Positions 1 through 64,000 of a stretch of DNA of 64,000 nt are shown piece by piece; position 1 is the stretch's first letter; every line of letters starts with the position of its first letter. This DNA is from an uncultured Pelagibacteraceae bacterium (GTDB lineage Bacteria; Pseudomonadota; Alphaproteobacteria; Pelagibacterales; Pelagibacteraceae), in assembly GCA_902615425.1 (NCBI GenBank), contig CACMPD010000005.1:1-64000 (forward strand), in the 5' to 3' direction. A program made the position numbers and the translations under genes. The notes beneath the pieces were generated by a model. The model worked only from the letters and a program-made list of their open reading frames with translations, did no database searches and was not told the DNA's origin.

Positions 1-2
1 TT

Positions 3-512
3 TACTTAATTTTTTTTGTTTCAAAATTTACATACATTAAAAATAGATTAATATCTTTTATAGACTCCGAAACCGGAACTTACAATTTTCAATCAGACAA
101 AGCTTTAGAATCTATTACGAGTGGAGGCTTTTTTGGGAAAGGTATAGGTGAGGGGACTTTAAAAAATAGAGTTCCAGAGGCACATACAGATTATATTATT
201 TCAGTAATTTCTGAAGAGTTTGGTGTAATTGCCATAATTTTAATCTTTTTATTGTTTTTAGTATTTATTTACTCAGTGTTTAAAAAAGTTAATTTTGAAA
301 ATGATGAAACTATTAAATTAATTTTAGTTGGATCTGTAAGCCTTATATTAATGCAAACCATAATTCATATTGGAGTAAATATAAGATTATTTCCTACAAC
401 TGGTATGACATTACCATTTATAAGTTATGGTGGTTCCTCAATAATAAGTATTTCAATTTTATCTGGAATAATTTTGAATTTTACAAAAAGAAATCTAAAT
501 CAAAATGAATAA
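3..512 (+). CDS. ftsW: Cell division protein FtsW/RodA family (C-terminal part, truncated by window start)
   Basis: Frame is open from base 3; contains SETGTYNFQSDKALESITSGGFFGKGIGEGTLKNRVPEAHTDYIISVISEEFG and TTGMTLPFISYGGSS, typical FtsW motifs; followed by murG. Confidence 0.95.
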   Translation, partial: YLIFFVSKFTYIKNRLISFIDSETGTYNFQSDKALESITSGGFFGKGIGEGTLKNRVPEAHTDYIISVISEEFGVIAIILIFLLFLVFIYSVFKKVNFENDETIKLILVGSVSLILMQTIIHIGVNIRLFPTTGMTLPFISYGGSSIISISILSGIILNFTKRNLNQNE

Positions 513-1569
513 AAATTACTTGATAACTACAGGAGGATCAGGGGGCCATGTAATTCCCGCAGTAATACTTTATGAACATTTGTCTAGAGATGCAAAAGTA
601 ATAATCACAACTGATAAGAGGGGCTTAAAATATTTAAATGATGAAAATTATCAATTAAGAATTATTGATACCCCAAGGTTAAATAATATATTTTTATTTC
701 CAATCAATTTCATATTAGTAATTATACTGACAATAAAATCATTTTTGTTATTAAAAAAAAATAATATTGAGAAATTATTCTCTACCGGGGGTTATATGTC
801 TCTTCCATTGTTATTAGCAGCAAAATTCTTAAGATTAAAGATTTACCTGTTAGAACCCAATCAAGTTTTGGGTAGAGCAAATAAATTTTTTTTAAGCTCG
901 TGTAAAAAAATAATTTGTTACAAAGAAAATATAAAACATTTTCCATCAAAATATGAAAATAAAATCGAAACTATATTTCCCTTGGTAAGAGAAAAATTTT
1001 ATAGTTTAAAACGAAAAAATTTTAACCATCAAAAAATAAATTTGTTGATTGTTGGAGGAAGTCAGGGAGCAAATATCTTTGATATTAATCTAAAAAACAA
1101 AATTGTTAATATTTCAAAAAAACACCCAATCAGAATTTTACAACAAACAAATGAAAAAAATATTCTCAATTTAAAAAATTTCTATGATAAAAATAATGTT
1201 GAATGTTTAATCTTCAGTTTCAACAAAAATTTTGAAGAAATAATTAATAATTCAGATGTTTGTATAACTAGATCCGGTGCTTCAACTTTAGCTGAATTAT
1301 CTTTATTAAACATACCATTTATCGCAGTACCATTACCAAACTCTAAGGATAATCATCAATTTGAAAATGCTTTATTTTATAAAGAAAAAGAATGTTGTTG
1401 GCTTCTTAATCAAGAGACATTTGAGGACAATATAGAGCAACTTTTAACCAATATATTATCTAATAATTCTGAATTTTTACAAAAAAAGGAAAATTTAAAA
1501 AAATTAAATTACAAAAATACTTGGACTAATGTAAATCAAAAAATATTAAATATAATTAATGAAAATTGA
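505..1569 (+). CDS. murG: UDP-N-acetylglucosamine--N-acetylmuramyl-(pentapeptide) pyrophosphoryl-undecaprenol GlcNAc transferase
   Basis: TTGGSGGHVIPA start, GGSQGA, RSGASTLAEL motifs; dcw context. Confidence 0.96.
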   Translation: MNKNYLITTGGSGGHVIPAVILYEHLSRDAKVIITTDKRGLKYLNDENYQLRIIDTPRLNNIFLFPINFILVIILTIKSFLLLKKNNIEKLFSTGGYMSLPLLLAAKFLRLKIYLLEPNQVLGRANKFFLSSCKKIICYKENIKHFPSKYENKIETIFPLVREKFYSLKRKNFNHQKINLLIVGGSQGANIFDINLKNKIVNISKKHPIRILQQTNEKNILNLKNFYDKNNVECLIFSFNKNFEEIINNSDVCITRSGASTLAELSLLNIPFIAVPLPNSKDNHQFENALFYKEKECCWLLNQETFEDNIEQLLTNILSNNSEFLQKKENLKKLNYKNTWTNVNQKILNIINEN

Positions 1570-2953
1570 ATTAGCAAAAACTGAGGTTATTCACTTCATT
1601 GGCATTGGCGGTATTGGCATGAGTGGACTTTCTTTAATTATGAAAGGTAAAGGATTTAAAGTTCAAGGTAGTGACCTATCATCAAATAAAAATATAGATA
1701 GATTGAAAAAAGAAAAAATAAAAGTTTTTATTGGTCAAAAAAAACAAAATTTAAAGAATGCAACAATAGCAGTCATTTCCTCAGCAATAAAAAAAAATAA
1801 TTCAGAATATATTGAAGCTAGAAGAAAAAAACTTCCAATTATTACCAGAGGAAGAATGTTAGCTCATATTGTTTCTCTTATGAAAAATATTGTTGTAGTT
1901 GGTTCACATGGTAAGACCACAACAACTTCTTTAATCACCTCAATACTGCAAAAAACTAAATTAGATCCAACAATTATTAATGGAGGGGTTATAAATTCTA
2001 TTAAAAATACTGCTAAGTTAGGAAAGAGTGACTGGACAGTTTTGGAAGCAGATGAGTCTGATGGCAGTTTCCTTCATATACCTCCTACTTATTCAATTAT
2101 TACAAATATAGACAGAGAGCATATGGATTTTTACAAATCTATGGATGATTTAGAGAAATATTTTATTAATTTTATAAAAAAAGTTCCTTCTTTTGGAAAA
2201 TCATTTATTTGTTTAGATGACCCTGTAAATAATAAGATAATTAAAAAATTAAGGAGTAGAAATTTTTATACCTACGGACTTAATCCAAAATCAAATTTTT
2301 TTATTAAAAATATTAATCAAAATAAAAATTTTACAGAATTTGATATATTAGTAAATGTCCCAAATAAGAAAAAAATAAAGATTAAAAAAATAAGAATACC
2401 ATTACTGGGTATTCATAATGTAAGAAATTCTGTTGCAGCTACTGCTGTTGCAATTACTATTGGTATTTCAATTTCTGATATAAAAAAAGGATTAAAAAAT
2501 TTTAAAGGTGTTCAAAGAAGATTTAATAAAATATTTACTTACAACAACATTGATTTTTATGATGATTATGCTCATCATCCAACTGAAATAAAAGTAGTTT
2601 TGGATGGTGTTAACAAGGTTTATAAAGATTATCAAAAAGTTTGCATTTTTCAACCACATAGAGTGTCAAGACTTAAAGATTTAAGAAAAGAATTCTCTTT
2701 TGCGTTTAAGAATGCTGATATTGTTGTTCTATGCCCCGTATATTCAGCGGGAGAAAAAATTAAGTTAGGATTTAATTATATAAATTTTGCTAAAGAGTTA
2801 ATAAAAAATTCAAAAGTAAAATTATTTTTAGTAAATGATAATTTTCAACTAGCCAAATTTATCAAAAAAAATATGAATGGAAAAAAAATTGTTATTGGAA
2901 TGGGTGCGGGCACTATCTCTAATTGGATGAGAGAACTGCCAAAATTAATATAA
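1559..2953 (+). CDS. murC: UDP-N-acetylmuramate--L-alanine ligase
   Basis: HFIGIGGIGMSGLS, GSHGKTTTTS, DDYAHHPTE motifs. Confidence 0.97.
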   Translation: MKIELAKTEVIHFIGIGGIGMSGLSLIMKGKGFKVQGSDLSSNKNIDRLKKEKIKVFIGQKKQNLKNATIAVISSAIKKNNSEYIEARRKKLPIITRGRMLAHIVSLMKNIVVVGSHGKTTTTSLITSILQKTKLDPTIINGGVINSIKNTAKLGKSDWTVLEADESDGSFLHIPPTYSIITNIDREHMDFYKSMDDLEKYFINFIKKVPSFGKSFICLDDPVNNKIIKKLRSRNFYTYGLNPKSNFFIKNINQNKNFTEFDILVNVPNKKKIKIKKIRIPLLGIHNVRNSVAATAVAITIGISISDIKKGLKNFKGVQRRFNKIFTYNNIDFYDDYAHHPTEIKVVLDGVNKVYKDYQKVCIFQPHRVSRLKDLRKEFSFAFKNADIVVLCPVYSAGEKIKLGFNYINFAKELIKNSKVKLFLVNDNFQLAKFIKKNMNGKKIVIGMGAGTISNWMRELPKLI

Positions 2954-3861
2954 TGAAATTAGACCAACTAAAAACTTTATTTAGAGAATTTGATGAAAAT
3001 ATAAGATTTGAGCACGATCTTAAAAAAAAAAATTGGTTTAACATTGGTGGAAAAACAAAAGTTTTTTTTAAAGCTAATAATCTTCATGAACTGATTAAAT
3101 TTTTGAAAATAGTAAATAATCAGGAAAAAATATTTATTCTTGGAGCTGGTTCTAACACTTTAATATCCGATGATTTATTTGATGGTATAGTTATAAAATT
3201 AGGAAAAAATTTTAATAATATCTCACTTCTTGGAGATGATGTGATTATTGCTGGAAGTGCTGTGACTGACAAGTCTTTATCAGATTTTGCTGTAAAAAAT
3301 AGTCTCAGCGGATTTGAGTTTTTATCTTGTATACCGGGCACAATAGGAGGTGGAATTAGAATGAACGCAGGTTGTTTTAATAAAGAATTTAAAGATATAT
3401 TGATATCAGTTCAAGCAATCGATAAATCTGGAAATATCATTACTATCCCAAGTAAAGAAATAAAATTTGAGTATAGAAAAAGTAACTTATCTGATGATTT
3501 GATTTTTTTAAGTGCTTCATTTAAAGGATCAAAGTCTAATTTTTCTCAGATAAAAAATGAAATTGAGAATTTAATTAAAAAAAAGGAAAAAGCACAACCT
3601 ACTAGAATCAAAACTAGTGGAAGCACTTTTAAAAATCCTAAATCACAAACAAATAAGAAAGTTTGGGAGTTAATTAAGGAGTCAGTTCCTTTAGACAAAA
3701 GTTTTGGCGATGCCTGTATTTCAGAAAAACATTGTAATTTTTTCGTAAATAAGGGTAGCGCTTCTTTTAATGATATGAACAATTTAATTGAATTTGTATC
3801 AAAAGAGGTTTTAGAAAAAACTGGTATAAAATTAGAAAAAGAAATTAAGATTTTAAAATAA
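2953..3861 (+). CDS. murB: UDP-N-acetylenolpyruvoylglucosamine reductase
   Basis: Conserved start ATGAAATTAGAC at 2953 overlaps the murC stop; GAGSNTLISD, CIPGTIGGGIRMNAGC, SGSTFKNP motifs. Confidence 0.95.
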   Translation: MKLDQLKTLFREFDENIRFEHDLKKKNWFNIGGKTKVFFKANNLHELIKFLKIVNNQEKIFILGAGSNTLISDDLFDGIVIKLGKNFNNISLLGDDVIIAGSAVTDKSLSDFAVKNSLSGFEFLSCIPGTIGGGIRMNAGCFNKEFKDILISVQAIDKSGNIITIPSKEIKFEYRKSNLSDDLIFLSASFKGSKSNFSQIKNEIENLIKKKEKAQPTRIKTSGSTFKNPKSQTNKKVWELIKESVPLDKSFGDACISEKHCNFFVNKGSASFNDMNNLIEFVSKEVLEKTGIKLEKEIKILK

Positions 3862-3862
3862 T

Positions 3863-4774
3863 TTGAAAAAAATATTAATAATTTCAGGTGGAATTTCGAA
3901 AGAAAGAGCAATCAGTCTTGATACTGGAAAACAAGTAGCTAAGGAATTAAAAAAAAATAATTATTTTGTAAAAATAGCAGAGCCAAATTTCCAGTTATTT
4001 GATGTTATTAAAAAATTTAGACCAAACAAAATTTTCAATGCGTTGCATGGTCAGTTTGGTGAGGATGGTTATATACAAACAATATTAGAGAGTTTTAAAA
4101 TTCCTTATACTCATTCAGGTGTAATTTCATCATCAATAGCAATGGATAAAGTGTTATCCAAAAAAATTTTTATAAAGAATAAAATATTGACTCCAAAATT
4201 CTTTACCTTTTCTTTCGGCAAGGATGAAAAAAATGTTGTTAGAACCATTGAAAAAAAATTTAAATTTCCAGTTGTGATAAAACCAATCAATGAGGGTTCA
4301 AGTGTAAATGTGTTTATATGTACAAAAAAAGATATTAAACAAAAATTGATGTATTTAGAAGATTATAAAAAAATAATTATTGAAGAATTTATACCTGGTA
4401 GAGAGATTCAGGCTGCGATGATTGGTTCTAAGAAACTTGGTGCAATTGAATTAAAACCAAAAAGAAAATTTTATGATTATCAGGCAAAATATAATCCAAA
4501 AGCAAAAACGGAACATATTATACCAGTGGATTTACCAAAAAAAAAATACGAGCAAATAATGAAAATTTCTTACAAAGCACATAATTTAATAGGTTGTCGA
4601 GGAGTTACCCGATCAGATTTCAAATATTACAAGGGTAAGTTTTATCTTTTAGAAATTAATACTCAGCCAGGAATGACAAAACTTTCTTTAGTACCTGAGA
4701 TTGCTGCATTTCGTGGTATAAGTTTTATTAAACTTATTGAATTAATTTTGAAAGATGCTTCAACAAATAAATAG
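3863..4774 (+). CDS. ddl: D-alanine--D-alanine ligase (TTG start)
   Basis: LHGQFGEDG, KPINEGSSVNV, LLEINTQPGMT motifs. Confidence 0.95.
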   Translation: MKKILIISGGISKERAISLDTGKQVAKELKKNNYFVKIAEPNFQLFDVIKKFRPNKIFNALHGQFGEDGYIQTILESFKIPYTHSGVISSSIAMDKVLSKKIFIKNKILTPKFFTFSFGKDEKNVVRTIEKKFKFPVVIKPINEGSSVNVFICTKKDIKQKLMYLEDYKKIIIEEFIPGREIQAAMIGSKKLGAIELKPKRKFYDYQAKYNPKAKTEHIIPVDLPKKKYEQIMKISYKAHNLIGCRGVTRSDFKYYKGKFYLLEINTQPGMTKLSLVPEIAAFRGISFIKLIELILKDASTNK

Positions 4775-5423
4775 GAAAATTATTTTTTATATTTCATTAG
4801 TAATCATTCTTGGCACTTTCAATAACAAAAATTTAAAAAATTTTGAACTTCCTAAAATTGATATAGTTAATATAGAAGGAATAGAATTTGATAATAATGA
4901 ATTTCTCAAAATCACGAATTTGACTAAATTTAATAACCTATTATCTATTCAAAAATCCCAGATAAAAGAAATATTAAACTCTAATAATTTAATTGAAGAA
5001 TATGAAGTATTTAAAAGATATCCATCATCTCTTGAAATCAAAATTGAAAAAACAGATTTTTTAGCATCTACTAATATAAATGGAAAAAATTATTTAGTTG
5101 GATCTAATGGGAAATTTATTCATACAAAAGACTATTCTCAAAATTTACCTTATATTTTTGGAAATTTTGAAACAGAAAAATTTTTAGAATTCAAAAATAT
5201 TATTTTTCAAACTAATTTTAAATACAATAATATCAAAAATTTTTATTATTTTCCCTCTGGTCGATGGGATATTGAAATGATCTCAGGAGTTTTAATTAAA
5301 TTACCAATCACAGGAATTAAAAAGACCTTAAATTTATCAATTGATTTACTTGAAGATATAGAATTTAGTAATATAAAAATTTTGGATATGCGTCAAAAAA
5401 ATCAAATTATTATAAATGATTAG
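4755..5423 (+). CDS. ftsQ: Cell division protein FtsQ (divergent, POTRA-like)
   Basis: N-terminal hydrophobic segment, POTRA-like region, position between ddl and the FtsA-like gene. Confidence 0.8.
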   Translation: MLQQINRKIIFYISLVIILGTFNNKNLKNFELPKIDIVNIEGIEFDNNEFLKITNLTKFNNLLSIQKSQIKEILNSNNLIEEYEVFKRYPSSLEIKIEKTDFLASTNINGKNYLVGSNGKFIHTKDYSQNLPYIFGNFETEKFLEFKNIIFQTNFKYNNIKNFYYFPSGRWDIEMISGVLIKLPITGIKKTLNLSIDLLEDIEFSNIKILDMRQKNQIIIND

Positions 5424-6120
5424 AGAAACAGGTTTTCAAACTTATCTTTATATAAATACTACTCAATATATGATTTATGTTACCAACAATACTACAAATG
5501 AGAAAATTTTTTGTGAAAAATTTGAAATAAAAGAAAATTTAATAGAATTAAAATTGATTAAATTGGATGAATTTTTAGAATCTAATATATTTAAAATTGA
5601 AAAAAAATTAAATAGTTTTATTAAAGATATATATGTTATCTTGGATAGTAAGGAATTTCATTCAATTAAACTGTCAATCAAAAAAGATAATAATGGAAAT
5701 CTTATAAACTCAGATGCTTTAATTCATCCATTAAGTGATTTAAAAAATTTGTGTCAATCAAATTTACAAAATGAGAAAGTTATACATTTTCTTATAGAAA
5801 AATACGTGATAGACAATAAAAATTATAAAACTTTACCAGAAAATGTTAATTGCAATATTTTTTCTTTAGATACAGAATTTATCTGCCTTTCAAAAAATTT
5901 AATTGAAAATATAGAAAAGATATTAAATAAATATCACATTTCGTTAAATCAAATTTTAAGTGCTAATTATTTAGAAAAATTTAAAGACAATACAGATAAT
6001 AGTATTTTTACAACAGCTAGTAGAATTATTTCAGGCCATAATAGCAATGAGGTTTTGATGGTTGGTAAAATTAACAAAAAACAAGGTTTTTTTGAGAGAT
6101 TCTTTAATTTTTTTAATTAA
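5416..6120 (+). CDS. Divergent, shortened FtsA-like protein
   Basis: Located between ftsQ and lpxC. The segment VIHFLIEKYVIDNKNYKTLPENVNCNIFSLDTEFICLSKNLIENIEKILNKYHISLNQILSANYL has the layout of the FtsA 1C region (IHxIPxxYxIDxxxGIxxPxGMxGxxLxVxxHxV...). It ends in amphipathic KKQGFFERFFNFFN like the FtsA membrane-targeting tail. Confidence 0.6.
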   Translation: MIRETGFQTYLYINTTQYMIYVTNNTTNEKIFCEKFEIKENLIELKLIKLDEFLESNIFKIEKKLNSFIKDIYVILDSKEFHSIKLSIKKDNNGNLINSDALIHPLSDLKNLCQSNLQNEKVIHFLIEKYVIDNKNYKTLPENVNCNIFSLDTEFICLSKNLIENIEKILNKYHISLNQILSANYLEKFKDNTDNSIFTTASRIISGHNSNEVLMVGKINKKQGFFERFFNFFN

Positions 6121-6183
6121 TTAGTAGTTTACTGTAATATTTGTTGTTTTTAGTTTTTTTACTTAACATATTAAAAGCTCCAT

Positions 6184-7104
6184 GTGTCATTGTTAAATCA
6201 AAAAACTTTAAAAAAAATAGCAACTTTTAGTGGAGTTGGACTTCATAATGGAAAATTAGCTAAAGTATTAGTAAAACCCTCTGAACCAAATACAGGAATT
6301 GTTTTTAAAAGAGTAGATTTACAATCAAACAATTATGTTTATCCAAGTTTTAATAATGTAACTAATACATTATTAAATACAACTATATCTAACGAGTACG
6401 GAGTAAAAGTATCAACTATAGAACATTTAATGGGTGCTTTATTTGGATTAGGGATTGATAATGCACTTGTGGAAATAAACAATGAAGAGGTACCAATTTT
6501 AGACGGATCAGCTAAAGAATTTATAGAAATTTTAAAAAGTTGTGGATTAGAAAAAAGTGAAGCACCTATTAAGATAATCAAAATACTTAAAAAAATAAGA
6601 TATAATCACGGAGAGAAGTTTATTTCTATTGAGCCTTCAAAATTAAGTTTGGATATTAACTTTAAATTAAAGTTTGAGGATTGTTTGATTGGAAATCAAC
6701 AAAATAAAATAAATGTGTACGAAGATGATTTAGCAGATATTTTTAACTCAAGAACTTTTTGTTTATTCGACGATGTAGAGAAAATCAAAGAAAAAGGTCT
6801 CGCAAAAGGTGGGAGTTTAGATAATGCAATAGTTGTTAAGGGTAATGAAATCTTAAATTCTGGAAATCTTAGAAATCCCAAAGAGTTTGTTAATCACAAA
6901 ATACTTGATTGTATTGGCGATCTATACACAAGCGGTTATAGAATGATTGGAAATGTAAACTGTTCACAAGGTGGCCATTTTCTGACTAATCAGTTGTTAA
7001 AGAAGGTGTTTGAAAATAAAGAAAACTTTTCAATAATTGAGATACAAGAAAGAAATCTTCCACATACAATTCTAAATAAAAGCTTATTAAGATCAATTGC
7101 TTAA
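6184..7104 (+). CDS. lpxC: UDP-3-O-acyl-N-acetylglucosamine deacetylase (GTG start)
   Basis: FSGVGLHNGK, STIEHLMGAL, EVPILDGSAKEF, NHKILDCIGDL motifs. Confidence 0.96.
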   Translation: MSLLNQKTLKKIATFSGVGLHNGKLAKVLVKPSEPNTGIVFKRVDLQSNNYVYPSFNNVTNTLLNTTISNEYGVKVSTIEHLMGALFGLGIDNALVEINNEEVPILDGSAKEFIEILKSCGLEKSEAPIKIIKILKKIRYNHGEKFISIEPSKLSLDINFKLKFEDCLIGNQQNKINVYEDDLADIFNSRTFCLFDDVEKIKEKGLAKGGSLDNAIVVKGNEILNSGNLRNPKEFVNHKILDCIGDLYTSGYRMIGNVNCSQGGHFLTNQLLKKVFENKENFSIIEIQERNLPHTILNKSLLRSIA

Positions 7105-7151
7105 CATATATTGATCTTTGAAATTTTCAGCTAAGTCTGTATAAAATAACT

Positions 7152-8000
7152 ATGTTCAAATTAAAGATTTTAGTTTGTTTTTTAATTCTTATTTTATTTG
7201 GCTCTTGTTCAAAAGAAGTCTCAAAAAATACTTTAATTAAGGAAAAAAGTTTGGAATTACAAGTAGAGGAAGCTTACAAAGATGGCATGGAGGCTTTGAA
7301 TGATGGTGATGTTTTATTTGCAGCAAAAAAATTTAATGAGGCAGAAATATTATTCCCTCAAGCTGACTCAGCACCTCAATCAGCTTTAATGGCTGCATAT
7401 TCTTATTACACACAAGATTATTATGGTGATGCAATAGCTGAGTTAAAAAGATTTTTGAAAGTTTACCCTTCTCATAAAGATCTGGGTTATGTGTATTATT
7501 TATTAGCAGTTTGTTATTATGAGCAAATTGTAGATGAGAAAAAAGATTTACAATCAATTATAAATGCTAAAGAAAATTTCAATATAATTATAAAAAATTA
7601 TCCTAATACAGAGTATGCTATTGACGCAGAATTTAAGATAGATCTTATAGACGATATTCTTGCAGCTAAAGAAATGTATCTAGGCAGATATTATTTTGAT
7701 AAAAAAAAATGGATACCTGCAATAAACAGATTTAGAGAGATAATTGATAATTATGATACTACTATTTATGCGGAAGAAGCTTTGCATAGATTAGTTGAAG
7801 TACATTATACAATTGGTCTAATTGATGAGGCTGAAAAATATGCACAATTATTAGGCTACAACTATCAATCCTCAAAGTGGTATGAAAATTCTTATAGTTT
7901 ATTTGATAAAACCTACAAAAAAAGAAAAAAAGAAAGATTTAATACCTATCAAAAAAAGAGTGGAGGTCTTATAAAAAAATTTAAAACTCTTTTAGAATGA
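7152..8000 (+). CDS. bamD: Outer membrane assembly lipoprotein BamD
   Basis: Lipobox-like LFGSCSK, TPR repeats, YPSHKDLGYVYYLLAVCYYEQI BamD-like region. Confidence 0.9.
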   Translation: MFKLKILVCFLILILFGSCSKEVSKNTLIKEKSLELQVEEAYKDGMEALNDGDVLFAAKKFNEAEILFPQADSAPQSALMAAYSYYTQDYYGDAIAELKRFLKVYPSHKDLGYVYYLLAVCYYEQIVDEKKDLQSIINAKENFNIIIKNYPNTEYAIDAEFKIDLIDDILAAKEMYLGRYYFDKKKWIPAINRFREIIDNYDTTIYAEEALHRLVEVHYTIGLIDEAEKYAQLLGYNYQSSKWYENSYSLFDKTYKKRKKERFNTYQKKSGGLIKKFKTLLE

Positions 8001-8001
8001 G

Positions 8002-10032
8002 ATGGATAAAAATAAGATTAAAAAAAGATATAATGATAAAATTCAAAATTTAGTAAAACTAAATAAACATTATTACAATCTTAGCAAACCTTTGGTAAAT
8101 GATGATGAGTATGATCAACTTAAAGCAGATATATTATTTTTAGAAAAAAAATACGACTTTTTGGAGAGCGAAAATTCACCCTCAAAAATAGTAGGTTTTA
8201 AACCATCTAAAACTTTTAAAAAAGTTTTACACAGAGTCCCAATGCTTTCACTCTCAAATGCATTTGATGAGGAAGATCTAATAAATTTTGAAAAAAAAAT
8301 TAATAATTTTTTAGACCAAAAAAACTCTAATGAGTTAGAGTATAGTGCTGAACCTAAGATTGATGGTATTTCTGCTTCATTAATTTTTAAAAAAGGAAAA
8401 TTTATAATGGGACTTTCAAGGGGTGACGGTAAAGAAGGAGAAGATATTACAAATAATTTAATGACAATTGATGATATTCCTAAAAATATTTCAGCTGAAA
8501 ATTTTCCTAATGAAATAGATATTCGGGGTGAAGTATTTATTCAAAATAAAGATTTTGAAAATCTTAAAGACAAGTTCGCTAATCCAAGAAATGCTGCATC
8601 TGGATCATTACGACAAAAAAATCCTAAAGATACAAAGAAAATTCCTTTAAAGTTTATTGCTTACACATTTGGGTATGTAGATAATATTGAAATAAAAAAT
8701 CAAAGCAACTACTTACAACAATTAAGTGAGTGGGGTTTTAAAACAAATCCATTAAATAAAATTATAAAAGGTATTAAAAATTTGATGAAAAATTACCATG
8801 AAATAGAAAAAAAAAGAAATGAGATTGATTTTGACATTGATGGTATCGTTTACAAAATAAATAGTTTTGATTTACAGAAACGTTTAGGCAACGTAGCAAA
8901 TTCACCTCGTTGGGCTATTGCACACAAGTTTTCTTCTAATAAAGGTATTTCAAAGATTTTAAATATTGAGATTCAAGTTGGTAGGACAGGGGCATTGACA
9001 CCTGTTGCAAAAATAAAACCAATTAATATTGGTGGTGTAGTTGTATCGAATGCAACACTTCATAATGAAGATGAAATAATAAGGAAAGATATAAGAATAG
9101 GAGATATAGTAGTCGTAGAGAGAGCAGGGGATGTTATTCCACATATAATTGAGGTAGATTTTAAAAAAAGAAAAAAGAGCTTAAAAAAATATATTTTTCC
9201 AATCAAGTGTCCATCTTGTGGGGCTAGAACAATTAAAGAATACAATTCGATTACTAAAAAAAAAGATGCAGTAAGAAGATGTTCTAGTGAGGGATATGAA
9301 TGTGATAAAATTACTATAGAAAAAATTAAGCACTTTGTATCAAAAGAAGCTTTTAATATTGATGGTTTTGGAAAAAAAATTGTAGAAAATTTTTGGAAAC
9401 TGAAAATGATTAGATTACCACAAGATATTTTTGTTTTGAATTATGAAAAAATAAAAAAAATGGATGGATGGGGGCAACAATCTGTTGCTAATTTAAAATA
9501 TGCAATTGAAGAAAAGAAAAATATTTCTTTTGAAAAATTTATATATGCTCTCGGAATAAGACACATTGGTTTTGAAAATGCTAAATTGATTGCCAAAACA
9601 CTAAAAAGTCCTGAAAATTTCATGAATCTCTCTAAAGAAAATAAAATTGATGATTTATTAAATATTGATGGGATCGGTGAAACTCAAATAACTTCTTTAA
9701 AAAAATTTTTTTTGAATAAGACTAACTTAAAGGTAATTCACGATCTTCAAAAAATTCTAAAAATCAAGAAAACTGTAGAAAATAAAAAAGATGGTGTATT
9801 AAGCGATAAGATATTTATGTTTACAGGAAAATTAACAGGCATGAGTAGAGCGGAAGCTAAGTCTTTAATAGAAAAAAATTCAGGGACAATAATTAGTAAT
9901 GTCTCAAAAAAACTTGATTATCTGATAATTGGAGAGAAACCCACTAAACGCAAAGTTGAAGCTGCAAATGAGTTAAAGATTAAAATTATAGATCAATCGG
10001 AATTGTTTAAATTACTGAATGAAAGTAGCTAA
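8002..10032 (+). CDS. ligA: NAD-dependent DNA ligase
   Basis: AEPKIDGISASLIF (KxDG), Cys4 zinc finger, HhH and BRCT C-terminus. Confidence 0.97.
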   Translation: MDKNKIKKRYNDKIQNLVKLNKHYYNLSKPLVNDDEYDQLKADILFLEKKYDFLESENSPSKIVGFKPSKTFKKVLHRVPMLSLSNAFDEEDLINFEKKINNFLDQKNSNELEYSAEPKIDGISASLIFKKGKFIMGLSRGDGKEGEDITNNLMTIDDIPKNISAENFPNEIDIRGEVFIQNKDFENLKDKFANPRNAASGSLRQKNPKDTKKIPLKFIAYTFGYVDNIEIKNQSNYLQQLSEWGFKTNPLNKIIKGIKNLMKNYHEIEKKRNEIDFDIDGIVYKINSFDLQKRLGNVANSPRWAIAHKFSSNKGISKILNIEIQVGRTGALTPVAKIKPINIGGVVVSNATLHNEDEIIRKDIRIGDIVVVERAGDVIPHIIEVDFKKRKKSLKKYIFPIKCPSCGARTIKEYNSITKKKDAVRRCSSEGYECDKITIEKIKHFVSKEAFNIDGFGKKIVENFWKLKMIRLPQDIFVLNYEKIKKMDGWGQQSVANLKYAIEEKKNISFEKFIYALGIRHIGFENAKLIAKTLKSPENFMNLSKENKIDDLLNIDGIGETQITSLKKFFLNKTNLKVIHDLQKILKIKKTVENKKDGVLSDKIFMFTGKLTGMSRAEAKSLIEKNSGTIISNVSKKLDYLIIGEKPTKRKVEAANELKIKIIDQSELFKLLNESS

Positions 10033-11712
10033 CCATCTTTTTTCACTCGGGTTTAAATATTTATGAAGTTTTGTGTAAATATCTAAATTATATCTCCAAA
10101 GGTAATTTTTTTCATCATTTGTTAATAAATTGAAATTTATTAAATCTTTGTCAATTGGAGCTAGAGTAAAATTTTCAAAATACAATTTATTTCTATCTTT
10201 TTTAACATAAATCAAATTTTCTATACGAATCCCAAATTTATCTTTTTTATAATATCCTGGTTCATTACTTAAAATCATTCCCTCAAGTAACTTTATCTTA
10301 TTAAATTTAGAGATACCTTGGGGTCCCTCATGCACATTTAGAAAAAAACCTACACCATGTCCAGTTCCATGTTGGTAATCTAAGTTGATCTCTTTTAAAA
10401 ATTTTCTTGCCCTTAAATCTATCAGATAACCAAAGGAATATTTATTTAAATTAGATTTTACAACCGCAATATGACCTTTTAATACCCGTGTGAAAATATT
10501 TTTTATATTCTTTTTGGGTTTTGAGAAACAAATTGTCCTAGTCACATCTGTCGTACCATATTTATATTGACCCCCAGAATCACATAAAAAAATATCTTTT
10601 TTATCAATTTTTTTTGTATTTTTTTTTGTTGCTCTATAATGAACAATAGCTCCATTTCCTCCGGCACCAGCAATAGTATCAAAACTTGGATATAAATAAC
10701 TTTTATTTCTTTTTCTAAAATTTTCTAATTTATTTTGTGCATCAAACTCAGTAATTGTTTTTTTGTTAATGTTTTTAATCCAATAAATAAATTTTGTTAA
10801 TGCAACACCATCAAAAATATGAGCATTTAACATATTTTTTATTTCTGTTTTGTTTTTTAATGATTTTAGTGAATAAATTGGATCTACAATACTAAAAATT
10901 TTGAATTTTTTTTTTAGAATATTTTCAAAAAAAATTGAGCAAGTATTTTTATCAACTATAATTTTTTTACCTTTAAGATTTGAAATGAATTTATTGAAAT
11001 TCTTTGGCTCAATTACTTGATCAGATTTTATTTTTTTTTCATTAATTAACTTTGAAACTTTATTCTTAGATGAAATCAAATAAAAACTTTTTTTATTGTT
11101 TATGATTAATTGACAGTTAGGAATAGGACTATTTGGATTGTCATGTCCCCTTATATTAAGAAGCCATGCAACATTTTCAGGTGCTGTGATAAATAAATAA
11201 TCTGATTTATTTTTGTTTAAGTATTTCCTTATTTTTTTTATTTTATTCTTATAGTTTTCTCCAACTATTTTGTTTTTAAGAGAAAAAAAAGGTTTACTAG
11301 ATTTAACTTTATTTTTGTGAATTTGATCAATTAAATTTGACCCAATGCTTTTGACTTTATTATTCTTATAAAAAAACCTCTTAATTTGAATAGATGTAAA
11401 GAACTTTGGATCAAAACCTATTGTCAAATTTTTGAACAAATTACAATTAATAATTTTATGGAATTCTATAATTTGAAAGTTTTTGCCCGCTTCTTTTTTT
11501 GCTTGTATAGTGTATCTCCCATCAACAAATAAATAGTTTTTCTTTTTTAAAATGATTGAATAGCCAGCAGAGCCAGAAAAGTTTGAGATAGTTTTAAGCC
11601 TATCGTTTGTAGCGTATTCTGAAAAAAATTCGTCATTTTTGGGAATAATATATCCATCTATATTGTATTCCTTAAATTTACTTACTAGTGTGTTTATTCG
11701 ATTATTAATCAT
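10012..11712 (-). CDS. pepP: Xaa-Pro aminopeptidase (M24 family)
   Basis: LCDSGGQYKYGTTDVTRTICF, HGTGHGVGFFLNVHEGPQGI, LSNEPGYY motifs. Confidence 0.93.
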   Translation of the reverse strand: MINNRINTLVSKFKEYNIDGYIIPKNDEFFSEYATNDRLKTISNFSGSAGYSIILKKKNYLFVDGRYTIQAKKEAGKNFQIIEFHKIINCNLFKNLTIGFDPKFFTSIQIKRFFYKNNKVKSIGSNLIDQIHKNKVKSSKPFFSLKNKIVGENYKNKIKKIRKYLNKNKSDYLFITAPENVAWLLNIRGHDNPNSPIPNCQLIINNKKSFYLISSKNKVSKLINEKKIKSDQVIEPKNFNKFISNLKGKKIIVDKNTCSIFFENILKKKFKIFSIVDPIYSLKSLKNKTEIKNMLNAHIFDGVALTKFIYWIKNINKKTITEFDAQNKLENFRKRNKSYLYPSFDTIAGAGGNGAIVHYRATKKNTKKIDKKDIFLCDSGGQYKYGTTDVTRTICFSKPKKNIKNIFTRVLKGHIAVVKSNLNKYSFGYLIDLRARKFLKEINLDYQHGTGHGVGFFLNVHEGPQGISKFNKIKLLEGMILSNEPGYYKKDKFGIRIENLIYVKKDRNKLYFENFTLAPIDKDLINFNLLTNDEKNYLWRYNLDIYTKLHKYLNPSEKRWLATFIQ

Positions 11713-13742
11713 TTAATTCTTTTTTGATATCTTAACCATCCAGGACTATTTATACCGCTTTCATTTTCAATATCTTGATTAAATTCAAATTCTTCTATCT
11801 CTTCTTTAGTTTCATCGAAAAAAGAATTTTTTTCTAAATATTTATCTGGTAATTCGTCAATAAATCTTGACGCCATACTATCCATCCAATCACCTTGGTA
11901 AAACCTATTCATCGAAAAAGATACTACTACTTTTTTTTTAGCTCTGGTTAAACCGACATAAGCCAGCCTTCTTTCTTCTTCTAAACCACTCTGGCCCTTT
12001 TCTTCGATAGATTTTTGATGGGGAAAAAGTCCTTCTTCCCAACCAGGTAAAAAAATTACATCAAACTCAAGACCTTTTGCGGCGTGCATTGTCATCATAT
12101 TAACCTTTTCACCTTCCCATTCTTGATCAATTGATGTTGCTAGTGAAACATGATCTAAAAAACTTTCCAAATTATCGAATTCTTTCATCGCGCTTAACAA
12201 TTCTTTTATATTTTCAAGTCTGTTTTCATTTTCTAGATCTTTTTTATTTTTGAGTATTGCTGAGTATCCAGATTCATCAAGAATAGTTTGTAATAATTTA
12301 ACATGACCCACTTTTTTTATTGTTAGATCATTTCTCCATTTTGAAATTAAATCTAAAAAGGATGTTAAACCAATTTTCGCTTTAGGTTTAATCAAGTTTT
12401 CTTCTATCATTTTTCTTGAAGAAATCTCTAAACAATCTTTTTGCTTTTTTGCAAACTCATGAATACTTTTTAGCGTACTATCACCAATCGAGCGTTTTGG
12501 ATTATTAACAATTCTTTCAAAAGCTAAATCATCTTTTTCTTGGTAAACTAATCTTAAATATGCAACACAATCTTTTATTTCAGCTCTCTCATAAAATTTT
12601 ATTCCTCCTAAAATTCTGTAAGGTAGTCCAATTTTTAAAAATCTTTCCTCAAATTCTCTTGTTTGAAATATCGCTCTTACCAGAATGGTAATATTATTAT
12701 ATGAATATTCTTTTTTTATTTTTTCAATTTCGTCTGAAATTCCAATAGCCTCGTCTTTTCCGTTTTTATAACAATTTAACTTGACTAATTCACCCTCATT
12801 TAAAGTTGTCTTTAATGTTTTGCCAACTCTATTTTCGTTATTTGCTATCAAGCTCGATGCTACTGCTAGAATATTTTCAGTGGATCTATAATTTTCCTCT
12901 AGTCTAATCACTTTTGTATTTTCATAAACTTGATCGAACTCTAAAAAATTTTTTATTTCTGCTCCTCTCCAACTATAAATTGATTGATCATCATCTCCTA
13001 CACAGCAAATATTTTTATTTTTTTCTGAAAGTAATTTAAGCCATTTACTCTGTATAAAATTTGTATCTTGATATTCATCAACTAGAATATATTTAAAATT
13101 TTTTGAGTAAATTTCTCTTATATCTTTATTTTTTTCGAGGATTTTGACTGCATGAAGAATTAGATCACCAAAGTCACATGAGTTTAAATCAATTAACTTC
13201 TGTTGATAAATCTTATAAATTGGCAATATAGTTTTTTCGTAAATATCCTTTTGATTGATTATCACTTCACTTGGATAAAATCCTTTATTTTTCCACTTAT
13301 CAATTATTGCAAGAATATATCTTGGAGCTAATTGTTTAATATCAATATTTTCTGCTTTACATATATTTTTAATTAGCCTCGTTTGGTCATCAGTGTCTAT
13401 TATTGTAAAATTTGAATTAAGATTTACTGCTGGAGCATGTTTTCTTAAAAGTTTTGCGCAAATAGAGTGAAAAGTTCCAAGCCATGATAAACCTGTTGCT
13501 GAAGAGCCTAAAATTTTGCTTACTCTAATTTGCATTTCTTTGGCTGCTTTATTGGTGAATGTTACTGCTAGTATTTGATTAGGGTAAGCTTTTTTTTCAT
13601 TAATTATATTTGCTATCCTTGTTGTTAGTACTTTAGTTTTTCCAGAGCCAGCTCCAGCAACGATTAAAAGAGGTCCATCAAGATATGTAACTGCCTCTTT
13701 TTGAGCTTTATTGAGATTTTTTAAATATTCAGAGTTTAACAT
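11709..13742 (-). CDS. uvrD: ATP-dependent DNA helicase UvrD/PcrA (superfamily 1)
   Basis: Walker A GAGSGKTKVL, VDEYQDTN, DDDQSIYSWRGA, MTMHAAKGLEFD motifs. Confidence 0.95.
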   Translation of the reverse strand: MLNSEYLKNLNKAQKEAVTYLDGPLLIVAGAGSGKTKVLTTRIANIINEKKAYPNQILAVTFTNKAAKEMQIRVSKILGSSATGLSWLGTFHSICAKLLRKHAPAVNLNSNFTIIDTDDQTRLIKNICKAENIDIKQLAPRYILAIIDKWKNKGFYPSEVIINQKDIYEKTILPIYKIYQQKLIDLNSCDFGDLILHAVKILEKNKDIREIYSKNFKYILVDEYQDTNFIQSKWLKLLSEKNKNICCVGDDDQSIYSWRGAEIKNFLEFDQVYENTKVIRLEENYRSTENILAVASSLIANNENRVGKTLKTTLNEGELVKLNCYKNGKDEAIGISDEIEKIKKEYSYNNITILVRAIFQTREFEERFLKIGLPYRILGGIKFYERAEIKDCVAYLRLVYQEKDDLAFERIVNNPKRSIGDSTLKSIHEFAKKQKDCLEISSRKMIEENLIKPKAKIGLTSFLDLISKWRNDLTIKKVGHVKLLQTILDESGYSAILKNKKDLENENRLENIKELLSAMKEFDNLESFLDHVSLATSIDQEWEGEKVNMMTMHAAKGLEFDVIFLPGWEEGLFPHQKSIEEKGQSGLEEERRLAYVGLTRAKKKVVVSFSMNRFYQGDWMDSMASRFIDELPDKYLEKNSFFDETKEEIEEFEFNQDIENESGINSPGWLRYQKRIK

Positions 13743-13776
13743 TTTTTATTTTAAATTATAACTTGTTTCAATTTAT

Positions 13777-15264
13777 ATGAGAAAACAAAATTTTTTATCA
13801 AAAAAAATTGGAAAACAAATTTTATCTATAAATAATTTATTAGAAAGTTATTTCAATAGATTAAGACGCTTCATATTAGACATAAAAAGATTAAGGTTTG
13901 ATAAGGATAATAAAGTTTTTTTAGTCATCATTTCAATTATATTTTTGACACTTGTGTATTTTTTAATACCCACTGCTTACAATAAAGAATTGATCCAGAA
14001 AGAAATAAAGAATCAAATTTATCAAAAATATAATGTAATAGTAAAATTTGATAGTGAGATACGATATAATTTTTTTCCTAAACCGCATTTTAGCTCAAAA
14101 AACTTACTTATACTTAACGATCAAAAAAAAATTGGAGAAGTTAAAAATTTTAGAATTTACATTAATTTTAAAAATTTTTTCAAATTTAATCAAATCCAAA
14201 CTCAAGATATACTTCTCGATAAAGTTGATTTTAATTTAAAAAAGTCTGACTTAATTTTTTTTACAAATCTTCTTAAAACAGAACCAAATCGGAATAAGTT
14301 AAAAATTAAAAGAAGTAATATTTTTTTTACTAACAAAAATGATGAAGTTTTATTTATCAATCAAATAAATGATAGTCAGTTTTATTATGATCTTAAAAAT
14401 TTGAAAAATGTTTTAGTTTCAAAAAATAAAGTTTTTAATGTTCCCTATAAATTAATAATAGGAAATGACAAATTAAATGAAATTTTAGATTTTGAATTCG
14501 TTTCTAAAAAACTGGTTTTAAAAATTGAAAATGAGACAGATTATAAAAAGAAAAATGATACTGGAAATTTGAAAATAAGTTTTAAAAATAAAAACAATAC
14601 CTTTGAATATCAAATTAATAAAAACACTTTAGATATTATTTCAAAAGATAATAATAAAACATTTAAAGGGTTAATAGAATTTAAGCCATTTTACTTGGTT
14701 TCAAATTTTAAATATCAGACTTTTCGAATTAAAGATCTTATAGAAAACCCTTTTTTTATGGAAATTTTAAAATCCCAAATTTTAAATAATAAAAATCTTA
14801 ATGCTTTAATAAATTTTGATGTAAAAAATGTTTACGACTTTGATAGATTTTCGGATTTATCAATAAAACTGAAAATAGAGGAAGGAAATTATAATTTTTC
14901 AAATTCAAATATAATCTGGAAAGAAAATGTTAATTTAAGTTTTTCAGACTCATTTTTAAATTTTGATAAAGGAAAAATTAACTTAAATGGGAGAACATTA
15001 TTTAATGTTAAAAATCAGGACGAGTTCTATAAATTTTTTCAAATAAAAAAAGATTTGAGAAAAAATATTAAAAAAATAGAGCTTGATTTTAATTATGATT
15101 TAAATGAGGAGAAAATTACTTTTGATAATTTAAGAATAGATAATAAATCCAATAAAAAGATTGAAGAAATAGTCTCAGAATTTAATTCAAATAGCAAAAA
15201 ATTTTTTAATAAAGTAACTTTTAAAAACTTCGTAAATGATATTCTACTAGCTTATTTTGGATGA
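13777..15264 (+). CDS. AsmA-like / DUF748-type membrane-anchored protein
   Basis: Single N-terminal TM then long beta-rich repetitive region ([26 protein letters not shown]...) resembling the AsmA N-terminus. Confidence 0.65.
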
Positions 15265-16640
15265 ATCATTTTTTTCGGATTTACAATTTTATCAAAATCT
15301 TTTTCATTAATTAATTTTGTTTTTAAAGCTTCCTCTTTTAGAGTTGTACCTTTTTTAAGCGCTGTCTTAGCTATTTTGGCAGAGTTATCATACCCAATAT
15401 GAGGAGCTAGTGCAGTAACTAGCATTAATGAGTTATCCAAAAATTTTTTAATTTTTACTTTATCTGCTTTAATTCCTTTGACACAATATAAAGCAAAGTT
15501 TTTAGTACTATCTGCAAGAAGATCAATAGATTGTAAAATATTGTGAGCAATTAAAGGTTTAAAAACATTTAACTCAAAATGTCCATGTGAACCTGCCATT
15601 GTTATTCCATTATGATTACCGATTACTTTAACACAAACCATTGTCACTGCTTCTGATTGTGTTGGGTTTACTTTTCCAGGCATAATTGATGAACCTGGTT
15701 CATTTGCTGGTAAAATTATTTCACCATATCCGGCTCTGGGTCCCGAACCTAAAAATCTTATGTCATTTGCAATTTTCATTAAACTAACAGCAGTAGTATT
15801 TAAGGTTCCAGAAAAATTTACTATTTCATCATGTGCTGCCAAAGCAGCAAATTTATTCTTGGTTGGTTTAAAGGGTAGTTTAGTTATTTTTTTTATTTCA
15901 TTTATTACTTTTTTATCAAAACCTTTTTTACTATTAATTCCTGTGCCAACTGCAGTACCACCTTGAGCTAAATAGTAAATTTCATTTAAGGCATTTTTAA
16001 TTCTTACAATACAATCCTCTAATTGAGATTGATATCCCGAAAACTCTTGTCCTAATGATAATGGGGTTGCATCCTGAAGATGAGTTCTTCCAACCTTAAC
16101 AATATTTTTAAATTGGGAAACTTTTTTTTTCAATTGTTTATTTAAAAGCTCAAGAGATGGTAGCAACTTATTTTTAGTTTCCATAGCTATAGCTATATGC
16201 ATTGCTGTAGGAAATACATCATTGGTAGATTGAGATTTATTTACATGATCATTTGGATGAACTGGTTTTTTTGTACCTTTTCTTCCACCTAAAATTTCAA
16301 TCGCTCTATTTGCAATTACTTCATTTACATTCATATTAGTTTGAGTACCAGAGCCAGTTTGCCAAACTTTTAGTGGAAAGTGTTCATCTAATTTACCACT
16401 AATTACTTCGTTGGACGCTTTTACAATGGCATTTGAAATTTTTGGTACTATTTGTTTTTCTTTTCTATGAACTATAGCAGCAGCTTTTTTAATGATTGCA
16501 ATAGATTTAATTAAAACCGGTCTAACTAAAAACTCACCAATATCAAAATATTTTTTTGATCTTTGTGTAGAAGCTCCCCAATATTTATCATTAGGAACAT
16601 TAATTGTTCCAATACTATCGAATTCTTTTCTTAATTTCAT
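15252..16640 (-). CDS. fumC: Fumarate hydratase class II
   Basis: [56 protein letters not shown] motifs. Confidence 0.97.
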
Positions 16641-16706
16641 TGATTAATAGACAAATATTAAATTACTATAAATATACATTAATTTTATAAAACTTACAGG
16701 AGCATT

Positions 16707-17078
16707 ATGTCAAATTTTAGTAAGGTTGGAATTTTTATGAAAACCTTTGGTCAAGAAGTTAAAAATAAACCTTCATTTAGCACAGATAAAATCAATAAAC
16801 TGCGATTAGATCTAATAAAAGAGGAATTAAGTGAGCTTACAGATGCAATGAATAATAAGGATTTATTAGAGGTTGCTGATGCTTTAACTGATATTTTATA
16901 TGTTACTTATGGGGCAGGACATGCTTTTGGAATTGATTTAGATAAGTGTTTTGATGAAGTTCAAAATTCTAACATGAGCAAGTTAGACGAGAATGGAAAA
17001 CCAATTTATAATGAAAATGGTAAAGTAATGAAAGGTCCAAATTACTTCAAACCAGATCTTTCAAAATTTGTTAATTAA
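16707..17078 (+). CDS. MazG-like nucleotide pyrophosphohydrolase family protein
   Basis: Helical all-alpha NTP-PPase motif KEELSELTDAMN...EVADALTDILYVTYG. Confidence 0.8.
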   Translation: MSNFSKVGIFMKTFGQEVKNKPSFSTDKINKLRLDLIKEELSELTDAMNNKDLLEVADALTDILYVTYGAGHAFGIDLDKCFDEVQNSNMSKLDENGKPIYNENGKVMKGPNYFKPDLSKFVN

Positions 17079-17908
17079 ATTTCTAATTTAAAATCAATCG
17101 CTGGTGCGCTATGAGTTATGCTACCCACAGAAATTCTATCTACCCCAGTTTTTGCGATCGATTTAACTTTTTTGAGATTTATATTTCCCGAAGCTTCAGT
17201 TTGATAATATTTTTTTGCCAGCTTAACTCCTAATTTTAAATTTTTAATAGTCATATTATCAAATAAAACACAATCAAATTTTAATCCAATTATTTTCTTA
17301 AGCTGTTTAATTGTGTCTACTTCTACAGTTATTCTTTTCCTTTCTTTTTTTTTGATTGCCAAACTAACTAATTCCCTTATGTCTGAATTTGCAATATGAT
17401 TGTCTTTTATCAAAAATTCATCACTTAAATTAAATCTGTGATTAGTTCCACCACCTAATTTTACAGCATATTTTTGTATAACTCTTAAATTAGGTATAGT
17501 CTTTCTAGTACAACAAATTTTACATTTCTTACCCACCAATCTTACAAATTGATTTGTTTTTGTAGCTATACCTGAAATATGCGATAAAAAATTTAGTGCA
17601 ACTCTCTCTGCTACTAAAATATTTTTTTTATTTCCTCTAATAATTGCAATTGTTGAATTTTTTTTAACAAAAGATCCATCTTTCGTTTTTACAATAAATT
17701 CAATTTTTTTATCAATAAGTGAAAATGTATATTTAACAAATAGGAGCCCACCAATCACAGCGTTTTGGTTAGATATTAATTTTGCTTCTATAACCTTATT
17801 ATTTTTAATTAAACCAGAAGTAATATCGCCAGATGGATATAAATCTTCATTGAGAGCAAGTTTAACGTTACTTTTTATAAAATTTTCGCTAAGTTTTATT
17901 TGAGACAC
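17075..17908 (-). CDS. nadC: Nicotinate-nucleotide pyrophosphorylase (carboxylating)
   Basis: EDLYPSGDITS, CTRKTIPNLR, KLGGGTNHRFNLSDEFLIKDNHI motifs. Confidence 0.96.
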   Translation of the reverse strand: MSQIKLSENFIKSNVKLALNEDLYPSGDITSGLIKNNKVIEAKLISNQNAVIGGLLFVKYTFSLIDKKIEFIVKTKDGSFVKKNSTIAIIRGNKKNILVAERVALNFLSHISGIATKTNQFVRLVGKKCKICCTRKTIPNLRVIQKYAVKLGGGTNHRFNLSDEFLIKDNHIANSDIRELVSLAIKKKERKRITVEVDTIKQLKKIIGLKFDCVLFDNMTIKNLKLGVKLAKKYYQTEASGNINLKKVKSIAKTGVDRISVGSITHSAPAIDFKLEI

Positions 17909-17914
17909 AAAAAG

Positions 17915-18904
17915 TTATCTACCAATAGCGACCATTTTTTCAACTGACATTCTTGCTTTACTTATTGTTTCTTGATCCATAACAATCTCACCAGTTTCAT
18001 TCTCTAAACAATCTAAAATTTTAGGTAAAGTTATTTTTTTCATGTGAGGACACATGTTACATGGCCTGATAAATTCTACATTTGGATTCTCAACTTGAAT
18101 GTTATCACTCATTGAACATTCAGTAACCATCATAACTTTCTTTGGTTGATTATCTCTAACATAGTTTATCATTCCTGAAGTTGATCCAGCAAAATCACTT
18201 GCCTTGATTACATCTGGTGGACACTCAGGATGAGCTATGATTTTTATACCTGGGTTATTCTTTCTAATGCTTCGAATTTCTTTTTCGTTAAATTGATCAT
18301 GAACAATACAAATTCCTTTCCAAGAAATGATCTCAACATCTGTTTGAGAGGCAACATATTTTGCAAGATAATCATCTGGAAGAAAAATTACTTTCTTAAC
18401 TCCTAAAGATTTTACAATCTTTACAGCATTTGCAGATGTACAACACACATCTGTTTCAGCTTTAACATCTGCAGAAGTATTGACATAAGAAACTACTGGA
18501 ACACCAGGATATTTCTCTTTTAATAATCTTACATCTTTTCCTGTAATTGAAGATGAAAGAGAGCAACCTGCTTTCATATCAGGTAGTAAGACTTTTTTAT
18601 TCGGACTCATTAATTTTGCAGTTTCAGCCATAAAATGTACACCAGCCATAACAATTATATCTGCTGAAGTTTTTGAAGCTTCCACAGCAAGAGCCAGAGA
18701 GTCTGCTGAGAAATCTGCAATACCATGATAAATTTCTGGTGTTTGATAATTGTGAGCTAAAATTACTGCGTTCTTTTCTTTTTTAAGTTTATTTATTTTA
18801 TGTATATAAGGAGCATGCACTGACCATTCAATTTCAGGCATAACCTTGGAGATCTTTTTATAAATAGGATCAGTTGCTTGTTTTACTTCCTCATTAAATT
18901 CCAT
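17915..18904 (-). CDS. nadA: Quinolinate synthase
   Basis: AHNYQTPEIYHGIADFSADSL, MAGVHFMAETAK, CCTSANA, CNMCPHMKKITL motifs. Confidence 0.96.
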   Translation of the reverse strand: MEFNEEVKQATDPIYKKISKVMPEIEWSVHAPYIHKINKLKKEKNAVILAHNYQTPEIYHGIADFSADSLALAVEASKTSADIIVMAGVHFMAETAKLMSPNKKVLLPDMKAGCSLSSSITGKDVRLLKEKYPGVPVVSYVNTSADVKAETDVCCTSANAVKIVKSLGVKKVIFLPDDYLAKYVASQTDVEIISWKGICIVHDQFNEKEIRSIRKNNPGIKIIAHPECPPDVIKASDFAGSTSGMINYVRDNQPKKVMMVTECSMSDNIQVENPNVEFIRPCNMCPHMKKITLPKILDCLENETGEIVMDQETISKARMSVEKMVAIGR

Positions 18905-18961
18905 AATAAAAATTTATCAATTTGAAACCTACTTGTCATTGATTTAATGTGGGTCAAATTT

Positions 18962-19047
18962 GCGGCTATGCTGAAATTGGTAGACAGGCACGGTTGAGGG
19001 CCGTGTGGACCTAGTCCATGAGAGTTCGAGTCTCTCTAGCCGCACCA
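18962..19047 (+). tRNA. tRNA-Leu, anticodon GAG (CCA encoded)
   Basis: Acceptor GCGGCTA/TAGCCGC, anticodon stem CACGG-TTGAGGG-CCGTG (GAG), long variable arm TGGAC-CTA-GTCCA, T-arm GAGAG-TTCGAGT-CTCTC, ACCA end. Confidence 0.97.
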
Positions 19048-19048
19048 A
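19014..19048 (+). repeat. Left att-like copy of 35-bp direct repeat (within tRNA-Leu)
   Basis: GTCCATGAGAGTTCGAGTCTCTCTAGCCGCACCAA, identical to 20738-20772. Confidence 0.93.
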
Positions 19049-19102
19049 AATGAAATTTTTATGGGGACTTTTTAATTAAAAATCTCAAACTTTTGAGCTA
19101 AG

Positions 19103-19131
19103 TGTGCTCAGAGTGTGCTCGTATTGTGCTC
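19103..19131 (+). repeat. Three TGTGCTC heptamers at exact 11-bp spacing (putative recombinase arm sites)
   Basis: TGTGCTC at 19103, 19114 and 19125. Confidence 0.75.
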
Positions 19132-19228
19132 ATTATTTTTTTCAATTTAAAACAATTTAGACTCAACGTTTAGGATTTGATAATGTTGGATCATGAAAAA
19201 ACTTTTATAGATCGTGGTTCTGGGCTAG

Positions 19229-19792
19229 ATGATAAAATTCAAAAAAAAATTATTATTCATTACAAATAATATTAAAAAATCATTTAAGAATTCTTTTAAT
19301 TATAAAGGAAGATCTCCTAGATCAGAATTTTGGATTTTACAAATATTTTCTATAATTTTTACTTCTGTAGTCATTTTTATCTTTATAGAGATGGAAACAT
19401 ATATGCTGGATAAAACCCAAAATAGTATATTTATGAATTTTGGTACGGAACTAGATAAAGGTCTCACTGGTGATGATTTGATGAAAAAATATGAAAAGCA
19501 ATTAGATATATACTTAAATTTAGTGTTTTATTTTTCTTATGCAATATTTTTATTTCCTTTGCTATCGCTAACAGTTAGACGCCTACATGATTTTGGAAAG
19601 TCAGGATATGTGTTAATTTTATTTTTAATGATTTCAGTCCCATTAGAAATAATAGATTTAAAAAGAGGCTGGATAGCTGATGATACGAATTTAACTTATT
19701 TTTGGTATGCCTTTACTATTGTTTGGCTTTTATATTTGTCTCAGAAATCTGATAAAAGAAAAAATAAATATGGACCAGTGCCAAAATATTAA
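19229..19792 (+). CDS. DUF805 family membrane protein
   Basis: FNYKGRSPRSEFWILQIF...RRLHDFGKSGYVLIL...KYGPVPKY, characteristic of DUF805 (YhaH-like). Confidence 0.85.
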   Translation: MIKFKKKLLFITNNIKKSFKNSFNYKGRSPRSEFWILQIFSIIFTSVVIFIFIEMETYMLDKTQNSIFMNFGTELDKGLTGDDLMKKYEKQLDIYLNLVFYFSYAIFLFPLLSLTVRRLHDFGKSGYVLILFLMISVPLEIIDLKRGWIADDTNLTYFWYAFTIVWLLYLSQKSDKRKNKYGPVPKY

Positions 19793-19888
19793 AAATAATG
19801 AAAAAACTAAAGCCCATCTAGTTTTATTTGAGGGAATTAAAATTCAGCTAATTAAAAAAGGGATTGCTTTTAAATGACACAAGATAGT

Positions 19889-20182
19889 TCAATGTCTATC
19901 TATATCTTTTTTAATCTCATGCGCCATCTCTTTTTCATCAAGTAAAGAAGAGTTTCTAGATAAAACATCCATAAAAGTAATTGAAGTAGCAATTGTTAAA
20001 TAAAGTATTCCAATTGAGTAAATAATTATGGCATTAGTTGAAAATAAACCTTCTCTAAAGGCTATTATTATAATGAAAATAAATATAACTATACCTAATA
20101 AAATTAAAACAGATTGAAGTTTATTTATTTTTTTTTTCTTGAAGACATATGACTTGAATATACTCCAAAAAATAAATAATAT
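19889..20182 (-). other. Open frame (97 codons) for a small membrane protein with no ATG/GTG/TTG start; possible decayed or non-canonical-start gene
   Basis: Frame is open between TAG (20183-20185) and TGA (19889-19891): ILFIFWSIFKSYVFKKKKINKLQSVLILLGIVIFIFIIIIAFREGLFSTNAIIIYSIGILYLTIATSITFMDVLSRNSSLLDEKEMAHEIKKDIDRH. Confidence 0.4.
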
Positions 20183-20252
20183 CTATTTGTCCGTGATTTA
20201 GAAAAAACTCTACTTGCTTCGGACATAAAACAATAACGCTAAAGGAGGAAAT

Positions 20253-20435
20253 ATGGCTACCGTAAAAGGTATCTACAATCTAATAAAACAAGACCAGCTC
20301 AAAGGTATTAAAATATCTGTAATGGATCAGGCTATTATTGATGCTTGTGAAGCTGAAAACTCAAAAACTACAAAGGAAGTCAATTTAACTTTCATCAAAT
20401 ATAAAAAAGATGGGGGTGAAAATGGCAACAATTAA
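20253..20435 (+). CDS. Small protein of unknown function, copy 1 of a tandem paralogous pair
   Basis: Strong Shine-Dalgarno AAAGGAGGAAATATG; paralogous to the following ORF. Confidence 0.75.
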   Translation: MATVKGIYNLIKQDQLKGIKISVMDQAIIDACEAENSKTTKEVNLTFIKYKKDGGENGNN

Positions 20436-20595
20436 AAGTGTCTATGAACTTTTAAAAAAAAAGAAAGCTTCAGGTGAAAAGATTGGAATACTTGGACAAT
20501 CTTTAATTGAGGCCTTTGAGGAAGAAAAGGAAATTTCGAACACAAAAGAAGTTCATGTCTCCTTTATTAAATATAAAGACAAAAAGGATAAATAG
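20422..20595 (+). CDS. Small protein of unknown function, copy 2 of a tandem paralogous pair
   Basis: Start MATIKSVYELL at 20422 aligns with MATVKGIYNLI of copy 1; shared C-terminal KEVxxxFIKYK; overlaps copy 1 by 14 bp. Confidence 0.75.
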   Translation: MATIKSVYELLKKKKASGEKIGILGQSLIEAFEEEKEISNTKEVHVSFIKYKDKKDK

Positions 20596-20609
20596 ATCCT
20601 TTATAAATT

Positions 20610-20633
20610 CTCTGGCTTCTAATGGAGCCAGAG
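20610..20633 (+). terminator. Hairpin, probable terminator of the small-protein pair
   Basis: CTCTGGCT-tctaatgg-AGCCAGAG perfect 8-bp stem, T-rich stretch further downstream. Confidence 0.6.
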
Positions 20634-20666
20634 GATCAGTTTAAAATGATAATAATTTTTTCTGAC

Positions 20667-20684
20667 TGTGCTCAGATTGTGCTC
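20667..20684 (+). repeat. Two TGTGCTC heptamers at 11-bp spacing (putative recombinase arm sites)
   Basis: TGTGCTC at 20667 and 20678; the 20 bp from 20667 match 19103-19122 at 19/20 positions. Confidence 0.75.
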
Positions 20685-20737
20685 GTTGAAAGTTGTATTT
20701 GCAAAATTAGTAAGTTAATTAATATTTAATAGACAAT

Positions 20738-20772
20738 GTCCATGAGAGTTCGAGTCTCTCTAGCCGCACCAA
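20738..20772 (+). repeat. Right att-like copy of 35-bp direct repeat (tRNA-Leu 3' fragment)
   Basis: GTCCATGAGAGTTCGAGTCTCTCTAGCCGCACCAA without the rest of a tRNA upstream. Confidence 0.93.
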
Positions 20773-20775
20773 TAT

Positions 20776-21663
20776 TTAAATTTTTAGCCATTCGGGCACG
20801 AAAACTCTAAAAGAACTGTTTTTACCCTGAAATATTTTGTTTTTTTCAAAATTTGAGTCTAAATATTTAATTAGGGCAAAAGGATACGTTTCATTAATTA
20901 AGACTTTCCCAATCTCAACATTATTATTAAAAACACTTTCATTCTCAATTAATTCTCCATTAATAATTTCGATTGGTAGTAATCTTTTTGAAAGCTTATT
21001 CTTTAATTTTATTCTGGCAGTATTTTCTTGCCCAACATAACATCCTTTTTTAAAGTCAATACCATTTAGCTCTTCAAAGTTACACTCGATACCAAATAAT
21101 TTATTTTTCAATTTATTTAAGTCTTTTGGAACTATACCAAGCTTATGACTATGAATATAATAGTTTTCAATTTTATCGTTTTTAAGATCAAGTTTTTTCA
21201 AAGATAAATAAAGTTTTTCAAGATTAATTATAAGTCTAGCACCCAAGTGTTTATTTCTTGGATCTATAAAAATAGGATCTTCTCTATACTTAAATGTAAA
21301 ACCCAAGACATCCTTTGCACCTTCAATAGATAAATATTTTTCATATCCAAAACTAGCAACTACAAATTCGTTACTTAAATTAAGAATTTCTACTTTTGAT
21401 CTTAATTTATATAAATTTAATTGCTTAAATATCTCTTCAGATTGAGATTTTTCACAATCAATAAAGTAGCCCAATTTGTGTTTTACAACCATGAATTCAT
21501 ATAAAAACTTACCTTGTGGAGTAAACAATGATGCAAAACAACTGGAGTTATCTGTAACTTTATTAATGTCATTGCTAATCAGATTTTGCAAAAAATTTTT
21601 TGCATCTGAACCATTGACGTAAAGTATGGCTCTATCTTCTAATATATAAACACTATTATTCAT
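20776..21663 (-). CDS. ygfZ: YgfZ/GcvT-fold folate-binding (tRNA-modifying) protein
   Basis: KGCYVGQENTARIK signature; LILVNGSDAKNFLQNLISND-type N-terminus starting MNNSVYILEDRAILYVNGSDA at 21663 (ORF extends to 21726). Confidence 0.9.
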   Translation of the reverse strand: MNNSVYILEDRAILYVNGSDAKNFLQNLISNDINKVTDNSSCFASLFTPQGKFLYEFMVVKHKLGYFIDCEKSQSEEIFKQLNLYKLRSKVEILNLSNEFVVASFGYEKYLSIEGAKDVLGFTFKYREDPIFIDPRNKHLGARLIINLEKLYLSLKKLDLKNDKIENYYIHSHKLGIVPKDLNKLKNKLFGIECNFEELNGIDFKKGCYVGQENTARIKLKNKLSKRLLPIEIINGELIENESVFNNNVEIGKVLINETYPFALIKYLDSNFEKNKIFQGKNSSFRVFVPEWLKI

Positions 21664-21706
21664 ATTTGATTGATATCTGATTTTAATATAATAACTTTTC
21701 TCAAAA

Positions 21707-23014
21707 ATGTTAGATCTAATAATCAAAAATGGGCAATGTTATATTAACGGGAAGTTAGAGAATAAAGATGTTGCTATTAAAGATGGCAAGATATCAAAAA
21801 TTGGTGAAGTATCAGAAGAAGCAAAAGAAGTGTATGATGCAAAAAACCTTATAGTGCTACCTGGATGCATTGATACCCAAACTCATTTTAGAGAACCAGG
21901 CTCAACAGACACAGAGGATCTTCATTCTGGAAGTAGAGCTGCAGTCGCAGGAGGTATCACTGCAGTATTTGAAATGCCAAATACCAATCCGCCCACATCC
22001 AACATTAAAGAATTTCAAAGAAAATTAGATCTTGCGAAAAATAGAATGTATTGCAATTACGCTTTCTATTTTGGTGCAACAGCAGAAAACGTCAATCAAT
22101 TAGCAGAACTCAAAAATTTAGAGGGATGCTGTGGTATCAAATTATTTGTAGGTTCATCAACAGGTAATCTTTTGGTAGCACTTGAGGAGGATATCGATAA
22201 AGTCTTTCAACATTGCTCAAGAATTGTTGCTGTTCATTCGGAAGATGAGGAAATTTTAAATAGGAATAAAAAATTAATTAAAAGTGGAGATGTACATTCG
22301 CACCCTGTTTGGAGAAGTGAGGAGTGTGCTATTTCTTCAACTAGAAGAATTGTTAGAATTGCAAAAAAATATAATAAGAAAGCTCATGTTCTTCATATTA
22401 CAACTAAACAAGAAATAGATTTTTTATCTCAACACAAAGGCAATATTACTTTTGAAATTACCCCACAACATTTAACAATCTATGCACCAGATTGTTATGA
22501 TAAACTTGGAACATATGCGCAAATGAATCCGCCAATTAGAGATAAATCTCATTACGATCGATTATGGTATGCGGTTAAAAATAATATCAATGACACCATT
22601 GGCTCAGATCATGCTCCACACTTAAAAGTAAACAAAGATAAAGAATATCCCAATTCACCCTCAGGAATGCCAGGTGTCCAAACACTTATGCCAGTGATGT
22701 TAAACCATGTTAATAATGGAAAATTATCACTCAATCGATTAATGAGTCTGGTATGTGAAAATCCAATTAAAATATTTGGAATAAAGAATAAAGGATTTAT
22801 TAAAGAAGGCTATGATGCTGATTTCACGATTGTTGATATGAATAAAAAGATTGTGATTAAAAATGAAAATATTGAGAGTAAATGTGGCTGGTCACCTTTC
22901 AATGACGTTGAATTTAAAGGCACTCCGGTTGCAACAATTATCGCTGGTAAAACAAAAATGAGAGATGGTAAAATTTTAGGAGATCCAGAAGGAACCCCAT
23001 TAGAGTTTAATTAA
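21707..23014 (+). CDS. pyrC: Dihydroorotase
   Basis: PGCIDTQTHFREPGST, EMPNTNPPT, GSDHAPH motifs. Confidence 0.9.
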   Translation: MLDLIIKNGQCYINGKLENKDVAIKDGKISKIGEVSEEAKEVYDAKNLIVLPGCIDTQTHFREPGSTDTEDLHSGSRAAVAGGITAVFEMPNTNPPTSNIKEFQRKLDLAKNRMYCNYAFYFGATAENVNQLAELKNLEGCCGIKLFVGSSTGNLLVALEEDIDKVFQHCSRIVAVHSEDEEILNRNKKLIKSGDVHSHPVWRSEECAISSTRRIVRIAKKYNKKAHVLHITTKQEIDFLSQHKGNITFEITPQHLTIYAPDCYDKLGTYAQMNPPIRDKSHYDRLWYAVKNNINDTIGSDHAPHLKVNKDKEYPNSPSGMPGVQTLMPVMLNHVNNGKLSLNRLMSLVCENPIKIFGIKNKGFIKEGYDADFTIVDMNKKIVIKNENIESKCGWSPFNDVEFKGTPVATIIAGKTKMRDGKILGDPEGTPLEFN

Positions 23015-23339
23015 GCTTAATTGTATAACTATTTACTAACACTACTCCAATCACAATTAAAAATAATCCCAATATTGCCTGCCAAGATAAAGTTTGCTTA
23101 AAAAAAATGTAACCTAATATTGCAATCGTAAATATTCCAAGACCGCTCCAAGTGGCATAAACTATTGCTATTGGTAGCTTGTTCACTACAAAAGTAAGTA
23201 AATAAAAAGCAGTTAAATAAAATATTGCGAGAGAACTTGTAGGAATTAATTTGGTAAAGTTTTGTGATACTGGTAATAACATAGTACCGGCCACTTCACA
23301 AAAAATTGCACCAATTAAAAATAAATAAGTTTTAAGCAC
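23007..23339 (-). CDS. Small multidrug resistance (SMR/EmrE-like) transporter
   Basis: 110 aa, four TMs, CEVAGTMLLPVSQNFT, YATWSGLGIF motif. Confidence 0.9.
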   Translation of the reverse strand: MLKTYLFLIGAIFCEVAGTMLLPVSQNFTKLIPTSSLAIFYLTAFYLLTFVVNKLPIAIVYATWSGLGIFTIAILGYIFFKQTLSWQAILGLFLIVIGVVLVNSYTIKLN

Positions 23340-25233
23340 TTTTTAATATATTATTTTTGATTAAATCCTCTTTAATCTCATCTAAAATTGCTGGATCATC
23401 AATGGTTGGAGGAATTTTATATTCAACACTATCAGCGATTTTTCTTATTGTTCCTCTCAAAATTTTACCTGATCTTGTTTTTGGAAGTCTTTTAATAACT
23501 ATTGCAACTTTAAATGCTGCTACTGGTCCAATTTTATCTCTTACCATTTGGATACATTCTTTAGAAATTGTCTCGTTATCTTTATCCACTCCCGCTTTTA
23601 AGACAATTAATCCAATAGGCAATTGACCTTTTAATTTATCAGCTATTCCAAGAACCGCACATTCTGCAACGGATTGATGTTCTGATAAAACTTCTTCTAT
23701 TGCTCCCGTTGATAATCTGTGCCCTGCAACATTGATAATGTCATCAGTTCTAGACATGATCCAAATGTAACCATCTTCATCGATGTGACCGGCGTCATAA
23801 GTTTGATAATACCCCTCATAATTTGACATGTAATTTTCTTTATATCTTTGATCTGCATTCCACAGAGTTGGAAAAGTTCCTGGAGGCAAAGGTAACTTTA
23901 CTACAATATCCCCCATTTCGTTTGGTTTAGCTAACGTTTGATCTGATTTTATAATTTTAACATCATAACCCGGTACAGCTTTACAAGCTGAGCCATATTT
24001 TGTTTTCATCATTTCAATACCAGTACAATTTGAGCTAATCGCCCAACTCGTTTCAGTTTGCCACCAGTGATCAATTACAGGAACTTTTAATAAATTCTCT
24101 GCCCATTTAATTGTATCTGGATCAGCTCGCTCTCCAGCAAGAAATAAACTTTCAAATTTACTTAAATCATATTTTGAAAAAAACTTTCCATCAGGATCTT
24201 CTTTTTTAATAGCTCTAAAAGCTGTTGGCGCAGTGAATAAAGATTTTACTTTATAGTCAGAAATAATTTTCCAGAACGCTCCAGCATCAGGTGTACCCAC
24301 GGGTTTACCTTCGAATAATATAGTGGTGCATCCTTTGAACAATGGAGCATAGACAATGTAGGAGTGACCGACGATCCAACCAATATCACTTGCTGACCAC
24401 CAAATATCATCTGCATCAATGTTATAAATATTTTTCATTGTCCATTTTAATGCAACAATGTGGCCCCCAGTATCCCTAACGATCCCTTTTGGAGTTCCAG
24501 TAGTGCCTGAGGTGTAAAGTATGTAGGCAAATTCATTTGAATTCATTTCAACACAATCAGTATCTTTGGCATTAACATGTGCCTCATCCCAACTTATCTC
24601 CATTGGAGCATTTAATTTAACTTCATGACCCTTTCTTTGAAATAAAATCATCTTACTAATTTTATGTTGAGCCTGTTTGATTGCTTCATCTACCAAAGGT
24701 TTGTATTCAACAGTTCGTCCTGGTTCAAAGCCACATGATGCGGTCACTAAAAGTTTGGCTTTACTATCATCAATTCTGCTTGCAAGTTCATTTGAAGCAA
24801 ATCCACCAAATACCACAGAGTGTATGGCACCAATTCTTGCACAAGCAAGCATTGCAACAACTGCTTCAGGTATCATTGGCATGTAAATTATTACTCGATC
24901 CCCTTTATTGACTCCTTGAGCTTTAAGTGCACCTGCAAATTTTGAAACTTTTGATCTTAATTCCTCGTAAGTGAACTTATTTTTGTTTCCTGTAATAGGA
25001 CTATCGTAAATTAAAGCAGTTTTATTTCCTTTTCCTTGATCAATATGAATATCTAATGCATTGTAGCAAGTATTTGTTACCCCATCTTCGTACCATTTAT
25101 AAAAAGGAGGATTAGATTTATTTAAAATTTTTGTGGGTTTCTTAAACCAAAAGATATCATTAGCAGCTTCTTGCCAAAATTTTTCAGGATCTTTAATAGA
25201 AAGATCATAAATTTTGCTGAATTTCTCTGACAT
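23332..25233 (-). CDS. prpE: Propionyl-CoA synthetase / acyl-CoA synthetase (PrpE type)
   Basis: YTSGTTGTPKGIVRDTGGH, WWQTETSW, KTRSGKILRGTIRKIADSVEYKIPPTIDDPAIL C-terminus typical of PrpE. Confidence 0.92.
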   Translation of the reverse strand: MSEKFSKIYDLSIKDPEKFWQEAANDIFWFKKPTKILNKSNPPFYKWYEDGVTNTCYNALDIHIDQGKGNKTALIYDSPITGNKNKFTYEELRSKVSKFAGALKAQGVNKGDRVIIYMPMIPEAVVAMLACARIGAIHSVVFGGFASNELASRIDDSKAKLLVTASCGFEPGRTVEYKPLVDEAIKQAQHKISKMILFQRKGHEVKLNAPMEISWDEAHVNAKDTDCVEMNSNEFAYILYTSGTTGTPKGIVRDTGGHIVALKWTMKNIYNIDADDIWWSASDIGWIVGHSYIVYAPLFKGCTTILFEGKPVGTPDAGAFWKIISDYKVKSLFTAPTAFRAIKKEDPDGKFFSKYDLSKFESLFLAGERADPDTIKWAENLLKVPVIDHWWQTETSWAISSNCTGIEMMKTKYGSACKAVPGYDVKIIKSDQTLAKPNEMGDIVVKLPLPPGTFPTLWNADQRYKENYMSNYEGYYQTYDAGHIDEDGYIWIMSRTDDIINVAGHRLSTGAIEEVLSEHQSVAECAVLGIADKLKGQLPIGLIVLKAGVDKDNETISKECIQMVRDKIGPVAAFKVAIVIKRLPKTRSGKILRGTIRKIADSVEYKIPPTIDDPAILDEIKEDLIKNNILKSA

Positions 25234-25397
25234 AGTTATTTTGATTCGTTATTAAAATTTGTTGTGGTTTTTAAATCACAAATTGTATTTAATTTTAAAA
25301 AACAAGTAAAATCAATGTAAATTAATGACAATTAAGTCTTCAATAAAGTCTTTTAATTTGTTATTTAACCACAACTTTTGCTTGGGGAAACCTAAGC

Positions 25398-25415
25398 TTA
25401 GTTTATATAAACTAA
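25398..25415. promoter_or_regulatory. 18-bp perfect palindrome upstream of proteorhodopsin
   Basis: TTAGTTTATATAAACTAA, 28 bp before the start codon at 25444. Confidence 0.5.
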
Positions 25416-25443
25416 TAAAAACTAACTAAAGAGGGAGTTTTTT

Positions 25444-26214
25444 ATGAAAAAACTTAAAATGTTTGCATTAGCAGCTGTTGCCCTTATCGGTATTACAGGT
25501 GTTGCAAACGCAGCGACCACTATGTTAGCTCAAGATGACTTTGTTGGGATATCTTTCTGGATAATTTCAATGGGTATGTTGGCTGCTACTGCTTTCTTCT
25601 TCATGGAAAGAGGAACTGTGGCTCCTGGCTGGAAAACGTCAGTAACTGTTGCTGGTCTTGTAACTGGTATTGCATTCATCCATTACATGTACATGAGGGA
25701 TGTATGGGTGACTACTGGTGATTCACCTACAGTGTATAGATATATTGACTGGTTAATTACTGTGCCATTACAGATGATAGAGTTCTACTTAATTCTAGCA
25801 GCTGTAAGAAAAGCAAACTCTGGAATGTTCTGGAGATTGTTAATCGGTTCATTAGTAATGTTAATCGGTGGATATTTAGGAGAAGCTGGATATATCAACG
25901 CTACACTTGGTTTTGTAATCGGTATGGCAGGTTGGATATACATTCTATATGAAATATTCTCAGGAGAAGCTGGAAAAGCTGCTGCTAAGAGTGGAAACAA
26001 AGCACTTGTTACTGCTTTTGGTGCAATGAGAATGATCGTAACAGTAGGATGGGCTATTTACCCATTAGGTTACATTTTTGGTTACCTAACAGGTGGAGTA
26101 GACGCTGACTCACTAAACGTGATTTACAACTTAGCTGACTTTATTAACAAAATTGCATTCGGTCTAGTAATCTGGGCTGCTGCAGTAAGTTCAGCTGGTG
26201 CAAGAGCAAGATAA
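25444..26214 (+). CDS. Proteorhodopsin (proton-pumping, Q105 blue-type)
   Basis: RYIDWLITVPLQMIEFYLILAAV (D97, Q105, E108 by GPR numbering), DFINKIAFGLVIW retinal Lys; signal peptide. Confidence 0.98.
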   Translation: MKKLKMFALAAVALIGITGVANAATTMLAQDDFVGISFWIISMGMLAATAFFFMERGTVAPGWKTSVTVAGLVTGIAFIHYMYMRDVWVTTGDSPTVYRYIDWLITVPLQMIEFYLILAAVRKANSGMFWRLLIGSLVMLIGGYLGEAGYINATLGFVIGMAGWIYILYEIFSGEAGKAAAKSGNKALVTAFGAMRMIVTVGWAIYPLGYIFGYLTGGVDADSLNVIYNLADFINKIAFGLVIWAAAVSSAGARAR

Positions 26215-26236
26215 TTACGCTTTAAAATAAATTTAT

Positions 26237-26275
26237 AGGGCGAGTATGTTTTTACATACTTGCCCTATTTTTTTT
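26237..26275 (+). terminator. Rho-independent terminator after proteorhodopsin
   Basis: AGGGCGAGTATGT-tttt-ACATACTTGCCCT stem (one G-T wobble) followed by ATTTTTTTT. Confidence 0.9.
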
Positions 26276-26294
26276 CATACTTATATCTAATCCA

Positions 26295-26615
26295 ATGGCA
26301 AAAATTACATACATTACCCACGACAATCAAAAGCACGAAGTTGAAGTTCAAAATGGACTGACTGTTATGGAAGGGGCTGTGCAAAATGATATTCCAGGAA
26401 TTGACGCTGATTGTGGTGGAGGAATGGCTTGTGCAACTTGCCATGTTTATGTCAAAGAAGATTGGTTTAATAAAATTCCAAAAAAAGAAGATGGTGAAGA
26501 AGATATGTTAGATATGGCATTTGAACCTAAAACAAATAGTAGACTGAGTTGTCAAATTGTAGTCTCAGATGAAATTGATGGTCTTGAAGTAAATATACCA
26601 TCGAAGCAAGCTTAA
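26295..26615 (+). CDS. 2Fe-2S ferredoxin
   Basis: [17 protein letters not shown] and RLSCQI cysteine ligands. Confidence 0.95.
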
Positions 26616-27635
26616 ATGATTAAAACAGATGCATTAATAATTGGTGCAGGTCCAACAGGTTTATTTACTGCGCATCAATTAAAATTAATTGGTCTTAATT
26701 GTGAAGTGGTTGATAATTTAGATAAAATTGGTGGCCAATGTATTGAACTTTATCCAGATAAACCAATTTATGATATACCTGCTGTGCCTGAATGTACGGG
26801 TGAAGAATTAACAAATAACTTAGTTAATCAACTAAAACCATTTGATATTAAATTTCATTTAAACGAGAGAGTAGAAGAAGTTAAAAAAGAAAATGATAAT
26901 TGGTTAGTGAAAACTAATAATGGCAAATCTTTTTCGACACCCAATGTTATAATTGCTGGTGGTGTTGGCTCATTTGAACCTAGAAAGTTTTCCCCAAAAG
27001 AGTGTGAAAAATTTGAAAATAAATCTTTATTTTATTCGGTAAAAGATAAAAAGATATTTACCGGTAAAACTGTATCAATTTTTGGTGGAGGGGATAGTGC
27101 ATTAGATTGGGCTGTTGAATTATCGAAAGAATGTAGTGTTAATTTGATACATAGAAGAGACGAATTTAGAGGTGCACAAGCCACAATTGATAAAGTGCAT
27201 CAACTTGTAAAAGATGGAAAAATAAATCTATTTACTCAATATCAAATGGTCTCTGTTAAAGGAGACAAAAATTTAGAAAGTATTGATATCAAACACGATA
27301 ACAATGATATTAAAAACTTAAAAACTGATTATGTATTAGGTTTTTTTGGTTTAATTATGCAACTTGGACCAATTGCTAATTGGGGTCTAAATATTGATAA
27401 AAAAACTATTGAAGTAGATACAGAAAAATTTGAGACCAATCAAAAAGGAATTTATGCAGTAGGGGATATTTGTAATTACCCTGGCAAATTAAAATTAATC
27501 TTATCTGGTTTTCATGAAGGTGCTTTAGCTGCAAGAGCTTGTTTTAAATTAGCTAGACCTAATGAAAAATATCGATTTGAATTTACCACTTCATCAAAAA
27601 CCATTAAAGAGCGTCTTGGTGTAAAAGGTGATTGA
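26616..27635 (+). CDS. Ferredoxin--NADP+ reductase, thioredoxin-reductase-like (YumC type)
   Basis: IIGAGPTGLFTAHQL, GGQCIELYPDKPIYDIPAVP, FGGGDSALDW without CxxC redox pair. Confidence 0.9.
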   Translation: MIKTDALIIGAGPTGLFTAHQLKLIGLNCEVVDNLDKIGGQCIELYPDKPIYDIPAVPECTGEELTNNLVNQLKPFDIKFHLNERVEEVKKENDNWLVKTNNGKSFSTPNVIIAGGVGSFEPRKFSPKECEKFENKSLFYSVKDKKIFTGKTVSIFGGGDSALDWAVELSKECSVNLIHRRDEFRGAQATIDKVHQLVKDGKINLFTQYQMVSVKGDKNLESIDIKHDNNDIKNLKTDYVLGFFGLIMQLGPIANWGLNIDKKTIEVDTEKFETNQKGIYAVGDICNYPGKLKLILSGFHEGALAARACFKLARPNEKYRFEFTTSSKTIKERLGVKGD

Positions 27636-28254
27636 TCTTTATTCTGCTAATACTCCTAACGGAAAAAAAATAAGTATCATGCTTGAGGAGATTGGCTATG
27701 AATACAAAGTAATTAATATAGATCTCAACAAAGGTGATCAATTTAAACCTGAATTTAAAAAGATAAGTCCATTAAGTAAAATACCAGTGATCATTGATCA
27801 GGATAATAATAAGAATATTTTCGAGTCAGGAGCAATTTTAATGTATTTAGCCGAACAAAGTGGAAAATTTTATGACACAAAAGATCGATTAGAGATAAAC
27901 CAATGGTTGATGGCGCAGATGGGTTATGTTGGACCTATGTTAGGACAACATCATCAATTTCATCATTACAATCCTGGCAAAAGTCAGTTTGGCGAAGAAA
28001 GATATTTCAAAATATCCAAAAGAATATATGAGGAATTAGACGAAAGATTATCTCAATCAAGATTTCTAGCTGGAGAAGATTATACAATTGCTGACATTGG
28101 AACTTTTCCTTGGATAGCACGACACGAGTGGCATGACATTGGTCTTAAAAATTTTAAAAATCTTACAAGATGGTATGTTGAGATATCTGAAAGAGAAGCG
28201 GTGAAGAAGGGTTTTAAATTTATGAATAAAGATGAAGTTCCACCAAAACCTTAG
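27628..28254 (+). CDS. Glutathione S-transferase family protein
   Basis: DLYSANTPNGKKISIMLEEIGYEYKVINIDLNKGDQ...FESGAILMYLAEQ. Confidence 0.93.
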   Translation: MIDLYSANTPNGKKISIMLEEIGYEYKVINIDLNKGDQFKPEFKKISPLSKIPVIIDQDNNKNIFESGAILMYLAEQSGKFYDTKDRLEINQWLMAQMGYVGPMLGQHHQFHHYNPGKSQFGEERYFKISKRIYEELDERLSQSRFLAGEDYTIADIGTFPWIARHEWHDIGLKNFKNLTRWYVEISEREAVKKGFKFMNKDEVPPKP

Positions 28255-28355
28255 TTCATTGAGCTAATTAACCTAAATAGTGAAGCAAAAATCCCGTGAC
28301 CAGATAGTTCTATAGCAACAATTGCAATAATTATTAAAATTAATTTTTGGTTCAT
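28251..28355 (-). CDS. Unannotated 34-aa small membrane protein
   Basis: ATG at 28355 directly abuts the preceding stop (TAAATG); MNQKLILIIIAIVAIELSGHGIFASLFRLISSMN. Confidence 0.5.
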   Translation of the reverse strand: MNQKLILIIIAIVAIELSGHGIFASLFRLISSMN

Positions 28356-28481
28356 TTAATTAATGAATACGAATAATAATAACAGAACCCAAAAAAAACC
28401 ATAATAATAGTAAATATATTTTTTGGTAAAATTATAAGTAATTGGGTTATGAACTTTCTTACTTTTCTTTTTTTTAGTCAT
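28356..28481 (-). CDS. Unannotated 41-aa small membrane protein
   Basis: ATG overlaps the dksA-like stop (ATGACTAA); MTKKKKSKKVHNPITYNFTKKYIYYYYGFFWVLLLLFVFIN. Confidence 0.5.
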   Translation of the reverse strand: MTKKKKSKKVHNPITYNFTKKYIYYYYGFFWVLLLLFVFIN

Positions 28482-28998
28482 CGGCATGAACCTTTTCATC
28501 CTTTTCATGTTTTTCTTGTGCAGCTATAGTATATTTTGCAACAGGTCTTGCCATGAGCCTTTTTAGCCCTATTGGTTCTGCAGTATCTAGACAAAATCCG
28601 TAAGTATCTTCCCTTATTCTAGCTAAAGCTTTATCAATTTCTGAAATCAGTTTGATTTGTCTATTGATTGCTTTCATTTCAACATTTTTATCTGTGTATG
28701 AACTTGCTTGATCGACAATATCGGCTGAAATACTATTATCATCCATACTGCCATTATACAGAGCTTCATTATTTGCTCTTACTAAATCCTTTTTCCATTC
28801 TTGTAATTTCATTCTAAAGAACACCTTATGTTTTTCGCACATATATTTTTCAGTTTCTTTTGGAATATATGTTTTGGAAATTTTAATAGGCCCCTTGCTA
28901 ATCTCTTTTGGTTTGCTAGTAACCTTTGGTTTTACTTTAGTTACAGTTTTAGTTTTAGCTTTAGTAACCTTTTTTTTAACTTTACTAGTTTTAGGCAT
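28474..28998 (-). CDS. dksA: DksA/TraR-family RNA polymerase-binding protein with Lys-rich N-terminal extension
   Basis: MSxxYTDKNVEMKAINRQIKLISEIDKALARIREDTYGFCLDTAEPIGLKRLMARPVAKYTIAAQEKHE. Confidence 0.88.
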   Translation of the reverse strand: MPKTSKVKKKVTKAKTKTVTKVKPKVTSKPKEISKGPIKISKTYIPKETEKYMCEKHKVFFRMKLQEWKKDLVRANNEALYNGSMDDNSISADIVDQASSYTDKNVEMKAINRQIKLISEIDKALARIREDTYGFCLDTAEPIGLKRLMARPVAKYTIAAQEKHEKDEKVHADD

Positions 28999-29040
28999 CT
29001 TTCAATTTGAATTCGAGGGAGTATATTCAGCAAAATAGGG

Positions 29041-30399
29041 GTGTCAAGCAACGTTAATTATTGTAAATATTTACTTATGAATGTCTTAAATAGAAATATT
29101 AATAATATATTTTTTATTTTTGCATTATCGCATTTAATAATTTGGACACTGATTCCCTCTTTAACAAATAAAAATTTACCATTAGACACAATTGAAGCTT
29201 TAGCTTGGGGAAGTAATTTAGATTGGGGTTTTAATAAACATCCACCCATGAGTGCTTTTTTTCCTGAAGTATTTTTTCAAATCTTTGGTTCTCAAGATTG
29301 GGTTTATTATTTATTAAGTCAAATATTTGTGATAATTGCTTTTTATTACGTATTTAAATTTGGTTTTGAAATCTTTAGAGATTTAAAATTAAGTTTAATT
29401 TCTGTTTTATTATTAGTTTCTATCTATTTCTACAATTTCACCACTCCAGAATTTAATGTAAATGTTTGTCAATTACCATTTTGGTCATTAGTTGTTTATT
29501 ATTCATGGAAAATTTATTCATCACAGGAAATAAAATTTTCAGATTGTTTTCTAGTTGGATTATTTGGTGCGGTTGGTTTTTTATCTAAATATTTATTTAT
29601 CTATCTTTTGGTATCAATAGATTTATTGTTTATTTACTTAATCTTTTTCAAAAAAACTAAAAAATTTGATTTTAAATATTTAATAACAATTGAGGTCTTT
29701 TTAGTTTTATTAGTTCCTCATTTAATTTGGCTCTTTAACAATGATTTTATAACAATAACTTATGGATTAAATCGAACAGGATTAGAGGGTTCTGGTATTT
29801 TAGATCACATTAGTAATCCAGTATTATTTTTAACAAAACAAATTGGAATACTAGTTCCTTTCTTCTTTTTAATTTGGTTACTCACTAAACAGATAAAATT
29901 TAAGCTAAATACAAAAGATAAAAAATTGATGTTTCTACTATTTATTAACTTTATGCCTATTGTCTTAATGTTTCTGACATCACTTATTACTGGTTCAAAA
30001 ATTAGAACAATGTGGATGACGCCTTTTTATTTATTTTTTGGAGTTTTATTTTTATATCTTTTAAAATCACAAATTAATTTAAAAAAAATCAATTCATTTC
30101 TTTATGGATTTCTTTTTCTATTTTTTTTATCACCTATTCTTTATTCTTATGTTTCATTATCACAGACGGATAAACGAACGGATTATCCAGGAAAAGAAAT
30201 TGCAATGAAAATTCAATATGTTTGGGATCAAGATTTTGATAAAGAAATTCAATTTGTAACTGGCGATGAATGGAAAGCTGGGAACCTCTCATATCACTTA
30301 AAATCTAGACCAAAGTGGGAGGGATTTAATAATAAAGAGATACTCAATAACTCATCACAATTTATTTGTGTGGGTGATGTTTGTTTGGGAAGATATTAA
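29041..30399 (+). CDS. ArnT-like/GT39-type membrane glycosyltransferase (start may be ATG at 29077)
   Basis: Multi-TM, LDTIEALAWGSNLDWGFNKHPPMSAFFPEVF motif. Confidence 0.8.
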   Translation: MSSNVNYCKYLLMNVLNRNINNIFFIFALSHLIIWTLIPSLTNKNLPLDTIEALAWGSNLDWGFNKHPPMSAFFPEVFFQIFGSQDWVYYLLSQIFVIIAFYYVFKFGFEIFRDLKLSLISVLLLVSIYFYNFTTPEFNVNVCQLPFWSLVVYYSWKIYSSQEIKFSDCFLVGLFGAVGFLSKYLFIYLLVSIDLLFIYLIFFKKTKKFDFKYLITIEVFLVLLVPHLIWLFNNDFITITYGLNRTGLEGSGILDHISNPVLFLTKQIGILVPFFFLIWLLTKQIKFKLNTKDKKLMFLLFINFMPIVLMFLTSLITGSKIRTMWMTPFYLFFGVLFLYLLKSQINLKKINSFLYGFLFLFFLSPILYSYVSLSQTDKRTDYPGKEIAMKIQYVWDQDFDKEIQFVTGDEWKAGNLSYHLKSRPKWEGFNNKEILNNSSQFICVGDVCLGRY

Positions 30400-30406
30400 T
30401 TTTTAA

Positions 30407-31276
30407 ATGAAAATTAAAATTTTAGTACCTATTTATAACGACTGGCAATCAGTTTCAAAATTGCTGGACGAAATTGATAATAATATTTCAGATTTAGATC
30501 ACGAAATCTCTGTGATTATTGTCAATGATGCTTCAACACACGATCGTCAAGAGGAGCAAACAGATTTTAAAAATCTACTTTCAATTAAAATTCTAAATAT
30601 GAAAATTAATCAAGGTCATGCTAGATGTATTGCAACTGGATTGAAATATATCTTTGAAAAAGAAGACTTTGATTATGTAATTCCAATGGATGGAGATGGA
30701 GAAGATAGACCAGAAGAAATTAAAGAATTTATCAATCAAATTGATAATTCAAATAATTGTCCAATAGTAGGTGAAAGAGTGAAAAGATCGGAAAAATTAA
30801 TTTTTAAAATTTGCTATCAATTACATAAATTAATCACACTTACTTTTACTGGTAAATCAATTAAATTTGGAAATTATACATGCTTGCCAAAAAGCACAGT
30901 TGAAAAAATGATTAAAGAAAAAGCGACCTGGAATAGTTTTTCAGGATCATTAAAAAAAATTGAAAATAATTTATTGCCAATACCATCTACTAGAGGGAGT
31001 AGATATTTTGGTCCATCAAAAATGAGTTTTTTTAATTTGATAAAACATTCGCTTTCAATCATGAGTGTTTTTAGAAAAACATTTTTAATTCGCTCAGGTT
31101 TATTTATCATTTTGTATATTTTATTTATTAAGGGTAATGCCTCTGTGGTGACAGCATTGCCATTGTTATTTTTATTAATTGCTGTTTACTCAATTTCTAA
31201 TTTAGCTTTAAGAGAAAATACGGCTGAATTTGATAAAGCTTTATCTAACATAAACAATATTGAAAATATTAAATAA
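30407..31276 (+). CDS. Glycosyltransferase family 2 (DPM1-like)
   Basis: KILVPIYNDWQSVSKLLDEI, VNDAST, PMDGDGEDRPEEI motifs, two C-terminal TMs. Confidence 0.9.
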   Translation: MKIKILVPIYNDWQSVSKLLDEIDNNISDLDHEISVIIVNDASTHDRQEEQTDFKNLLSIKILNMKINQGHARCIATGLKYIFEKEDFDYVIPMDGDGEDRPEEIKEFINQIDNSNNCPIVGERVKRSEKLIFKICYQLHKLITLTFTGKSIKFGNYTCLPKSTVEKMIKEKATWNSFSGSLKKIENNLLPIPSTRGSRYFGPSKMSFFNLIKHSLSIMSVFRKTFLIRSGLFIILYILFIKGNASVVTALPLLFLLIAVYSISNLALRENTAEFDKALSNINNIENIK

Positions 31277-31281
31277 ATTTT

Positions 31282-32112
31282 ATGAAAAAATTTTTTTTTA
31301 TTCTTCTTATAAGTGTATTTCTTTTAGAACCATCGAATTTATTAAACAAAGTTAATGCGAAAGAAATTACAAATCTTCAATGGAAAAAAAGTGTAGCAAA
31401 AGGCAAGAAGCTTTCTAAGTTCAGAGAAACTGTCACCTCTCCAGCTTTAGGGGAAAAAGCTTGGAAGATAACATTGCTACCTCGAGATTGCGGCAGGGAT
31501 CAAGATGGTGATTATTCAGATTGTATAAATAATGGTAGAGATGCTGTGGTTGGACATGGCGGAGGAGATCGAGCAAGAAGTGAGTATTCAGCAAAACCGA
31601 GATATACAGGAGAGAAATGGATTTCAGTAAGTATTTTTATCCCAAAAGATTTTAAAACAGTCGAACCAGTTAGCACTTCTCTTTTTCAGATATATGAATG
31701 GGGAAATACTAATCAACAAAGACATCCTAGGATGATGCTTAGAGTTAAAAGAGGTAATTTAGAACCGAGATATTTCGCTGTAAATGGAATGGACTCTCAA
31801 GGATTGATATACAAGCATTTAAAGATTGATGACATGAGGGGCAAGTGGACAACTATTATATTTCATACCAAAATGTCTAAAGATCCAGACAAAGGATTTA
31901 TTAAGATGTATGTGGATGATGTACTCTATAATGATTACAAAGGAAGAACAGGTTATGGCGGCAAATTTTTTAATAAATTTGGAATTTATCATAGCTGGAT
32001 TAGTAGATGGAACGATGAATTACATGGAGAATACCCAACACAAGTTGTTTACTATGACAATCTTTTTAGAACAAGTAGTAAAGAAAAACTTTTAAAATTA
32101 ATTCAAAATTAA
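31282..32112 (+). CDS. Secreted polysaccharide-lyase-like protein (heparin lyase I-like fold family)
   Basis: Signal peptide; GGGDRARSEYSAKPRYTGEKWISVSIFIPKDF, GKWTTIIFHTKMSKDPDKGFIKMYVDDVL. Confidence 0.65.
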   Translation: MKKFFFILLISVFLLEPSNLLNKVNAKEITNLQWKKSVAKGKKLSKFRETVTSPALGEKAWKITLLPRDCGRDQDGDYSDCINNGRDAVVGHGGGDRARSEYSAKPRYTGEKWISVSIFIPKDFKTVEPVSTSLFQIYEWGNTNQQRHPRMMLRVKRGNLEPRYFAVNGMDSQGLIYKHLKIDDMRGKWTTIIFHTKMSKDPDKGFIKMYVDDVLYNDYKGRTGYGGKFFNKFGIYHSWISRWNDELHGEYPTQVVYYDNLFRTSSKEKLLKLIQN

Positions 32113-32116
32113 TTGT

Positions 32117-33394
32117 TTAAGCTCTTATCGTTGGTAGACAATAAAAATCAGCAGTATCTATTTTAGACGAATATTCTCTTCGCATATTCCATTTTTTATG
32201 AACCCCAGCGCTTGCAAGACTTAAAGTGGATCTGCCATATCTATAATTGGTGTTATCAATTGATCGCATTAAACTTTTTATTTTTTCATCTTTTTCAGAT
32301 GAAAATAAATTTTTTCTACCATCCTCATTACGCAGTCCTGTCAGCATCACACCCGCTTTTTGATAACGATAACCATTTTTGAATATATTTTCTAGTATCG
32401 CAACTGCAGCTTTAACAGTTTCAATGCTATTGTTTGTTGCAATTGGAAAATCAATTGTTTTAGCATTTGAATAATAACCATAGTCTCTTTGAAAAGGACT
32501 GGTTCGAACAAAAACTGTAATTGCTTTTGCAACTAAAGATTCTGATCTAATTTTTTCAGATGCATTCAAGCAGTAATTGGCAACTGCTTCTTTTAGTTCT
32601 TGAAATTTTTCAATTCTTTTACCAAATGACCTTGAAACTACACAACTCTTTCTTTTACTTTGGGTAGTTTCTAAATTGATACAAGGTATTCCTCTAAGCT
32701 CCATTGCAGTTCTAGAGCTTAAAACGTTAGAACATTTTTTAATCCAGGTATTAGATTTATTCTTAAGTTGTTTAGCATTGTAGATACCATTTTTTTGATA
32801 GAATTTTGTTAACTGCCTACCAACGCCCCATATGTCATTTATTTCAACTTTTTCTAAAATGGGGTCTAAATTTTCTATCCCAATTAAACTCGTTACCCCT
32901 GATTGTTTTTTCTTGGCGATATGATTTGCAACTTTGCTTAAAGTTTTAGTTTTAGCAATACCGATACTGGTTGGAATACCAGTCCATTGCAAAACTGTTT
33001 CTCTAATTTCTCTACCAACTTTTTCAACTTCAGAATCTGGAAAATTGGATAAGTCTATAAATGCTTCATCGATAGAATACACTTCTATTTCAGTATTAAA
33101 TCTTTTAAGTGTTCTCATTACTCTTCTAGATAAATCGCCATATAAAGAATAATTTGATGAAAAAACCTCAACTTTATTTTTAACAATAATATCTTTTGCT
33201 TTAAAATAAGGTTCACCCATTTTAATCCCCAAAGCTTTTGCTTCATTGGATCTAGAAATAATGCAACCATCATTATTTGATAGTACAACTACAGGTTTTT
33301 TTCTTATTCTTGGATTGAATAATCTTTCACATGAAACATAGAAAGAGTTACAATCAACTAAGCCTATTTTTTTAGTACGTTGAATGGATGACAT
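32117..33394 (-). CDS. umuC: Y-family DNA polymerase V catalytic subunit
   Basis: GLVDCNSFYVSCERLFNPRIRKKPVVVLSNNDGCIISRSNEAKALGIKMGEP; SIDEAFIDLS. Confidence 0.96.
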   Translation of the reverse strand: MSSIQRTKKIGLVDCNSFYVSCERLFNPRIRKKPVVVLSNNDGCIISRSNEAKALGIKMGEPYFKAKDIIVKNKVEVFSSNYSLYGDLSRRVMRTLKRFNTEIEVYSIDEAFIDLSNFPDSEVEKVGREIRETVLQWTGIPTSIGIAKTKTLSKVANHIAKKKQSGVTSLIGIENLDPILEKVEINDIWGVGRQLTKFYQKNGIYNAKQLKNKSNTWIKKCSNVLSSRTAMELRGIPCINLETTQSKRKSCVVSRSFGKRIEKFQELKEAVANYCLNASEKIRSESLVAKAITVFVRTSPFQRDYGYYSNAKTIDFPIATNNSIETVKAAVAILENIFKNGYRYQKAGVMLTGLRNEDGRKNLFSSEKDEKIKSLMRSIDNTNYRYGRSTLSLASAGVHKKWNMRREYSSKIDTADFYCLPTIRA

Positions 33395-33767
33395 AAGTCA
33401 CAACCCCCCAAATAAAGACATCTTCTTCTTCATTTATCAAAATTCTATTAGAAAAATCTTTAGAGCCTGAGGATAGAAATTTTTTATCTCTTTCTTGAAC
33501 TAAAGTTTTAACTACAAGCTCGTCATGAACATTTGCAATAACGGTTGAAAAGTTTTTTGGTTTTAAACTTTTGTCGACAACTAATAAATCCCCGTCATTA
33601 ATCCCAACATCGACCATAGATTTTCCCTGTACTCGGATGATGAAAGTGGCAGGAACATTTTTGATTAAATGCATGTTTAGATCGATATCTTCTTCGATAT
33701 AATCAGTTGCAGGCGATGGAAAACCAGCGCCAGCTTTATGCAGATAATAAGGAATAGTCAGCTTCAT
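33372..33767 (-). CDS. umuD: S24-family autoproteolytic UmuD
   Basis: AGAGFPSPATDYIEEDIDLN (cleavage region), VQGKSMVDVGINDGDLLVVDKSL. Confidence 0.95.
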   Translation of the reverse strand: MKLTIPYYLHKAGAGFPSPATDYIEEDIDLNMHLIKNVPATFIIRVQGKSMVDVGINDGDLLVVDKSLKPKNFSTVIANVHDELVVKTLVQERDKKFLSSGSKDFSNRILINEEEDVFIWGVVTYVIHSTY

Positions 33768-33782
33768 GTTCTTGTTTTGTTC
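33768..33782 (-). promoter_or_regulatory. Putative LexA (SOS) box of umuDC
   Basis: GTTC-TTGTTTT-GTTC, exact match to the alphaproteobacterial GTTC-N7-GTTC consensus; upstream TTGACT-N17-TACAAA promoter-like element on the minus strand. Confidence 0.75.
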
Positions 33783-33930
33783 TTATTTGTAGCGCAGTTA
33801 TACAATGCAGTCAATAGGTTGTATTTTGAGTCCGTAATTGAATCAAAACTGAATCAAAACGTGAACATCGAAACTATATTTTGTATGCTTGTGGATAACT
33901 TTAACCAAGGATAGTTTAATTGAATATCAA

Positions 33931-34479
33931 ATGAGAGTAATTTTAATAATTTTAATTTCAATACTAACCTTAAATTCTCAAGTTATGGCATACGAGGAAG
34001 CAAATTATGAAATAGTAAAAGAAAATAAAGAATATGAAATCAGAAAATATTCTGATCGTTTAGTCATTGAAACAAATTCCATACAAGGTAATGGTTTTAG
34101 AAAACTGTTTAACTATATTTCAGGAAATAATGAGGAGAAAAAAGAAATTAAAATGACAGTTCCTGTTACTCAAGAGGTCAAAAATGGAAATATGACAATG
34201 CAATTTTATCTACCTTCAAAATTTAATAAAGAAAATACGCCAAAGCCATCCAATTCAGAAATAAAGGTTTTAACTATAGAGGGTGGGTACTTTGCTGTTA
34301 TTAAATATTCTGGAAGATCTTCAGATCAAAACTTTTTAAAGAACAAAGACATCTTAGAAAAACAGCTTAAACAAGATAATATTACTATTTTAAGTCCTCC
34401 AATAAGAGCATCTTATAATTCACCATTTACTTTGCCAATGTTAAAAAGAAATGAAGTAATGTATAGAATAGACTTATAA
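33931..34479 (+). CDS. SOUL heme-binding family protein, secreted (ORF extends to 33889)
   Basis: Signal peptide MRVILIILISILTLNSQVMA; YEIVKENKEYEIRKYSDRLVIET, KKEIKMTVPVTQEV. Confidence 0.88.
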   Translation: MRVILIILISILTLNSQVMAYEEANYEIVKENKEYEIRKYSDRLVIETNSIQGNGFRKLFNYISGNNEEKKEIKMTVPVTQEVKNGNMTMQFYLPSKFNKENTPKPSNSEIKVLTIEGGYFAVIKYSGRSSDQNFLKNKDILEKQLKQDNITILSPPIRASYNSPFTLPMLKRNEVMYRIDL

Positions 34480-34842
34480 ATGAAAAAATTAGTTTGCCAT
34501 TGTGGTGCTGTAGAAGCAGAAATTAATTTAGATGGAGATTTATCTAAAGTAATAAAATGTAATTGTTCTATTTGTAAAAGAAAAGGAGCGATCATGTCGA
34601 TGGTAAAAAATGAAGATTTTAAAATTACTAAAGGTGAAGATAAATTAAAACTTTATCAATTTCATTCAAAAGTAGCGAAACATTACTTTTGTTCTGACTG
34701 TGGGATTTACACACATCATAATCCAAGAATCAATCCGGCAATGACAGGATTTAATGTTGGTTGTATTGATGAAATAAATACTTTCGATATGAAAGAAGTT
34801 CCAGTAAACGATGGTCAAAATCATCCATTAGATAAAAAATAA
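34480..34842 (+). CDS. GFA family (glutathione-dependent formaldehyde-activating enzyme-like) protein
   Basis: CHCGAVEAEI, CNCSICKRKGA, YFCSDCGIYTHH Zn ligands. Confidence 0.9.
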   Translation: MKKLVCHCGAVEAEINLDGDLSKVIKCNCSICKRKGAIMSMVKNEDFKITKGEDKLKLYQFHSKVAKHYFCSDCGIYTHHNPRINPAMTGFNVGCIDEINTFDMKEVPVNDGQNHPLDKK

Positions 34843-34847
34843 TTTTC

Positions 34848-35777
34848 ATGCAACAATTCAGCTTATGCTTTGGTAAGGTAAAAAAAGATTGTTTAAAGTT
34901 TATTAAATCTCAAGAAACAAAAGCAGATAAATTTAAGAATAAGGAAAGAATGATAAAGTCTTTCTTAATTCCATTATGTTTTTGGATTAGTAAAAAAGCT
35001 GATAAAAAAAGACCTTATTTTGTGGGTTTAGCAGGAGGTCAAGGTACAGGCAAAACCACAATTAGTTCACTCATAAAAATTATTTTAACAAAGTACTTTA
35101 AATTAAAGGTTTTTAGAATTTCTATAGATGATTTTTATAAAACCAGAAGAGAAAGAATTAATTTATCTAATAAAATTCACCCAATGCTTTTAACTAGAGG
35201 AGTACCAGGAACACATGATATTAATATGATGTTGAGTTTTTTTAGAAAGACAAAAAGTAGAAAATTTAAAAGGTTGAAGTTGCCAACATTTAATAAAGCA
35301 ATAGATGACCGATTTCACAAAAAGAATTGGTATGATTTAAAAGTTAGACCTGATGTAATTATTTTTGAAGGTTGGTGCGTTGGTGCAAAATCAGAAAAAA
35401 ATAAAACTTTAAAGAAAAATATCAATTCTCTGGAAAAAGCCAAAGATCAAAAACAAATTTGGAGAAAATACGTAAACCGGCAATTGAAATCAAAATACAA
35501 AAACTTATATTCTCAACTTAATTGTTTGATTTATTTAAAAGCAAAAAATTTTAGTTTGCTTCAGAAATGGAGATTGAAACAAGAGAGAAAACTTTGGGTG
35601 AAAAGTAAAATAAAATCGAATTTAAAAATAATGAGTAGAGGAGATGTCATCAATTTTATGCAGACATATCAAAGAATAACCCAGAATATGTTTAAAAATA
35701 TGCCTAAATACGCATCTATAATATTTAATCTAAATAGTAACCATCAGATCAAATCTGCAGTATATAAAAGTAAATGA
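34848..35777 (+). CDS. D-glycerate 3-kinase / P-loop kinase
   Basis: GLAGGQGTGKTTIS, SIDDFYKTRRER, RGVPGTHD, FEGWCVGA motifs. Confidence 0.85.
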   Translation: MQQFSLCFGKVKKDCLKFIKSQETKADKFKNKERMIKSFLIPLCFWISKKADKKRPYFVGLAGGQGTGKTTISSLIKIILTKYFKLKVFRISIDDFYKTRRERINLSNKIHPMLLTRGVPGTHDINMMLSFFRKTKSRKFKRLKLPTFNKAIDDRFHKKNWYDLKVRPDVIIFEGWCVGAKSEKNKTLKKNINSLEKAKDQKQIWRKYVNRQLKSKYKNLYSQLNCLIYLKAKNFSLLQKWRLKQERKLWVKSKIKSNLKIMSRGDVINFMQTYQRITQNMFKNMPKYASIIFNLNSNHQIKSAVYKSK

Positions 35778-37069
35778 AAAAAATAATTTTAATTTTTTTT
35801 GGAACATTCTTTTTATCCGCTCAAGTAAATGCTGAGACCTTTTCTAGTGCTTTATCAAAAGCCTATAAAAATAATTCAGAGCTTAACGCAGAAAGAGAAA
35901 ATATTAATGTTTCTGAGCAAGATCTAAATATTGCAAGAGGATCTTATTTACCAACCATTACACTTGAGGGAACTAAAAGTCAGGAAGATACCAACAAACT
36001 TACTAATCAAAGTGGGGGAGATGCTTCAATTAGTGATGTGGATCCTTCAACAAGATCAGTTTCAATTACTCAAACTTTAATAGATTTTGGAAGAGGTGCA
36101 GATCTTGCAAAAAATAAGATAGGCATTGATCTCGCGAAAGCGAAATTATTAAAAAAAGAACAAGATATTCTATATAAAACTACCGAGGCTTACACTGGGT
36201 TAATTTCAGCAAATGAAAAGTTGGAAATTAATAGGTCAAACGTTGATCTTTTAAGTAGACAAGTTGAAACCGATAGAATTAGACTTAGTAGAGGTCAAAT
36301 TTCTTTATCAGATGTTTCTCAATCAGAATCCTCTTTAGCAGGCGCTGAGGCACAATTTATTAAAGCACAAAATGATTTATTAACTAGTAAATTAAATTAT
36401 GAAAATATTATAGGTAGCATCAATGATGTGCAATCATTGGATAAAAGTTCAATTATTAATTACGAACTTCCAGGAAATCTTAATTCAGCAATTGAGCTTT
36501 CAAAAAAAAATAATCCTGATTTAATAATTGCAAAGTTAGAGTATGAACAATCTATTAAAGATAAATCAATAGCTAAATCTGATTTAGCACCTACTGCGAA
36601 ATTATCTTTTGAAAGATCATATACTGAAGATTTAAATACAACATATGATGAGAGAGAAAAAGATACTGTTAAAGCAACTGTTTCATGGCCTTTTTTTTCA
36701 GGTGGAAAAAACATTGCTAAATATAAAAAAAATCAAAGTTTAGAAAATAGAAAAAGATTGATTTTGGATAGTGCTATAAAACAAAATCAAACTGATGTAG
36801 CTAGCGCATGGTCTAATTATCAATCTAATAGAAGTTTACTGAATTCTGTTCAATCCCAAGTTAAAGCAGCTGAAATTGCTAATGAGGGAATTACGGCTGA
36901 ATATAATAGTGGGGCAGGAAGAACAACTTTAGAGGTCATTCAATCCAACTCATTACTTTTGAATGCTCAAATTTCTTTGGCAGATTCTGAGAGAAATTAC
37001 ATTTTATCTCAGTTCAATTTGTTAAAGTCCTTAGGATTGCTAAACAGCGATTACCTGAAAATAAGATAA
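35774..37069 (+). CDS. tolC: TolC family outer membrane efflux protein
   Basis: Signal peptide, coiled-coil repeats, RSVSITQTLIDFGRG, VSWPFFSGGKN, AEYNSGAGRTTLEVIQSN. Confidence 0.92.
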   Translation: MKKIILIFFGTFFLSAQVNAETFSSALSKAYKNNSELNAERENINVSEQDLNIARGSYLPTITLEGTKSQEDTNKLTNQSGGDASISDVDPSTRSVSITQTLIDFGRGADLAKNKIGIDLAKAKLLKKEQDILYKTTEAYTGLISANEKLEINRSNVDLLSRQVETDRIRLSRGQISLSDVSQSESSLAGAEAQFIKAQNDLLTSKLNYENIIGSINDVQSLDKSSIINYELPGNLNSAIELSKKNNPDLIIAKLEYEQSIKDKSIAKSDLAPTAKLSFERSYTEDLNTTYDEREKDTVKATVSWPFFSGGKNIAKYKKNQSLENRKRLILDSAIKQNQTDVASAWSNYQSNRSLLNSVQSQVKAAEIANEGITAEYNSGAGRTTLEVIQSNSLLLNAQISLADSERNYILSQFNLLKSLGLLNSDYLKIR

Positions 37070-37110
37070 TTATTGGTTTTTTGAAGAAAAATAAAATATC
37101 TTGCCAATGA

Positions 37111-37125
37111 GAACAAAATGTGTAC
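37111..37125 (+). promoter_or_regulatory. Degenerate LexA-box-like motif upstream of recA
   Basis: GAAC-AAAATGT-GTAC (one mismatch to GAAC-N7-GAAC), between TTGCCA and TACATT promoter-like hexamers. Confidence 0.45.
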
Positions 37126-37174
37126 ATTTACTATATGATTCGAGTGTTAAAAAAAGCAAGAAAAGAGGCAAAAA

Positions 37175-38323
37175 ATGACAAAAAATAACTTAAAAGTAGT
37201 TAAATCTACGAAAGATCAAGAATTGGATATTAAAGAAAAAAATAAAGCATTAGATGCTGCGATTAGCCAGATAACTGACAATTTTGGAAAAGGTTCAGTT
37301 ATGAAGCTGGGCGAAAAAAGAGCGATGGATATCGAGTCGATATCTACAGGTTCTTTAAGTTTAGATTTAGCTTTAGGAATAGGTGGTTTACCTAAAGGAA
37401 GAATTATTGAGGTTTATGGACCAGAGAGTTCTGGAAAAACAACATTAGCATTACAAGTAGTTGCTGAAGCCCAAAAAGCGGGTGGAATTTGTGCATTCGT
37501 TGATGCAGAGCATGCTTTAGATCCAGTCTATGCAAAAAAATTAGGAGTGAATACTGAAGAGCTTTTAATTTCTCAACCAGATGCAGGTGAGCAAGCTTTA
37601 GAAATCGCTGATACGTTAGTAAAATCAGGCTCTATTTCAGTTATCGTAATTGACTCTGTTGCAGCTTTAACTCCAAAAGCTGAAATTGAAGGTGAGATGG
37701 GTGATCATCATGTTGGTCTTCAATCAAGATTAATGAGTCAGGCTTTAAGAAAATTAACTGGTTCAATTTCAAATACAAACACAATGATGATTTTCATTAA
37801 CCAAATTAGAATGAAAATTGGAGTTATGTTTGGAAGTCCAGAAACAACATCAGGTGGAAATGCGTTGAAGTTTTATTCATCTGTAAGAATGGATATTAGA
37901 AGAATTGGTGCTATCAAGGATAAAGACGAAATTATTGGAAATACCACAAGAGTAAAAGTAGTTAAGAATAAAGTTGCACCACCATTTAAAGTTGTTGAGT
38001 TTGACTTAATGTATGGCAGAGGAATTAGTAAAATGGGTGAGTTAGTTGACCTAGGTGCTAAAGCTGACATTATTGAAAAATCAGGAGCATGGTATGCTTA
38101 TAAGGGTGAAAAAATAGGCCAAGGTAGAGAAAACGCAAAAACTTATCTTGCTCAAAATCCTAAAGTCGCTGCAGAAATAGAAATGGCAATTAGAGAAAAA
38201 GCAGGTGTGATTTCAAAGAAAATTGAAGGAAATCCATTAAGTCCTGAAAAAATTGAAAAAGAGAAGAAAGTAGCTGAAAAAGAAGAGGCTGCAAAAGAAG
38301 CTACTCCTTCTAAAAAGAACTGA
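37175..38323 (+). CDS. recA: Recombinase A
   Basis: [56 protein letters not shown]. Confidence 0.99.
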
Positions 38324-38347
38324 AATTAAAGGTCATCTTTAAATTAT

Positions 38348-38373
38348 AAAAGGCGCTTGTTATAAGCGCCTTT
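38348..38373 (+). terminator. Terminator hairpin after recA
   Basis: AAAGGCGCTT-gttat-AAGCGCCTTT perfect 10-bp stem. Confidence 0.85.
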
Positions 38374-38423
38374 CCCCCTTTATCCCTAACTAGACATAGA
38401 ATAAAAAAGCTGTATTTTAAAGT

Positions 38424-41090
38424 ATGGCGGATAAATCATTAAATGAAATAAGAAGTACGTTCTTAAAATATTTTGAAAAGAATGATCATAAGATTGTTGA
38501 GTCTAGTAATTTAGTTCCAAATAATGATCCGACATTAATGTTTGCCAATTCTGGAATGGTTCAGTTCAAGAACGTATTTACTGGTTTAGAAAAAAGAGAT
38601 TATCAAAGAGCAACCACTTCTCAAAAATGTGTCAGGGCAGGAGGTAAACATAATGATTTAGAAAATGTTGGTTACACTCCAAGACATCATACTTTTTTTG
38701 AAATGTTGGGAAATTTTTCTTTCGGTGACTATTTTAAAGAAAGAGGAATTGAACTTGCATGGAATTTAATCACTAAAGATTTTGGTTTAGATAAAAATAG
38801 ACTTTACGTAACAGTTTTTCATGAAGATGATGAAGCCTTCAATTTCTGGAAGAAAATAGCGGGTTTTAGCGATGATAGAATTATCAGAATTTCAACATCA
38901 GATAATTTCTGGTCAATGGGTGAAACAGGTCCTTGTGGACCTTGCTCAGAAATATTCTACGATCATGGTGATCATTTAAAAGGTGGTTTACCCGGAACAA
39001 AGGATCAAGATGGAGATCGTTTTATTGAAATTTGGAACTTGGTATTTATGCAATATGAACAAGTTTCAAAAGATAAAAGAATAGATTTACCCAAACCATC
39101 TGTAGATACCGGAATGGGATTGGAGAGAATAGCTGCTCTTTTACAAGGCACACACGACAATTATCAAACTGATCATTTTAAAAAATTAATTAGTTCGATA
39201 TCAGATGTAACTAAAGTTAAACAAGCTGATAATAATATATCAAGTTTTAGAGTAATTGCTGATCACTTAAGAGCAAGTTCATTTCTTTTAGCTGAAGGTG
39301 TTCTACCGTCTAATGAGGGTCGTGGATATGTCTTAAGAAGAATTATGAGAAGAGGTATGAGGCATTCTCATTTACTAGGATCGAAAGAACCTATTTTTTA
39401 TAAAATTTTTGAGTCTTTAAAAAATGAAATGTCTAGAAATTATCCAGAGCTGGAGCGATCCAAATCTTTGATAACAGAAACATTAAAAATGGAAGAGGAA
39501 AAATTTTTAGTTTTACTTGATCGAGGAATTAAAATTCTGAATGATGAAATTTCAAAAATTGATAAAGTGTTGCCAGGTGAAGTAGGATTTAAATTATATG
39601 ATACTTATGGTTTTCCATTAGATCTCACAGAAGATATTTTAAAAAATAAATCATTAAAAGTTGATCATGAAAAATTTGATCTGTTGATGAAAAAAAGCAA
39701 AGAACTTGCAAAAAAAAATTGGAAAGGATCTGGGGACAGCTCAGAGGAAGCAATTTGGTTTTCAATTAAAGATAAAACTGGTCCTACAGAATTTTTGGGT
39801 TACGAGTCTAATCAATCTGAGGGAGTAGTGTTAAATTTAATTAAAAACAACCAGGAGTCAAAATCATTAGCTACTGGAGAAGAAGGAATGATTATAACTA
39901 ATCAAACTCCTTTTTATGGTGAGTCAGGAGGACAACTTGGAGATAAAGGCACAATAGTTTCTGGCAATTCAGTTTTTGAAGTTGAGGATACACAAAAAAA
40001 ACTTGGAGATTTATTTGTTCATTATGGATCAGTTAAAACTGGAGAAATTAAAATTAATGATGTAGTTGAAATGAAAATTGATATTGAGAGAAGAGACAAT
40101 TTAAAAGCTTATCATTCTGCAACTCACTTACTTCATGAGTCTTTAAGAAGAACTTTAGGTAAGCACGTGATGCAAAAGGGATCATTAGTTGCACCAGATC
40201 GTTTGAGGTTTGACTTTAGTCACATGAAACCAATTACTAATGAGGAATTAGAGACAATAGATAAATTAGTTAACGAATATGTTAAAAATGGTTCTGAAGT
40301 GACCACAAGAATTATGACACCTAAAGCTGCAATAGAAAAGGGAGCGCTAGCTTTTTTTGGTGAAAAATATGGTGAAGAAGTTCGTGTCGTTTCAATGGGT
40401 AAGGAAAAAGATGCTTATTTTTCAACAGAATTATGCGGTGGAACCCATGTAAAAAACACCGGAGATATTGGAAAATTTAAAACAGTCAGTCAATCATCTA
40501 TTGCTGCAGGAGTAAGAAGAGTTGAAGCTTTAAGAGACAAACAGCTTGAGGATTTTATTAAGAATAAAGAAAAGCTCTCAACTTTATCTGTACAAAAAGA
40601 TGAGGAGACTATCAAAGATTTGTCATCATTAATAATCAAACTTGGAGGTAAACCGAAAGTTGATAATAAAGATTTAAAAGAAATTATAAAAAATCTTTCA
40701 AAACAACTTGAACAGTTAAATGTTAACTCGGTTCTTCAAGATAAAACAAAAAATATTATTAATGACCAAAAAATAAAGGATATAAAAGTTCGATTTCAAA
40801 AAGTTCAAGATTTACCTCCTAAAGATTTGAGAAAATTAGTTGATAGTGGAAAAAAAGAACTTGGTGATGGGATTGTAATTGTTTTTGCAAGTAGTGAAGA
40901 TAAAGTTGGTTTAGGAGTTGGTATTACTGAAAAGCTAGTTGATAAATATGATGCCGTAAAATTCGCAAAATTAGGTTCAGAAATTATTGGTGGCAAAGGT
41001 GGGGGTGGTCGAAAAGATTTTGCCCAAGCAGGGGGACAGGATAAAAACAAAATTGATGAGGCTTTTGAAAAACTAAAGGCTTTAATTTAG
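38424..41090 (+). CDS. alaS: Alanyl-tRNA synthetase
   Basis: [71 protein letters not shown]. Confidence 0.99.
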
Positions 41091-42296
41091 CTTCTGTTTA
41101 AGATTGTTATCAATTACATCCAGAAATTGATTGGTTGTTAAATATTTGCTTGAAGGTCCAACCAATATTGCAAGATCTTTTGTCATAGAGCCATTTTCAA
41201 CACTTTCAATACAAACTTTTTCAATTGTATTTGCAAATTTGATAAGTTCCTCATTACCATCAAGTTTTCCTCTATGTGCTAATCCTCTTGTCCATGCAAA
41301 AATTGAAGCAATTGGATTTGTGGAAGTTTCTTTACCTTGTTGGTGCATTCTATAATGTCTAGTTACTGTTCCGTGAGCTGCTTCTGCCTCCATTATTTTT
41401 CCATCAGGTGTAAGCAGTGTACTGGTCATTAAACCAAGTGAGCCATATCCTTGAGCCATGGTATCTGATTGGACATCACCATCATAATTTTTACATGCCC
41501 ATATATACTTGCCGCTCCATTTCATTGCACATGCTACCATGTCGTCAATTAATCTGTGTTCATAATTAATTTTTGCATCCTCAAATTTTTTTTTGAATTC
41601 TTTATTATAAACCTCTTCAAATATATCTTTAAATCTTCCATCATATTTTTTTAGAATTGTATTCTTAGTTGATAAGTAAACTGGCCAATTCTTAATTAAT
41701 CCATAACTAAAACAGGATCTTGCGAAATCCTCGATTGATTTATCTAAATTATACATTGAGAGTGCAACACCTGGACCGGTAAAATTAAATACTTCATATT
41801 TAATTTCATCTTTACCATCTTCAGAAGTCCATTTTACTTCCATCTTACCTTTGCCAGGCACTTTGAAATCTGTTGCTCTATATTGATCTCCAAATGCATG
41901 CCTTCCGATCACTACTGGGTCTGACCAAGAGGGTACAAGTTTTGGAATGTTAGAACAAATTATGGGTTCTCTAAATACAGTTCCTCCAATGATATTTCTA
42001 ATAGTTCCATTTGGAGATCTCCACATTTTCTTCAATTTAAATTCTTCAACTCTTGCTTCATCTGGAGTTATGGTTGCACATTTGATACCGACACCAATTT
42101 TTTTAATTGCATTAGCAGAGTCGATAGTGATTTGATCATCAGAGTCATCTCTACTTTTCATTCCTAAATCATAATATTCGATGCCAAGATCTAAATACGG
42201 AAGTATCAATTTTTTCTTGATAAATTCCCAGATTATTCTGGTCATTTCATCGCCATCTAACTCTACTATTGGGTTTTTAACGCTAATTTTGCTCAC
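41082..42296 (-). CDS. icd: Isocitrate dehydrogenase (NADP+)
   Basis: [47 protein letters not shown]. Confidence 0.97.
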
Positions 42297-42370
42297 TTAT
42301 ATTTTTATCTTAATAATTGAATTTCGCGATTTTATATACATATTAATGACAAATTATCAAATAGAAGAAT

Positions 42371-43018
42371 ATGTTTAGTAAGATATTTCCAAAAATTCAC
42401 GCTGAAGGTTATAAATTTTTAGTTATAGCCGGAGTAATCACAATAGTATTATATATTTTTAGTAATTTCTTAGGTCTTATTGGTTTGGTCTTAACTATTT
42501 GGGTTTATTATTTTTTTAGAGATCCGGAGAGAGTTATTATCGATAATGATAATTATCTTGTTAGTCCAGCAGATGGTGAGGTGATTAAAGTTGAAGAAGT
42601 TGATGGGCCTAAAGAACTTGGTCTAGAGAATAAAAAATTTAAAAAGATTAGTGTTTTCATGAATGTTTTTGATTGTCATGTAAACAGAACTCCATGTGCA
42701 GGGAAGATTGAGGAAATCTTATATAAGCCAGGCAAGTTTGTAAATGCTTCATTAGATAAAGCAAGTGAGGATAATGAAAGAAATTACTTTAAAATTAAAG
42801 ACCCCCACAACAATGACATTATAGTCGTTCAAATAGCTGGACTGGTTGCACGAAGAATAGTTTGTGAGTCAAATAAAGATCAAGAGTTGAAACAAGGAGA
42901 TCGTATTGGCATGATACGATTTGGTAGTAGAGCTGATATATATTATGAAAATTATGAGCCACTTGTAAAAGTTGGCCAAAAAGCTATTTCAGGTGAGACA
43001 CTATTTGCAAAAAAATAA
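42371..43018 (+). CDS. psd: Phosphatidylserine decarboxylase
   Basis: FFRDPER, SPADGEVIKVEEV, MNVFDCHVNRTPCAGKIEEI, IRFGSRAD. Confidence 0.95.
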   Translation: MFSKIFPKIHAEGYKFLVIAGVITIVLYIFSNFLGLIGLVLTIWVYYFFRDPERVIIDNDNYLVSPADGEVIKVEEVDGPKELGLENKKFKKISVFMNVFDCHVNRTPCAGKIEEILYKPGKFVNASLDKASEDNERNYFKIKDPHNNDIIVVQIAGLVARRIVCESNKDQELKQGDRIGMIRFGSRADIYYENYEPLVKVGQKAISGETLFAKK

Positions 43019-43019
43019 T

Positions 43020-43823
43020 ATGGAACAAAAAAAACCAAATTTTAAAATTGTAGCAGATAAAAAAAGCGCAAGAATGATTTTACCAAATATGTTAACCCTG
43101 ATGGGCGTATGTATTGGTTTAAGTTCAATTCGATTTGCTTTGGACGGTAGATTTGAAATAGCAATTATTGCAATAATTTTTGCTGCTTTGATTGATGGCT
43201 TAGATGGAAGAATAGCAAGGCTTATAAAAGGAACCTCAAAGGTTGGAAAAGAATTAGATTCTTTGACGGATGTAATAAGTTTTGGGGTTGCTCCAGCATT
43301 CATTATGTATTTCTGGAAATTAAATACCTTAGGTCGATTTGGATGGTTATTATGTTTAGTTTATGTAATTTGTGTTGCTTTAAGATTAGCAAGATTTAAT
43401 GTTAATTCTAATCAAGAACCTTCCTGGAAAGATAACTTTTTTGAAGGAGTACCGTCTCCAGCAGGTGCTATATTATTATTAACTCCGCTAATAATAAGCC
43501 TTAGTGGTTTTGATTATATTCAGCTAAATTTTAATATCATTGTTCCGGTATTTTTTGTGGCAACATCATTGCTTCTAATTAGTAAATTTCCAAGTTATTC
43601 ATTTAAAAAAATAGTCATACCAAGAAAGACAACAATATTTTTATTATTTGGCATAGTTCTATTTTTTGGACTATTGTTAGTTTATACATTTAATGTAATT
43701 GCAATAAGTTCTTTAGTTTATGTGCTTTTATTACCAATTAGCTTTTTTCATTTTCAAAAACTAAAAAAACAACATGAAAATGACAAAATTCAAGAGGATG
43801 ATGATCTTGAAGACATACTTTAA
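43020..43823 (+). CDS. pssA: CDP-diacylglycerol--serine O-phosphatidyltransferase (start MEQKKPNF)
   Basis: CDP-OH motif DGLDGRIARLIKGTSKVGKELDSLTDVISFG. Confidence 0.95.
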   Translation: MEQKKPNFKIVADKKSARMILPNMLTLMGVCIGLSSIRFALDGRFEIAIIAIIFAALIDGLDGRIARLIKGTSKVGKELDSLTDVISFGVAPAFIMYFWKLNTLGRFGWLLCLVYVICVALRLARFNVNSNQEPSWKDNFFEGVPSPAGAILLLTPLIISLSGFDYIQLNFNIIVPVFFVATSLLLISKFPSYSFKKIVIPRKTTIFLLFGIVLFFGLLLVYTFNVIAISSLVYVLLLPISFFHFQKLKKQHENDKIQEDDDLEDIL

Positions 43824-44734
43824 TGAAAAAAAACACAATAGTTTCTCTTGCTGATGCTAACTATTTTCCTTTATTAGAGGAATTAATAAATTCTATAAAA
43901 AGATTCAAAGAAAGTGAGAATGTTGCGATCTGTATTTTAGATGCAGGCTTGAACAAAGATCAAAAAGAAAAATTATCTACCAAAGTAGATGAAATTAAAT
44001 CTGCAGAGTGGGATATTGAAGTTCCTCAATCTAAAGTTAAAGAAAAGGAATGGCTTAAAAGCCAAGTTTCAAGAGCATTTTTACCTAAATATTTCCCAAA
44101 CTATGAAAAATATTTGTGGATTGATTGTGATGCTTGGGTAAATGATTGGAGTTCTGTTGAGCTTTATTTTCAAGCTTGCGACAATGGTAAGTTGGGTATT
44201 ACACAAACAATAGGACCAGGTTACAAGATTACGTCAAAAGTAAATTGGTTATTTGGAAAATTAGCAATAATCAAATCCCAGAATTTTAAACATGCAATAA
44301 AATCAAAAATTGGTGCTGATAAAGCTAGAAAACTTGCTTTTGCTCCACATATTAATATTGGCGTGTTTTCTTTGGAAAAAAACTCAAAAGGGTGGAGTTT
44401 GTGGCAAAAAAATTTATCAGAAACACTAAAGGCTGGGAATATTTTTGGTTCTGAAGGATTAGCAATTAATATGTCCGTTTATATTGATGATCTTAAAACA
44501 GAATTTTTACCCTTAAATTGTAATTGGATCACTAGCAATCTTTTACCAAAATATGATGAAAATCAAAAAACATTTGTAGAACCTTATCTTCCCAATTACA
44601 AAATAGGCATAATGCATCTTGCAGCTGGAATATGGCAAGATGGTAAAGATATGCGGGTAGATAAAAGTATAAAGATAGAATTAGAAACTTTAGACAATAA
44701 AAAGATTAATAAAAGTTTAAGATTTGATACTTAG
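43823..44734 (+). CDS. Glycosyltransferase (GT8-like nucleotide-diphospho-sugar transferase)
   Basis: VSLADANYFPLLEELINSIK, LWIDCDAWVNDW (DxD). Confidence 0.65.
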   Translation: MKKNTIVSLADANYFPLLEELINSIKRFKESENVAICILDAGLNKDQKEKLSTKVDEIKSAEWDIEVPQSKVKEKEWLKSQVSRAFLPKYFPNYEKYLWIDCDAWVNDWSSVELYFQACDNGKLGITQTIGPGYKITSKVNWLFGKLAIIKSQNFKHAIKSKIGADKARKLAFAPHINIGVFSLEKNSKGWSLWQKNLSETLKAGNIFGSEGLAINMSVYIDDLKTEFLPLNCNWITSNLLPKYDENQKTFVEPYLPNYKIGIMHLAAGIWQDGKDMRVDKSIKIELETLDNKKINKSLRFDT

Positions 44735-45346
44735 TTGAAAAAAAATAAAATTTCAAAAAATTGGATTAATAAACAAAGAAGAGATACTTATGTTCGTCAA
44801 TCCAAAGTGGATGGTTATAGAGCTAGATCGGCATATAAATTAATTGAAATTGATGAAAAGTTTAAAGTTTTTAAGGGTGGAATTTCTGTAATAGATATTG
44901 GTGCTGCACCTGGAAGTTGGTCTCAATATGCTTCAAAAGTTGTAAAAAATGGGACTATTATCTCAATAGATTTAAAAAAAATGGAAAAAATTAATAACAC
45001 TATTCAAATTGAGGGTGATTTCACAGAGTCCAATATTCAAGCGAAAATAAAAAATAATCTTCACAATCCAGTTGATGTGGTTATGTCTGATATGGCAGTA
45101 AATACGACTGGAATAAAAGATGTTGATGCAATTCAAACTGGAGAGTTGTGTAAAGAGGCAATGGTATTTTCAAAAGATGTAATATCTGAAAAGGGTATTT
45201 TTATTGCTAAAATCTTTATGGGTAGATCTTTTAATGAAATTGTCGCACTAGGAAAAAAAATTTTTAAAGAAGTAAAGGTTTTTAAACCTAAGTCAAGTCG
45301 CAAAGATTCTAAAGAGAGTTTTATTATTTGTAAAAATCTTAGATAG
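44735..45346 (+). CDS. rlmE: 23S rRNA 2'-O-methyltransferase (TTG start)
   Basis: RSAYKLIEIDEKFKVFKGGISVIDIGAAPGSWSQYA, VVMSDMAVNTTG. Confidence 0.95.
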   Translation: MKKNKISKNWINKQRRDTYVRQSKVDGYRARSAYKLIEIDEKFKVFKGGISVIDIGAAPGSWSQYASKVVKNGTIISIDLKKMEKINNTIQIEGDFTESNIQAKIKNNLHNPVDVVMSDMAVNTTGIKDVDAIQTGELCKEAMVFSKDVISEKGIFIAKIFMGRSFNEIVALGKKIFKEVKVFKPKSSRKDSKESFIICKNLR

Positions 45347-45383
45347 ACACTTTTAATTTAAAAGGAATCATATATAAAAGATT

Positions 45384-46460
45384 ATGGTTCCTATAAAAGA
45401 AGCACTTACCTTTGATGATGTTACTTTAGTTCCTAAGTACTCTGAAATATTACCTTCAGAGGTTGATACGAGTATAAAATTAACAGACTCATTAAAACTT
45501 AAAATCCCACTTTTATCATCAGCAATGGATACAGTAACTGAAAGCAAAATGGCTATTGCTATTGCAAAATCTGGTGGACTAGGAATAATCCACAGAAATT
45601 TAGATATCAAAAAACAAGTTCTTGAAGTTAGGAAAGTAAAAAAACAAAAATTACTAGTAGGTGCAGCTGTAGGAGCAGGACCTAACGAGTTCAAAAGAGC
45701 TGAAGCACTATTAAAAGAAAAATTGGATATGATTGTTGTGGATACTGCTCACGGACATACCAAAAAAGTTTCTGAAATAATTAGATTTATCAAAAAAATT
45801 AAAAGTAAAAAAACAGCTCTATGTGCTGGAAATATAGCAACACCAGATGCAGCTAAATTTTTACTTAAATTAGGCGTTGATGTAATTAAGGTCGGAATTG
45901 GTCCCGGTTCTATCTGCACAACTAGGTTGGTTGCGGGTATTGGAGTTCCTCAATTAAGCGCAATATTAAATGTGAGAAACGGCATAAAGAATAAAAATGT
46001 AAAAATTATTTCTGATGGAGGGATAAAATACTCAGGTGACCTCGCTAAAGCTTTTGCTGCTGGCGCTGATGCAGTCATGATAGGCTCATTGTTTGCAGGA
46101 ACTGATGAAACGCCGGGTAAACTCATAAAAAAAAATAGTAAACTATTTAAAAGTTTTAGAGGTATGGGCTCGGTAGGAGCGATGAACAAAGGCTCGGCTG
46201 ATCGATATTTTCAAAAAAAACAAAAAGACAGTTCAAAGTATGTGCCCGAGGGAGTAGAAGGATTAGCAAAATACAAAGGTAAAGTTGATAAAGTTATTTT
46301 TAAATTAGTTGGTGGATTAAGATCATCTATGGGTTATCTTGGTTCCAAACAGATAAAATATTTAAGATATAAACCGCAATTTGTTAAAATTACAAAAGCT
46401 GGATTTTATGAAAGTATGGTTCATAATGTCGATATCGTTAAAAATGATAGTAAATACTAA
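45384..46460 (+). CDS. guaB: IMP dehydrogenase lacking CBS (Bateman) domains
   Basis: [70 protein letters not shown]; only 358 aa. Confidence 0.93.
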
Positions 46461-46900
46461 TGACAAAAATATTTAAACTAATTTCTTTATTATATTTAAT
46501 AATCAATAGCACGAGTATTGCTGTAGCGGACCAAAATTTTTTTAATAAAGGTTTAAAATTATTCAAAGATAAAAAATATGAGGATGCTAGGTTTATGTTT
46601 GAAAGAGGTATAGTATTTAATCCTAAAGACTCAAAATCTTATCTTTATTTAGCAAAAATTTACAACATTCAAGAAGATCAAGATAAAGAAGAAAAAAATT
46701 TGGAAGCAACATTATTAATTGAACCTAATAACGAGGAAGCAATATTAATGTCTATGAAAATAGCTTTAGAGAGATCTAATTATTCAAAAGTAAAAGATTT
46801 ATCTAATACTTTTTCTAAGGTTTGCAAAAAACTCTGTAATGAAAACAAAGAAATTTTAGACAATCTTGCAAATATAGAACCCAAAAAAAATGAGTCTTGA
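46460..46900 (+). CDS. Exported TPR-repeat protein
   Basis: Signal peptide followed by TPR-like units. Confidence 0.7.
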
Positions 46901-48452
46901 TAAGAATTTGAACAAAATCTTAATAATAGATTTTGGTTCACAATTTACTCAGTTAATAGCTAGGCGAATAAGAGAGTCAGGAGTTTATTCCGAAATTATA
47001 AGTCATAAAAAAGTTAAAAATAAAAATATTGATAATTCAATTAAAGGAATAATTTTATCAGGCGGACCATTAAATGTTTACCAAATTAATAAATATTCTT
47101 TTGATAAAAAAATTATCAAAAATCAAATACCAGTTTTAGGTATTTGTTTTGGTCATCAAATTTTATCAAAACTTAATGGTGGCAGAGTTAAACAATCAAA
47201 ATACAGAGAATTTGGATTAGTAAATATTCGCAAAAAGAGGGAAAGTATTTTAACAAAAAACTTTTTTAATAAAAAAAATATTAATAAAGTTTGGATGAGT
47301 CACGCTGATCAAGTTTCGAAACTTCCCAAAAATTTTAATGTTATTGCCTCAAGTCAAAACTCGAAATTTGCTATAATCGAAAATAAGAAAAAAAATTTTT
47401 ATGGTGTACAGTTTCATCCTGAAGTTACCCATACAGAAAATGGAAAAAAATTGATAAATAATTTTATATTCTTGATATGTAAAATTAAAAGAAATTGGTC
47501 ATCAAAAGATCAAAAGATTAAATTGATAAAAGATGTTCAAAATTTAGTCGGTAAAAATAAAGTAATATGTGCATTATCAGGTGGAGTTGATAGCAGTGTT
47601 GTCGCTCAACTTTTAAATAAAGCAATTGGTAAAAATTTATTTTGTATCTTCGTTAACACGGGTCTTCTTAGAAAAAATGAGGAAATACAAGTAGTTAAAA
47701 CTTTTAAAAAAAAATTGAAAATAAATCTAATTTATGTGAATGCAGAAAATGAATTTTTGAGAAAGCTCAACAATGTTTCTGACCCAGAGAAAAAAAGAAA
47801 AATAATTGGAAATTTATTTATCAAAATTTTTGAAAGATACGCTAAAAGAATAAAAAATGTAAAATTTTTAGCACAGGGAACTCTCTATCCAGATCTTATT
47901 GAAAGTAAGTCAGTGACTGGAAGCCAAACCTCAAAGATCAAATCTCATCATAATGTAGGTGGTTTACCAAAGAAAATGAAACTTAAATTAGTAGAACCAT
48001 TGAAATTTTTATTTAAAGATGAGGTTAGAAAATTAGGATTAGAACTAAAACTTAGTAAAGAAATTATTTTAAGACATCCGTTTCCAGGACCTGGTCTGGC
48101 GATCAGAATGCCTGGCATTATCACTAAAGAAAAAATCAAAATTTTAAAAGAAGCTGACAATTATTTTATTCAAGCTTTAAGAGATTACAATTTATATAAT
48201 AAGATTTGGCAAGCTTATGCTGCATTGCTTCCAGTTAAAACAGTAGGTGTCATGGGTGATAACCGAACTTATGAATATTTATGTTTGTTAAGAGCAATTA
48301 CATCTGAGGATGGAATGACAGCTGATTTTTATGACTTTAAAAAATCATTTATTCAAATGATTTCAAATAAAATTGTAAATAGCATAAGAGGAGTAAATAG
48401 AGTAGTTTATGATGTTACATCTAAACCACCGAGCACCATTGAGCTTGAATGA
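46890..48452 (+). CDS. guaA: GMP synthase (glutamine-hydrolysing)
   Basis: [52 protein letters not shown]. Confidence 0.98.
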
Positions 48453-49222
48453 AAAAAATAAAAAAAATTATAAATAAGAAAAATAAATCTAAAATTGTTT
48501 GTCTTACTGCGTATTCAAAAAATATTGCAGAAGAGGTAGATAAATATGTTGATATTGTACTAGTGGGAGACTCGCTAGGTTCAGTATTATACAATTATTC
48601 AACTACCAGAAAAGTTACTCTAACAGAAATGATTAATCATTCTAAGAGCGTAAGACTTGGAGTAAAAAAAAGTTTAATGGTTGTTGATATGCCATTTAAT
48701 ACCTATTCAACAACAAACACTGCTCTAAAGAATGCTAAAAAAATAATTAAGGAAACCAAGTGTGATGCAGTGAAGTTAGAAGGTGGGAAAAAAATAATCC
48801 ATCAAATTAAACTATTAACCAAAAACAAGATTCCTGTGATGGGCCATCTTGGATTATTACCCCAATCAACCAAAGGCAAATTTAAATCTAAAGGAAAGAC
48901 CACCAAAGAGATCAATCAATTAATTAATGATGCTTTATTACTTCAAAATAATGGAGTTTTTGCAATTGTCCTTGAATGTATAAAAACACCAATAGCAAAA
49001 CAAATTACAAAAAATTTAAATATCCCAACAATTGGAATTGGTTCGTCTGTTCATTGCGATGGTCAGGTTCTTGTTACGGATGATTTAATTGGACTAAATC
49101 AAACAAAAATAAAATTTGTTAAACAATTTCTAAACGTAAAAAAATATATCAATGCTGGATTAAGAAAATATGCCTCAGAGGTAAGATCTAAGAAATATCC
49201 AACTAAAAAGCATTCGTATTAA
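48449..49222 (+). CDS. panB: 3-methyl-2-oxobutanoate hydroxymethyltransferase
   Basis: [56 protein letters not shown]. Confidence 0.96.
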
Positions 49223-49830
49223 AAATATTTCTTAAATTGTTCGTTGATCGATAAAATTTCTAAGTCTACTAAACCTCCAATTACTAATTGAAGAGCTACT
49301 AAAAGAATAAAACCTAAACCAACATAGGCAATCCATAAATGTTTTTGAATATAACTTGCAAGATATGTCGCCATTGCTCCTGTTAGTATTACTGATAAAA
49401 CTAGTCCAAATATCATGAAGCCAAAATTACCTTTGGCAGCTCCTACTACACCTATCACATTGTCAAAACTGATAGTAATATCTGCAAATAAAACTTTATA
49501 AACACTTTGAATATAAGATGGTTCTTTAGATTTTTTTGTTGGCGATTTTACTTTCTTTATTTCAAAGAGATCTTTTCTTAAATCATTAACGATCCAGATT
49601 AAAAGTAAACCACCTAAAATTTTAATAAAATAAAATTTGAACAAGTAAGTTGCAAATAATGCAAAAATAATTTTAAATATTAAAGCTCCAGCCACACCCC
49701 ATAAAATAATTTGTCTTCTATGTTTTGGTGCAAAGTTTGCAGCAATCAAGCCAATGATGATTGCATTATCTGCTGCCAAGATTATATCAATAAAAATAAT
49801 CTGAACTAATATGAGTACTTCTTCTAACAA
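49219..49830 (-). CDS. TerC/YjbE family integral membrane protein
   Basis: DIILAADNAIIIGLIAANF, DITISFDNVIGVVGAAKG. Confidence 0.92.
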   Translation of the reverse strand: MLEEVLILVQIIFIDIILAADNAIIIGLIAANFAPKHRRQIILWGVAGALIFKIIFALFATYLFKFYFIKILGGLLLIWIVNDLRKDLFEIKKVKSPTKKSKEPSYIQSVYKVLFADITISFDNVIGVVGAAKGNFGFMIFGLVLSVILTGAMATYLASYIQKHLWIAYVGLGFILLVALQLVIGGLVDLEILSINEQFKKYF

Positions 49831-49943
49831 AGTAAGAGCATAATATTAAATATTAAAAATAATTCAATTAAAAGTAGTATTATTTTTTTATTGATAATTA
49901 TTTTAATACATAATGAAATAGTCTTAATAAAAATGGAGGACAA

Positions 49944-50915
49944 ATGAAATTCTTAAAATATTTATCAACTATTTTAGTTTCGTTAATTTTGTCAATTAAT
50001 CTTGCAATTGCAGAGAAATGGGACATGGCTCTAGCTTATGGAGCGGGTAACTTTCATTCTGCAAACGCAGCTGAATTCGCAAAAAATGTTACTGAAAAAA
50101 GTGGTGGCAAGTTAACAATTGTAACACACCCCGGTGGTTCGTTGTTTAAAGGTGGAGAAATTTTTAGAGCAGTAAGAACAGGTCAAGCTCAAATTGGTGA
50201 GAGATTTATGTCAGCTTTAGGAAAAGAGGATCCACTTTTAGAAGTAGACTCTCAACCATTCTTAGCAACGTCTTACGCTGATGCAATGAAGTTATATAAA
50301 GCATCAAAAGATGAAATCGTTAAAGGTTTAGACGAGAAAGGCTTAGTATTTCTTTATGCTGTGCCGTGGCCAGCACAAGGCTTGTATAGTAAAAAGGAAA
50401 TTAATTCTGTTGAGGATTTAAAAGGTCTTAAATTTAGAGCTTATAATTCTGCTACTATTAGAATTGCCGAGCTAACAGGAATGGCTCCTACAAAAATAGA
50501 GGCTGCTGAAATTAGTCAGGCTTTTTCTACGGGTGCAGTAGAAAGTATGATCACATCACCTACTACGGGTAAAAACTCTAAAATTTGGGAGAATGGTGTG
50601 AAATATTTTTATGATATTGCAGCTTGGTTTCCAAAAAACATGATAATTGTAAATAAAGATGCTTGGAATAAATTAGATCAGGCAACTAAAGATCTTGTTA
50701 TGAAACAAGCGGCTTTAGCTGAAAGAAAAGGTTGGCAATTATCAAAACAAGGTAACGTTGGTGACAAAAAAGCTTTAGCTGATGCTGGTATGGTAGTCGG
50801 TAAAGTAAATGCACCTCTTCAAGCTCATTTTGAAAAAGTTGGAGAGACTATGGCTAAGGAATGGTCTCAAAAAGCTGGTTCAAGAGGAGCTGCTGTTTTA
50901 TCAAGTTATAAATAA
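49944..50915 (+). CDS. dctP: TRAP transporter substrate-binding protein (DctP family)
   Basis: Signal peptide; GGEIFRAVRTGQAQIGERFMSALGKEDPLLEVDSQPF; followed by DctQM. Confidence 0.93.
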   Translation: MKFLKYLSTILVSLILSINLAIAEKWDMALAYGAGNFHSANAAEFAKNVTEKSGGKLTIVTHPGGSLFKGGEIFRAVRTGQAQIGERFMSALGKEDPLLEVDSQPFLATSYADAMKLYKASKDEIVKGLDEKGLVFLYAVPWPAQGLYSKKEINSVEDLKGLKFRAYNSATIRIAELTGMAPTKIEAAEISQAFSTGAVESMITSPTTGKNSKIWENGVKYFYDIAAWFPKNMIIVNKDAWNKLDQATKDLVMKQAALAERKGWQLSKQGNVGDKKALADAGMVVGKVNAPLQAHFEKVGETMAKEWSQKAGSRGAAVLSSYK

Positions 50916-50930
50916 TTCAATTCTTAAAAT

Positions 50931-50959
50931 TAAGGCCACTTAAAATTTGAGTGGCCTTA
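50931..50959 (+). terminator. Intercistronic hairpin between dctP and dctQ
   Basis: TAAGGCCACT-taaaatttg-AGTGGCCTTA perfect 10-bp stem, no strong U-run. Confidence 0.65.
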
Positions 50960-50966
50960 AATTATT

Positions 50967-51449
50967 ATGTTAAAATCACTAGATAGAAATTTAAATAAAC
51001 TCTATAAATTTTCAGGTTATGTTGCTGCTTTTTTCTTAATTTTAGTAGCAGTTTTTATTCTTATTGGTATCTCATCAAGAATATTTGGTTTTTATATAAG
51101 AGGTCTTGCCGAATATTCAGGTTATTGTATGGCTGCCGCATCTTTTTTTGCATTAGCGTTCACATTTGTAGAAGGAGGGCATATCCGAATTACACTTTTT
51201 TTAGAAAAATTATCAGGTACAAAGAAAAAATTTATTGAAACCTGGTGTTTAAGTATCGCAAGCTTTTTTTCAGGATACTTAGCTTTTTACTTCATTAAAA
51301 TGTTAATTATTTCCTATAAATTTCAAGAACGAAGTGAAGGAGCAGATGAAATTTTGATTTGGATTCCTCAAACAAGCGTAGCTATCGGATCAACAATTTT
51401 TTTTATAAGCGTTTTTCATCAATTTATTTTAAACATCAAAAAGGATTAA
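50967..51449 (+). CDS. dctQ: TRAP transporter small permease (DctQ)
   Basis: Four TMs, EYSGYCMAAASFFALAFTFVEGGHIRI. Confidence 0.92.
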   Translation: MLKSLDRNLNKLYKFSGYVAAFFLILVAVFILIGISSRIFGFYIRGLAEYSGYCMAAASFFALAFTFVEGGHIRITLFLEKLSGTKKKFIETWCLSIASFFSGYLAFYFIKMLIISYKFQERSEGADEILIWIPQTSVAIGSTIFFISVFHQFILNIKKD

Positions 51450-52760
51450 ATGACCGAAATACTTTTAACAATTTTCTTTATCAGTGTTTTGCTATTTTTT
51501 TTAGGATCTGGAATTTGGGTTGCGTTGAGTATGATTGGTGTATCTGCTATCGGCATGATGTTATTTACTTCAAGACCAGTTGGTGATGCGATGGCCACAA
51601 CAATATGGGGCACATCATCCTCTTGGACACTTACCGCATTACCACTATTCGTCTGGATGGGTGAGATTTTATTTAGGACAAAGCTTTCTGAAAATTTATT
51701 CAAAGGATTATCTCCCTGGATGCAAAAATTACCAGGAGGTTTAATCCATGTTAATGTTGTTGGATGTGCATTATTTGCAGCAATTTCAGGATCTTCAGCA
51801 GCAACTGTTGCAACAGTAGGCAAGATGTCTATTCCCGAATTAAGAAAAAGAAATTATCCAGAAAAAATCTTACTAGGCAGTTTAGCGGGTTCAGGAACAT
51901 TAGGTTTACTCATACCACCATCAATTATATTGATTATCTATGGAGTTGCTGTCCAAGAGTCCATAGCAAAATTATTTATTGCTGGAATTATTCCTGGAAT
52001 AATGATTGCGCTAATATTCATGTCTTACGTAATTATCTGGTCTTTGATTAATAAAAAATCTATGCCAAAAATCCTTGAGGAGTACTCATTTTTTGAAAAA
52101 ATAAAAAGATCAAAACAACTTTTGCCAGTAATAATTTTAATATTAGCTGTTATTGGATCGATATATACAGGAGTTGCAACAGCTACTGAAGCAGCTTCAT
52201 TAGGAGTAGTTGGAGCATTAATATTATCTTACTTTCAAAAAAGTTTAACATTAAAAACTTTTAAATCCTCTTTACTTGGAGCAACTAAAACCTCTTGCAT
52301 GATTGCTTTTATTTTAGCAGGTTCAACATTTTTGTCTTTAGCAATGGGGTTCACTGGATTACCAAGAAATCTAGCTCTCTGGATCCAAAATATGGAATTA
52401 TCTCCATATGTTTTGATATTTGTTTTAATGATCTTTTATATAATTTTAGGAATGTTTCTTGATGGAATTTCAGCAGTTGTTTTAACAATGGCAATTATTG
52501 AGCCCATGATTAGACAAGCAGGTTTTGATATGATTTGGTTTGGTATTTTCTTAGTAATTGTTGTTGAGATGGCACAAATCACTCCACCTGTTGGTTTTAA
52601 TTTGTTTGTACTTCAAGGCATGGCAAAAAAAGATATGGGGTATATTGCAAGGAGTGCATTCCCATTATTCTTATTAATGGTACTAGCAGTTATATTAGTT
52701 GTGATCTTTCCAGAAATAGCTTTATGGATGCCGGAGCAAATGATTAAAAATATAAATTAG
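51450..52760 (+). CDS. dctM: TRAP transporter large permease (DctM)
   Basis: PLFVWMGEILFRT, GSLAGSGTLGLLIPPSIILIIYG, ATEAASLGVVGA, ITPPVGFNLFVLQG. Confidence 0.96.
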   Translation: MTEILLTIFFISVLLFFLGSGIWVALSMIGVSAIGMMLFTSRPVGDAMATTIWGTSSSWTLTALPLFVWMGEILFRTKLSENLFKGLSPWMQKLPGGLIHVNVVGCALFAAISGSSAATVATVGKMSIPELRKRNYPEKILLGSLAGSGTLGLLIPPSIILIIYGVAVQESIAKLFIAGIIPGIMIALIFMSYVIIWSLINKKSMPKILEEYSFFEKIKRSKQLLPVIILILAVIGSIYTGVATATEAASLGVVGALILSYFQKSLTLKTFKSSLLGATKTSCMIAFILAGSTFLSLAMGFTGLPRNLALWIQNMELSPYVLIFVLMIFYIILGMFLDGISAVVLTMAIIEPMIRQAGFDMIWFGIFLVIVVEMAQITPPVGFNLFVLQGMAKKDMGYIARSAFPLFLLMVLAVILVVIFPEIALWMPEQMIKNIN

Positions 52761-53242
52761 TATTTTGATTTTTCGCCAGCTATGACAGCTTTTAGTTGAT
52801 CATATTCTTCACAATTACAACCCTCTAAAACTCCGAGCCTTTCAACTGCAAGATTATGTCTGTTAGTTGCAACATACAATTCACCAAGATATTCGTTAAT
52901 ACCTTTATGTTTTGGATCAATAGCTAAACCTTGAAGATAATATTTTTCACCATTCTCAAAATCACCAAGCTTTCTAGTTGTGAAACCTAAGTAGTTAAGA
53001 GTATCAGCTTTACCAGGTTTTTTTTCATTTGATTTGATTAAAAGCTTCTGCGCTTTTGCATAACTTTTTTGCGCTTTTTCTAATTTTCCTTTTTTTTCGT
53101 ATTTTTTAGCACTTTTAATATGCACTACCGCTTTATCATAGTTTGTTTTTGTTGGACTTGATCCGCTAGAAGACGAGCCAGCTGCAAAAACGTTTGTTGT
53201 GATAAAGAAGGCAATAGATAAAGATAAGACAATTTTTTTCAT
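52757..53242 (-). CDS. Exported TPR-repeat protein
   Basis: Signal peptide, KPGKADTLNYLGFTTRKLGDFENGEKYYLQGLAIDPKHKGINEYLGELY. Confidence 0.85.
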   Translation of the reverse strand: MKKIVLSLSIAFFITTNVFAAGSSSSGSSPTKTNYDKAVVHIKSAKKYEKKGKLEKAQKSYAKAQKLLIKSNEKKPGKADTLNYLGFTTRKLGDFENGEKYYLQGLAIDPKHKGINEYLGELYVATNRHNLAVERLGVLEGCNCEEYDQLKAVIAGEKSKY

Positions 53243-53243
53243 A

Positions 53244-54017
53244 TTAAATAAATTTTTTCATTTTGTTTAAAGTTTTTAATTCTAAACCATTTTCAACTAA
53301 GTTATCTCTTATCGACTTAGCCGTTGCTAATGAACTTAGATTGTCACCATGTATACAAACAGAGTCGATTTCACAAGGTATTTGCTTCCCGCTGTGACAA
53401 TTAAGCGACTGAGTTTGCACCATCTTTAATACATGTTTTTTTGCTAGCTCAGGGTCAGTTATTAATGCATGAGATTTCTTTCTCGATACAAGGTTGCCAT
53501 CATCCTCATAATTTCTGTCAGCAAATATTTCACAAGCGAACTTCATATCTAATTTCTTTGCTGCTTCCTGCATTTTTGATCCGGTAGGCACGAGATATAT
53601 TATGTCTTTATTAATATCCTTAATAGTTTTGGCTAAAATTGTAGCTAACTCAATATCTTCACACGCCATATTATTTAAAGCTCCATGAGGTTTTACATGA
53701 GATACACTTTCTCCATGAGAAGAAGCTATTTTTTGAAGAATTTCATATTGATCGATTATAAGTTTTTTTATTTCACTTCCAGAAAGATACATTCTTTCTC
53801 TGCCAAAATTTTCTGGATCATTAAAAGAAGGATGGGCACCAATACTCACTCCATTTTTTTTCGAAATTTTTACTACTTGATTCATGGTTTGCTCATCTCC
53901 GGCGTGATAGCCACAAGCAACATTGGCTGAATTTACGATTTCTAATAAATCTGGATCATACTTATTTGAGTGATGTTTTGATTTTTCACCTAAATCACAA
54001 TTTATATTAATTTCCAT
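53244..54017 (-). CDS. pxpA: 5-oxoprolinase subunit A (LamB/YcsF family; ORF extends to 54041)
   Basis: MEININCDLGE, SANVACGYHAGDEQTM, VKPHGALNNM, SVCIHGDNLSS. Confidence 0.95.
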   Translation of the reverse strand: MEININCDLGEKSKHHSNKYDPDLLEIVNSANVACGYHAGDEQTMNQVVKISKKNGVSIGAHPSFNDPENFGRERMYLSGSEIKKLIIDQYEILQKIASSHGESVSHVKPHGALNNMACEDIELATILAKTIKDINKDIIYLVPTGSKMQEAAKKLDMKFACEIFADRNYEDDGNLVSRKKSHALITDPELAKKHVLKMVQTQSLNCHSGKQIPCEIDSVCIHGDNLSSLATAKSIRDNLVENGLELKTLNKMKKFI

Positions 54018-54044
54018 ACTCATAATTTGTAAGTATAACATGGC

Positions 54045-54719
54045 ATGATTAAAAATATATCAAATCTTGGTGACGCAGCTCTGTATTGTGATTTTGGGAC
54101 TGAGGTAAACAAAGAAATAAATAGTAAAGTAATTCGATATTTTAAAAGTATTCAAAAAGAAAATATTGATGGGATCAATAACTTAACTCCCTCATATAAT
54201 AAATTAATTATTTCATTCGATCTACGAAAAAAAAATTTTCAAACAATCAAACAACAAATTGAAAATTTAAATGTTATTAATGATGACGCTTTAGAGAGTA
54301 ATAAAATTAAAATACCTGTTTGTTGTGATGAAAATTTTTCATTAGATATAAAAAGATTAGAGGAAAAGTTACAAATAACTCGTGATAAAATTTATGAGAA
54401 ATTTTTCGGTAAGGAATTTTTTTGTTACATGACTGGTTTTATTGCAGGTATGCCTTTTCTAGGTGATCTGGAAAACGAGCTGCAGGCAAAACGTTTGGAA
54501 ACACCGAGAGTAAAAGTGCCCAAGGGTTCTGTTGGATTAACAGAACAATTTGCAAATGTTTATACATTCGAAAGTCCTGGTGGGTGGAATATCATTGGAA
54601 ATACACCACAAGTTATTTTTGATAGCACTAATGAGAATAATCCAAATTTAATTAATCCAGGTGATGTAGTTACTTTTGAGCAAATTACTAAAGATCAATA
54701 TTATAATAACAATGAATAA
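54045..54719 (+). CDS. pxpB: 5-oxoprolinase subunit B (KipI-like)
   Basis: GDAALYCDFG, FCYMTGFIAGMPFLGDL, RLETPRVKVPKGSVGLTEQFANVYTFESPGGWNIIG. Confidence 0.95.
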   Translation: MIKNISNLGDAALYCDFGTEVNKEINSKVIRYFKSIQKENIDGINNLTPSYNKLIISFDLRKKNFQTIKQQIENLNVINDDALESNKIKIPVCCDENFSLDIKRLEEKLQITRDKIYEKFFGKEFFCYMTGFIAGMPFLGDLENELQAKRLETPRVKVPKGSVGLTEQFANVYTFESPGGWNIIGNTPQVIFDSTNENNPNLINPGDVVTFEQITKDQYYNNNE

Positions 54720-55656
54720 AAATTATTTTGAAATTAAAAGAGCTGGAATAAACACAACATTTCAAGATCAAGGTAGAGGCAATCTTTATCATATTGGTAT
54801 TCCATTTAGTGGAGCAATGGATAATAGAAATTTTCAAATTTCTAACAAACTTGTTGGTAATAAAGTAAATTTTCCAATAATTGAATTTGCTTATCAAGGT
54901 CCTTTGTTAAAGTATTTTGGTGAAAATATAAATTTTGCAGTTACGGGAGATGTAAAATTTATAATTAGAAAAAAAAATAATGCTATCGAAGGAACTTGTT
55001 ATCAATCTTTCACTTTAGAAAATGGTGATGAATTGGATATTATAAGCACTAATAAATCTGTTTATGGATATTTAGCAGTAAGTGGTGAATTTGATGTAAA
55101 TTATCAATGGTCAAGTTGCTCTGTTAACACAAAAGCAAATATTGGTGCAAATAATGGAAAAAAAATAGAAGATGGACAAAAGATTTATATTTTAAATATC
55201 AATAAAAATTTAAGTGATAAAAAATTAAATTACATTAATACAAAAATTGAAAATATCAGAGTTATCCAAGGAACAAATTTTGACTATTTTTCTGACGAAG
55301 GAAAAAAGATTTTTTTTGAGAAAGAATTTGTAATATCAAAATTATCAGATCGTATGGGTATGAGGCTAGAGGGACCAAAAATAGAAAATATTGTTGATAC
55401 CAATATTAAATCAGAAGGTTTATTAAAAGGTGTTATTCAAGTACCAGCAGATGGAAATCCAATAATTATGCTTTCAGATCATGGCACTATTGGAGGTTAT
55501 CCTAAAATAGGAGTTGTTATCAGTGCAGATTATGACAAGTTGGTTCAATTAACCCCAGGTTCAAAGATTAAATTTAAAAAAGTCGAATTAGCTGATGCAG
55601 AAACATTATTTAAACTATATGACTTAGAGACGCAAAATTTAATTTCACAAATTTAA
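54715..55656 (+). CDS. pxpC: 5-oxoprolinase subunit C (KipA-like; start MNKNYFEIK)
   Basis: GINTTFQDQGRGNLYHIGIPFSGAMD, SDRMGMRLEGP, GVIQVPADGNPIIMLSDHGTIGGYPKI. Confidence 0.95.
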   Translation, partial: NKNYFEIKRAGINTTFQDQGRGNLYHIGIPFSGAMDNRNFQISNKLVGNKVNFPIIEFAYQGPLLKYFGENINFAVTGDVKFIIRKKNNAIEGTCYQSFTLENGDELDIISTNKSVYGYLAVSGEFDVNYQWSSCSVNTKANIGANNGKKIEDGQKIYILNINKNLSDKKLNYINTKIENIRVIQGTNFDYFSDEGKKIFFEKEFVISKLSDRMGMRLEGPKIENIVDTNIKSEGLLKGVIQVPADGNPIIMLSDHGTIGGYPKIGVVISADYDKLVQLTPGSKIKFKKVELADAETLFKLYDLETQNLISQI

Positions 55657-56534
55657 TGACTTTTATAAGAAACTTACCTGGACCATTATTAATTTTTTTA
55701 GGTGCATTAAGTTTAAGTTTTGGTGGATTAATTGTAAAATCTTTTGAGGGAGCTACATTATGGCAAATTCTATTTTGGAGATCTTTATTTTTTTCTTTAA
55801 CAATTCTAGCTTTCTTAATTTTAAGTTATAGAGGAAAAACAATTGAGTCATTTTATAAATCTGGATTACCGGGATTTTTTGGTGGAATTATTTTATCTTT
55901 TGGTTTTTGTGGATATGTGTTTGCTATGTACAACACCACTGTTGCTAATACTAATTTTATTATTTCACTTCAAATACTATTTCTTGCAATATTTGGATAT
56001 TTTTTCCTTAAGGAAAAAATAAATTTAATTACTTTGTTTTCAATCTGTCTGGCGATGACAGGTGTTTTATTAATGGTTGGCAATTCATTATCTCCTGGAG
56101 AATTATCTGGAAACATTGCAGCTTTTACAATGCCAATTACTTTTGCAGTTTTAATAATGATTGTGAGAAAATTTCCCTCTGTGGATATGGTGCCAGCTCA
56201 GTTCGTTGCTGGTGTGAGTTCATGTCTAATTGGTTTTTTGCTTTCCACTAAAATCATGATTTCTCCACATGATATCTTTTTGGGTTTTCTCGCAGGTTTT
56301 TTTCAAGTTGGTTTTGGTTTTATATTTATAACTATCGGTGCAAGAACAACACCGTCTGCAATGGTTGGAATCATAATGTTATCCGAATCTGTCCTAGGAC
56401 CGATATGGGCATTCCTTTTCGTAAGTGAAAGACCCTCTTTATTTGGATTAATTGGTGGCGCAATTATACTTTCTGCGGTTTTATTACAATTTTACTCGCT
56501 TTTAAGTAAACAAAAAAAAATTGTTTCTGATTGA
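55656..56534 (+). CDS. EamA/DMT-family transporter
   Basis: Ten-TM layout, LWQILFWRSLFFS, NTTVANTNFIISLQILFLAIFGYFFLKEKI. Confidence 0.9.
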   Translation: MTFIRNLPGPLLIFLGALSLSFGGLIVKSFEGATLWQILFWRSLFFSLTILAFLILSYRGKTIESFYKSGLPGFFGGIILSFGFCGYVFAMYNTTVANTNFIISLQILFLAIFGYFFLKEKINLITLFSICLAMTGVLLMVGNSLSPGELSGNIAAFTMPITFAVLIMIVRKFPSVDMVPAQFVAGVSSCLIGFLLSTKIMISPHDIFLGFLAGFFQVGFGFIFITIGARTTPSAMVGIIMLSESVLGPIWAFLFVSERPSLFGLIGGAIILSAVLLQFYSLLSKQKKIVSD

Positions 56535-56557
56535 CTTTTTTCCACACATGTAAGAAT

Positions 56558-56638
56558 ATCCCGTCACGGGAGAGACTACAGATTATCGTAGCGCCGAAGG
56601 AGCAACCACCCAGGAATCTCTCAGGCAAAAAGGACCGT
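56558..56638 (+). promoter_or_regulatory. Glycine riboswitch aptamer 1 (gcvT RNA family)
   Basis: ACGGGAGAGAC...GCGCCGAAGGAGCAACCACCCAGGAATCTCTCAGGCAAAAAGGACCG. Confidence 0.93.
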
Positions 56639-56640
56639 AA

Positions 56641-56727
56641 CATATTAACTCTGGAAAGAGATTTAATTCTCGCCGAAGGAGCAAAACTCTCAGGCAAATA
56701 TACAGATGGGTACAAAGAGTTAATATG
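56641..56727 (+). promoter_or_regulatory. Glycine riboswitch aptamer 2, with extended P1 reaching the gcvT start codon
   Basis: CTCTGGAAAGAG...TCGCCGAAGGAGCAAAACTCTCAGGCAAATATACAGATGGGTACAAAGAG; CATATTAACTCT (56641-56652) complementary to AGAGTTAATATG (56716-56727). Confidence 0.88.
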
Positions 56728-57828
56728 GAAACAAAAAAAACATCGCTGTACCAATTACATCAAGATTGTAATGCAAAATTTGTTGAATTTGCAGGCTATC
56801 AAATGCCGATACAATATTCGGAAGGTATTGTAGAAGAACACAAATTCACACGAAATCACTCAGGTATCTTTGATGTTTCCCATATGGGTCAGCTGTTTAT
56901 TTATGGTGGTGAAGACTTAATCAAAGATTTAGAAAAAATTTTTCCTTTAGATCTTAAAAATTTGAAATTAAATCATTCAAAATACAGCTTCTTAATGGAC
57001 AAAGATGCTGGGATACATGATGATTTAATTATCACAAAAACAAAAAAAGGTTTTTTGATAATCCTCAATGCAGCATGTAAAGATAATGACTTTAAAATTT
57101 TAAAAGAATTTCTTGGGGATAAGTACGAAATGATTCTGGATGAAAATAGATCTCTAATTGCTATTCAGGGTCCTAAATCATCAGAAATTCTTAATGATGT
57201 AATTAATGGTGTGAAAGATCTAAATTTTATGTCTGGAAACTGGTTTACATTTGAAAATCAGAAAGTTTATATTACGCGATCTGGTTACACAGGTGAAGAC
57301 GGTTTTGAGATATCAATTGTAAATGATTTTGTAGACCAATTAACTAGAGAATTAATCAACAAAGGATCTAAATTGATAGGTCTTGGAGCAAGAGATACAT
57401 TAAGACTGGAAGCAGGTTTATGTCTTTACGGTCATGATCTTGATAAAGACAAAACTCCAGTGGAAGCAAATTTAAAGTGGGCTATTTCAAAAGAAAGAAT
57501 TTCTAAGGGAGATTTTATTGGCTCTGACATAATTATTAAACAATTAAATGATGGTGTCAGTAAAATAAGAGTTGGAATTAAACCTGAAGGCAGAATTATT
57601 GCTAGAGAAAAAACAAAAATATTTAATCAATCAGATGTTCATATTGGAGAAATCACAAGTGGCACATTTGGACCAAGTGTCAATGGACCTGTTGCAATGG
57701 GTTATGTGGAAAATGAATTTTCGAAAAAAAATACTAAAGTATTTTTAGAAGTCAGAGGTAAAAAACATCCTGCAAGTATTTGCAGCTTACCATTTTATAA
57801 AAAAAGTTATGTCAAAGGGGTAAACTAA
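56725..57828 (+). CDS. gcvT: Glycine cleavage system aminomethyltransferase
   Basis: [57 protein letters not shown]. Confidence 0.98.
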
Positions 57829-58208
57829 TGAGTGAAGTAAAATATTCAAAAGAACACGAGTGGATTAAATTAGATGGAGATGTTGCAACAATTGGTATCA
57901 CAAAACATGCTACAGAGATGTTAGGTGATATAGTTTTTGCAGAACTTCCAGAAAAAGGTTCTAGCGTAGAGAAAGATGGTACAGCTGGTGTTGTAGAGTC
58001 AACGAAAGCTGCTAGCGATGTATATACCCCTGTGAGCGGTGAAGTAGTTGATACCAATCAAGCTATAGTAGATGATCCATCAAAGATTAATCAAGACCCG
58101 GAGGACTCAGCGTGGTTTTTTAAACTAAAAATAAAAGATCCATCAGAAATGGATACTTTAATGAATAAAGACGATTACGATAAATTTGCAAAGGAGACTT
58201 CAGCATAA
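57828..58208 (+). CDS. gcvH: Glycine cleavage system H protein
   Basis: [41 protein letters not shown]. Confidence 0.98.
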
Positions 58209-61078
58209 TGTTACCAAATTCAGAAAAAGATTTTTTAAAAAGACATATCGGTCCTTCAAAAGAAGACCAATCAAAAATGTTAAAAGAATTAAATTATAAA
58301 TCACTAGATGACTTGATTGACAATACTGTTCCAGAAAAAATAAAGTTTAAAGGTGAACTTAATATTGGTGACTCAAATTCAGAGTACGAGGCGTTAAGAA
58401 AGTTACGAGCAATTTCCAAAAAAAATCAAGTTTACTCAAATTTTATTGGTATGGGTTATTATGGAACCTATACACCCTATGTAATTTTGAGAAATATATT
58501 AGAAAATCCAGGTTGGTATACTTCCTATACACCTTATCAGCCTGAGGTAGCTCAAGGAAGACTTGAGATGTTATTAAACTTTCAACAAATGATTGTTGAC
58601 TTTACAGGGATGGATATTGCCAATGCATCTTTATTAGATGAAGGCACAGCAGCAGCAGAAGCCATGGGTTTAAGTCACAGATTAAATAAAAAAGATAGTA
58701 ATTTAGTTTTTGTTTCTGAAGATTGTCATCCTCAAACAATAAATGTAATTCAAACAAGAGCTGAACCTATGGGTTTAAAGGTTTTAGTCGGTAAAGAAGA
58801 TGAAGTTTTAGATCATCTAAAAGAGGATTTAGTTTGTGGAATTTTACAATATCCAGGAACTTTAGGAGATATTAAAGACCCAAGTGAAGCAATTAGCAAA
58901 ATTCACAAAAAGAATGGGAAGGCGGTATTAGCTTGTGATCTGTTGGCTTTAGCAAAATTAAAAACACCAAGAGAACTTGGTGCTGACATTGCAGTTGGAA
59001 GCTCTCAAAGGTTTGGTATTCCAATGGGATATGGAGGTCCACATGCAGCTTTTTTTGCAACAAAAGATGAGTTTAAAAGATCAATGCCCGGAAGGATTGT
59101 CGGTGTATCAGTTGATAGACATGGTAATAAAGCTTACAGATTATCATTACAAACGAGAGAACAACATATTAGAAGAGATAAGGCGACGAGTAATATTTGT
59201 ACTGCCCAAGCTTTATTAGCTATTGTGTCAGCAGCATATGCTATTTATCATGGTCCGGATGGAATTAAAAATATTTCAGAAAGAGTGTCTCAATTAGCAA
59301 AAAGTTTTGCTGATAAAATAAAACAATCTGGATACGAGCTGTATTCAAATAATTTTTTTGATACAGTAACGATTATTACCAAAGAAAAGACTGATCAAAT
59401 ATATAAGAACGCTCTGAATCAGAGAGTTAATATTCGAAAAGTAAATTCTGAAATGCTTGCTGTTTCATTTGATGAGAGAAAAAATGTATATAGAGTAAAT
59501 CAATTATTAAAAATTTTTAATGCAGCAGAATCAATCAAAAAAGAAGATCCATCAGTAAGTTTACCTAATCTTCCAAAAAATTTATTAAGAACTTCAAAAT
59601 ATTTAGAACATCCAGTTTTTAACTCATATCATTCCGAAACTGAAATGCTTAGATATTTAAAAAGATTAGAAGATAAAGATATAGCATTGAATAGAACTAT
59701 GATTGCACTTGGTTCTTGTACAATGAAATTAAATGCTGCTGCTGAAATGATCCCAATATCATGGAAAGAATTTGCAGAACCTCATCCATTTGTTCCAATT
59801 GAACAAATGGAAGGTTTTAGAGATTTATTTACTGATCTAAAAAATTGGTTGCGTTCTATAACTGGTTTTTCAGGTGTTTCTTTGCAACCTAATGCAGGTG
59901 CTCAAGGTGAATATGCGGGCTTAATGGTTATCAGAAAGTATCATTTAGATAGAGGTGAGGCTAATCGTAATATATGTTTAATTCCAAGTTCAGCACATGG
60001 TACTAACCCAGCAAGTGCACAAATGGTTGGAATGAGGGTGGTAGTTGTTAATTGTGATAAAGAGGGAAATGTTGATTTTGAAGATTTAAAGAAAAAAGCT
60101 GAACAACATTCGGAGAATCTTGGGGCACTAATGGTAACTTATCCATCTACCCATGGAGTATTTGAAGAAAAAATTACTGATATCTGTGAGCTAGTTCACA
60201 AACATGGTGGGCAGGTTTACATGGATGGAGCAAATTTAAACGCCTTAGTTGGAGTTGCAAAGCCTGGAAATTTTGGTCCAGATGTCTGTCATATTAATTT
60301 ACATAAAACATTTTGTATTCCACATGGCGGGGGAGGACCAGGTATGGGACCGATTGCTTGTAAAAGACATTTACAAGTTTATCTACCCAATCATCCAGTG
60401 ATAAAAGATTGTGGACCAACATCTGGCATTGGAGCAGTCTCGGCAGCTCCTTGGGGTAGTTCAAGTATTCTATCAATCTCTTGGATGTACATTAAAATGA
60501 TGGGATCTGCAGGGTTAAAGCTTGCTACTGAAGTAGCAATTTTAAATGCAAATTATATTGCTCATAGACTAAAAGATCACTTTCCAATTCTGTATAAAGG
60601 ATCAAATGGAAATGTTGCTCATGAATGTATTATTGATATTAGAAATATTAAATCAGAGACAGGAGTGACCGAAGAAGATATTGCAAAAAGATTAATAGAT
60701 TACGGGTTTCATGCACCAACCATGTCATGGCCAGTAGCTGGTACAATGATGATAGAGCCAACTGAAAGTGAGGGCTTGTCAGAACTCGATAGATTTTGTG
60801 ATACTTTAATTAAGATTAAAGAAGAAATTGAAAAAATTAAATCAGGTGAATTTGATAAAATAGACAATCCAATAAAAAATGCTCCTCACACAGACAGCGA
60901 ACTAGCTTCTGATGATTGGACACATAAATACTCAAGAGCGGAAGCTGCTTATCCAGCAAAATTCTTAAGAGCTAATAAATTTTGGCCTCCAGTTGCAAGA
61001 GTTGATAATGTTTACGGTGACAAGAATATATTCTGTACTTGTCCAAGCATAGATGAATTTAAAGAAGATGCAGCTTAA
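58208..61078 (+). CDS. gcvP: Glycine dehydrogenase (decarboxylating), single-chain P protein
   Basis: [58 protein letters not shown]. Confidence 0.98.
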   Translation: [956 protein letters not shown]

Positions 61079-61084
61079 CAGTTA

Positions 61085-62323
61085 ATGAAGATTGCTGTTG
61101 TCGGCTCAGGCATATCAGGATTAAGCGCCGCATATTATTTATCAAAAAAACATCATGTAGATCTTTTCGAGAAGGAAGATCATTTCGGTGGTCACTCTCA
61201 TACTATTGATTTATCGTTTGGTACAAAAAAAGTTCCTGTTGATATAGGTTTTATTGTATTTAATTACGCAACTTACCCAAATTTAATAAATTTTTTTGAA
61301 GAGAATAATATTGCAATTGAAAAAAGCGATATGTCTTTTTCTGTATCAGTTGAAAAATCTTCATTCGAATATTGCGGTCGAGGATTAAATGGAATTTTTT
61401 CGAATAAGACTAATTTGTTAAATTTAAGATTCCTAAAAATGTTTTTTGATATAATAAAGTTTTACAAAAAATGTGATAATATAAAAAAAATTGATCAAGA
61501 GACTATACTTGGTGATTATTTGAATAAGGAAAATCTTTCAAAAGAGTTTATCAACTATCATTTGATACCGATGGTCTCAGCTATATGGTCAATGCCACCA
61601 AGTGCTGCAAGTCAAATGCCGTTAAGATTTTTCTTAAAGTTTTTCCAAAATCATGGTTTGTTTAAATTAAAAAATAGACCCCAGTGGTACACTGTATCAA
61701 ATCGAAGTAGGACTTATGTTCAAGACATTATTTCAAAAATCAGTGGTGAACATTTTAAAAATTATCCAATCAAAAAAATTAAAACAAAAACAACAGGTAT
61801 AGATTTATATTATGGTGGAGAAAGTGAATATTTTGGATACGATAAAGTAGTTTTAGCAACACATGCAGATGAAGCTTTATCAATAATCGATAATCCAACC
61901 GACCAGGAAAAGAATGTTCTTTCAAATTATAAATATAAAGAAAATATTGCTTATATTCATACCGATGAACAAGCTATGCCGAAAAATAAAAAAGCTTGGT
62001 GTTCATGGAATTCATCAATGAAAAAGGATGAAATAGAAAAAAATTCAATTACATATTGGTTAAATTTATTACAAAACCTTAAATGTGAAGAAAATATTTT
62101 TCTTACCTTAAATCCTTATTTTAAAATTGATGAGAAGAAGATTTTAAAAAAAGTAAGATTTACACATCCATATTTTGATCAATCTGCACTTAATTTTCAA
62201 AGTCAGCTTACAAATTTACAAAATAAAAGAAATATTCTTTATTGTGGTAGTTATTTTGGTTACGGTTTTCATGAAGATGGAATAAAATCATCTATTGAAA
62301 TGCTTAAAACCCTTAATGACTAG
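61085..62323 (+). CDS. FAD-dependent amine-oxidase-like flavoprotein
   Basis: IAVVGSGISGLSAAYYLSKKHHVDLFEKEDHFGGHSHTI. Confidence 0.9.
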   Translation: MKIAVVGSGISGLSAAYYLSKKHHVDLFEKEDHFGGHSHTIDLSFGTKKVPVDIGFIVFNYATYPNLINFFEENNIAIEKSDMSFSVSVEKSSFEYCGRGLNGIFSNKTNLLNLRFLKMFFDIIKFYKKCDNIKKIDQETILGDYLNKENLSKEFINYHLIPMVSAIWSMPPSAASQMPLRFFLKFFQNHGLFKLKNRPQWYTVSNRSRTYVQDIISKISGEHFKNYPIKKIKTKTTGIDLYYGGESEYFGYDKVVLATHADEALSIIDNPTDQEKNVLSNYKYKENIAYIHTDEQAMPKNKKAWCSWNSSMKKDEIEKNSITYWLNLLQNLKCEENIFLTLNPYFKIDEKKILKKVRFTHPYFDQSALNFQSQLTNLQNKRNILYCGSYFGYGFHEDGIKSSIEMLKTLND

Positions 62324-63074
62324 TTGTATATATAATGGCGCTGTAATTCACAAAAGATTTAAACCAAAGATACACTTTTTTAAGTACAGGGTATTTTCAC
62401 TTTTAATTGATCTTTCTGAATTAGAAAAATTAGATAAAACGATTAATTTTTTTTCATACAATAAATTTAATTTAATTAGTTTTTTTGATAAAGATCATGG
62501 AGATAGAGATGGATCACTCTTAACCGATTGGGTTAAAAAAAATCTTAAACATAATAATATTAGTAGTGAAAATATTAGAATTAAACTTTTATGTTACCCA
62601 CGAATCTTTGGATATGTTTTTAATCCATTAAGTGTTTTTTATGTATACAATAATAATAATGATTTGATATCTGTATTATACGAGGTCAAAAATACTTTTG
62701 GTGAGCAACACACTTATGTTTTTAAAGTAAAAAATGACAATTTATTACAACACAATTGCGAGAAAAAATTTTATGTTTCACCATTCATTGAAATGAATTG
62801 TAGTTATTTTTTTAGAATTTTAAAACCTGCAGATAAGATCTCAGTAATTATAGATCAATATCAATTAAACGAAAAAATATTATATGCCTCTCAAGATGGG
62901 AAAAGAAAAGATTTTACAACTTCAGAGTTAATTAAATCTTATTTAAAACATCCCCTAATGACGTTTAAAATTATTGCAGCGATACATTTTGAAGCGTTTA
63001 AATTATGGACCAAAGGAATAAAATTTATCCAAAAAAAATTAAAAATAAGAAACAACATTTCTTTTGAAAATTAA
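62295..63074 (+). CDS. DUF1365 family protein
   Basis: YNGAVIHKRFKPKIHFFKYRVFSLLIDLSEL, LLCYPRIFGYVFNPLSVFYVYN. Confidence 0.9.
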   Translation: MKCLKPLMTSCIYNGAVIHKRFKPKIHFFKYRVFSLLIDLSELEKLDKTINFFSYNKFNLISFFDKDHGDRDGSLLTDWVKKNLKHNNISSENIRIKLLCYPRIFGYVFNPLSVFYVYNNNNDLISVLYEVKNTFGEQHTYVFKVKNDNLLQHNCEKKFYVSPFIEMNCSYFFRILKPADKISVIIDQYQLNEKILYASQDGKRKDFTTSELIKSYLKHPLMTFKIIAAIHFEAFKLWTKGIKFIQKKLKIRNNISFEN

Positions 63075-64000
63075 TGCCTGTAAATAAACTTTCAGACAAA
63101 CTGGTTTTTAACATATTAGCTGGAATAAATGTTGGGTATCTAGAAATTACTAATTATCAAGGTGAAGTTTTTAAATTTGGTAATCCTCAGGATAATTTAA
63201 AAGCTAAATTGAAAATTAAAAAACCAAATTTTTCTTTTAATCTTATAAAGGGTGGCAGCATTGGTTTTGCCGAGTCTTATATGAGAGGAGAATTTGAAAC
63301 TGATAATTTATCCAATCTAATTGAAATAACAGCTCGAAATATCAAAATCATATACAAGTTTTCAGGTTTACTCGATTTTCCAATTATAAATTTTTTAAAA
63401 GGGATCTTTATAAAAAATACAAAAAATAGAAGTAAAGAAAATATTGCAAAACATTATGACTTAGGAAATGATTTTTTTTCTTTATGGCTTGATGAAACCT
63501 TAACTTACTCAAGTGGAATTTTTAGTGAGACCACCAAAGATCTTTCAGATGCACAAAATAACAAATATCAAAAAATGATAGATTTAATAAAACCAAATCA
63601 TGGCGACAAGGTTTTAGAAATTGGATGTGGCTGGGGTGGTTTTGCAGAATATTTAGGAAAAAAATATGATGTAAAATTAGATTGTATTACTATCTCAAAA
63701 AAACAATTCGAATACGCAAAAAAAAGAATTCATAATTGTGGTTTAAATGAAAAAGTAAATATTGAAATAAAAGATTATAGAGATTTAAAGAATAAATACA
63801 ATTCAATAGCGTCCATAGAAATGATTGAGGCAGTAGGGCAAAATTATTTGGAAAGTTATTTTAAAACAATTAAGAAAAACCTTTCTACAAATGGTAGGGC
63901 AGCCATTCAAGCAATTACAATAGATGATAGTTTATTCGATAGATATAAAACGAAACAAGATTTTATTCAAAAATATATTTTTCCAGGAGGATTTTTGCCA
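63074..64000 (+). CDS. cfa: Cyclopropane-fatty-acyl-phospholipid synthase-like SAM methyltransferase (truncated by window end)
   Basis: Frame open to window end: ENIAKHYDLGNDFFSLWLDETLTYSSGIF, VLEIGCGWGGFAEYL, SIEMIEAVGQNYLESYFKTI; absent from the ORF track because no stop is inside the window. Confidence 0.93.
   Translation, partial: MPVNKLSDKLVFNILAGINVGYLEITNYQGEVFKFGNPQDNLKAKLKIKKPNFSFNLIKGGSIGFAESYMRGEFETDNLSNLIEITARNIKIIYKFSGLLDFPIINFLKGIFIKNTKNRSKENIAKHYDLGNDFFSLWLDETLTYSSGIFSETTKDLSDAQNNKYQKMIDLIKPNHGDKVLEIGCGWGGFAEYLGKKYDVKLDCITISKKQFEYAKKRIHNCGLNEKVNIEIKDYRDLKNKYNSIASIEMIEAVGQNYLESYFKTIKKNLSTNGRAAIQAITIDDSLFDRYKTKQDFIQKYIFPGGFLP

Follow-up and report, generated by a model that had tools for sequence, protein, structure and literature searches.

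The window analyzed here is a 64,000-nucleotide stretch of an uncultured Pelagibacteraceae genome (contig CACMPD010000005.1, positions 1 to 64,000), and it carries a small island between tRNA-Leu(GAG) and a ygfZ-like gene (Table 1). The island is bounded by two copies of a 35-bp repeat, 1,724 bp apart, which corresponds to the last 34 nt of the tRNA plus one base. A sequence-only reading of this DNA had pointed out the duplication; it is exact, and it is the sole exact repeat of at least 25 bp in the window. A third copy was not found in a genome-wide search, and an Rfam search over positions 18500 to 21500 gave no match at the gathering threshold.

Table 1. Features of the island at tRNA-Leu(GAG) and of its flanks (positions in the window)
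Feature	Position	Strand	Basis or remark
nadA, left host flank	17915..18904	-	ORF; adjoins the tRNA in relatives too
tRNA-Leu(GAG), target; the left end of the island restores the gene	18962..19047	+	ARAGORN
attL, first copy of the 35-bp repeat	19014..19048	+	Exact repeat
Left module, conserved over ~120-160 nt among islands with differing cargo	19049..19190	+	Alignment
Left putative arm-type repeats, TGTGCTC x3 (starts 19103, 19114, 19125)	19103..19131	+	11-bp period
Promoter-like TTTAGA-17-GATAAT	19156..19184	+	Consensus match only
DUF805 membrane protein, cargo, 187 aa	19229..19792	+	Pfam PF05656, E=7e-19
Start-less membrane ORF	19889..20182	-	Stop-to-stop ORF, 97 codons
sA, small cargo gene, 60 aa	20253..20435	+	Near-identical homolog in AG-359-I14
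sB, small cargo gene, 57 aa	20422..20595	+	Paralog of sA
Right module type A	20664..20747	+	Sequence identity, 96.4% to AG-898-C07
Right putative arm-type repeats, TGTGCTC x2 (starts 20667, 20678)	20667..20684	+	11-bp period
attR, second copy of the 35-bp repeat; fragment of the tRNA	20738..20772	+	Exact repeat
ygfZ-like gene, right host flank	20776..21726	-	Abuts the tRNA in empty-site relatives

The gene content given by the sequence-only reading, namely, a DUF805 gene, a start-less membrane ORF, and two tandem small genes, was confirmed in full by ORF and Pfam analysis. The start-less ORF is probably decayed cargo. The small genes sA and sB are tandem paralogs (43 to 46% identical), and more distant homologs of this family are present in other SAR11 genomes. 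In G149, G118, and G135 (L148 to L150), sA/sB homologs lie beside other uncharacterized small genes, with no tRNA in the stretch examined. The AlphaFold model of sA consists of two helices, with a mean pLDDT of 75 and a pTM of 0.45, and was considered of too low quality to take into a fold search. As that reading had also stated, there is no recombinase in the interval, nor are there integration or transfer genes, as judged from ORFs, Pfam, and PHROGs; the single PF00589 match in the whole genome is on another contig. Pfam and PHROGs revealed no capsid, packaging, or replication gene in the island, and searches of DUF805, sA, and the entire island against phages gave nothing relevant.

The close relative G104, with amino acid identities to the window of 97.6% for nadA and 95.2% for ygfZ, harbors an empty site in which ygfZ directly follows the tRNA, and the sequence to the right of attR in the window aligns with this tRNA-ygfZ junction. 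The island in the window is therefore bounded by attL and attR, with a duplicated tRNA 3' end and an empty counterpart in a relative. Among 151 congeners, the tRNA and ygfZ are on one contig in 70 and collinear in 69. The gap between them is shorter than 20 bp in 37 of the 69 collinear sites, so that about half are empty, and ranges from 188 to 3,587 bp in the other 32, which include the window's genome. The longer gaps are filled with differing DNA, in several cases without the arm repeats described below or a recognizable attR. Nine such occupied sites (G100, G117, G127, G133, G040, G075, G034, G017, and G042) have no arms, carry different cargo, and show no recognizable attR; they were not assigned to the family. 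The sequence-only reading had proposed comparing this junction across relatives, and both empty sites and alternative cargos were found. They contradict the presence of an identical 1.7-kb segment in all relatives with no empty site, and equally an old tRNA duplication with vertical inheritance. Together with the att repeat, they bear out the description of an att-flanked, integrase-less integrated element at the tRNA-ygfZ junction.

Inside both ends of the island are tandem repeats of TGTGCTC, a new observation that the sequence-only reading had missed. The heptamer occurs five times in the window, always in the island and near its ends. In a random test with 200,000 pairs of 100-bp segments drawn from the window, a shared 7-mer in tandem at 11 bp turned up only once. 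By analogy, these repeats are putative arm-type sites at which a tyrosine integrase would bind through its N-terminal domain. Their position and spacing match the arm words of two SAR11 islands with an integrase of their own. One is a 7.7-kb autonomous island at tRNA-Thr(TGT) in G039 (L133, 1058 to 8875), with the tRNA end repeated over 46 bp, TGACTACA arm pairs with 11-bp spacing at either end, and a 451-aa integrase. The other, of ~9 kb, lies on the 5' side of tRNA-Val(TAC) in G096 (L125, 6156 to 15001, and L178, 415 to 560), with the 5' part of the tRNA duplicated, TGCGTAGA arm pairs, and a 467-aa integrase. Arm-DNA-bind_3 is present in both integrases, whereas the Xer-like protein common in SAR11 lacks an arm domain and contains only a SAM-like domain for core binding. 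The islands with an integrase thus have the same anatomy as the mini-islands but different arm words. A 316-aa integrase located between inverted TGTCACAA pairs with an 11-bp period was also seen in G082 (L128, 5120 to 8097).

Our results establish that islands without an integrase share common end modules around unrelated cargo at this tRNA. A fuller motif, TGTGCTCANANTGTGCTCRT, matched 18 contigs in 84,980 genomes; 12 of these are from Pelagibacteraceae, and all 12 matches lie beside tRNA-Leu(GAG), with varying cargo. A looser arm pair gave 13 matches in 399 congeneric genomes against 1 for the reversed control; when this pair was sought in 397 genomes from across the family, 4 had it, and these 4 belong to the same genus. 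The genome sets of these searches overlap, so that the counts are not independent. As in the window, arms and att are present at both ends in AG-337-D17, AG-898-C07, AG-470-P06, and AG-343-E19, the left arms being partly degenerate in the last two. In other copies, attR has been lost or the island stops at a contig edge; loss of attR or degenerate arms were seen in AH-326-F07, AH-287-G05, AG-916-F23, and AG-333-A04, with the right arms degenerate in the latter two. The att-to-att spacing across the family is about 1.2 to 2.4 kb. The promoter-like spacing is kept across alignable left modules, most of which carry TTTAGA-17-nt-G.TAA (consensus only). Whereas the window carries DUF805 plus sA/sB, cargo elsewhere includes DUF1330 (in one copy with an additional 471-aa protein without a Pfam match), a 2OG-Fe(II) oxygenase, a glutaminase with ankyrin and EF-hand, a trypsin-like protease, and several proteins of no known kind. 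Another copy has a T5orf172 protein, which is a candidate antiphage protein (PADLOC PDC-S57, E=1e-70), and a second gene in common with AG-916-F23.

Arm-like pairs were also observed at other sites. In G365 (L109, 6371 to 8219), an integrase-less island lies 5' of tRNA-Val, whose 5' half is duplicated, and both of the island's ends have TGTGC-type arm pairs (6545 and 8113). In G153 (L108, 2300 to 6340), two TGTGCTCAGTT arm pairs 3.5 kb apart enclose a gene for a 1,036-aa repeat-rich protein and adjoin sequence resembling a tmRNA segment of other genomes; to their left is a related TGTTATCAGTT pair. A short stretch of L108 with a small ORF (6242 to 6350) recurs in 78 of the 151 congeners. In AG-447-P13 (L044, 11,915 bp), the order is right part of the island, ygfZ, pyrC, nadA, and tRNA, which suggests a misjoin or rearrangement.

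Cargo and right ends have recently been transferred between strains. The second cargo gene is 99.2% identical between AG-916-F23 and AG-390-A02, whose nadA genes are 83.8% identical, and the right module of the window is 96.4% identical to that of AG-898-C07, against 83.3% for nadA. In the same series set against nadA, sA/sB of AG-359-I14 give 97.7% against 93.6%. Identities of 96 to 99% beside a flanking gene at about 83% indicate recent movement between strains. In AG-359-I14, the window-type small genes extend to an 18-bp TGTGCTCAGATTGTGCTC and are followed by the left module of a DUF1330 island, the fusion point being exactly the 18-bp arm pair. The sequence suggests that two tandem islands were present and that the stretch between arm repeats was deleted.

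The distribution of sequence variation points to where recombination may occur. The T-arm sequence GAGAG-TTCGAGT-CTCTC lies within attL (19020 to 19036). Variation in att between islands is located upstream of the T-arm in attR, and the sequence downstream of it is of the host type; because of this pattern, the crossover core is probably the T-arm sequence itself, or near it. The acceptor-stem half of attL and attR corresponds to the host's own tRNA sequence in every copy read. This is not expected of simple cross-clade integration, so other routes must be assumed. The donors may have belonged to the same clade, incoming islands may have inserted at an attR already in place, or homologous recombination may have followed, and we do not choose among these.

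A source of the recombinase was sought in carriers, relatives, and viruses. Twelve motif-carrying genomes were searched, 10 with the motif at tRNA-Leu(GAG) and two (G153 and G365) with it elsewhere. They are 54 to 91% complete. PF00589 matched one Xer-like protein in 8 of the 12 and nothing in the other 4. No serine recombinase (PF00239; 13 genomes searched) and no arm-binding integrase was found in the 12 carriers, which are mostly incomplete single-cell assemblies, so that the absence of an integrase in them is not final. None of the PF00589 proteins of the 151 congeners lies at tRNA-Leu(GAG), and neither an integrase-bearing form with TGTGCTC arms nor an autonomous relative with mini-island ends was present in the 84,980 genomes or in the 399 and 397 relatives. 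A search of the integrase neighborhoods L122 to L137 for TGTGCTC pairs, in which up to 2 mismatches were allowed, turned up a TGTGCTG pair in G120, one doubtful pair in G036, and nothing else. The G120 pair (L129, 15677 to 15694) has a period of 11 bp and lies 100 bp 5' of tRNA-Leu(TAA); no partner was found for it at another end, and it was rejected.

The sequence-only reading had also suggested a search for pelagiphage integrases with a matching attP. None came to light: IMG/VR gave no matching attP or arm pair and no viral contig with the motif, and the 13 pelagiphage integrase regions searched lack both TGTGCTC and the GAG tRNA end. Pelagiphages do carry integrases that adjoin tRNA-Leu(TAA) or tRNA-Leu(TAG) sequences. 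HTVC119P was dismissed as a helper, its tRNA-Leu being TAA and not GAG. Viral contigs with this tRNA end mostly carry whole-tRNA genes of other viruses, and none is pelagiphage-like; a looser arm pattern was present on four viral contigs, whose context and base composition are different. A cognate integrase, an attP, a circular form, or any sign of excision was not found in anything searched.

We consider it probable that these loci represent a family of nonautonomous mini-islands at tRNA-Leu(GAG), integrated in trans by an arm-binding tyrosine integrase. In this model, attL and attR would arise from site-specific recombination within the tRNA T-arm, and the 11-bp-spaced TGTGCTC arm sites would bind the N-terminal domain of an integrase supplied by another element or phage. 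The left module would provide promoter-like sequence for an exchangeable cargo. Incoming copies could stack at attR, where a subsequent deletion from one arm repeat to another would fuse their cargos, as may have occurred in AG-359-I14. We infer a helper integrase, and thus a recombinase acting in trans, because arm repeats are intact at both ends, no arm-binding integrase was found in the carriers, and spread is recent. On the same grounds, the mobilization in trans put forward by the sequence-only reading is supported as far as the recombinase is concerned, but for its attribution to a phage no matching attP or arms were found in IMG/VR or the 13 pelagiphage integrase regions, so that a phage satellite is only one option. 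Counting against the mini-island model, the searches gave no cognate integrase, attP, or circular form, the acceptor halves of the att copies are of the host type, and some copies lack attR or have degenerate arms, as in decaying elements.

The main rival, which we regard as possible but not likely, is that the islands are decayed remnants (CIMEs) of larger integrase-bearing islands that lost their integrase; site-specific movement would have ended, and the diversity would be due to homologous recombination of the tRNA-ygfZ locus and its cargo. The copies without attR or with degenerate arms agree with such decay, as do the acceptor halves of both att copies, which are always of the host type, the existence of integrase-bearing islands elsewhere in SAR11, and the decayed appearance of the start-less ORF in the window. 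However, no integrase-bearing form with these arms turned up in the genome sets searched, islands that retain arms plus att at either end around differing cargo persist (the window, AG-337-D17, AG-898-C07, and AG-470-P06), and right modules are nearly identical across hosts with clearly diverged nadA genes. A special case of the trans model, in which the islands are phage satellites excised and packaged by a pelagiphage integrating at tRNA-Leu(GAG), seems improbable. The location of pelagiphage integrases beside other tRNA-Leu sequences and the antiphage candidate among the cargo are in its favor, but it is at odds with the viral contigs and the pelagiphage integrase regions, as well as with an island devoid of recognized capsid, packaging, or replication genes. 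Tandem duplication could in principle yield a partial tRNA copy; nonetheless, an old duplication inherited vertically with no mobile element is highly improbable in view of the empty sites in close relatives, the different cargo at the same point, the arm repeats at both ends, and the cross-clade identity.

If mini-islands are moved in trans, the locus may, tentatively, reflect a population-wide exchange of genes in SAR11, with one tRNA as the dock, a standard kit of ends (att, arms, and a promoter-like start), visiting integrases, carriers without a recombinase, changing single genes, and arms that serve as cargo seams. If this is true, the arm word at tRNA-Val in G365 and at the tmRNA-like fragment in G153 would imply a multisite system. 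SAR11 genomes are among the most streamlined, with few recognized mobile elements, and recombinase-less elements of 1 to 2 kb evade island and prophage finders. Single genes, such as the neighbor of the antiphage candidate and small uncharacterized genes, have moved between strains that are ~16% divergent at the neighboring gene, and a glutaminase or a protease-like protein is encoded by other copies. With the arm word as a simple sequence handle, mini-islands could be spotted in single-cell genomes and reads, and so could their helper.

Among the papers listed by literature searches on phages and islands of SAR11, on satellites, on CIMEs, and on tycheposons, none describes such elements in its title or opening abstract, although an earlier description is possible. 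The mini-islands may be likened to integron gene cassettes in having exchangeable cargo beside a recombination site and promoter-like sequence, but no integron integrase was recognized, the tRNA is not an attI site, and no cassette array was seen. Like PICIs and other phage satellites, they would be nonautonomous, integrated, and dependent on a helper. Satellites such as PICIs normally bear their own integrase and helper-interference genes, whereas neither was recognized in the mini-islands. The SAR11 islands L133 and L125 share with them the tRNA repeat, the 11-bp-spaced arm words near both ends, and the general layout, but differ in size, arm words, and the possession of their own Arm-DNA-bind_3 integrase. 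Tycheposons, as outlined in PMC10872708, are elements of 4 to 200 kb with a tyrosine recombinase that reside at tRNA genes of streamlined aquatic bacteria. They are likewise cargo-carrying, tRNA-located, and based on tyrosine recombination in such hosts, but the island in the window, at 1.7 kb and with no recombinase, falls outside a definition of at least 4 kb plus a recombinase. The closest known kind is the CIME, whose definition, as far as it is laid out in PMC5704250, the mini-islands appear to fit by anatomy: att sites are kept, integration and transfer genes are absent, and accretion with an incoming element at attR, as the AG-359-I14 fusion at the arm pair may indirectly suggest, would be possible. 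CIMEs are described there as ICEs or IMEs, from conjugative systems, that have decayed; the mini-islands differ in having no known parent ICE, in their size of 1.2 to 2.4 kb, and in their strain-varying cargo between related end modules.
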